Below are positions 1 to 31,534 of a stretch of DNA of 31,534 nucleotides, one piece after another. The notes under the pieces are model-generated. The model saw nothing but the letters and a program-made list of their open reading frames with translations. It was not told the origin of the DNA and did no database searches. Location of the stretch: the IMG/VR virus record IMGVR_UViG_3300022223_000282, positions 1-31,534 of that record; one strand, given 5' to 3'. Within the stretch, counting starts at the first letter, position 1. Each line of letters starts with the position of its first letter. This DNA comes from a virus. Made by a program: the position numbers and the translations under genes.

Positions 1-303
1 TCAACTTAACTCTACCTCCACTGGCTGCTGGCTGCTGTGATAGTTGCATATTGGACAACGGTATAAAATGTGCATTGGATGCTCAATGTCACCGTGTGCT
101 GTTCCTTCCGTTTCTATTGGACCGTAAGTTGACGGTGTAAGGTCAGGTGTGTAAGCTTCCATCTTTGTTCCGTAAGCTCCGTTTCCATGGTCGTTCGGAC
201 AATATTCATAGCAGGTGCAGACAGCAACGTCTATAGGACGCTGCCTAGCATGCTTCTTTCCGCACTGTGGACAAGTGCCTTCTGCAAAGTCGACTTTAAC
301 CAT
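1..303 (-). CDS. Small cysteine-rich protein, probable zinc ribbon
   Basis: This encodes 100 residues, with the stop at the left edge of the window. An N-terminal CPQCGKKH knuckle (about residues 11-18), a central CTCYEYC cluster and a C-terminal CPIC knuckle (about 84-87) are the usual layout of one or two zinc-binding sites. The spacing between the first and last pairs is long, so the fold is uncertain. It follows the BppU-like gene by 10 nt, at the end of the surface-protein operon. That suggests a virion accessory or assembly role rather than transcription, but this is inference. I do not recognise the family. Confidence 0.7.
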   Translation of the reverse strand: MVKVDFAEGTCPQCGKKHARQRPIDVAVCTCYEYCPNDHGNGAYGTKMEAYTPDLTPSTYGPIETEGTAHGDIEHPMHILYRCPICNYHSSQQPVEVELS

Positions 304-313
304 TAATCTTCGC

Positions 314-637
314 CTACTTGATTTGCTTTCTGAACACTATCTCGAATGTTGTTTCTGTTGGAAACGTCATTGTTTTTGAATCGCTAAAAGTAACTTCAAA
401 TTCAGCAGTGCATTTACCTGTAATGTTTGTGTCTCCTGCTTCCCAGTTATAACGTATTTTTCCTTCAGTTTTAGGCTCTAAGATTTCTGCTGGCTTATCA
501 ATTAAAACTGTGCTTTTCTGCATCATGTGGAATTTTACTGTGCATCCTGCCAAGTTAACTATTGAGCCGTCTTTATATGTTAATGTTGCTTCAATGATTG
601 GTTTTAAGTCGCCTTCCACCATATATATTGTCACCAT
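314..637 (-). CDS. BppU-like baseplate/tail Ig-fold protein
   Basis: The product has 107 residues. The closing pattern of Gly-Lys, then Ala-Glu-Phe-Glu-Val-Thr-Phe and a Phe-Pro-Thr-Glu turn (residues about 73-97) resembles the N-terminal beta-sandwich of phage baseplate upper proteins (BppU/DUF2479). In that family the domain anchors receptor-binding proteins to the baseplate. Here the domain stands alone, without a C-terminal fibre. The adjacent 789-residue repeat protein could supply the distal part. The start is preceded by GAGGTGAAAAAAG, a strong ribosome-binding site. The gene lies 14 nt after the repeat protein in the same operon. The family call rests on pattern recognition only. Confidence 0.72.
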   Translation of the reverse strand: MVTIYMVEGDLKPIIEATLTYKDGSIVNLAGCTVKFHMMQKSTVLIDKPAEILEPKTEGKIRYNWEAGDTNITGKCTAEFEVTFSDSKTMTFPTETTFEIVFRKQIK

Positions 638-651
638 CTTTTTTCACCTCA

Positions 652-3021
652 CTAATTTAACTCAACTTTTCCTGTTGAACCATACAATTTAAGTGCTAAG
701 TTTCCTCCGACAAGAGTAATTCGTTTAACAATAAGAATTCTTGATTCTTCAATAAAGATGTCTAAGCCATGTCCAACATCAAAGAAACGCTGAGGACGAA
801 ACAGAAAAACAAAATCTAAACCTTTCCCTAAATCTTGAAATTTCATTTCTTTATATGGAACATTAAAAGCTTCTATTCCATGTCCAACATCTGAAAATTT
901 AACTGATACAAAAACTGTAGCTCTTGAAAAAACATCTGTGCCGTATCCAACATCAGAGAAAAAGAATTCTCCATCACGTCTAAAAGCATCGCTGCCTAAA
1001 CCTGAATCTGAAAATTCTGTAGTTTTAAAAGCAAAAGCGTAACTGTCCAATCCAACTCCCATTTCAACAAATTTCATTTCTTTGTATGGAATAACAAAAC
1101 TGTCTATTCCTATTCCTGCTTCAGCAAAAAATCTTCCTTTAAGAAGAATTACGAATACGTCTGAACCATGAGCAGAATCCGCAAAACTTTTCATTATCCA
1201 CCCGATAATCTGTTTTTGAAACAGGTCATCTCCAAAAGCTATATCATTAAACCCAAGTTTAACAATCATTACAAAAGAATCTACTCCTGAACCTTCTTCC
1301 TCAAACTTCATTTCTTTATGTGGAATTTCAAAACTATCTGTTCCAGAACCAACATCCATAAATGTTTTTACTACACAAGAACTAAAAGAGTCTGCTCCAT
1401 ATCCAATAACATTAAAAGCAAGCTGATTAAGGAAAACTGAGAAGATTTCGCTTCCGTTCCCAACATCAGAAAAATTCATTGTCTTATATGTAAGAGCAAA
1501 AGCGTCTGTTCCGTATCCTGCATCTGAAAAACTAACATTTAAGAACGTAACGGTTTTTGCGAATATGTCAGTTCCATATCCTGCATCTGAAAAATCCATT
1601 TCCTTATGAAAAGTATCAAAAACATCAGTTCCGTCTCCGTTCTCAGCAAATTCCATAGACTTAAATGGAATTACAAAAGCATCAGTTCCTTCTCCAACTT
1701 CAACAAAATATTTGTAAACAGCCACACCAAAAACATCGGCTCCATATCCAACATCAGAAAATCCTAATCCTTTATACGGAATCTCAAACGTGTCAACTCC
1801 TAACCCAACATCTCCAAATTGAGCTTTCAGAAACGTTACTATTTTGCTAAAAACGTCAGAGCCTAAACCTTGGTCGGAAAAACCTTTTTCAACAATTTCA
1901 GGAGCAGTTGAATAAGTGCCGTAAATCGAATATTTATTATCATTATGATATAATGTTATAGGGTCGAGCCAATCTCCATAAGTTATTGTTCTACGATGCC
2001 CTTGGTCAGCATCTCCATCATCATATTCCATGCCGCAGTTTACATCAAACCAGTTTAATAACACGTATGCAGTGCCAGAAACAAGAGTTCCTGAAACAGA
2101 AGCTGACTGCCATTCAAAAAACCCGCTTAACGGCAATGAAACTGAACCGCCTATTAAACTCAAATTACTATGCTTATAGCAAGCCATTTTATAGTTACCA
2201 GATGGTCCTCCGGGAGCTTCCAGAAAAGCGGTAATAGACGAGAGGACGCCATTCGCTGGGATAGTAAATACTGAACCCCTTATTCCATTCTCTTCTATAC
2301 TCTCGCCACTTTGACCGATGTCTTCATATCCAAAGTTAGGGTCTATCGTTATCGGATAAACAGCCAAATCCAAAAACTCTTGTGGAATCGTAACTGTTAA
2401 AACATTGTCTGTAATGCTTAAATCGCACCATGCTTCATTTCCAACATTGTCTGTTGCTTTCGGTCGGTAAATGTGAAATGCTTTTCCACATTTGTATTTT
2501 TCCGCATCCTCTTTATTTCTGTGCATATTGGTTCGTGTAGCATGATAAACAGCATAGCTTCCAACAACATTTTCAGGTCTAACACATCCTTCTGTTATTT
2601 CTTGTTGAGTTAACGGTTTCTGATAATAAAACTTTAAATCTTTAGTTTGTATTGGAAATGACAATATGTTAATTGGCGGTTTGCTTTTTAGGATTACTTC
2701 AAACTCTACTCCGCCATGCTCATTCTGAATTAAAACTCGTTTTCCTTCTTGAATTTGTTTTTTATTAACTGTATAAACTTTAACGCTGAAAAAATCTGCT
2801 TCCCAACTTAAAACATTTTGGTCAAGTTTTAACTGCTTTGCAGTAATTCCAATAGGCAGTTTAATGAAACATTCTTCTTGCCATCGTTTAAGCAAAAGTT
2901 GAGGTTTAAACGTGGCTTCGTCTGGGTCTCCGATAAATACTTCTTCATTGTTAAATGTAAGGAAACGGTATGCTCCCTTGCCTTTAACTTTCTCTAACTT
3001 CAGTTTTTCGGAAACTGCCAT
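652..3021 (-). CDS. Large repeat-containing tail fibre/adhesin
   Basis: The product has 789 residues. Residues 1-235 form an N-terminal region that ends with a YPITIDP-type strand, common at the edge of secreted or virion beta-domains. Residues about 236-360 look like a jelly-roll or lectin-like beta-sandwich. From about 379 to 770 there are about 20 copies of an 18-21 residue repeat with core FSDVGYGTDVF (consensus F-x3-G-x-G-x-D-x-F), each followed by a variable hydrophobic strand. The GxGxDxF core recalls calcium-binding RTX nonapeptides, but the spacing is about 20 residues rather than 9. There is no signal peptide. Its position downstream of the capsid genes and next to a BppU-like protein suggests a host-recognition fibre. 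The start follows TTTGAGGTATTCGTT. Confidence 0.8.
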   Translation of the reverse strand: MAVSEKLKLEKVKGKGAYRFLTFNNEEVFIGDPDEATFKPQLLLKRWQEECFIKLPIGITAKQLKLDQNVLSWEADFFSVKVYTVNKKQIQEGKRVLIQNEHGGVEFEVILKSKPPINILSFPIQTKDLKFYYQKPLTQQEITEGCVRPENVVGSYAVYHATRTNMHRNKEDAEKYKCGKAFHIYRPKATDNVGNEAWCDLSITDNVLTVTIPQEFLDLAVYPITIDPNFGYEDIGQSGESIEENGIRGSVFTIPANGVLSSITAFLEAPGGPSGNYKMACYKHSNLSLIGGSVSLPLSGFFEWQSASVSGTLVSGTAYVLLNWFDVNCGMEYDDGDADQGHRRTITYGDWLDPITLYHNDNKYSIYGTYSTAPEIVEKGFSDQGLGSDVFSKIVTFLKAQFGDVGLGVDTFEIPYKGLGFSDVGYGADVFGVAVYKYFVEVGEGTDAFVIPFKSMEFAENGDGTDVFDTFHKEMDFSDAGYGTDIFAKTVTFLNVSFSDAGYGTDAFALTYKTMNFSDVGNGSEIFSVFLNQLAFNVIGYGADSFSSCVVKTFMDVGSGTDSFEIPHKEMKFEEEGSGVDSFVMIVKLGFNDIAFGDDLFQKQIIGWIMKSFADSAHGSDVFVILLKGRFFAEAGIGIDSFVIPYKEMKFVEMGVGLDSYAFAFKTTEFSDSGLGSDAFRRDGEFFFSDVGYGTDVFSRATVFVSVKFSDVGHGIEAFNVPYKEMKFQDLGKGLDFVFLFRPQRFFDVGHGLDIFIEESRILIVKRITLVGGNLALKLYGSTGKVELN

Positions 3022-3047
3022 AACGAATACCTCAAACGCCCTTAAAC

Positions 3048-3055
3048 AAAAAAAA
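3048..3055 (-). terminator. U-tract terminator after the 3082-3642 gene
   Basis: An A8 run on the plus strand reads as CCCC followed by T8 on the coding strand, 26-34 nt past the preceding stop. Archaeal intrinsic termination mainly needs such U-tracts. It lies only 26 nt before the adhesin start, leaving no room for a new promoter, so it may only attenuate transcription into that gene. Confidence 0.4.
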
Positions 3056-3081
3056 GGGGAGTTTATGGAATTTTTGAGTTT

Positions 3082-3642
3082 TTAACTCCAAGTGATTGTT
3101 CCTGTTAATCTCCAAGTTTGTCCTGTCGGTTTCGTACCTAAGTTTGTGTTTTGCCTACAGATGTCTATTGCAGCTACAGCGCCGTTATCTATGACTTCTT
3201 CCAGCCACGCCCATTCTGCTTCACCGTCAACAAAGTCCGATTGAAAGATTGATTGCTGTCCTGACTTCTGTGGATAGCCGCCGTTCATTTCTTTGAACAA
3301 TTTGCTTGCTCCGATAAGTCCTGTTTGTGCAGCGTTCGGAGCTGTTGCATCGTTTCCAACTCCTATTCTAGCATTAGCTGCATCCCATGCTGTTGGTTCT
3401 CCAAGCCCGCAAATCAAGTCAATGAAATTGCTGATGCCTTCGTTTAAAAGGCACTCGAATTCTCTTTCGATGGTTTCATACGGTTTAATGTTTTTCTCTA
3501 GGATTTCGTTGCCGTCTTTAGCTTCAAACTTCTCTAGTTTCCATGTTAGTTTTCCTTTCGCATGGTCTTGAAAACCGAAAGCTAAAAGTTTCGTTAGTAT
3601 CCATGTTGCTATTCCTTTCGCTCGTTCTTTAAAGTTACTCAA
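3082..3642 (-). CDS. Virion-associated structural protein, family unknown
   Basis: The product has 186 residues. The middle has the Ala/Asn-rich pattern IGVGNDATAPNAAQTGLIGA (about 93-112). The end has a CRQNTNLGTKPTGQTWRLTG block (about 163-182) that closes in beta strands. Both resemble short virion surface or decoration proteins of uncultured head-tailed viruses, usually found near fibres. The start is a TTG at 3642, preceded by GGGAG, and overlaps the end of the upstream gene by 8 bp; no other early start codon exists. It sits between the capsid genes and the adhesin. A structural role is likely from pattern and context, but the exact function is unknown. Confidence 0.72.
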   Translation of the reverse strand: MSNFKERAKGIATWILTKLLAFGFQDHAKGKLTWKLEKFEAKDGNEILEKNIKPYETIEREFECLLNEGISNFIDLICGLGEPTAWDAANARIGVGNDATAPNAAQTGLIGASKLFKEMNGGYPQKSGQQSIFQSDFVDGEAEWAWLEEVIDNGAVAAIDICRQNTNLGTKPTGQTWRLTGTITWS

Positions 3643-3817
3643 TTTTTACACGGCTCCCGTCAAGTAAGGCTACAAGGCTTTTTATTTGTTTGAGGTATTC
3701 CGGTGAAAGTTGATGTATTGTTCCGTCTTTTCGAGATTTAGCAATTACGGAACCGTCAGATTCCTTATAGAGAATCCAATCAGCGTTAGAAGTTAATTCA
3801 ATTCTTTCTTCAGCCAT
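3635..3817 (-). CDS. Small hypothetical protein downstream of the capsid gene
   Basis: The product has 60 residues and is charged and soluble. A longer reading frame starts five codons earlier, but the ribosome-binding site GGTGGAGT lies inside that extension and points to the ATG GCT at 3817. The chain is predicted to be strand-rich at the N-terminus (about 5-35) with a C-terminal helix (about 40-55). It lies 29 nt after the capsid gene and overlaps the next gene by 8 bp. No family is recognised. Head-tail connector or neck components are often found at this position, but nothing in the sequence proves such a role. Confidence 0.65.
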   Translation of the reverse strand: MAEERIELTSNADWILYKESDGSVIAKSRKDGTIHQLSPEYLKQIKSLVALLDGSRVKIE

Positions 3818-3846
3818 TTTACTCCACCCCATTTCAAAGGGAGAAG

Positions 3847-4764
3847 TTAGCGGCTACCTCTTGATACAGCTTTAGTTTGAAGAACACCTAATCCTATACG
3901 CTCGCTTCCATGCACACCGTAACTGTTCTCGCCTGGATTCTCATACGGCTTAGTTGTTAAGTCACGCCTTGACAGCATAACAGCAGCAGCGTTCACGTCT
4001 ATACATAATGTTTTGCTTATGAGACTGCTTCTGACAAAAGTAATGCCGAGTGTAGTGTGGAGAATGGTGCCTTTAGCCATTCCTGTTGGGTCCATGTATA
4101 AAGCGTTGATAAATTGGTCGTGATTCATTAATTTCTCGTATATGCTAGGAGTCACTGCTATTACGTTTGGATGGAAATCTTCGTCTTCAACTCTGCTGAT
4201 TAAAGTAAGTAATTCACTCCATGCAGGTGTTGTAGCAAGTGTTACTTCTGAACCACCAGCTAAATTGCCAGCTGAGATAGCGTTGTAAAGTGCAATTATA
4301 AACTCTGACTCTCGCCTTGCAATTGCTCTGCCTATGCCTTCTATTTGATAAGCAAGAACGTTCCAGCTTGCATCTTCAACATACGATTCTGTCCATTCTT
4401 GAGCGCACTCGATTTCCTTGTCAACTGGTACATCTTGATACTGAACTCGCCTGCCTGTTCGTGGAACTCGTGCTTCACCAGTTACCCAAGCATACGGACG
4501 AATTTCTTTGTAAAAACGTTCAAGTGTGTTTTTTGTTGGAAGAACTTTTATTAAGTTTCTTCCTATCAACGCCGGAAAAGCTGCTTCTAAAACTGTGGTT
4601 TGAACTGCACCTAAAGCTGCTGCTACGTCACTGTAAAGTCCTTCTTTCAACGCTTTCTTGAACAATGGATTTCTAAGTGCAGGTGTTTCAAATATTGCGT
4701 TCCAGCCTGCTTCACCGAAATCTGGGTCTTTGATTATTCCTTCTTTAAAACTTTTAGGGTCCAT
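3847..4764 (-). CDS. HK97-fold major capsid protein
   Basis: The product has 305 residues. It follows the protease-scaffold and decoration genes, the usual place for a capsid gene. Features matching HK97-type or encapsulin-like shells are an N-terminal arm, a motif of Pro-Ala-Leu-Ile-Gly-Arg (about 63-68), a stretch giving the long spine helix (about 130-165), an RVEDEDFHPNVIAVTPS segment (A-domain strand and loop, about 190-207), and a C-terminal strand with an ERIGLGVLQTKAV-type end. A TTG three codons upstream is in frame, but TAGGAG is spaced correctly for the ATG at 4764. About 4 nt separate it from the start of the preceding operon gene's end. No protease site can be assigned by eye. 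Confidence 0.85.
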   Translation of the reverse strand: MDPKSFKEGIIKDPDFGEAGWNAIFETPALRNPLFKKALKEGLYSDVAAALGAVQTTVLEAAFPALIGRNLIKVLPTKNTLERFYKEIRPYAWVTGEARVPRTGRRVQYQDVPVDKEIECAQEWTESYVEDASWNVLAYQIEGIGRAIARRESEFIIALYNAISAGNLAGGSEVTLATTPAWSELLTLISRVEDEDFHPNVIAVTPSIYEKLMNHDQFINALYMDPTGMAKGTILHTTLGITFVRSSLISKTLCIDVNAAAVMLSRRDLTTKPYENPGENSYGVHGSERIGLGVLQTKAVSRGSR

Positions 4765-4776
4765 CTTAAACAACTC

Positions 4777-5187
4777 CTAAGGATAGCCTAAATCTACAAG
4801 TCCATCGTTCTCTCCAGCTCCGAATGTTTGTATTGCTCTGCCGACAACCTTCTCGAAAGTGTTTGCTGCAATTGTCTGTACTTGTCCTGTAACGTCAGCA
4901 ACAACTAAAACTCCGCCCGTTATTGCTCCTGAACCTTTAACTTTAAAGATGCCTCTTCTGCCGACTGGAATTATGTCACCTATACCGCCGCTTTTCATTG
5001 CTATTCCCAGAACGTTTGTTCCTAAAGCTCCTGCTGTTGCTACGGAAGGAATTTCACCTGCTGTGTGAGTGTGGAATATTACAAGTTGTCCTTTCGTTAC
5101 TGCTGACTCGCACTTGCATGGAATCATCTGGCAATCTCTAGGATTAAGAGCGTCTCCAAGTGCTAAACCTGGATATAAATCAGCCAT
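4777..5187 (-). CDS. Capsid decoration/stabilisation protein (DUF2190-like)
   Basis: The product has 136 residues. It is built almost entirely of short beta strands and Gly-rich turns (for example GTNVLGIAMKSGGIGDIIPV, about 56-75), the pattern of the DUF2190/lambda-gpD-like head decoration family. Such proteins cap the capsid trimer axes and strengthen the shell. Two cysteines lie in a CKC motif near residue 24. The gene sits directly upstream of the capsid protein gene in the same operon and is 12 nt from it. Its start ATG at 5187 has AGGAG 9-10 nt upstream. The family assignment is by pattern and position. Confidence 0.75.
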   Translation of the reverse strand: MADLYPGLALGDALNPRDCQMIPCKCESAVTKGQLVIFHTHTAGEIPSVATAGALGTNVLGIAMKSGGIGDIIPVGRRGIFKVKGSGAITGGVLVVADVTGQVQTIAANTFEKVVGRAIQTFGAGENDGLVDLGYP

Positions 5188-5260
5188 TGTGTTTGTCTCC
5201 TAATTTTTTTTTCGTGCTTCCAGTTCGTTCAGTCAGCACGGTCATTTTAATGACTGTCAT
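5180..5260 (-). CDS. Possible 26-residue basic mini-ORF
   Basis: A 26-codon frame begins with an ATGA overlap on the stop of the preceding gene and ends 8 bp inside the decoration gene. The product is lysine- and threonine-rich and contains an A9 tract at the nucleotide level. The start overlap is the only positive evidence. No ribosome-binding site is convincing, and it could simply be leader sequence of the decoration gene. Confidence 0.25.
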   Translation of the reverse strand: MTVIKMTVLTERTGSTKKKLGDKHNG

Positions 5261-5592
5261 GTTGATAACGGCTCCACAAAAAGTGTAAACACTTTCTTTA
5301 ACAACACATCCTTAATCTTTGCATAAGGACGGTCTTTCCAGACAAAAACAGTTAAAGGTTGAACACGTATGACTTTAGGAATTTTTCCTTCTAAAGCCTT
5401 TTTGTGTCTGCAAGAAAAGAAACAAGTAGAATGGTGACGGCTTAGCTGATGTTCACATAACTCTTGACATGAAGGTTGTAATATTCCATGTTTCTCTTGA
5501 TTAAAGGTTGTTTCAAAACGTTGATAAAGATTTCCATACTCGTCTCTAACTATCATTGATTTGCCAATTTCCATGACATAATAGAAAGGCAT
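5257..5592 (-). CDS. Small protein with Cys/His cluster, unknown
   Basis: The product has 111 residues. Residues 42-63 carry a dense Cys/His set (CQELCEHQLSRHHSTCFFSC), probably one zinc site, flanked by a strand-rich N-terminus and a basic C-terminal half. The start is backed by GGAGGAGTTTCA. It lies 18 nt after the protease-scaffold gene and before the decoration and capsid genes, so it belongs to the head operon. It could be a minor capsid or connector protein. No family is recognised. Confidence 0.7.
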   Translation of the reverse strand: MPFYYVMEIGKSMIVRDEYGNLYQRFETTFNQEKHGILQPSCQELCEHQLSRHHSTCFFSCRHKKALEGKIPKVIRVQPLTVFVWKDRPYAKIKDVLLKKVFTLFVEPLST

Positions 5593-5610
5593 TGAAACTC
5601 CTCCGAACGC

Positions 5611-6249
5611 TTAAATCTCATTGTAAACTTTCTGTAAGGCTTCTACTAACCGTTTGAAACCACCTGTTTGTCCGTAGCTGAAAACTATTTGCTTTGGCGG
5701 TATTATTGCTCCTACCTTAACCTTTATTGCTTTTCTAGCTTCGTCTGCTTCATTCAGCTGCTTCTCTAAATCTGTTATCTTCGCTTTCAAATCCACGCTT
5801 TCTTTTCGTGCTTCGACAAGCTCAGCGTTTTCTGGCAGTTTAGGCTCTTTATGGCATGTATTATCATACCAATGGAATCCAGCAGCTTTGCAAGTTTCTT
5901 CTGTCGTGAATTCTGTACATTTCTTTTCTTCTTGTTCTTTAAGAACCATTTTAATTATGTATCCTTCAGGCAGCTTTTCTGCAACCTCGCCAGTAATCAC
6001 TATTGCCAACGCTTTCTCTAATGCTGATATTTCCGACCAAATAACCTCTTGTTCAGCTTGTAAAGTAGCACGTTCCTCAGTTGTTAATTCTGCTTCTGGA
6101 TACAATTTTTCAGCGATTTCAGCACGTCTTTTCGCAAGCCCAGTAATTTTTGCCTTAATTTCTTCAACATTCATTTCTTGTGCTTTAAATGTTTTTAGCT
6201 CTTCTCGTACAACCTCTTTTAACAGTTGTTTCAATTCTTCTTTTTCCAT
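5611..6249 (-). CDS. Nested in-frame scaffold protein (internal start)
   Basis: Inside the protease-scaffold gene an ATG at 6249 is preceded by a perfect AGGAGG at 6260-6265 with a 10-nt spacer. Translation from it would yield a 212-residue protein containing only the helical scaffold half. It begins exactly where the protease domain and linker end. Phage lambda C/Nu3 uses this arrangement to make a separate scaffold from the 3' end of its protease gene. The internal start is seen in the sequence; its use is inferred. Confidence 0.6.
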   Translation of the reverse strand: MEKEELKQLLKEVVREELKTFKAQEMNVEEIKAKITGLAKRRAEIAEKLYPEAELTTEERATLQAEQEVIWSEISALEKALAIVITGEVAEKLPEGYIIKMVLKEQEEKKCTEFTTEETCKAAGFHWYDNTCHKEPKLPENAELVEARKESVDLKAKITDLEKQLNEADEARKAIKVKVGAIIPPKQIVFSYGQTGGFKRLVEALQKVYNEI

Positions 6250-6918
6250 TTTTTCTTTTCCTCCTATAATTTTTTGTACCTGTGATATTGTTTCGCACAG
6301 TTTAACCCAAGCTTGAGGGTCACCTGGCTCTAAATCTTTCAAGAAGCTTAACTCATCAAACTCGAAGCCGTAAGGTGCTATGCCGTTCACGAATTCTACG
6401 CCTCCGCCTTTCCGCCATGGATTAATGGAAATTGAAACGCCTTTAATGACATTGCCTTTTATCATGCCGGCTACTTCTTCAGTTACTTCTCCTTCATAAT
6501 AGACACCTGAAGCTTCTGCATCCCATTTTCCAAGCGTTAAAACACAGTTGGATAAAGGCGTTTTATGGTCTAACAATATTGGTTTTCCAGCTAGTGAAGA
6601 AGCAGCTTTAATTAGCTCATCTTCAAAATAAACACGTTTCTCAGTCCAGTCACTCGGATGAATTGTTGCCATCGGATGAATCGCTATTCCATGAACCTTA
6701 AACTTGCCGTTCGGAAGTTTAACAGCTTCTTCAAGTTTGCCAAATAACATTAAAGCTTCTTCAGGTTTCTTTCCACCGTGAACATCTCGCCAACTGTTGA
6801 AACAAATTGCTAATCTTTGCTCTTGCTCTGGATATTCACTCTGCATTGTTTCGTTGCTCATACATCTGCCGATAAATTCGTCTTGTTTTTCTTTTTCTCC
6901 TGGTTTAGGTACTGGCAT
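5611..6918 (-). CDS. Prohead protease fused to scaffold
   Basis: The product has 435 residues from the ATG at 6918 (AGGTG six bases upstream). A GTG three codons earlier abuts the previous stop and is less likely. Numbered from that GTG, residues 22-46 hold a CMSNETMQSEYPEQEQRLA motif often seen in phage head proteins. The protease domain covers about 60-205, with a likely catalytic His in ILLDHK (His121) and Ser in GVSISI (Ser165/167), as in U35/S78-type prohead proteases. Residues about 227-400 are strongly charged and helical, a scaffold-like coiled coil, with a small Cys insertion (CTEFTTEETCKAAGFHWYDN). Position between portal and capsid fits protease plus scaffold. Confidence 0.82.
   Translation of the reverse strand: MPVPKPGEKEKQDEFIGRCMSNETMQSEYPEQEQRLAICFNSWRDVHGGKKPEEALMLFGKLEEAVKLPNGKFKVHGIAIHPMATIHPSDWTEKRVYFEDELIKAASSLAGKPILLDHKTPLSNCVLTLGKWDAEASGVYYEGEVTEEVAGMIKGNVIKGVSISINPWRKGGGVEFVNGIAPYGFEFDELSFLKDLEPGDPQAWVKLCETISQVQKIIGGKEKMEKEELKQLLKEVVREELKTFKAQEMNVEEIKAKITGLAKRRAEIAEKLYPEAELTTEERATLQAEQEVIWSEISALEKALAIVITGEVAEKLPEGYIIKMVLKEQEEKKCTEFTTEETCKAAGFHWYDNTCHKEPKLPENAELVEARKESVDLKAKITDLEKQLNEADEARKAIKVKVGAIIPPKQIVFSYGQTGGFKRLVEALQKVYNEI
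6260..6265 (-). promoter_or_regulatory. Internal Shine-Dalgarno for the nested scaffold
   Basis: AGGAGG on the minus strand lies 10 nt before an in-frame ATG inside the protease-scaffold gene. It encodes an Ile-Gly-Gly linker in the long frame. A perfect ribosome-binding site at a domain boundary is unlikely to be accidental. Confidence 0.6.
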
Positions 6919-6927
6919 GTTTTTCAC

Positions 6928-7269
6928 CTACTGAATATACTGCTTCGGATTTCCTCCCATCATTTTAATTAAGCCTAAAAACTGTGAACATGAATCAGCA
7001 AACTGTGGAAGCTCATAAAAGTCCGGACAAGATTGCTGAAGACATTTTGTGATTCCTTGCCTAAGTGTTATTATGTCAATAAGATGCTCATAATAATGAG
7101 CTGCCTGCTTTATTGGAATTCTCGTGTTTCTAACGCAATTTTCAACTAAACATCCTGTACTCTGCATTAAAGACGAGACAAGACACGGCAAACAAAACGC
7201 CAACTTTTGCTCGGGAGCTCCACAACTGCATCCTTCTTGATATAAACATCTCGGTGATTTTTTCGGCAT
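6928..7269 (-). CDS. Cysteine-rich helical protein, unknown
   Basis: The product has 113 residues. The N-terminal half contains nine cysteines in CLYQEGCSC, CLPC, GCLVENC-like groups (about residues 8-45), then two more near residues 77 and 81 and one near 93. It is probably zinc- or disulfide-stabilised. The C-terminal half is helical. The start ATG at 7269 is preceded by GGGTGAATAA. Its stop abuts the protease-scaffold gene, so the two are translationally linked. It lies in the head operon between the membrane protein and the protease. No family is recognised. Confidence 0.7.
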   Translation of the reverse strand: MPKKSPRCLYQEGCSCGAPEQKLAFCLPCLVSSLMQSTGCLVENCVRNTRIPIKQAAHYYEHLIDIITLRQGITKCLQQSCPDFYELPQFADSCSQFLGLIKMMGGNPKQYIQ

Positions 7270-7327
7270 TTATTCACCCGACAGAAAAACTCTGTTTCGC
7301 TGCGTTTCAGCAGCTCTTCAGGAGTGT

Positions 7328-7747
7328 TTAAAGTGTAGCGAACATGTGGCTCAGTTCAGACAGGAACACATCAAGCAAGAAAACAGCAACAGTTCCAATA
7401 GCTCTCAGTTCAACGGTTGGAGCAGCTTGGAATATGATACCTATGCTTCCAACATAATACGCAGCTGTTTCACCTAGCTTCATAAAATTATATTCAATTT
7501 TTCTTTCGCCATCTGCTAACTTCTGTGCTTTCCTTCTGACATATCCCCAGATGTTTCTGAACCAAACAATGCCTGTAGCAACCATTCCAGAACTGAAGAA
7601 CGTTTGGAGATATACAATGATACCTCCGAAAGGCTCAGGAATTGTTGCCGTGTCAATCTGCATTATTGTTTTCTCTAATACAAAGAATGTTCCTGCAAGT
7701 GCTACAAGAGCCACAGTAAGATAGATAAGTGCTTTTTTAAATTCCAT
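7328..7747 (-). CDS. Small membrane protein, possible holin-like
   Basis: The product has 139 residues. There are hydrophobic segments at about 5-24, 40-62 (weaker), 92-110 and 115-135, with a basic loop between the second and third (RNIWGYVRRKAQK). The start is supported by an almost ideal AGGAGGAGGTGA. It sits in the head operon between the portal and the protease. Multi-span proteins of this size are sometimes holins, but no lysis enzyme lies beside it and the head-gene context does not favour one function. Confidence 0.7.
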   Translation of the reverse strand: MEFKKALIYLTVALVALAGTFFVLEKTIMQIDTATIPEPFGGIIVYLQTFFSSGMVATGIVWFRNIWGYVRRKAQKLADGERKIEYNFMKLGETAAYYVGSIGIIFQAAPTVELRAIGTVAVFLLDVFLSELSHMFATL

Positions 7748-7795
7748 TTATATTTTCACCTCCTCCTGCCGAGTTTGAAAGCTTCTACCGTCTCG

Positions 7796-7870
7796 GAGAA
7801 CAGAGAATCTGAGGAGGGAGAAAGGAGACGTGGAGAAGTCTCCGAATGCTTCCGGAATAATTCTGTTCTC
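7796..7870. other. Structured spacer between portal and membrane-protein genes
   Basis: The 143-nt gap 7748-7890 can fold. An outer 8-bp stem pairs GAGAACAG (7796-7803) with CTGTTCTC (7863-7870). An inner perfect 6-bp stem pairs GGAGAC (7824-7829) with GTCTCC (7838-7843), and a TTCCGGAA palindrome lies at 7850-7857. There is no U-tract and no TATA-like box inside. It may be an RNA processing or expression-tuning element between head genes. Confidence 0.45.
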
Positions 7871-7890
7871 TCTGAGATTTCGGCAGCTCA

Positions 7891-9201
7891 TTAATACTCC
7901 CTCGGAGTCATCTCATGCTTCTTTTCTGCTGAGATTGCCGGTTGTTGTGGAAGAGGAGGTGTTTCAGCAGTTACAGTTGGTTTTGCAGCAGGTTCAGCAG
8001 GAACAGCTTCTGCTTTCTCAATTGGTAACCCCATGTCTATCAAAATCTTTCTTATTTCAGGACTTTTCAGCGTGCCTAACTCGTTAAGTTTTGTTAAAAG
8101 AGACATTAACACGCTCATGTCAGGCATCCGCAATAGTCGCCAATGAAGTCTTATCTGAGCTTGCTTACTGTCTAATCCTGCTTCTTCAACCCATTTATTA
8201 AAAAATTCACTTTCAATATGGCGTTTCAGCAAACGTTGAAGACGAGCAGTTGAAAAGCCGCCGACAACAAGAGCAGCATTGGCAGCCGCTTCTGTGAATG
8301 TTCCGCCTAAAACAAGTTTAGCGTAAGGTGTTTTAAGCCCTAGATAAAAGCTGTTGAATAACGTTTCAACGTAAAAGTCTAGTCCTCTCATTCTTTCAGG
8401 AATTGAACGTACAATTTCAGCTTCAACGTTTGTTGTTATCCTCCGTCCTTTCTTCATCTGTTGGACTTTCGTGTTGTATTCAGGTACTTTGGCGTCTGGA
8501 ATTCCCTTAAAAACCCAAACTTCATTGTAAGATGAAAAATTCTCAATTTGGTCAGCCATTGCTGCTTGGACTCTTGCTTTTATCTGAGCGAACGGAGGAC
8601 GAATTTCTCCGCCTGTCCCGTATGATGTTAAAAGCCCTTGTAAAAGCCCAACACCTAAGCGGTCTTTGCCTGAACGGTTAAAAGGAAGCCAAACTAACTC
8701 TTTTCCATCAATCTCGGACGGTAAGTCTTGAGCTTCTTGTAAATGTAAAGCTTGAATCTTAAAATCTTTAAAATCAACTTTCTGAACCCAATAAGGCAAA
8801 ATGCGTACACATTTCTCAAACTTTACACTGTTTCCTTTCCAGACAAAATTGTTTCCCCAGCCTATAATATCTTGAGCTATCTCTTGAATAAGCTCATCAA
8901 AACCAAATTCTTGACATTTATCATCTACAATTTCCTTAGCTGTTTTTCCATCTGATTTCTGTGTATATTTCTCGTTCATTGTTGTTTCAAAGCCACCGCC
9001 GACTCCGACTGCAGAAATAAACTCGATGCTTGCTGCTACGTCTGGGTCGCCTAAGAAAAGGTTAGTCATGTTTTGAAAATTAGGCTCAGGATAAACGGTT
9101 GATTGAGCTGCTTGCTCTGGAAATACTACACTTCCTCTTTTAAAAACAGCTTCTTTAATCTTTGTCAAGAAACTTTTAGGCTTCGGTTCTTCAATGCTCA
9201 A
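7891..9201 (-). CDS. Portal protein
   Basis: The product has 436 residues, the usual size for SPP1/HK97-like portals. Supporting features are an N-terminal acidic/basic region, a LFLGDPDVAASIEFISAVGVG segment (about 48-68), a DIIGWGNNFVWK block (about 112-123) typical of the portal wing, and a clip and stem region around 255-300 containing LGLKTPYAKLVLGG. A long helical crown leads to a Pro/Ala-rich tail (400-436). It heads the leftward head operon that continues with protease-scaffold and capsid. The start is TTG at 9201 with GGAAGATGA upstream; the next ATG lies well inside. Transcription probably begins from the divergent promoter at 9202-9330. Confidence 0.82.
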   Translation of the reverse strand: MSIEEPKPKSFLTKIKEAVFKRGSVVFPEQAAQSTVYPEPNFQNMTNLFLGDPDVAASIEFISAVGVGGGFETTMNEKYTQKSDGKTAKEIVDDKCQEFGFDELIQEIAQDIIGWGNNFVWKGNSVKFEKCVRILPYWVQKVDFKDFKIQALHLQEAQDLPSEIDGKELVWLPFNRSGKDRLGVGLLQGLLTSYGTGGEIRPPFAQIKARVQAAMADQIENFSSYNEVWVFKGIPDAKVPEYNTKVQQMKKGRRITTNVEAEIVRSIPERMRGLDFYVETLFNSFYLGLKTPYAKLVLGGTFTEAAANAALVVGGFSTARLQRLLKRHIESEFFNKWVEEAGLDSKQAQIRLHWRLLRMPDMSVLMSLLTKLNELGTLKSPEIRKILIDMGLPIEKAEAVPAEPAAKPTVTAETPPLPQQPAISAEKKHEMTPREY

Positions 9202-9330
9202 AACGTCATCTTCCTGCTTGTAATTGCGAATAATTCTGAATTACACATAATTACAGCGTGTAATATAAACGTTTTGTTTCGACATAAACCTTATAAATAA
9301 AAATTACACAAATTAAATAAGGGATATTGT
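9202..9330. promoter_or_regulatory. Divergent promoter with repeated AATTACA operator half-sites
   Basis: A plus-strand TATA-like box (CTTATAAATAA, about 9290-9300) sits about 30-40 nt before the repressor ATG. A minus-strand box (GTTTATATTA, 9261-9270) can serve the portal operon. Half-sites AATTACA(C/G) occur at 9239-9246, 9249-9256 and 9302-9309. Inverted versions occur near 9220 and at 9258-9264, where GTGTAAT pairs with ATTACAC at 9240-9246. The sites overlap both TATA boxes, which suggests autoregulated repression by the adjacent ribbon-helix-helix protein. Confidence 0.6.
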
Positions 9331-9492
9331 ATGGAGGAGAAAGAGAACAAAGCGCCACAGGTCAGAGTGGTGTTTGACGGAGAAATGAAGAAGAGGTTTT
9401 TGGCAGTGAAGAGACATTACGGCTTAGAAAAGAATGCAGATTTAATTAGGCTGCTGGTTACGCTTAAATATGAGGAAATAACGAAAGCTTAG
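9331..9492 (+). CDS. Ribbon-helix-helix transcriptional repressor
   Basis: The product has 53 residues and is one of only two convincing plus-strand genes. Residues 10-17 (QVRVVFDG) form the DNA-contacting strand. Helix A (about 18-30) and helix B (about 34-50, NADLIRLLVTLKYEEI) complete an Arc/CopG-type ribbon-helix-helix. Such proteins bind palindromic operators as dimers. The gene is transcribed away from the portal operon across a promoter loaded with AATTACA repeats, the natural position for a repressor controlling both directions. A weak GGGAT lies before the ATG. Its stop overlaps that of the convergent gene at 9489-9668. Confidence 0.75.
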   Translation: MEEKENKAPQVRVVFDGEMKKRFLAVKRHYGLEKNADLIRLLVTLKYEEITKA

Positions 9493-9668
9493 AAGATGTT
9501 GAAAGCTCCCAATTCATTCCTAATCTTCTTAAATTTGTCTTCTTTAACCAATCTTTTCAGATGTGCAATCTTGCTTTTCATTTCTTCCGGACTGTTCACT
9601 TTCAAGATAATCATCTCAACAGCTTCTAAGCAGTCGTCCCATCCTCTCACGTAAAGAGCGTCTAGCAT
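9489..9668 (-). CDS. Small helical protein, unknown
   Basis: The product has 59 residues. It is almost entirely helical and charged, with a Leu/Ile-rich core (AHLKRLVKEDKFKKIRNELG, about 36-55). It starts with ATG at 9668 and ends in a stop that overlaps the convergent repressor stop. A TATA-like box lies 29-39 nt upstream, so the mRNA is probably nearly leaderless, and no ribosome-binding site is visible. Its position opposite a repressor gene suggests a regulatory or early role, which is inference. No family is recognised. Confidence 0.6.
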   Translation of the reverse strand: MLDALYVRGWDDCLEAVEMIILKVNSPEEMKSKIAHLKRLVKEDKFKKIRNELGAFNIF

Positions 9669-9696
9669 ATTCTATCTAATTGACTTCTGATAAAAC

Positions 9697-9707
9697 TTAA
9701 ATTTAAA
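9697..9707 (-). promoter_or_regulatory. TATA-like box for the 59-residue gene
   Basis: GTTTAAATTTAAG on the minus strand lies 29-39 nt before the ATG at 9668. That is about the distance from an archaeal TATA box to a start codon on a leaderless or very short-leader transcript. Confidence 0.45.
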
Positions 9708-9760
9708 CCATTCGTTTAAACTGTTCAACAAGACTGCAGAGAGATAAGTTAAAATGAAAG

Positions 9761-9769
9761 AAAAAAAAA
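9761..9769 (-). terminator. U9 terminator after the winged-helix gene
   Basis: An A9 run on the plus strand gives T9 on the coding strand, 9-17 nt beyond the stop at 9778, followed by a second T-rich stretch. This matches archaeal U-tract termination and separates the operon from the next promoter at about 9700. Confidence 0.55.
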
Positions 9770-9777
9770 GAGGGATT

Positions 9778-10089
9778 TTAGGCAAGCTTGTACAATTTGC
9801 CCACTCGTGTCTGAGCCTCTGGCTCAACCGCTACAACTTTCTTTTCTTCTATCAGCTTCTCCATTGCTCGCCTTACAATTGCTCGCCCTTTATCTGCGTC
9901 TGTTATGCCTAGCTTGTCACTGACTTTACGACTGGAAGCTGGCTTACCAATTTGCTTTAACGCTTCGAGAAATTGCTCGTCTGTAAATGACAGTTTAGCA
10001 GTTGCAGCAGCTTCAGGTTTAGGTTCAGCTTCAGCAGCAGGCTTCTCAATTGCCTTCTCCTCTCTTTTAGCTGTCTTTTTCTTACCCAT
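9778..10089 (-). CDS. Nested winged-helix short form (internal start)
   Basis: Within the preceding gene a perfect GGAGGTGA at 10098-10105 lies 8 nt before an in-frame ATG at 10089. The product would have 103 residues: a charged linker and the winged-helix domain without the Cys/His part. It may be the main product. Alternatively, it may be co-produced as a competitor of the long form. The ribosome-binding site is the strongest one in the region. Confidence 0.55.
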   Translation of the reverse strand: MGKKKTAKREEKAIEKPAAEAEPKPEAAATAKLSFTDEQFLEALKQIGKPASSRKVSDKLGITDADKGRAIVRRAMEKLIEEKKVVAVEPEAQTRVGKLYKLA

Positions 10090-10293
10090 TTTTCTTTTCA
10101 CCTCCTCCCACTTATTATAACTACTCTTGTGAGCTTTACATCCTGGAAGATTAGTTAAAGGACCTAACGTTTCACCGGCAACAAATTCAACAATTTTTCC
10201 ATCTTTGATTCCTTGAGTTGAGCATAAGGAATGACGCTTGCAGCTGCCATCTTTACGGACGTTATGATTTGGAAGGATAAGACAATGGCTCAT
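9778..10293 (-). CDS. Cys/His domain plus winged-helix protein
   Basis: The product has 171 residues. Residues 1-68 contain scattered Cys and His (positions 4, 5, 10, 18, 21, 24, 52, 55) that may bind zinc. Residues 69-103 are a Lys/Glu/Ala/Pro-rich linker. Residues 104-171 (LSFTDEQFLEALKQIGKPAS onward) are a winged helix-turn-helix resembling the ribosomal S25/RPS25-type fold, with recognition helix near DKGRAIVRRAMEKL. It is probably a DNA-binding regulator. The ATG at 10293 has GAGGAAGTGA upstream and follows the Zn-ribbon gene by 15 nt. A second, perfect ribosome-binding site inside the gene suggests that a shorter form is also made. Confidence 0.75.
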   Translation of the reverse strand: MSHCLILPNHNVRKDGSCKRHSLCSTQGIKDGKIVEFVAGETLGPLTNLPGCKAHKSSYNKWEEVKRKMGKKKTAKREEKAIEKPAAEAEPKPEAAATAKLSFTDEQFLEALKQIGKPASSRKVSDKLGITDADKGRAIVRRAMEKLIEEKKVVAVEPEAQTRVGKLYKLA

Positions 10294-10308
10294 TTTTGTT
10301 TCACTTCC

Positions 10309-10449
10309 TCAACTGTATGAACTTTTGATGTTTGCGCTTCCGCAATTTATACACTTCACTTTTCCATCTTTCAACACTGCTTTTTCTGCAACACATTGGC
10401 AATCTTGGCATACTACGAATTGCGGTGAAACCGAGATTATCTTTTCCAT
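10309..10449 (-). CDS. 46-residue zinc-ribbon protein
   Basis: The frame encodes 46 residues with CQDC (14-17) and CINC (33-36) knuckles separated by 15 residues, a textbook zinc ribbon. Its ATG overlaps the stop of the upstream gene in a TAATG junction, and the next gene begins 15 nt after its stop. Small ribbons of this kind often modulate transcription or bind nucleic acid. The exact role is unknown. Confidence 0.7.
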   Translation of the reverse strand: MEKIISVSPQFVVCQDCQCVAEKAVLKDGKVKCINCGSANIKSSYS

Positions 10450-10709
10450 TATGTTGACCATCCATCTTGCTGTTCTACAGCTTCCCAGACAAGCTCCATG
10501 CTGTCTTCTCTGTTTAATTTCATGTTTTTAACAAAAGCTACGAAAGTTTCTAAGTCCCATGCTAAGTTAATGAATACGTCCACAATCTCACTTGCTGTCT
10601 TGGCTTGTCTCAGCTGCTCTAAATCTTCCGTAAATTCAGCGTCTTCACCGTATAACTTTTCTATGTAAGCGTTTAGTGCTTTTAATGTTGTTTCTTTTAA
10701 TTGTGCCAT
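10449..10709 (-). CDS. Small acidic helical protein, unknown
   Basis: The product has 86 residues and is acidic and helical throughout, with a hydrophobic segment NLAWDLETFVAFVKNM (about 48-63). The start is preceded by GAGGTTAAAGAA. It is the first gene of a short operon running through the zinc ribbon to the winged-helix regulator. A CTATAAAG box lies about 35 nt upstream of the ATG, and operator-like repeats lie behind it. No family is recognised. The context suggests an early or regulatory function. Confidence 0.7.
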   Translation of the reverse strand: MAQLKETTLKALNAYIEKLYGEDAEFTEDLEQLRQAKTASEIVDVFINLAWDLETFVAFVKNMKLNREDSMELVWEAVEQQDGWST

Positions 10710-10897
10710 TTCTTTAACCTCAAAATAACAATAACCTGCCTTCTTTATAGGCGTTACGCAAAATTACAATGATTAACGCTGAATTACGTTGAGAAACCAA
10801 CAGTCGGTCAGTCGGTCACCGAGAAACGGAAATAAAATATTTTTGGCAGGAATTATTTTTTCTCCTTTCTGCGGTGTGGAACTGTGTATCTGATTAC
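10710..10897. promoter_or_regulatory. Regulatory gap with operator-like repeats and an iteron-like element
   Basis: This is the longest gene-free stretch in the window. Near the gene it carries a minus-strand TATA-like box (CTATAAAG, about 10743-10750). Next come half-sites of the same AATTAC type seen at 9202-9330 (10753-10758, 10762-10767, 10782-10788), then a 26-bp element (10801-10826) that also occurs inverted inside the PrimPol gene. The remainder is AT-rich (AATATTTTATTTC). No RNA gene was recognised. Confidence 0.5.
10801..10826 (+). repeat. 26-bp element, copy 1 (tandem GTCGGTCA)
   Basis: Two tandem octamers GTCGGTCA GTCGGTCA are flanked by GAGAAAC on both sides. The 26 bases are an exact reverse complement of 18874-18899. 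A looser match extends about 10-15 bases further on one side (TTTTATTTC after a short indel). Confidence 0.8.
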
Positions 10898-11152
10898 TTA
10901 CGATTTATGGCTTACCAAAATCCCAGTAACAAAACCTGTAAGACTTGTGATGCCGGCAAAAATTTCACTGCTAAAAGCACGGAACAAAACCATGTAAAAC
11001 ACTTCTAAAGCTGAAAGAGAAAGAGTCATAGCAATAGCGAATTTGACACCCCAAACAAGAATGCCGTTAGGCTTCACTACGATAACTTCATCTCGCTTTC
11101 CTTTTTTCTTGCGTATTACACGCTTTGTTAAGCAGCGTTCAACAAAACCCAT
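10898..11152 (-). CDS. Small two-span membrane protein
   Basis: The product has 84 residues: a basic N-terminus (RKKKGKR near residue 18) and two hydrophobic segments (about 35-57 and 60-80). A GTG four codons upstream is in frame, but the perfect GGGAGGTGA overlaps that codon and points to the ATG at 11152. It follows TerL directly and ends the packaging operon before the regulatory gap. No family is recognised; a holin or membrane-anchoring role is possible. Confidence 0.68.
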   Translation of the reverse strand: MGFVERCLTKRVIRKKKGKRDEVIVVKPNGILVWGVKFAIAMTLSLSALEVFYMVLFRAFSSEIFAGITSLTGFVTGILVSHKS

Positions 11153-11170
11153 CTTGTTTTTCACCTCCCT

Positions 11171-12589
11171 TTAAAACATGACAATTCCTTTTCCTTTTCT
11201 TTCCACACGCAAAACATAAGTCAGCAAAGCAACAGCATCAGCTAAGTCGTCTGTGAATCCCGGAGCAGCTTCAACACGATAGCGGTTTGTGTAAGTTACA
11301 CGCTGCAGGAATTTAAGCTCTCGAATCAACGGAGGATAGTCAGGCAGCTTAATCTTTTTTATGTTTACAAGCTCAAGCAACGGCTGGTATATTTGAACGT
11401 CAGATTTAGCACCACGTTTTACTCCCCTAGCAGGAAGTCCTTTATCTTGCAAGCGTTTAATAGTAGCTAAAGAAAGATATTGGTCAAGAGCAATATCTAC
11501 AACACGGTAGCGTCGGCATAAATCTTCATAGAGATTTTCAATTTCAACAATGTTTAATGGAGGCTCAAAAGCAATAGCAAGGTCAACAATAACGTTTTCT
11601 TCTTTATCTTCATGTCCCATAACAATAGCGTAGTTATCACGCTCAAAACCTGGGTCGCCTGTAATTATGTAATTCTGTGTTTTCTCGTATTCAGGAAGTT
11701 TAAGGTTTACATCAACGCATTCTTCTATCTTTTCAGCAGATAGAAAAGCCGAGATAACATCGGCAAACAATGCTTTATATTCACGGTCAAACATCCATGA
11801 GTCACGCAGAAACTCTTTCTTCATAAACTCGCTGTCTCGCTTGTATTGAGGAAGCGGATTAAGCTCCCAAGTTGCATATTGAAAAACTGCTCGGAAAGGA
11901 TGTTGGTTGTGAGATGGCTCTTCCTGCAAGACACGGATAGGTTTGCCAGTACGGAACAATTCATATCCTGTACCACTGCGTCCTTGCGGAGTTGAAATAG
12001 CAATTAAGCGTCCGTCAGTTCCAAACGGTGCAAGACGTGGTGTGTAAGCGTTTAAAACTTCTGTTCCACTCATGTGTCCTTTGGTATCTATAAAGCTACA
12101 GACTTCATCTAAAATTAAGCTGAAAATTGCGTATCCTCTACCTGCTCGGCTGCTTGACCCTTGAGCTCTTGCTACGATGCCTCCTGTAAAATGTAATTCT
12201 TCCCTCTTCTCGTTCTCGATGTATTGCGATAAATACTCACTGTTGTATGCTAATCCTTTAATCATTGCTAAAACCATGTTTAAAGCTAAATCTTCTTGTG
12301 GTGCAATATTCATAGCGTACAGTTTCATTCCAGGCGTTAAGCCATAATGCTTATGTGCGTTTTTGATTTGCAGCATACGATAAATCCCCCATAAGCTGCA
12401 TCCGGCAGACATTGTAGATTTAGCTGACTTGCTACCTGCAATAACAACAGTTTCCATATAGTCACCTATAGTCTTCATAACCAGCTCTTGGTTAGGTGAA
12501 AGCGTAAACGGATTACCTAAAATATGCCGCCAGCAGGCAGCAGGATTACGGATGGTTTCAAGATATTGTTCTTTGGTAAGTTGTTTCAT
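11171..12589 (-). CDS. terL: Terminase large subunit (packaging ATPase-nuclease)
   Basis: The product has 472 residues. The ATPase half has a deviant Walker A AGSKSAKST (51-59, with Ala where Gly is usual), Walker B FSLILDE (156-162) and coupling motif AISTPQGR (197-204). The nuclease half carries the acidic triad of the RNase H-like fold: Asp312 in ITGDPGF, Asp369 in IALDQY, and an Asp at 447-451 in FTDDLADA. It pumps DNA into the prohead and cuts concatemers. The start ATG overlaps the methyltransferase stop by ATGA. The gene sits downstream of the HNH protein and far from the portal, separated by small regulators. Confidence 0.93.
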   Translation of the reverse strand: MKQLTKEQYLETIRNPAACWRHILGNPFTLSPNQELVMKTIGDYMETVVIAGSKSAKSTMSAGCSLWGIYRMLQIKNAHKHYGLTPGMKLYAMNIAPQEDLALNMVLAMIKGLAYNSEYLSQYIENEKREELHFTGGIVARAQGSSSRAGRGYAIFSLILDEVCSFIDTKGHMSGTEVLNAYTPRLAPFGTDGRLIAISTPQGRSGTGYELFRTGKPIRVLQEEPSHNQHPFRAVFQYATWELNPLPQYKRDSEFMKKEFLRDSWMFDREYKALFADVISAFLSAEKIEECVDVNLKLPEYEKTQNYIITGDPGFERDNYAIVMGHEDKEENVIVDLAIAFEPPLNIVEIENLYEDLCRRYRVVDIALDQYLSLATIKRLQDKGLPARGVKRGAKSDVQIYQPLLELVNIKKIKLPDYPPLIRELKFLQRVTYTNRYRVEAAPGFTDDLADAVALLTYVLRVERKGKGIVMF

Positions 12590-13161
12590 TTTTCTTCCCT
12601 CTTTATCTTTTCAAACACAAACCAAAATGTCTTTGCCGTCTTTCCCTTTCCCCCGGTTCGGACGTTATAGATTTTCATTAATAATTTCCAATCTTCAAAC
12701 AACGCTAATATATTTGAGAACGGAATAACCATATCGTTCCACTTGAACCATAATAATGCATCATCTTTTAAAACTCTATGAAATTCTTTCAAAGAACGAT
12801 AAATGTAAGCTATCAAAGCAGAACGATTAGAATATTTATCCATGCCATAATAGGGAGGAATTTTACAATATTCTTCTGCTCGCTTCCATTTTTCTTTAGC
12901 TTTATTATAACTTTCAAGGTCAGGAAATGCATACATACCTGAATATACTGCCCAACAATACGGCGGGTCAAAGAAAATATTATCAAAACATTCATCTTTA
13001 AAGGAAAGAATACGGGTGTCAGCAAATATGTTTGGTTTGATTGTTAGTTTTTTCTCTATATCCAAATATATAATGTTCTCACTATTGCTTTCCCACATTC
13101 TTCGATTTCCCGCCGTAGCATCTAAAGTTAGACGTTTTATTGTTATTCGTTTAACTTTCAC
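12586..13161 (-). CDS. SAM-dependent DNA methyltransferase (DPPY type)
   Basis: The product has 191 residues. Motif I appears as LDATAGNRRMW (13-23) and catalytic motif IV as FFDPPYC (63-69), followed by FHRVLKDDALLWFKW, a motif VIII-like strand. DPPY points to an amino-methyltransferase acting on adenine N6 or cytosine N4. It is compact with no obvious target-recognition domain and no partner restriction enzyme, so it is an orphan. It begins at GTG (13161) overlapping the stop of the HNH gene by 4 bp. It may protect viral DNA or mark packaging sites because it lies between HNH and TerL; both are inferences. Confidence 0.85.
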   Translation of the reverse strand: MKVKRITIKRLTLDATAGNRRMWESNSENIIYLDIEKKLTIKPNIFADTRILSFKDECFDNIFFDPPYCWAVYSGMYAFPDLESYNKAKEKWKRAEEYCKIPPYYGMDKYSNRSALIAYIYRSLKEFHRVLKDDALLWFKWNDMVIPFSNILALFEDWKLLMKIYNVRTGGKGKTAKTFWFVFEKIKREEK

Positions 13162-13823
13162 GCTTCTTCCTCCTCCTGCTCTTCTAACGGTGTCCTAATC
13201 TTTTTCGGTTGTTTACGTCTTGTTCTAGTAGTGTAGCCTATTCCCATACGAGTAAACAACAAAACCATTGTACGCTGTAATGCGTCAAGCTGCTTCTGTG
13301 CAGACAATAAATCTTTAACTTCCAAGCTACGGTCAAGCACAATAGAACGCAAGCGTGGAACCTGCACATCTTTAATCAGCAAAACTTCTTTAAGCAAGTC
13401 AAGTGTTACAGGCTCAGCAAGGAAAGGGTAAGCTTTAAGGTAGCGTTTCAAGTCAGCTTCATAACGCTGTTTTTCTTCAGATGTTAGCAGCTCAACAAGC
13501 TTTTCATCCAGCAAATCTGAAGCTTTACGATACATCTTAGTTTGGCGATTACCAAAAATCTTTTTGAAGCTTGGACGATACTTATGACGTTTACGGTTAC
13601 AGTCATCACACAGCAGCTCAGCATCAGGCGGTATAATGCCTTTTTCTTTAAAATCTTTCAGCATCTTATAGCGGCTAGGATGACGGTAGCCAAGCAGCAT
13701 GCCTTTATCAAAACCTTTATGGTGAATAATCAGCTGGTCAGGTGTGAAACGCTGACCGCAAGCAGCACAGCAGCAGCCCATTGCTATGACCATTCTTCGC
13801 CTAACTTCTTTCAAGCTCAACAT
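13158..13823 (-). CDS. HNH endonuclease domain with small-terminase-like C-terminus
   Basis: The product has 221 residues. The HNH domain spans about 10-85: zinc cysteines CAAC (19-22) and CDDC (72-75), catalytic His in IIHHK (34-35), Asn76 and His80. A basic middle follows, then a helical region (about 120-220) ending in basic and polyglutamate stretches. That half resembles small-terminase C-terminal helices by eye. HNH proteins placed next to TerL stimulate specific DNA cleavage in phages such as HK97 (gp74). No other small terminase is visible, so this protein may serve that role. The start follows AGGTGAAGC. Confidence 0.78.
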   Translation of the reverse strand: MLSLKEVRRRMVIAMGCCCAACGQRFTPDQLIIHHKGFDKGMLLGYRHPSRYKMLKDFKEKGIIPPDAELLCDDCNRKRHKYRPSFKKIFGNRQTKMYRKASDLLDEKLVELLTSEEKQRYEADLKRYLKAYPFLAEPVTLDLLKEVLLIKDVQVPRLRSIVLDRSLEVKDLLSAQKQLDALQRTMVLLFTRMGIGYTTRTRRKQPKKIRTPLEEQEEEEA

Positions 13824-13830
13824 GCTTCAC

Positions 13831-14037
13831 CTATCCTATGTCTTGCGAAACATCCAAACGTCTTTCCAATTTTCCCATAAGATGACAGCCATCCGTAAAA
13901 ATGTTGGAGGAAAAGCGTTCTAATACCGCTGGAATCCACTGCTCTCCCGCTTGTTTGGTACTTTTTTGGAGTTGCTCATCGTTTCCCATGAAATATCCCA
14001 GATGCTTTCGGATTTGTCGTAAGATTCCAGATAACAT
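13831..14037 (-). CDS. Small hypothetical protein
   Basis: The product has 68 residues, mixed charge, no clear motif. Its ATG overlaps the previous stop in a TAATG junction, and its stop lies 7 nt before the HNH gene start, so it fits snugly into the operon. That spacing is the main reason for accepting it. No ribosome-binding site is obvious, which is usual at re-initiation junctions. Confidence 0.5.
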   Translation of the reverse strand: MLSGILRQIRKHLGYFMGNDEQLQKSTKQAGEQWIPAVLERFSSNIFTDGCHLMGKLERRLDVSQDIG

Positions 14038-14390
14038 TAATCGTCCAGCTCCGACAACATTTTAGCAAATTTTTCTCCGAAGCTTAATCTCACTGCCATC
14101 TCTTCACATTGCTCGTCTGATGCTTCATCTGAAGCCCAATGAATAAACTCATGTAAGTAAGTACGGTTCAAAGTTTTAGTAACAAATTTAGGAAACGACA
14201 GTTTAACATATTTTTTAATATTTTGCCACCATGCAAAAGTGTCTTTAATCCAGATGTCGAGAAAGATTTCAACCCTATCTTCTAACGGTAGATAAAACGC
14301 TAATGTTTCATCTTCATGTCTAAACTTCATCTCGACTTTAAGGCGTTTTAACCGTTCTCTTAAAATCTCCAACCTTTCTTTTCTATCCAT
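14037..14390 (-). CDS. HExxH putative zinc metalloprotease
   Basis: The product has 117 residues. HEFIHW (80-85) is a zincin signature, with a downstream acidic run (DEASDEQCEE, 88-97) that could supply the third ligand. The N-terminal third is a basic helix. Small zincins of this type appear in many phages without a known substrate. The longer reading frame would start nine codons upstream, but GGAGG-ATTAAAG precisely precedes the ATG at 14390, just after the upstream stop. It might process virion or host proteins; this is not shown. Confidence 0.7.
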   Translation of the reverse strand: MDRKERLEILRERLKRLKVEMKFRHEDETLAFYLPLEDRVEIFLDIWIKDTFAWWQNIKKYVKLSFPKFVTKTLNRTYLHEFIHWASDEASDEQCEEMAVRLSFGEKFAKMLSELDD

Positions 14391-14392
14391 CT

Positions 14393-15319
14393 TTAATCCT
14401 CCGTTCCAAAAAGCCATCCTAACTTCCAGCTTCCTTTCTCGCGTTTGAAAACCAGTTTAGCATAAGTGTTAAGCAGCTCCCAATCTGCCGTCTTGAAAAC
14501 CTCTTTCTTCATTGCTTCTTTCAGCTTGCACCAACGCTCATAATCAAAAGCGTAAATCACTTGTTCCGCTTTCACTTTTCCTCTGTGCAATATGAGAAGC
14601 CAATACTTGCCATCTGCATCTGTAATCTTCCGCATTGCTTCTTCTTGGTGAGGCTTAAAGACTTCTGGGTTGAATCTGTTCTGTTGTGTACTTTTACATT
14701 CAATTAGATGGAAGCGTCCCTCACTACAAGCGAGAAAGTCAGCTGGCTGCTTAGGAGCAAAGAAGCGTGGATTAAGGTGAATGAAAGTTTGATAATCGTA
14801 AATCCTCATAAACCAGAATCCGAATCCTTGACACCTTTCAACTAAACGTTTAAACGCATTGCTGACCATCTGCTCAAACGCTTTTCCTTGGCGTCTTTTT
14901 GAGTGAATTTTCTGGCGATAAAGGATTGCCCATATCTTTGTAACTTCACGATAAACCGCATGCTTCTTAACATCAACTTCTTCTTCTTTTAACATTTCAA
15001 ACAAGTAGCCCATGCTGTTAAAGATAATGCCATAAAGAGCTTCTTTGATTCCTCCTCTGCTTTCATATCCTCTATGCTCCAACCATAAATCCATGAAGTG
15101 TCGAAACATGCTTTTCATATATGCTGTTTTAGGTATGCCTTTCTGCCAATTGTCTGACTCTCTAAGCTGTCCGTCAGATTGCAGGCGGTGTTTATTCATA
15201 TATTCTGCATAGGCTTTGAGGACTAGTGGATTTAGAAAACCTTCATAATCTAACTTGCCTAAATCTGTGTCTCGAGTTGCTCCTGTTTCAAACTTCCTTA
15301 TCTTGCCTTCTTCTTTCAT
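14393..15319 (-). CDS. DUF5664-like domain fused to RecU/Hjc-type nuclease
   Basis: The product has 308 residues. Residues 7-112 match the phage DUF5664 family (dATP/dGTP diphosphohydrolase N-terminal domain), with KFETGATRDTDLGKLDYEGF (9-28), SDNWQKGIP (55-63) and an RHFMDLW helix. Residues about 140-300 look like a RecU/Hjc Holliday-junction resolvase: GKAFEQ (Glu149), PADF (Asp194), IECKS (Glu207, Lys209) and a later HQ pair. The combination is unusual. The first domain is normally tied to nucleotide-pool proteins and the second resolves recombination intermediates. The ATG overlaps the upstream stop (ATGA) and has GGAGG upstream. Confidence 0.78.
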   Translation of the reverse strand: MKEEGKIRKFETGATRDTDLGKLDYEGFLNPLVLKAYAEYMNKHRLQSDGQLRESDNWQKGIPKTAYMKSMFRHFMDLWLEHRGYESRGGIKEALYGIIFNSMGYLFEMLKEEEVDVKKHAVYREVTKIWAILYRQKIHSKRRQGKAFEQMVSNAFKRLVERCQGFGFWFMRIYDYQTFIHLNPRFFAPKQPADFLACSEGRFHLIECKSTQQNRFNPEVFKPHQEEAMRKITDADGKYWLLILHRGKVKAEQVIYAFDYERWCKLKEAMKKEVFKTADWELLNTYAKLVFKREKGSWKLGWLFGTED

Positions 15320-15822
15320 ACTCTTTCCTCCATGTTCTTGAGGAATTCTTTAAGCTCGTCCCATGACGTAAAAATAAGCGTTGTTAAACCAATCATCCAT
15401 GCTGACCATTCTTCTTTTGGCATATCAACAACAGCATAGACAGGTTTTCCTACACGATACAAATAACCTAATTCTGCACTTGTCCCAACAGAATAGAATG
15501 GAATGTAAGCAATACAAGCGTCTGACTTATCCATTAAATCATAGTCAGGATTAAGAACTCTTCTGCGAACATGCTCACGAATACGCTCAATAGGATAAGA
15601 AACATCTCGGATAGAATCCTCAAACAGCGTCTTTTCTGCTGCTGGTCCTTTCTGATATTTGTCTAGTGGATTAACAGATGAATGACCAATTGATTCAAGA
15701 AATTCCTTTATTACGTTTCGCCATAGAATGTAACCTTCCCCTTGAACCGCATTTATTGGTCCTGCAAGATAAAATTTAACTTTCTTGCCTCTGAAACTTC
15801 TTTTAACTTTCTTTACTTGCAT
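15316..15822 (-). CDS. Nucleoside 2-deoxyribosyltransferase-like protein
   Basis: The product has 168 residues. It has the KFYLAGPI strand-loop (16-23), DLMDKSDACIAYIP (95-108) and GTSAELGYLYRVGKP (113-127), with the Glu of AELGY as the likely nucleophile. This is the pattern of nucleoside 2-deoxyribosyltransferases and related nucleotide hydrolases (DNPH1-like). It could remodel or hydrolyse deoxynucleosides, perhaps modified ones. The true start is placed at ATG 15822 because GGGAGG lies just upstream; earlier codons would extend far into the previous gene. Neighbours on both sides also point to nucleotide metabolism. Confidence 0.82.
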   Translation of the reverse strand: MQVKKVKRSFRGKKVKFYLAGPINAVQGEGYILWRNVIKEFLESIGHSSVNPLDKYQKGPAAEKTLFEDSIRDVSYPIERIREHVRRRVLNPDYDLMDKSDACIAYIPFYSVGTSAELGYLYRVGKPVYAVVDMPKEEWSAWMIGLTTLIFTSWDELKEFLKNMEERV

Positions 15823-16315
15823 TCTGTTCTTCCTCCCTTTTCTTATTGTATTTTTCGATAATCTCATCTACGCGTCCTCTATGACGCTCATTTAACCTTC
15901 TTAGAACAACTTTCTCTGGGTCTAAGCCTAAATTCATAAAGAATTTTGTGATTATGATTATGCAGTCGGCGTATTCGTTTATCATAACGTCAGCAGTGAA
16001 TTTCCTCTCTTTAATTTCTTCTAGCTGTTTCTTGAGAAACCAGAATGTTGAAATCCAATCTGTGCCGATTTTATCTTTATCTTTCCAAATTTCCTTTATT
16101 GCATCCATCACTTTCTTTGTCTGTCGCTTAACTGTTCTTACATACTCCAGCTTTCCTCCTTCTAAACATTGTTTTAAGAAACGGTACAACTGCACTGCGT
16201 CTAAGCTTATCTGCCGCTTTGTTGTTGGGTCAAAGATTCGGAGTATGTTGCCGTCTAAATACACTTCAAATTGAACCTGTTCTTGTTTCTTTTTCTTTTT
16301 CTTTTCTACAGACAT
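15803..16315 (-). CDS. MazG-like nucleotide pyrophosphohydrolase candidate
   Basis: The product has 170 residues. The N-terminus is a lysine run followed by a helical body. The C-terminal helix ADVMINEYADCIIIITKFFM (about 108-127) with INEYAD fits the E-x2-D helix of the MazG/NTP-PPase superfamily. The following LGLDPEKVVLRRLNERHRGR is also typical of viral members. The first ExxE helix is less clear. Such enzymes hydrolyse dNTPs. The next genes encode a deoxyribosyltransferase-like protein and the DUF5664 fusion, so the group may jointly manage nucleotide pools. The call is moderate. Confidence 0.62.
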   Translation of the reverse strand: MSVEKKKKKKQEQVQFEVYLDGNILRIFDPTTKRQISLDAVQLYRFLKQCLEGGKLEYVRTVKRQTKKVMDAIKEIWKDKDKIGTDWISTFWFLKKQLEEIKERKFTADVMINEYADCIIIITKFFMNLGLDPEKVVLRRLNERHRGRVDEIIEKYNKKREEEQNASKES

Positions 16316-16560
16316 TTACTCACTTTCCTTGCCAAGTTTAAAATTTGCCCATAAAAGCCTCCCAGCATAATATTCAATACTGCACCTGAAAGCCCAGCTA
16401 GGAGAACCTGTTCGGTTGTGAGTTTAACAATAAAGACGTCTTTTAATCCATGCACAACAAACCAAAAGACGGTAGTTGTAAGCGTATCCACGACTAGCTG
16501 CTTCTCTATCTTTCGCTTGTTTTTCTTTACGTAATACTTAACTTCTCTGTAAACCTTCAT
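16306..16560 (-). CDS. AlaE-like small membrane protein
   Basis: The product has 84 residues. A basic N-terminus (KKNKRKIEKQ) is followed by VDTLTTTVFWFVVHG (about 24-38), LTTEQVLLAGL (47-57), AVLNIMLGGFYG (60-71) and a basic end. The order Asp-Thr, then Thr-x-Glu-Gln, then Asn-Ile and Tyr-Gly matches the AlaE (DUF1144) L-alanine exporter family, though this copy is shorter than the roughly 150-residue exporters. It may be an exporter-like or holin-like pore; the sequence cannot decide. It starts 1 nt after polB with GGTG upstream and overlaps the next gene. Confidence 0.6.
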   Translation of the reverse strand: MKVYREVKYYVKKNKRKIEKQLVVDTLTTTVFWFVVHGLKDVFIVKLTTEQVLLAGLSGAVLNIMLGGFYGQILNLARKVSKCL

Positions 16561-16561
16561 T

Positions 16562-18739
16562 TTAAAACACCATCTGTCCTTCGAGCATTATCTTCTCAAT
16601 TGTTGAAACATTCAGCTTCTGTGTAGGTTTCAATATTGCAGCTAACGTTCTCGCTATCCTCTTGCGATAATAATCATAATCCAAGTCGTAGCTGCCTGAA
16701 AGCCCGATTGGCTTGTATTTTTTCTTTACTTTAACGTAGCTGACTTCCATTCCTAACTCTATGTCTTTTCCTGCTTCTCGCAATTGCTTTAATAAGCTGT
16801 AATACATGCTTTTACTGTCGTATTGGTCAGGATGTTTCTTTAATTCAGCAGTCATAACGAAGTCGCTTAACGGAAAATCTTTCAGTTTCGTGTACTTCCA
16901 TAAAATATCTTTAACTTGCTCGCCTTTGAAAATCCGCTCTATTACTTCTTCTAAAACTCTATCGCATACTTTACTGTGATGCCTGCCGATTAATCCACTG
17001 CCGTAAAAGTTTAGTTTTTCACCTTTCTTTAAGACGTAGCCTTTCTCTTCGTAAAAGATGCCAGCGTCATACGTTTCCTCTGTAATATGGATGAAGGATG
17101 AGTCATAGCGTTCCGGGATAAGTGTTTTAATGTATGCTTCTAAATCTTGCACATGGAAATCTGTCCATCCACGCTGAATGTAAACTCCGTCTGTGTCAAC
17201 TTCAATAACTGTTTTAACTTGTGAAACAACAAATTTTACTGTCTCTAACATAAAGAAGCGTCCTATGCCAGTGACTAACGCTGCTATTGGAGCACAGCCG
17301 TAGCGTGCATATTTCATTCCGTGGTAACCATAAAGAGCGTTCATTAAAACTTTAATAGCCCATTGTCTGCTTTCAAGCTCAGGTGTCTTTCCTTCTTTCT
17401 CTACTCTGTCTGTAACTTCTTTACGCCACAGCATTAAGTTTTGAATCCAACGTTTGCTGATGCTTTCTTCCGTGCTGATTTGAACGGTGATTATGCCTTT
17501 CACGTTCTTGTCGTAAACCATTATCTTGTCATCTTGAAACTTAACTATCCATTCAGGCTTTAATGCAGGTTCAACAGAAAGCAGTTTAACAGTTAGCGGG
17601 TCTAGGTTAAAGCATGCCATTACAGAAGGATACATGCTCTTAAAATCATCCTTGAAGAGGTCACCTTCATAAATGCCAGGATTATAAAGTTTTGTGAATG
17701 CTCCTTCATACGCTTTCTTTGCTTTATGGAAGAATTGAGGAAAACGTTCTCTATTGCTTTCTGTTGCTACAACATTTATCCTTTCGTACTCTCTCATGTA
17801 AATCGTGTTTGGAGGATGGCTGGGACTACGCTCAACAATCATGTTTAAAGGCAAATAAAGGAAATCTTCAGCTAACACATAGAGGTTTTTAAGATAATGT
17901 TCTGCTAGCAGCCACGTCTTACGGCAATCTTCTAAACATTCACTTTTAACTACTTCCATGCCGTACTGCATAAGATTAGCATGGTCATATTTTGTTGGCG
18001 TGCCGAATCCAAACCATTCTGCTACTGTCTGCAACTTTTTATTTTTTATTCCACGCAGTGTCTGGTCCATCTCAACTTCTTTCCAAACGTCAAAATGAAT
18101 CCGTCCTCTAATCTTAACTGTGTGTTCCACGCCTTTCTTTGGACCACGACTGTACTCTCGTTTCCTTATGTAAGGCTGGCTTTCGTCTCTTCCCCATTTA
18201 AGCTTAACATTGTTTCGTTTAGCAGCTTCCATAAGGTTTTTAACGTCAAAATAGCTGCCCCAGTAAGTATCTATGATGTCTGGATTCTTCTCTTGTAACT
18301 GAACATTTAAGCTTGCTAAAATGTCAAATTCTGAACCTGTGAACACAATTTGCTCTTTAGGTTCATACCATCCACACGCTACAACTTTTCCTTTATAAGT
18401 TTCAATATCAACAGCAACATGAGCAGGCTTCGGTGAAACTTCCTTAAAGCCTAGTAGTGCAGCAACAAGCTGCTTATATGGAATGTTATCTTGAAAAGTG
18501 TAAGATGTACGATGCCTTTCTAAAACGTTTGTGTCTTCAAACTCAACTTTCCAAACTTTCTTCTTCTGTAAATCTTTAAGTACTGTTATCTCTTTTTCTT
18601 GCTGTCCCCATTGCTTCCAGCTGTAGAAGAACGGATTGAAAGGACGCTGGATAAACTCGGGTTCGACAGCACCGACTTTCCAAAACTCTAAAATTGTACC
18701 GTGCTTAGGAAGGTTAAGCGTGTCAACTGAAAGCAGCAT
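16562..18739 (-). CDS. polB: Family-B DNA polymerase
   Basis: The product has 725 residues. The 3'-5' exonuclease has Exo I HVAVDIETY (about 107-115), Exo II IIDTYWGSYFD (about 155-165) and Exo III in ECLEDCRKTW (about 267-276). The polymerase has motif A DDFKSMYPSVM (about 364-374), motif B KVLMNALYG (about 463-471), motif C EVDTDG (about 513-518), and a KVKKKYKP thumb motif near 675. All catalytic aspartates are present, so it should be active and proofreading. It should copy the viral genome. The ATG at 18739 overlaps the primase stop (TAATG); a TTG two codons earlier is less likely. Confidence 0.95.
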   Translation of the reverse strand: MLLSVDTLNLPKHGTILEFWKVGAVEPEFIQRPFNPFFYSWKQWGQQEKEITVLKDLQKKKVWKVEFEDTNVLERHRTSYTFQDNIPYKQLVAALLGFKEVSPKPAHVAVDIETYKGKVVACGWYEPKEQIVFTGSEFDILASLNVQLQEKNPDIIDTYWGSYFDVKNLMEAAKRNNVKLKWGRDESQPYIRKREYSRGPKKGVEHTVKIRGRIHFDVWKEVEMDQTLRGIKNKKLQTVAEWFGFGTPTKYDHANLMQYGMEVVKSECLEDCRKTWLLAEHYLKNLYVLAEDFLYLPLNMIVERSPSHPPNTIYMREYERINVVATESNRERFPQFFHKAKKAYEGAFTKLYNPGIYEGDLFKDDFKSMYPSVMACFNLDPLTVKLLSVEPALKPEWIVKFQDDKIMVYDKNVKGIITVQISTEESISKRWIQNLMLWRKEVTDRVEKEGKTPELESRQWAIKVLMNALYGYHGMKYARYGCAPIAALVTGIGRFFMLETVKFVVSQVKTVIEVDTDGVYIQRGWTDFHVQDLEAYIKTLIPERYDSSFIHITEETYDAGIFYEEKGYVLKKGEKLNFYGSGLIGRHHSKVCDRVLEEVIERIFKGEQVKDILWKYTKLKDFPLSDFVMTAELKKHPDQYDSKSMYYSLLKQLREAGKDIELGMEVSYVKVKKKYKPIGLSGSYDLDYDYYRKRIARTLAAILKPTQKLNVSTIEKIMLEGQMVF

Positions 18740-20916
18740 TACCAATCCCTCTTTTTAGGCTTATATTGCTCATCTTCTTCAGGTTCAGCGTCTGGTAAAT
18801 CTTCAACAGAAACACAGACGGTCACTGCAAAACGGACTTTCAGAATTTTTTGTTCGGATTTTTTTATTTCGCATTTCTCGGTGACCGACTGACCGACTGA
18901 TTCAAGAAATTTTAAAGTTTGCTCATACATCTTTTCTATGTTAAGCTCAACTTCGACAGTTCCTGCTTCTTCTATGAAACTGTAAACTCTCTTTCCTGCT
19001 TTTCCTCTTTCTTTCAAAAGTAAGAATTTGTCGTTTTCCATTCTTTTAAGCCATCGTCTCGCTGTCTCTAAACTGCACACACCAACAATCTTAGCTAAAT
19101 TCTCTGCTGTAATAGGCTTATTATGTTCCGCTATCTCCTTTACTTTGTCTTTCATTTCTCTGTAGCGCTGTGTCTCGCCTGTAAACGTGCCTATTATTGC
19201 TTCGTTTCCATATTCCCAAGCGTAGAGGAAATCTTGAGGCAAGCAAACAAGAACAGGTGTTCCTTTATCATCTACAATCGGACGATTCTTTGAATGTAGT
19301 AGTGCAGAAGCATAGATTAAACGCATCATTTTCTCTACGTCTCTTGCTGCTCGTGGATTATTCCATAATTTCTCAAACATTGGAAGCGTTTCAGTCATGT
19401 ATGGAATGACACATTCTTTAGGAGCGTCTTTCAAAATTTCAACTGCACATCTAACTATTTTTCGTGCTTTCTCTGCTGGGCTGTACATCCGTTCTGAAGG
19501 AAGTTTTCCTCCTTCTTCCTCAATTTTCTTTCTTACAATTTCAGGTGTTAAACTCTTGTCTGTTGTTATTTCCCAAACTCGATTCTGTAACTCGCTTGGA
19601 ATCTCTGTGTCTGTTGTTGTGCTTATAATGTTAGCTATTGAAGTCTCAATAATCCGTGTCTTCATTCTTTTTGTTTCTTCATCTCGCTCAACAACTAAGA
19701 TTTTTAGTTTTCCTTCACTTATAACCAGCTTAATGTCAAACTGTGCTGTTGTTTCTTCTCCTGCTCTTGCTCCGACAGCTTTCCATTCAGCAAGGTAAAG
19801 ATGCTTAATGTCTTCATCTAAATACCTTATTGCTTTGTCTGTTACTCCTGTAATCTTGAACCATCTGTGCCGTGGAAAACAGTCGAAAACTCTGTCTGCC
19901 ATGTAGCTCTTGCCTGTGGATGTGTCACCTTGCACATGGACGCTTTCTTCTACAAGATTAAGCAGGAAAAGGCTGACTTTCTGTTTTCTGTGTCCTATAA
20001 TGTCGCTGAAAACTTCTTTTTCTATCCATTCTAAAACGTTTTCTCGCTTCAATAACTCTTCTGCCATGCTGTAATCTTGCTTGTTGAAAAGTTCTTTGTC
20101 CATTACGCCTTTAGCAAACTTGTAATTGTATGCTTCTTCTCTTTCATACGCACTGTCCAATGTCCTCTTTAACTCATCTTGCTCTAAAGGCGGTTTGTTT
20201 TTATTTGTGTTCCAAAGCTTTAATTGCTCCCATCCTTCTTCTTTCGTTAATCTTCTCCGCCTGTAATATGAAGCAACAATTATTGCTGCATTGTTCCGCT
20301 TTCCTTCTTCTACACCTGTAAGCAACTCGTTTATGTTGACTTCTTCTTTACCTAGCTTCTCATCAAACTTCTTTTCTATTAGCTCAATTAAATCTTGCTT
20401 TAAATCTCCGTGCCATTCCATTATACTATGCTCAGGCAAGAAAATTTTAGGCTCGTATGATGCTCCTGAAGGATGAATGCTTGACGGAGCTAACACGTAG
20501 CCTCCTTCTGCTTTTACGTCTATAGCAACTTTTTCACCGCTTAACTTGAAACTGCGGATTGGAAAGTCTGTTCTAACATAAACATGGAAGCCTCTTGCTG
20601 TGCGTACAACAAACGTTTTATCTTCAATGTCAGCTCCGAATAATGTATGCAAAATCTTTCCTTTCTTTGTGTCGTTGTCAATGTCAATAACAGCAAGATT
20701 TCCACTGATTTTTCCGCCGACAACAGCAATGTTAAATGTTGAGTGTTTCCATGCTAAAGCTTCATCTTCTGTTGGCTTACGCTCTTGAAACTCTTCCCAT
20801 TTTGTTAATGGTTCTTTCGACTTTTCTTTACATTGGAAGAAACTGAAACCTTGCTTAACGTACCATTCAACAAAATTTTTCTTCTTTTCACTTTGCCTTT
20901 TAACTTTTCTTGTCAT
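18739..20916 (-). CDS. PrimPol-helicase replication initiator
   Basis: The product has 725 residues. The archaeo-eukaryotic primase/polymerase domain occupies about 15-175: LAVIDIDND (Asp78, Asp80), TARGFHVYV (His111) and IDVKAEGGYVLAPSS (Asp133). A PriCT-like linker covers about 195-260. An ATPase/helicase follows with Walker A VQGDTSTGKS (328-337) and LYLAEW as the Walker B region. A winged helix (about 590-660) and a beta-rich tail end the chain. It would prime and unwind at the origin with PolB. Residues 673-681 are encoded by a 26-bp sequence also found inverted at 10801-10826. The start follows GAGGAAGAAAC and overlaps folE. Confidence 0.92.
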   Translation of the reverse strand: MTRKVKRQSEKKKNFVEWYVKQGFSFFQCKEKSKEPLTKWEEFQERKPTEDEALAWKHSTFNIAVVGGKISGNLAVIDIDNDTKKGKILHTLFGADIEDKTFVVRTARGFHVYVRTDFPIRSFKLSGEKVAIDVKAEGGYVLAPSSIHPSGASYEPKIFLPEHSIMEWHGDLKQDLIELIEKKFDEKLGKEEVNINELLTGVEEGKRNNAAIIVASYYRRRRLTKEEGWEQLKLWNTNKNKPPLEQDELKRTLDSAYEREEAYNYKFAKGVMDKELFNKQDYSMAEELLKRENVLEWIEKEVFSDIIGHRKQKVSLFLLNLVEESVHVQGDTSTGKSYMADRVFDCFPRHRWFKITGVTDKAIRYLDEDIKHLYLAEWKAVGARAGEETTAQFDIKLVISEGKLKILVVERDEETKRMKTRIIETSIANIISTTTDTEIPSELQNRVWEITTDKSLTPEIVRKKIEEEGGKLPSERMYSPAEKARKIVRCAVEILKDAPKECVIPYMTETLPMFEKLWNNPRAARDVEKMMRLIYASALLHSKNRPIVDDKGTPVLVCLPQDFLYAWEYGNEAIIGTFTGETQRYREMKDKVKEIAEHNKPITAENLAKIVGVCSLETARRWLKRMENDKFLLLKERGKAGKRVYSFIEEAGTVEVELNIEKMYEQTLKFLESVGQSVTEKCEIKKSEQKILKVRFAVTVCVSVEDLPDAEPEEDEQYKPKKRDW
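18874..18899 (-). repeat. 26-bp element, copy 2, inside PrimPol
   Basis: This is the exact reverse complement of 10801-10826. It lies in the C-terminal part of the PrimPol gene, where it encodes SVGQSVTEK. The two tandem GTCGGTCA octamers read along the coding strand. Confidence 0.8.
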
Positions 20917-21505
20917 GTTTCTTCCTCTGTTGCCTTTTTATCACCATTAAAATTTCTTCTCGGAACCGGTGAGCGTTGTCGCCAACAGCGTAAAGTCCTC
21001 TAGCTGCTGTTGTAACTGTGACTGTCTCCTGCTTTTTGACTCCTCTCTGCATCATGCACAGGTGCTTTCCTTCCACCATGACAAAGACGGCTTTAGGGTG
21101 CAAATTTTCGTTAAACCATAATGCGTCTGCAACCTGGTTGGTTAAACGTTCTTGAATCTGCAAGCGGCGACTATACATCTCTACAAGCCTAGCAAGTTTT
21201 GATAACCCAACCACGTTTTTGGAAGGCATATAAGCAATGTGAACCTTACCGTAGAATGGAAGCAGGTGATGCTCACATAAGCTGTAAAACTCAACTGTCT
21301 CGTAAACAACATCTGAACCTTTCTCTTCAAACGTCTTTCCTAAAACGTCTTCTTCTTTCTTATTGTATCCTGAAGTAAGCTCGATTAAAGCGTTAGAAGC
21401 TCTTTTTGGAGTGTTTTTCTTGATTTCTGTCGAGAATTTACCTTTCTTGCTTAAGACGTCTAGTATCCACATATATAATTGCTCGTATTCTTTTTCTTCG
21501 TCCAT
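20900..21505 (-). CDS. folE: GTP cyclohydrolase I (FolE type)
   Basis: The product has 201 residues, a standard length. Zinc ligands are Cys77 and His80 in SLCEHHLLPF and Cys150 in HLCMMQRGV. A GLSKLARLV helix (100-108) and SRRLQIQERLT segment (112-122) complete the tunnel-fold signature. It converts GTP to 7,8-dihydroneopterin triphosphate, the first step to 7-deazaguanine. Many archaea use the unrelated MptA/FolE2 route, so a viral FolE may bypass the host enzyme. Its start overlaps the stop of the 73-residue gene (TAATG) and its end overlaps PrimPol by 17 bp, linking base synthesis to replication. Confidence 0.93.
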   Translation of the reverse strand: MDEEKEYEQLYMWILDVLSKKGKFSTEIKKNTPKRASNALIELTSGYNKKEEDVLGKTFEEKGSDVVYETVEFYSLCEHHLLPFYGKVHIAYMPSKNVVGLSKLARLVEMYSRRLQIQERLTNQVADALWFNENLHPKAVFVMVEGKHLCMMQRGVKKQETVTVTTAARGLYAVGDNAHRFREEILMVIKRQQRKKHDKKS

Positions 21506-21726
21506 TATGGTTCATCCCAATCTGGAGCATAATCACTCATATCAAACTCTAATGTGACGCTTTCCGAGAACACAATGTAAATTCTATCTCCTTTTCGGAC
21601 AGCAGTAAAATAATGGTTTCCATCACAGCCTTTCATTATTTCGTTTTCCTTTAATTCCAACATTCTTTTGAGTGTTTGGTCATCTAACTTTAATTCTATT
21701 TCAACTTCGTCTTCAACTTCAGGCAT
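21505..21726 (-). CDS. Small acidic protein between dpdA and folE
   Basis: The product has 73 residues, very acidic at both ends (EVEDEVEIELKLDD at 3-16, DYAPDWDEP at 65-73), with a strand-turn-strand core (YFTAVRKGDRIYIVF, about 39-53). The start is backed by GGAGG. It overlaps the DpdA stop by 8 bp and the folE start by TAATG, so it is an integral member of the modification operon. No family is recognised. It may be a partner protein or DNA mimic, which is speculation. Confidence 0.7.
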   Translation of the reverse strand: MPEVEDEVEIELKLDDQTLKRMLELKENEIMKGCDGNHYFTAVRKGDRIYIVFSESVTLEFDMSDYAPDWDEP

Positions 21727-22651
21727 GTGTCTTCCATCCTCCTATTTTCTGTCTTAAAAAAGCGTCAAGCATTCTGGTTGTTACTGGCTTTCCTTCTCGC
21801 CTTATACTGTTGCATGCTTCTTCGTACAAGAGGAAGAATTTAGCTTGGTAAAACACTCTTAGAATCCAGCTTCGCTTGTATTCTGTGCTTAAATTATAGA
21901 TTGAAAATCCGAAAGTTTGCAAATATGTGGTTAAAAGCGTCTTGTCTTTCTCGTCTAAGTCTCCAACAAACTTGCATCCTGTTGTTCCTCCGATTCCTTG
22001 AGTGCTCATTCCACCTTCATATCGCTGGCTGAAACCGATGTAACCAAACGGAGTGTCAATGGTTGCAAATTTTGACGCTCGCAAGACCCATCCTGTACTG
22101 TCAGCAGAATAAAAGTTGTATTCAGCAAGAACGCCAAGATGAGTTAAAGCGAAAAGATGAAAGTTCTGTTTTGGAAACTCTGTTATTAACGTCTTAGCTA
22201 AATGTTTTCTGTCTTGACTTGCTGCTAACGTAGCAAATCCTATGCCAACAATATTATAGCTTCCAATGTAATCTTTTAAAACGTTAAACGGTTCTTTAGC
22301 ATGCCAGACTGGAATAGGTTTAAGTCCAGCTTCTTCCATAAGCTTCTGGTTTTTAAGTGTTTTCTCCCAGCTGTTAATGTCATCTAAGTTAGCGTATGTT
22401 TCAGGCTGGTGAAATTGCAGAAAATCAATGTAATCCATAATGTTGATTTCTGCTTCTTGCGTGAATGCTGAATAAGCTCCGCTGTCAATAAATAAATCTT
22501 TATCTGTGCCGTAATATTCAGCAAGCTTATGCTTCTTTTCTTTTAAAAATTTAGGAACATAGAAGAATGATAACAAGCGCCTTTTAACACCTGCAATATC
22601 AAGAATAATAGCGTAATCCTGTGTTTCTCCGCCGGCAAAATAGAGTTTCAT
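21719..22651 (-). CDS. dpdA: DpdA-like DNA guanine transglycosylase
   Basis: The product has 310 residues. It resembles the TGT-related DpdA enzymes that swap guanine in DNA for a 7-deazaguanine. The conserved acidic residues appear as LFIDSGAYSAF (Asp56) and YSADSTGW (Asp184), with a VGIGFATL strand (135-142) and HLFALTHLG (165-173) as in the family's barrel. A longer frame extends 25 codons upstream, but that stretch overlaps another gene (22656-22763), and AGGTGATTTT points to the ATG at 22651. It sits among queE, queD and folE, which make its substrate. The zinc site of tRNA TGTs is not evident. Confidence 0.85.
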   Translation of the reverse strand: MKLYFAGGETQDYAIILDIAGVKRRLLSFFYVPKFLKEKKHKLAEYYGTDKDLFIDSGAYSAFTQEAEINIMDYIDFLQFHQPETYANLDDINSWEKTLKNQKLMEEAGLKPIPVWHAKEPFNVLKDYIGSYNIVGIGFATLAASQDRKHLAKTLITEFPKQNFHLFALTHLGVLAEYNFYSADSTGWVLRASKFATIDTPFGYIGFSQRYEGGMSTQGIGGTTGCKFVGDLDEKDKTLLTTYLQTFGFSIYNLSTEYKRSWILRVFYQAKFFLLYEEACNSIRREGKPVTTRMLDAFLRQKIGGWKTHA

Positions 22652-22655
22652 AAAA

Positions 22656-22763
22656 TCACCTGCTAAAAGCGTAACTCCACCAACATTTACTGCAATCCCA
22701 ATTGTACAGACACGGTATCGGAGCATACTTACATTCTTTCTTAGATTCCTTCTTCTTGCTCAT
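22656..22763 (-). CDS. 35-residue cysteine-rich mini-protein
   Basis: The frame encodes 35 residues. After a basic start (SKKKESKKE) come four cysteines in the order C-x6-C-x5-C-x2-C (residues 11-27) with several aromatics (NWDCSKCWWSY). A single zinc or Fe-S site is likely. Its ATG overlaps the previous stop in an ATGA junction, and its stop lies 4 nt before dpdA, leaving no untranslated space. It is far too short for routine gene calling but well supported by junctions and composition. Confidence 0.6.
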   Translation of the reverse strand: MSKKKESKKECKYAPIPCLYNWDCSKCWWSYAFSR

Positions 22764-22882
22764 TTCTCCATAACCCTCCAACCTTCACATTCTCCTCCAT
22801 TCCTGCTGTTAGCTGGACATTTCTTACATGATTTTAAGATTGGAAATGGACATTCAGGCTCAGATAATCCTTGCCCTTTCAT
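22760..22882 (-). CDS. 40-residue cysteine-rich mini-protein
   Basis: The frame encodes 40 residues with cysteines in C-x7-C-x2-C-x9-C order (ECPFPILKSCKKC onward). The ATG overlaps the queD stop (ATGA), and GGAGCAAGG lies upstream. An in-frame extension upstream runs through queD and is rejected. Together with the 35-residue gene it fills the queD-dpdA interval. It probably binds zinc or an Fe-S cluster; the function is unknown. Confidence 0.62.
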   Translation of the reverse strand: MKGQGLSEPECPFPILKSCKKCPANSRNGGECEGWRVMEK

Positions 22883-23238
22883 GGATACCTTGCTCCGCAA
22901 TTTTCGGTTTCCCAGACGGTGACGGAGGAAACATAAGCTGCAATTTTTTCCATTTTTAAGACACAATTCAAAGTGTTAAAGACGATATAGGCAATGTTCT
23001 CTGCTGTTGGAGGAGTTTTAATCACATCGTTAATCAGTTTATGGTCAAAATCTTCAGATACATATTGCTTAACTATTCGCTTTAACGTTCCAAACTCAAC
23101 TGTTATTCCGTTTTTGTTTGGTTCTGAAACGTTGAAAGCTACTTCTATATGGTAAGTGTGTCCGTGAACATTTCCACACTTATGGTGTCCAGGCAGGTAA
23201 TGAGCTGCGTCAAACTTGTCTCGAATAATCAGCTTCAT
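22879..23238 (-). CDS. queD: 6-carboxytetrahydropterin synthase (QueD)
   Basis: The product has 119 residues, the family size. Zinc ligands are His13, His25 and His27 in FDAAHYL and NVHGHTY. The catalytic Cys21 lies in HHKCGNVHGH, and FDHKLIND (about 74-81) carries the partner Asp and His. Substrate-binding Glu lies near the C-terminal VWETENCGA. It converts dihydroneopterin triphosphate, the FolE product, to 6-carboxytetrahydropterin. The ATG at 23238 has GGTGGAAG upstream and lies 1 nt after the queE stop. An earlier in-frame Met overlaps queE heavily and is rejected. Confidence 0.93.
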   Translation of the reverse strand: MKLIIRDKFDAAHYLPGHHKCGNVHGHTYHIEVAFNVSEPNKNGITVEFGTLKRIVKQYVSEDFDHKLINDVIKTPPTAENIAYIVFNTLNCVLKMEKIAAYVSSVTVWETENCGARYP

Positions 23239-23239
23239 T

Positions 23240-23947
23240 TTACTTCCACCCATAAAGCTTGTGTAGCTGTGGAAGAACACGAACATTGTTTAATTCTTGT
23301 GATAAAACCCAATTTTTGATTTGTTGAATTAGTTTTCCAGAAAGAATCGAATCTTCCTTTCCTTCTGGCTGCAATATGACAGGCATCCTAGCAATTGGTA
23401 TTACATGCTTTAAAGCGAATACAAAATCGTCTAAATCTTTAATGACAACTTTAACTTCACATTGGAAGCCGTTGTCATATCGCAAGTTAAGATTTCGCAA
23501 GCAGCCTATCTCACTCTTCATCTTGCTGCTTGGCGGCTTCATGTCCATGCTGATAAAATTACACTCTTCAAAAATGTCCTCATCATAAATTGTTCCGTTA
23601 GTGAAAAGGTGCCTGTAATATCCATAGTCGCCTAAAAGACGCAATAATTCTCTTAACTCATCTCTAGGCTGCACTAACGGTTCTCCGCCTGTGATACAGA
23701 CGGCTTTTAATGTTGAGATTTTACTTATTTCCTCAAACAATTCTTTAACTGAATATTCCTGATAAGCTGAAAAACGCCACATTTTAACTGCTTCTTCATC
23801 CAAATATCCTTTAGGTTCGTATGAGTAAGGTGTATCACACCAGCTACAGCGGAGGTTACAGCCCCAGAAACGGATGAAAAGTTGAGGCATTCCAATGTTT
23901 AATCCTTCTCCTTGAATGCCGACAAAAATCTCGTTTACTTTGAGCAT
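23240..23947 (-). CDS. queE: 7-carboxy-7-deazaguanine synthase (QueE, radical SAM)
   Basis: The product has 235 residues. The radical-SAM cluster is CNLRCSWC (Cys30, Cys34, Cys37). It is followed by DTPYSY, GGEPL (about 97-101), a THE-like LFTNGT strand, and the N-terminal IFVGIQGEG that binds the substrate. It rearranges the QueD product to 7-carboxy-7-deazaguanine. The start is preceded by GGAGG and overlaps the previous mini-gene by 13 bp. It leads the modification genes folE, queD and dpdA. The next enzyme of preQ0 synthesis, QueC, is not in the window. Confidence 0.93.
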   Translation of the reverse strand: MLKVNEIFVGIQGEGLNIGMPQLFIRFWGCNLRCSWCDTPYSYEPKGYLDEEAVKMWRFSAYQEYSVKELFEEISKISTLKAVCITGGEPLVQPRDELRELLRLLGDYGYYRHLFTNGTIYDEDIFEECNFISMDMKPPSSKMKSEIGCLRNLNLRYDNGFQCEVKVVIKDLDDFVFALKHVIPIARMPVILQPEGKEDSILSGKLIQQIKNWVLSQELNNVRVLPQLHKLYGWK

Positions 23948-24144
23948 GATGGAACCTCCAACAATTTCTTAATTTTAGCCCATTGGAAAGGTGTCATTTT
24001 TATTGTATGTCGTTCTTCGTACCAGATACATTGGAACGGCGAATACTCTTGTCCACAGCAATATTTTCTAAAAGTTTCAGCATCAATATTATGCTGACAT
24101 TTTTTAATATCTGGACATTTAACCTGTAATTTCTTCCTTATCAT
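23935..24144 (-). CDS. Cysteine-rich protein, CPDI family (69 residues)
   Basis: The product has 69 residues. It starts MIRKKLQVKCPDIKKCQHN, then continues with YCCGQEYSPFQCIWYEE. The pattern C-P-D-I-x2-C-x4-D-x3-[FW]-x3-C-x5-8-C-x-[WY] is shared with the neighbouring 50-residue gene, so the two are paralogues. It probably binds a metal or cluster. The start is chosen at ATG 24144 because GGAGG lies 7 nt upstream, and it overlaps the previous stop by ATGA. A partner role for QueE is possible since the genes overlap. Confidence 0.68.
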   Translation of the reverse strand: MIRKKLQVKCPDIKKCQHNIDAETFRKYCCGQEYSPFQCIWYEERHTIKMTPFQWAKIKKLLEVPSCSK

Positions 24145-24293
24145 TTCTTTTCCTCCAACCATTCTTTCGGTGTTTTTTTCTCAGTGTGTTTTTCTATGTA
24201 TCGCCAACATTTCTTGTATTCTTTTAAACATCTATATTGCCAACTGTCTTTGTCAAGTCGTATATCACACGTTTCAATGTCTGGACAGCTCAA
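24141..24293 (-). CDS. Cysteine-rich protein, CPDI family (50 residues)
   Basis: The frame encodes 50 residues starting at TTG (24293) with AGGAG just upstream. The TTG overlaps the stop of the homing endonuclease gene. Cysteines in SCPDIETCD and YRCLKEYKKCWRY align with its downstream paralogue. The stop overlaps the next ATG (ATGA). Junctions on both sides and the shared motif support a real gene. Confidence 0.62.
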   Translation of the reverse strand: MSCPDIETCDIRLDKDSWQYRCLKEYKKCWRYIEKHTEKKTPKEWLEEKK

Positions 24294-24748
24294 AATGCTC
24301 CTTTCCTGTTCAGCTTGTGAATCTGCTGTCGAATCTTCTCTAGCCGCTGAACGTATGGCGTGTAGCCTGCTCCATGCTGTTGGATTAAATCTTCAGCTTC
24401 TAAAAGCAACTTTCGTTGCTGTTCTTTTCCGACTAAAACAAGCTGGCTTAACACTTGCTTTGCTTGCTGTCCTTCTAATTCCCAGACATAAACTGTCTTT
24501 AACTTCTCGCTGTGTCTTTCACTTTTCCAAAAATGCCCTTGATTTGTAATTTTTAAAGAGTGTTCAATAATGAGGATGTTAGTGTTAGTGACGGTGACGC
24601 AGACTCGGAACGTATTGCCGAACCGCTTTAACATTAAGCTGCCATCGCCGTCTATTACACCTGCAAGCCATCCACGCTCGTAAGCTGGAAGTCTGCTTGG
24701 TTTACGCCGTTGAATTTTCTCTCTTAATACCGTTATGATGTTTCGCAT
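24290..24748 (-). CDS. LAGLIDADG homing endonuclease 1
   Basis: The product has 152 residues from the ATG at 24748; a TTG three codons earlier is in frame. One LAGLIDADG motif is present (WLAGVIDGDGSL, about 27-38), so it should work as a dimer. The C-terminal third (VLSQLVLVGKEQQRKLLLEA) matches that of the second endonuclease nearby. It is a stand-alone gene and not inside an intron or intein, as its ends are translationally linked to neighbours. A TATA-like box at 24781-24788 lies about 33-40 nt upstream, making it the first gene of the modification operon. Confidence 0.88.
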   Translation of the reverse strand: MRNIITVLREKIQRRKPSRLPAYERGWLAGVIDGDGSLMLKRFGNTFRVCVTVTNTNILIIEHSLKITNQGHFWKSERHSEKLKTVYVWELEGQQAKQVLSQLVLVGKEQQRKLLLEAEDLIQQHGAGYTPYVQRLEKIRQQIHKLNRKGAF

Positions 24749-24780
24749 GATAATCAAAAAACAACGTCTAAAGCGTGTGT

Positions 24781-24788
24781 ATTTAAAT
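24781..24788 (-). promoter_or_regulatory. TATA-like box upstream of the modification operon
   Basis: ATTTAAAT (GATTTAAATACAC on the minus strand) lies 33-40 nt before the ATG at 24748, giving a leader of about 10 nt. It would drive the endonuclease and then the que, dpdA, folE and replication genes. Confidence 0.5.
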
Positions 24789-24831
24789 CATTGAAAAACA
24801 ATTTGAATTATGTAAAATTTGAATTAATTAA

Positions 24832-25047
24832 TTATGTGTTCTTTCTTAGATATTTCAAAATATGTTCTACTTTCACTTTGTCTCCTAACTCTTTCATTAA
24901 AATTTTTTCTAAAATATCACTTTCTAAAGCAGCTCTTAAAAGATTAGAAGCTATAACATGGATTTGGAGGTCACCATAAAGTTTAATAAGTGAAAGCTTA
25001 TGATGTACGTCTTTAGCTATGTAAACATATTTTTCTTCTCTACCCAA
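24832..25047 (-). CDS. Ribbon-helix-helix-like small regulator
   Basis: The product has 71 residues. A KYVYIAKDV strand (6-14) is followed by two helices (about 15-24 and 29-43, IHVIASNLLRAALE), as in CopG/ParD-type ribbon-helix-helix proteins, and then a charged helical tail. The start is TTG at 25047, preceded by AAAGGTG, overlapping the stop of homing endonuclease 2 by 8 bp. No toxin gene sits next to it. It may control the promoter at 24781-24788, which lies just downstream of its stop. The call is moderate. Confidence 0.6.
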   Translation of the reverse strand: MGREEKYVYIAKDVHHKLSLIKLYGDLQIHVIASNLLRAALESDILEKILMKELGDKVKVEHILKYLRKNT

Positions 25048-25507
25048 AACTGATACACCTTTTATGTATATTTAATTGGCGAAATTCCTCATTAATTTCA
25101 AATAATCTTTTGTTAGTTTCGGTTTTTTCTCCTTCTAATATTTGTATTGCTTCCAACAACAATTTACGTTGTTTTTCTTTTACAATTAAAGTTAATTGAG
25201 ACAGAAGTTTTTCGATGCCGTCTCTTGCCATTAATTTATAATTATATGCAGGAAGCCATTCTTTTTTCCGAGAATAATATGGATGAATTGAACCAGAACC
25301 GATAACCTCTCGAATTTTTTCTAAGAATTGAAGATTGATATTTGATACTTCAACACTAATTCGCCAATTTTTATATTTTTTGCTTTTTGGTCTTCCGAAA
25401 TATAAATGTCCGTCTGAATCCAAAATACCTGCAAGCCAACCTCTTTCATATTCTGTTAAAGTTTTTATGAGGACGATTTTTCTTCTTTTGTCTCTTTGAA
25501 TTTCCAT
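25040..25507 (-). CDS. LAGLIDADG homing endonuclease 2
   Basis: The product has 155 residues. One motif, WLAGILDSDGHL (about 24-35), is present, so it is a dimeric type. The C-terminal LLSQLTLIVKEKQRKLLLEA is clearly related to endonuclease 1. The ATG at 25507 overlaps the Cas4-like stop (TAATG), with GGAGG upstream. A 19-codon in-frame extension is therefore unlikely. Such insertion directly behind an essential gene, with a translational junction, is typical of free-standing homing genes of tailed viruses. Confidence 0.88.
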   Translation of the reverse strand: MEIQRDKRRKIVLIKTLTEYERGWLAGILDSDGHLYFGRPKSKKYKNWRISVEVSNINLQFLEKIREVIGSGSIHPYYSRKKEWLPAYNYKLMARDGIEKLLSQLTLIVKEKQRKLLLEAIQILEGEKTETNKRLFEINEEFRQLNIHKRCISFG

Positions 25508-26268
25508 TATGTCTTCCTCCAGAATTGACAATGTTCTTTGTAAACTTTTGGACATTGCTTGCACTTGAAACAGTTTGGTGCTCCTCTTGGAGGAATAACC
25601 ATGTCATGGTCTTGTAATCCTTCTAAAACTCTTAACAATTCCGTTTCAAACTGCACAGGATAATAAAAGACTGGAAAACTTGCTAAAGGTTCACGCTTCA
25701 CTAAAACACGCATGCCTTTCTCTTGCCGATATTTAACATGCCATAATTCAACAGCGTGAATCTTATCTAGCTCATATCCTATTTCTTTAATGTAAGGCTC
25801 AAGAATGAAACAGTAACCTTGACATTGGAATTGCTTAATTGGAAGACGGTAGCGAATATAAAAATCAAGTTGTTTCTCGCTGATTTCCGTTGTATTAATC
25901 TCTATGATGCTGACTTTCTTTGCTTTTGTTACTTGAAACTCATCTGGATGTCCACTAACGTCAAAGAAAACATGGTCTTTTCCTAACCGCCTTACAAAAC
26001 CATATTTATCTTGCCTAAACTTGTCTAGTTTCTCTAGGAAAGAGGTCTCCCAAATCCAACGTTTAACTTCTTCTTTTCGCTCTTTATGTATCTGTGTTCC
26101 AACTTCTTTCTGTCTTTTAGCTCCTGCATAAATGCCTCTAGCTTGCCAGTACGCTTGCTCGGCACACCAAAACCAGTGAGCAGTAGTTGACATCCTATAT
26201 CTGCCGACTTTTGATTCGGCAAGCTTGATTTCTCGTAAAGCAAACATAGAATGTTTCGGAATAGACAT
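25507..26268 (-). CDS. Cas4-like Fe-S nuclease with altered active site
   Basis: The product has 253 residues. Cys35 (FWCAEQAYW) and a C-terminal set (CFKCKQC at 233-239, Cys247) match the four-cysteine Fe-S cluster of Cas4/AddB-like nucleases. The nuclease core has His61, Asp109 (GHPDEF) and Glu123, but the catalytic Lys of the E-x-K motif is replaced: the sequence reads IIEINTTE, so the residue is Asn125. A Gln motif (FQCQGY, about 147-152) follows. The protein may use another Lys nearby or be a DNA-binding relic. The start has TGAGG upstream, and no cas genes surround it. A recombination or replication role is more likely. Confidence 0.75.
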   Translation of the reverse strand: MSIPKHSMFALREIKLAESKVGRYRMSTTAHWFWCAEQAYWQARGIYAGAKRQKEVGTQIHKERKEEVKRWIWETSFLEKLDKFRQDKYGFVRRLGKDHVFFDVSGHPDEFQVTKAKKVSIIEINTTEISEKQLDFYIRYRLPIKQFQCQGYCFILEPYIKEIGYELDKIHAVELWHVKYRQEKGMRVLVKREPLASFPVFYYPVQFETELLRVLEGLQDHDMVIPPRGAPNCFKCKQCPKVYKEHCQFWRKT

Positions 26269-26283
26269 CTTTAAACCTCAACC

Positions 26284-26312
26284 AAAAAAAGCAGGTTTCG
26301 TCCTTAACGGAC
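26284..26312 (-). terminator. Hairpin plus U7 terminator after the OB-fold gene
   Basis: On the minus strand the small stem GTCC-GTTAA-GGAC (26300-26312) is followed by CTGC and T7 (26284-26290), 16-44 nt past the stop at 26328. It may end or attenuate the transcript before the Cas4-like gene. Confidence 0.45.
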
Positions 26313-26327
26313 TCTTCAGGAGGCAGC

Positions 26328-26741
26328 TTATGACTTTTTTAGTGCTTGATATTCTGTTAGCGTGAAAACTTGGTAGTTGTAATACTTTTTCCCTTGCTTT
26401 CCTAGAGGCAATATTATGAGGACTTGTCCTGTTAATCCGGCAAGCTTCGCCATCTTCGCTTTTACTTCTCTGTTTAAAACTGTGTGTCCTAAACTGACCA
26501 AAAACGCTGTGCCGTCTTGGCTTTCAACATCCATGACTTCCCATGGTCCTTCTCCTGTCTCTATTACTCGTGGGTCACCTAGACACTTGCAGACGAACGG
26601 TATGTTTTCTTCAAATTTATAAGTTTCACTTCTGTTGCTTCGCATCTTTGCTATCTTCTTGGCTTCCTCATCGCTGATTTTGACTTTACGCCATTCTTCT
26701 TTTACACTACGTAAAACATAACTGTCTTTTCTAAAACTCAT
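26328..26741 (-). CDS. OB-fold protein, possible single-strand DNA binding
   Basis: The product has 137 residues. Residues about 40-130 alternate strands with conserved-looking Gly and aromatic positions (GPWEVMDVESQDGTAFLVSLGHTVL, then GQVLIILPLGKQGKKYYNY). This resembles the compact OB-folds of archaeal virus SSB-like proteins. The start at 26741 (Met4 of the longer frame) is set by the perfect GGAGGTGA five bases upstream. Placement at the boundary between tail genes and nucleases/replication fits an SSB. The call rests on pattern, without a diagnostic motif. Confidence 0.62.
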   Translation of the reverse strand: MSFRKDSYVLRSVKEEWRKVKISDEEAKKIAKMRSNRSETYKFEENIPFVCKCLGDPRVIETGEGPWEVMDVESQDGTAFLVSLGHTVLNREVKAKMAKLAGLTGQVLIILPLGKQGKKYYNYQVFTLTEYQALKKS

Positions 26742-26756
26742 GTTTTTCACCTCCTT

Positions 26757-27536
26757 CTACCATGCTCCTGCTTCTAATCCAGCTTCAACGTATGTTATTT
26801 TGTGAGATGACAGAACAATGGTAATGGTGTATTCGACAGATTCGCCTGCTGTAAAACTTCGCTTCAACAAAACCCTTTTGTTGCAGCCTAAAAGCCTGCT
26901 TATTATTCCTGTCTCTATTGTTTCTCCTCTGATTCCTGTAGCTTGTGTCCATCCTGTGCTTGGAGAAATCGTTAAAGATGACAAGTCATCTCCTACTTGT
27001 ATTTCTAAAAGCACATCTTGACTGCTTGCTTTAAAATTTTTGATTCTTATCGTGTAGCTTAACGTTAACCTGTCTGTACTGTATGTTTTACCGAATCTGC
27101 CGAAATGTGGGTCTATTATGCGTTCTTTCGACTTCTGTCTTATACTGCTTAGAAATGCTTCGGCTGTAGGAATGTAACTTAAACCTACTGCTGGCTGTAC
27201 TCTAACTATCATTTCATACAATGTTATGCCTGCAGCGTGCTCTTCATCTATTAAGCGTAAGTATGTTATTTTGCCCCAGCCTAGCAGCAGCGGATTTAAA
27301 TCTGCCATGTCTATAAAACAGATTAGTCCATGATTCCGGATGTCTTCCAAAGATTCATAAATTGCTTGTGATGGGTCTGTTAAGAATCCTTCTATTCTCC
27401 ACTCGTGTTTTTCAGCAATTAAATTCTGTGTGTAAGTTCCTAAGCTTGCAGCTGGAGTTATATCAATGAATGTTTTATTTTGAATCTTTTCTATGGCTGT
27501 TACTGTGCCTATATCTATATCTTCAATTTTAGCCAT
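26757..27536 (-). CDS. Probable virion/tail protein, unknown family
   Basis: The product has 259 residues, strand-rich in two halves. Residues about 1-115 carry a EWRIEGFLTDPSQAIYESLE segment reminiscent of phage tail terminator or baseplate proteins that bind neighbours. Residues about 140-259 form a beta-sandwich with Thr/Ser-rich edges (SSLTISPSTGWTQATG, about 189-204). No catalytic motif is visible. TGGTGATTTAAA precedes the ATG. It lies between the hub operon and the OB-fold gene, and its stop is 15 nt before the next start. Tail function is inferred from context. Confidence 0.62.
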   Translation of the reverse strand: MAKIEDIDIGTVTAIEKIQNKTFIDITPAASLGTYTQNLIAEKHEWRIEGFLTDPSQAIYESLEDIRNHGLICFIDMADLNPLLLGWGKITYLRLIDEEHAAGITLYEMIVRVQPAVGLSYIPTAEAFLSSIRQKSKERIIDPHFGRFGKTYSTDRLTLSYTIRIKNFKASSQDVLLEIQVGDDLSSLTISPSTGWTQATGIRGETIETGIISRLLGCNKRVLLKRSFTAGESVEYTITIVLSSHKITYVEAGLEAGAW

Positions 27537-27603
27537 TTTAAATCACCATTAAACGAAATGTTTTTAAACCATGAGTTGTATTATCATATTGAGGTGTTTA
27601 GGT
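27537..27603. promoter_or_regulatory. Short divergent promoter region
   Basis: Between the minus gene ending at 27536 and the plus membrane gene at 27604 lies a TTTTTAAACC stretch (27561-27570) that can act as a TATA-like box in both directions (GGTTTAAAAAC on the minus strand). GAGGTG at 27591-27596 is the plus-strand ribosome-binding site. Confidence 0.4.
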
Positions 27604-27807
27604 GTGCAGAAGTGCTTTGAATTCTTCGGATTCGTTGTTGCACTAGCATCTATAATCATTACATTCATTTTTGTTATAGCGTTGTTTTTTGTAGATTCTC
27701 TTTTACTGTTTGAACCGAACAAAATGATTCTCCTCCTAGAATTCATTCTGTTGCTCGGCGGATTAATAATTGCGATTTTCATGTTTAAATCACGGTTTTT
27801 ATCTTAA
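27604..27807 (+). CDS. Small two-span membrane protein on the plus strand
   Basis: The product has 67 residues with hydrophobic segments at about 6-30 (FFGFVVALASIIITFIFVIA) and 41-61 (MILLLEFILLLGGLIIAIFM), and a short basic end. The frame is also open from an ATG at 27571. GAGGTG is spaced 8 nt from the GTG at 27604, so that start is preferred. The stop overlaps that of the convergent minus gene. It is one of two plus-strand genes and could be a host-interaction or lysis protein; no family is recognised. The opposite-strand frame 27564-27782 is rejected. Confidence 0.6.
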   Translation: MQKCFEFFGFVVALASIIITFIFVIALFFVDSLLLFEPNKMILLLEFILLLGGLIIAIFMFKSRFLS

Positions 27808-28028
27808 ATTATTTCAAAATTGGAAAGCTCTGAAATTATTTTGGTTGCCTGTTGCATCTTTTCAGGCTTGTTCTGTTCATACCAATTTTTCAAAGAATCT
27901 ATAATGTCTTCTTTGGTTGTATTCACTGGAAAGTTTAGACTGCCTGAAAGTCCATAGTCAAACTCATAGGGTATTATTAGAGTTTGTTGATGTATGTTAG
28001 GCTTTCCAATTTTTATTTTTGGTTTCAT
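27804..28028 (-). CDS. Small hypothetical protein
   Basis: The product has 74 residues. A strand-rich N-terminus (KIKIGKPNIHQQTLIIPYEF, 4-23) is followed by a helix (about 38-54) and a C-terminal helix. The start is backed by GGAGGCAGAAAA, and the ATG overlaps the stop of the Zn-ribbon gene (ATGA). It ends convergent with the plus-strand membrane gene. No family is recognised; it belongs to the end of the tail operon. Confidence 0.65.
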   Translation of the reverse strand: MKPKIKIGKPNIHQQTLIIPYEFDYGLSGSLNFPVNTTKEDIIDSLKNWYEQNKPEKMQQATKIISELSNFEII

Positions 28029-28183
28029 TTTTCTGCCTCCTTTGGTTTTTTAACATCGAAATGTGTAATAAACACTTCACAAACACCGCAGAAAATGTCA
28101 ATATGACCAGCTGTTTTTTGTACTATGAGAAGTCGGCTTCTGTCATGGGGACAATATATTTTTTCAGTTTTGTTTTTAACCAT
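28025..28183 (-). CDS. 52-residue Com-like zinc ribbon
   Basis: The frame encodes 52 residues. YCPHDRSRLLIVQKTAGHID is followed by FCGVC, which is the layout of Com/Mu-type and related phage ribbons (C-P-x2, R-L-L, a Gly-x-Ile-x-Ile strand, C-x2-C). The second residue of the first knuckle is Asp and not Cys, so His13 may complete the site. It lies 9 nt after the hub gene and overlaps the next start by ATGA. A role in translation control or nucleic-acid binding is inferred from the family. Confidence 0.6.
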   Translation of the reverse strand: MVKNKTEKIYCPHDRSRLLIVQKTAGHIDIFCGVCEVFITHFDVKKPKEAEK

Positions 28184-28192
28184 GTATATCAC

Positions 28193-29530
28193 TTAATGCG
28201 TATGTTTGGGGTCGGTAATGTTGTGTCCGTGATAAGGAGAACTTACGCCGTGTCCGTGAGTAGGCGAATTAACAGCGTGTGTATGAGCACCAGACATAAA
28301 AAGGTAATCAACGTAATAGTCCACGTAAGTATGCCGATGTCCTTCTACTTCGCTCGTGTATCTAGTTTCTTGTTCTAACGAAATATTGTGCTGATGTACA
28401 CCTGAATCAACGTTAGAGTCGGCATCGGCACCATCAACGGCAGAATCAATATCTTTTCCACTTTGTGCACCAATTCCCGTTCCAATTGTGCTTAACTGCG
28501 TGTTTTGTGCAAATTCTTCACCACGTCTTTTCAGGTCATTTACGAATCCTTCGCCTGTTTCAACCAGAAATTCAGCGTTACTTGTTATCTTGGTTAAGTT
28601 GCAAATTCTGATTATTGTTTCTTCACCAGCGTTAGCGTCAAAGCTTCGTTCTATCTCCATAATACGATAATTTTCCTCAACGCCAATTGTTGTGTCAACA
28701 ATTTTAATCGTATCATACACATCATAAGCGTGTCCTTCATACGTGTCTATTACACGAGTTGCACCGTATTCCACAGTGTTCTGAAAGTCTGCAAGTAATC
28801 CGTTTGCTGCTTTTTGGCATGTATTATCGTCTATTAAGTTTTTGCGGTTTATTGTTTTTTCCGGTACGCCAACTTCTCCGCCTGCAATTCCATATTTCAT
28901 GTAGATGCCCTGTCCCATTCCTATCACGATAATTCTTTCAACTTTATGGTTCACGCTTGTTGTGTGCGAGTCAACCCAATCATCCAGTAATTCGCCACGT
29001 TTAAAAACGACTTCGCTTGAACGGTCTGTTCCGCACTGCTGTTTAAAATCTACTTTTCCGTCTGGATGAACGTAAAGTTCGTATCCCATTACGAACACGA
29101 TTTCTTGTAATACTTTGAGTCTGTCAAACTTAGCGTTTTCTTCGCTTCCATACTCCATTGTTATCTGGTCGCCGTTCTGTATTGTTCCAGCACTCAAATC
29201 CGTGCCTGCAAGCTGATTGCTTACTTGTATTCCTGCATAAACGTTCGATTCTACTCGATTAACTGCTTTCTTTGGTTTAAGACTGTGTAATAAAGCGTAG
29301 CCTTTCAATTCCAGTCTGTTATTGCCTCTCTTTCTTATTGATTTAATTCGCCCTTTAAACACAAGTTGGTTATCACGGAAAATCTCGCAAAAATCGTCAA
29401 TTGAGAAAGATTCGCCTGTATATGGTATTTCAACAGTAAATGCTTGCAATTCCAACTTGTAGCTTCTGATGTAATGCACATTTAAAAGCGGATATTCCGT
29501 TCCTGCAATTTTTACACTATAAGTTACCAT
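28193..29530 (-). CDS. Tail hub/tip protein with His-rich C-terminus
   Basis: The product has 445 residues. Residues 1-310 resemble the gpD/gp27-like hub fold of siphovirus tails, with FCEIFRDNQLVFKGRIKSIR (about 47-66), QEIVFVMGYELYVHPDGKVDF (143-163), and YEGHAYDVYDTIKI (about 265-280), common in baseplate hub proteins. Residues about 340-390 are a linker rich in Gly/Ser/Asp. The last 49 residues contain HxH motifs (GHRHTY, GAHTHAV, THGHGV, YHGHNI, KHTH), which in phage tips bind metal ions in trimeric fibres. It follows the tape measure with a 7-bp overlap. Confidence 0.78.
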   Translation of the reverse strand: MVTYSVKIAGTEYPLLNVHYIRSYKLELQAFTVEIPYTGESFSIDDFCEIFRDNQLVFKGRIKSIRKRGNNRLELKGYALLHSLKPKKAVNRVESNVYAGIQVSNQLAGTDLSAGTIQNGDQITMEYGSEENAKFDRLKVLQEIVFVMGYELYVHPDGKVDFKQQCGTDRSSEVVFKRGELLDDWVDSHTTSVNHKVERIIVIGMGQGIYMKYGIAGGEVGVPEKTINRKNLIDDNTCQKAANGLLADFQNTVEYGATRVIDTYEGHAYDVYDTIKIVDTTIGVEENYRIMEIERSFDANAGEETIIRICNLTKITSNAEFLVETGEGFVNDLKRRGEEFAQNTQLSTIGTGIGAQSGKDIDSAVDGADADSNVDSGVHQHNISLEQETRYTSEVEGHRHTYVDYYVDYLFMSGAHTHAVNSPTHGHGVSSPYHGHNITDPKHTH

Positions 29531-30684
29531 TTACCTCCCAACCTTTCTATAATCCGCCTGTAAGCTCTGTCTCCTACAGTGTCAAAATCTACTTCTTTCG
29601 TTATGACATTGTGTTGAGTAACGTTTACTTCTCGTATTCCGGCAGGTAAAGTTAGCATTCCTTTTCTTTCAGCTTCGTAAAAGCGTGTTTCACCCGGTGT
29701 TAAAACTCTTTCTTTCGGATGCAGATAATAATATCCTTCTGTTGGAACACTTGGAATCCCAAACTGTCCTCCTCTTCCCCATCTTCCTCCTCCGCTAACA
29801 GCTTCAAATATGGGTCCGGCAGCTTCAGCTTCTACTTTCATTCTTTCCCATGCTTCGGCAATTTCATTTATGTTTTGTATTGCTCCTTTACCATGCTCTT
29901 CTACGCTGATAGCCCAGTCAGCTTGAGCTTTCATTGCTGCATCAGCATCTTTCTGGAAAGCAAGATAGATTGGAATAGCGAAAGCAGCGACAACAGCTAG
30001 CCCACTAAGTGTTCCTGCTAACAATGTTGCTGAGCCAAAAACAGCTGTTATTGCACTTCCTAAAGAACCGAAACCTTTAGTTAAAGCAGCTATTAATCCT
30101 GCTGTGCCACCTAGCATTTTTATTGATAACGTTACCATAGCAATGTCTCCGACTATTCCTATTATGCTTGGACCTAGAGTTATCCAATAACCTATCATGC
30201 TCTGGCTTGCTTGCTTTTGTGCTGCTTCTGCGTCTTCTACTGCTTTCTGATATTGCTCTACCATGTCTTTAGCTTCAAGATAATAGACGCTGTCTTCTCC
30301 GAAGTCATGTAAGTATTGGTTCATTAAATTCTGCCATTTTGTTAACTCGGCTTTAGCGTCTGTTACATCTCGTGTTGCACGCTCAACTCTTATCATGCCA
30401 ACGTTGTATGCTTGCCATAAATTGATTAAGCGGTCTCCGATGCGTCCTATACTCTGCATTACTTGGATTGCTTGTCTAAACTCGTATGTTTGAGCTCGCT
30501 GTGTCATACGCATGCCGCTGTAAGCACGGTTTAACGCTCGTGTTGCTTCCATGTTTTCTTTCTGTGCTTGATTAAACTCTTTAACGCTGTATTTTCCTTC
30601 TTTGAAAGCTTGAACAATCTCTTTCTGGCTGCGTAAAACGTCTTCTAAACCGTAAACACGATAGACAGTTGGAATTTCAGCCAA
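29524..30684 (-). CDS. Tail tape measure protein (short)
   Basis: The product has 386 residues. It starts with coiled-coil helices (about 10-165). A hydrophobic Gly/Ala-rich stretch follows (about 165-255, with WITLGPSIIGIVGDIAMVTL), then helices, and the end has the tape-measure C-terminal pattern IPSVPTEGYYYLHPKERVL (about 317-335). The length implies a short tail, about 55-60 nm if 0.15 nm per residue applies; that factor is from siphoviruses in general. The gene precedes the hub and follows the tail completion protein, the usual order. No lytic domain is visible. Confidence 0.8.
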   Translation of the reverse strand: MAEIPTVYRVYGLEDVLRSQKEIVQAFKEGKYSVKEFNQAQKENMEATRALNRAYSGMRMTQRAQTYEFRQAIQVMQSIGRIGDRLINLWQAYNVGMIRVERATRDVTDAKAELTKWQNLMNQYLHDFGEDSVYYLEAKDMVEQYQKAVEDAEAAQKQASQSMIGYWITLGPSIIGIVGDIAMVTLSIKMLGGTAGLIAALTKGFGSLGSAITAVFGSATLLAGTLSGLAVVAAFAIPIYLAFQKDADAAMKAQADWAISVEEHGKGAIQNINEIAEAWERMKVEAEAAGPIFEAVSGGGRWGRGGQFGIPSVPTEGYYYLHPKERVLTPGETRFYEAERKGMLTLPAGIREVNVTQHNVITKEVDFDTVGDRAYRRIIERLGGKW

Positions 30685-31027
30685 GCTTGAAAACCTCCTT
30701 TAATCTTTTCCTCATCTCTTCTACGTAAAAATAGACGTTGCCGAACCAGAACGGCTGAGTTTTTATCTTTGCTGTTCCAAACTCAACGTAAGCAGCATAA
30801 GGACAATATGCTCCTAACTCAGCTTTTAGTTCAAACAAATTTAAATCTTTAACTATAATGCTTGCTTGAAGTCTTCCTGTATCTACAGGCACAATGCTTC
30901 TCGCTGCTTCTACGGTTTCTCGTGCTGCTTCTTCTAAAATTTTGAAGATTTCAGGCTTAGCTGCTTTGCTTATCTTTTCAAGTTGGAGAAGAAATTTTTC
31001 TGTTTGCATATCACATTCTACTGGCAT
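30677..31027 (-). CDS. HK97-gp10-like tail completion protein
   Basis: The product has 116 residues. VPVDTGRLQASIIV (about 46-59) and YAAYVEFGT (about 79-87) are the signature of the HK97 gp10/minor tail family that links head connector and tail tube. A Met five codons upstream is in frame; the downstream ATG at 31027 is chosen because it reduces overlap with the chaperone extension (17 bp left). The choice is not certain. It lies between the chaperone and the tape measure, as expected for a tail-assembly gene. Confidence 0.8.
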   Translation of the reverse strand: MPVECDMQTEKFLLQLEKISKAAKPEIFKILEEAARETVEAARSIVPVDTGRLQASIIVKDLNLFELKAELGAYCPYAAYVEFGTAKIKTQPFWFGNVYFYVEEMRKRLKEVFKLG

Positions 31028-31534
31028 CTTTTTCCCTCTCATAATCTTCTGAAAGTAAGATTAACTCGACTTGAACATCTCTCACATACATTTTGTTTAT
31101 CTCCTCAAACGACCATCCGTACCTTTTCGCTAGCAGATGACGGACAACATGATGGTTAAGTAAACTTTTGCTTGTTTTCTGCAGCAGCTTGACTATTCGC
31201 TTGACTCTTTTACTCGTTGCTTTTGCTCCTTTATATGTAAGGATTGTGATGGCGATTCTGCTAAAGGGAGCGTGTTTAAACTTCTTGTTGCTATGTCTAA
31301 CTCGTATCCTTCAGCTTCAGGTAAGTCTGCTATTTCTTCCGCTGTCATTTCTGGCTCTACGAGCATTTTCTGTATTCTTAATACTTTCAACTTTTTCGTG
31401 CTGGGTTTCAGCAAAAGTGTCTTTTCATCTATTTCTGTAGCTTCATCTGTTATAGTGCATGACTCACCGAATGTTAAAGGTTTCAATTTGTATGTTTTTC
31501 CTGAAATTACACTTTTGAATTCTTTAACTTCCAT
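31011..31534 (-). CDS. Tail assembly chaperone, -1 frameshift fusion (GT-like)
   Basis: From codon 87 (Asn, ending at 31274) a -1 slip continues into an 87-codon frame that ends at 31011. It has no useful start codon of its own. The fusion has 174 residues. The extension is basic and helical and ends with HHVVRHLLAKRYGWSFEEI, typical of gpT-type extensions (Tyr-Gly-Trp-Ser then Glu-Glu-Ile). The -1 frame upstream of the slip has stops near 31314, so the open overlap is short and contains the slippery site. Confidence 0.72.
31193..31534 (-). CDS. Tail assembly chaperone, short form (G-like)
   Basis: The product has 113 residues, with its ATG exactly at the right edge of the window; a further upstream start cannot be excluded. 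The N-terminal strand-helix pattern (VKEFKSVISGKTYKLKPLTF, then helices with IDEKTLLL and MTAEEIADLPEAEG) is that of small tail chaperones. Like lambda gpG, it precedes the tape measure and shares its N-terminal 87 residues with a frameshifted product. It contacts the tape measure during tail assembly and is absent from virions in known cases. Confidence 0.7.
   Translation of the reverse strand: MEVKEFKSVISGKTYKLKPLTFGESCTITDEATEIDEKTLLLKPSTKKLKVLRIQKMLVEPEMTAEEIADLPEAEGYELDIATRSLNTLPLAESPSQSLHIKEQKQRVKESSE
31262..31280 (-). promoter_or_regulatory. Slippery heptamers for programmed -1 frameshift
   Basis: In frame on the minus strand, T-TTA-AAC occupies 31280-31274 and C-CCT-TTA 31268-31262. 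Both are canonical X-XXY-YYZ heptamers. Directly after the first, GCTCCCTTTA can pair with TAAAGGAGC about 28 nt downstream (9 bp with one bulged C), a possible stimulatory stem, although its spacer is only 2 nt. Confidence 0.65.

Follow-up and report, generated by a model that had tools for sequence, protein, structure and literature searches.

Overlapping frames at the end of a viral record

The window, meaning the whole stretch of DNA analysed here, is the complete IMG/VR record IMGVR_UViG_3300022223_000282 (31,534 bases). It carries the genes of a small tailed virus, namely an HK97-type capsid, terminase, portal (recognised through its relatives), Prim-Pol and a family B polymerase, and also encodes GTP cyclohydrolase, PTPS and radical-SAM proteins. 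The minus strand begins, at the contig end, with a 113-aa ORF overlapped by a second frame; this pair is followed by one HK97-gp10-like gene, a tape measure gene and a hub-like gene (Table 1). With the A of the 113-aa ORF's ATG the window comes to its last base, and an upstream ribosome-binding site and a tail-tube gene would lie beyond the contig end. Both ends of the record (1 and 31534) coincide exactly with gene borders: at one end the 1-303 ORF has its stop, and at the other the 113-aa ORF has its ATG. The record thus looks cut from a longer contig at predicted genes.

Table 1. Features of the chaperone locus and of the tail genes downstream of it (positions in the window)
Feature	Position	Strand	Remarks
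G ORF (frame 0), short chaperone, 113 aa	31193..31534	-	its ATG forms the final codon of the contig; TAG stop ending at 31193
T frame (-1 relative to G), about 100 codons	31011..31310	-	open after TGA at 31313; ends in TGA 31013-31011
Candidate slip site T_TTA_AAC	31274..31280	-	in frame-0 phase
Candidate slip site C_CCT_TTA	31262..31268	-	in frame-0 phase; 12 bases after T_TTA_AAC
HK97-gp10-like tail-completion protein	30677..31042	-	PF04883 4e-11; PHROG 5 9e-15; overlaps the end of T
Tape measure protein, 386 aa	29524..30684	-	PHROG 58 3e-6
Hub-like tail protein	28193..29530	-	weak matches to hub-like proteins of the relatives G005, G008 and G010

An earlier note on this DNA had proposed that the first gene is a tail chaperone gene with a programmed -1 frameshift. 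The layout on which it relied was recovered in full: the end of frame 0, the extent of the open -1 frame and the 174-residue length of the predicted GT fusion are all as it described, and, as it also held, the T frame has no start until near its end, the first ATG, GTG or TTG being codon 74 of about 100. The part of T past the slip is predicted to be made only within the 174-residue fusion. The two frames share an overlap of 39 codons in which a shift could occur. Beyond the frame-0 stop, the -1 frame stays free of stop codons for 60 codons, an event with a chance of about 0.009 at the base composition of this region; each of the other two frames is interrupted by stops in the same stretch. 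Codon usage past the frame-0 stop scores +0.05 per codon in the -1 frame versus -0.58 and -0.20 in the other two frames; this is below the typical genes of this virus (+0.21).

The heptamers T_TTA_AAC and C_CCT_TTA do lie in the overlap in the correct phase, as had been noticed from the letters. Canonical in-phase heptamers of the form XXXYYYZ occur 35 times in the other genes of the window, which amount to approximately 9,400 codons (about one per 270), and TTTAAAC itself is found there in phase six times, presumably without effect; a single heptamer is therefore weak evidence. The chance of at least one canonical heptamer in a 39-codon overlap is 0.14, and that of at least two is 0.009. Two in-phase heptamers thus constitute moderate evidence, and the window by itself gives a moderate case. 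C_CCT_TTA is as canonical a candidate as T_TTA_AAC; either could be the site used.

The stem-loop that had been thought possible in the overlap proved no better than chance: folds downstream of either window site showed no structure beyond that of shuffled sequences (z = +0.39 and -0.29). A stem-loop stimulator was also sought in seven relatives and was unsupported (z from -1.6 to +0.8 versus shuffles). Just upstream of the slip site, several relatives have a Shine-Dalgarno-like GAGGA; as it is absent from the window's site, it is not put forward as part of the signal.

The chaperone pair in related viruses

Ten related IMG/VR records (G001-G010) were reached by terminase, polymerase and portal alignments, seven of them (G004-G010) through the portal, at about 40% identity. 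Single-protein searches of IMG/VR with the fusion, tape measure, terminase, capsid or polymerase yielded no relatives, and the fusion protein had no match in annotated phages, nor in G001-G003.

In six of the seven portal relatives (G004-G008 and G010), the genes follow in the order tube, overlapping ORF pair, HK97-gp10, tape measure and hub, which is the order of the window as far as the window reaches; the HK97-gp10-like homologues occupy the same place, and in G005, G008 and G010 the hub-like protein follows the tape measure, as it does in the window. In G004, the protein preceding the pair is a recognisable tube protein (PF18906 1e-16), and gp10 and the tape measure come after the pair. 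The G proteins of these six relatives are 43-88% identical to that of G004. In all six, the second frame is -1 relative to the first, and an in-phase slip heptamer stands at one identical codon: T_TTT_TTA in G004, G005, G007 and G008, and T_TTT_TTG in G006 and G010. These are heptamers of the HIV-1 type, and they occur in phase only twice in the approximately 25,600 codons of the relatives' other large genes. At 33% terminase identity, G002 is a more distant relative; its TTTTTTA lies in an overlap located between its tube protein and its tape measure. Since six portal relatives and G002 share the layout with a slip heptamer, having a frameshifted chaperone at this position is characteristic of the virus group. 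Two T domains were scanned, those of G004 and G005; both match PHROG 9001, tail assembly chaperone (1e-12 and 2e-9, respectively). Four pairs of relatives were compared for substitutions in the T frame past the G stop: in three of them third codon positions change most often, and in the remaining pair, G004/G008, the substitutions are nearly even across codon positions.

The relatives bear on three ways of obtaining such a layout without ribosomal frameshifting. First, the window is a single metagenomic contig, and two such frames would also arise if one continuous chaperone gene had undergone a true frameshift mutation or had been misread or misassembled by one base; the joined gene would yield the same 174-residue protein. 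This is improbable, since seven related records independently have two overlapping -1 frames here together with a conserved slip heptamer, and since the window's own overlap contains two canonical in-phase heptamers. Second, T could be a separate product, arising through re-initiation or from an unusual start codon: the frames overlap, the T frame is open, and non-standard starts such as ATA or CTG are conceivable. No ATG, GTG or TTG precedes codon 74 in the window, however, and none of the six portal relatives has a start codon ahead of the conserved part of its second frame, the finding that would have told against the earlier proposal had it gone the other way; we consider separate synthesis of T very improbable. 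Third, the frames could be joined by transcriptional slippage, the polymerase slipping on the run of six T that the relatives' sites hold. At both window sites the longest run of identical bases is three, so that transcriptional slippage is unlikely there, though possible at the relatives' T runs; as an account of the gene it seems to us the least probable of the three. At the level of the virus group, the relatives decide the case for frameshifting, and the -1 programmed frameshift proposed in the earlier note is well supported by the layout of the seven relatives, their in-phase heptamers and the PHROG 9001 matches of the two T domains scanned. Of the two features that the note proposed to look for in related viruses, TTTAAAC and the -1 frame, the frame is conserved; the conserved heptamer is T_TTT_TTA/G or TTTTTTA rather than TTTAAAC.

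The remaining relatives have other arrangements. In G009, on the minus strand of C1 (9833-10340; L113), the second chaperone frame stands in the +1 relation to the first instead of -1, the overlap holds TTT_TTT_CGT, and a GTG or ATG within eight codons of the beginning of the second frame is a possible start of its own. G001 and G003, the closest relatives by their replication genes, have no chaperone pair in their tail module, which differs from that of the window. This other module (G001, L086:7174-11198; G003, L093:6130 onward) includes a possible neck protein (weak PHROG matches), then a conserved 150-aa protein, a protein of about 190 aa with a hydrophobic stretch, and a hub-like protein; no long tape measure was seen in it.

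Relation of the window's gene to the relatives' chaperones

Among 329 window ORFs, none scores better than the -1 frame when compared with a profile built from the relatives' T domains; its E-value (0.066) is close to that of the next ORF. In a profile comparison, the YGWSFEEI segment of the window aligns with FGWTPTQL of the relatives (E = 0.004). The window's G protein shows 21-24% aligned identity with the relatives' G proteins and a weak match to PHROG 9046, of unknown function (E = 0.003); an AlphaFold model of it was unusable (mean pLDDT 38). Taken together, the weak protein matches, the position and the layout appear sufficient to regard these as the same gene, most likely a lambda-like G/GT pair. 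When the T sequences are aligned, the point at which the relatives slip comes to lie within the T part of the window; the window therefore shifts earlier, and the slip sites are not homologous by position.

We therefore favour, with a probability of roughly 0.85, a tail-assembly chaperone of the lambda G/GT type made with a -1 frameshift. Most ribosomes would finish the 113-residue G protein, and a minority, stepping back by one base at either T_TTA_AAC or C_CCT_TTA, would continue in the -1 frame and produce the 174-residue GT fusion. By analogy with lambda, G would be expected to cover the tape measure and the T domain to bring in tail-tube subunits, so that the G:GT ratio would matter for tail assembly. 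Several points speak against this reading: the weak direct homology, a slip site unlike that of the relatives, no stimulatory structure, poor codon usage in T, and no pair in G001 and G003.

Known and predicted frameshifted chaperones and the possible archaeal host

The slip heptamer of lambda is G_GGA_AAG, different from those of the window, and the window has an HK97-gp10-like gene between chaperone and tape measure. The two systems share a short protein with a -1 extension encoded upstream of the tape measure gene, a T without a start of its own and a canonical heptamer; in lambda, the ratio of G alone to GT is set, G binds the tape measure and T binds the tube protein (PMC5009743). T is also in the -1 frame in the Bacillus phages Finn, Riggi and Bolokhovo (Andromedavirus), and the T domain of G004 is homologous to the annotated chaperones of such phages, Finn and Riggi among them (5e-6). 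These phages differ from the window in their site, A_AAA_AAA or A_AAA_AAG, which in Finn and Bolokhovo precedes the G stop by a few codons, and in having the chaperone directly before the tape measure.

Among archaeal tailed viruses, -1 frameshifted chaperones have been predicted in the haloarchaeal viruses HVTV-1, HCTV-1/2/5 and Hardycor1 (PMC5009743, PMC7911831). Their predicted G/GT pairs resemble the window's in layout; their heptamers are different, and their host is known. The window case thus extends a known kind. The HF1 group of haloviruses similarly has a pair of overlapping chaperone frames flanked by the tail tube and tape measure genes, with a +1 shift proposed at TTT-CGC (TTT_CGN being the proposed +1 motif) where the window has -1 (PMC7230728). 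G009 has this +1 layout, unlike the window.

The earlier note had taken the window for an archaeal virus, which we retain as a suggestion only: the family B polymerase with Prim-Pol in the window, and an archaeal-type Hjc resolvase (PF01870 3e-6) in the distant relative G002, make an archaeal host plausible, and sequence alone does not show it. Two pattern scans of GTDB genomes found no relative and are uninformative on the host either way. The text of a paper on Bathyarchaeia viruses, consulted for a clue to the host, makes no mention of these contigs. As a separate observation, the family B polymerase of G002 appears split between C1 25165-26943 (L089) and 14502-15110 (L088), the first piece ending just after a DTDG motif and the C-terminal piece lying about 10 kb away.

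The UUUAAAC site had further been presented as a clean test of -1 frameshifting in archaea. This view is not supported: the archaeal host is only suggested, C_CCT_TTA is equally canonical, and the case would not be the first. A review counts one experimentally shown archaeal -1 frameshift, that of Sulfolobus fucA1, beside the halovirus predictions (PMC8211752). The mechanism itself is classical. What is added is a frameshifted tail chaperone, with a slip site conserved across related records, in a group probably infecting archaea; the sites are compact and without detectable RNA structure, and could be placed in archaeal reporters. Tentatively, and with rather less than even confidence, we suggest that this probably archaeal group of uncultured tailed viruses keeps a frameshifted chaperone and varies both where the ribosome slips and in which direction. 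The signal would then have varied from T_TTT_TTA/G in most members to the tandem T_TTA_AAC and C_CCT_TTA in the window virus and to a +1 layout in G009 with TTT_CGT, which resembles the +1 motif of the HF1 group.

Two other regions of the window were noted. At 20900-23947, genes for GTP cyclohydrolase I, a QueD-like PTPS and a QueE-like radical-SAM protein lie beside a conserved 335-aa protein (21719-22726), which has no Pfam match, is 63% identical in G003 and is read by us, as an assumption, as DpdA-like; this gene set would suggest 7-deazaguanine modification of the DNA. The ORFs at 24290-24757 and 25040-25564 have translations with YERGWLAG...DGD/DSDG segments, and presumably encode homing endonucleases of the LAGLIDADG type.
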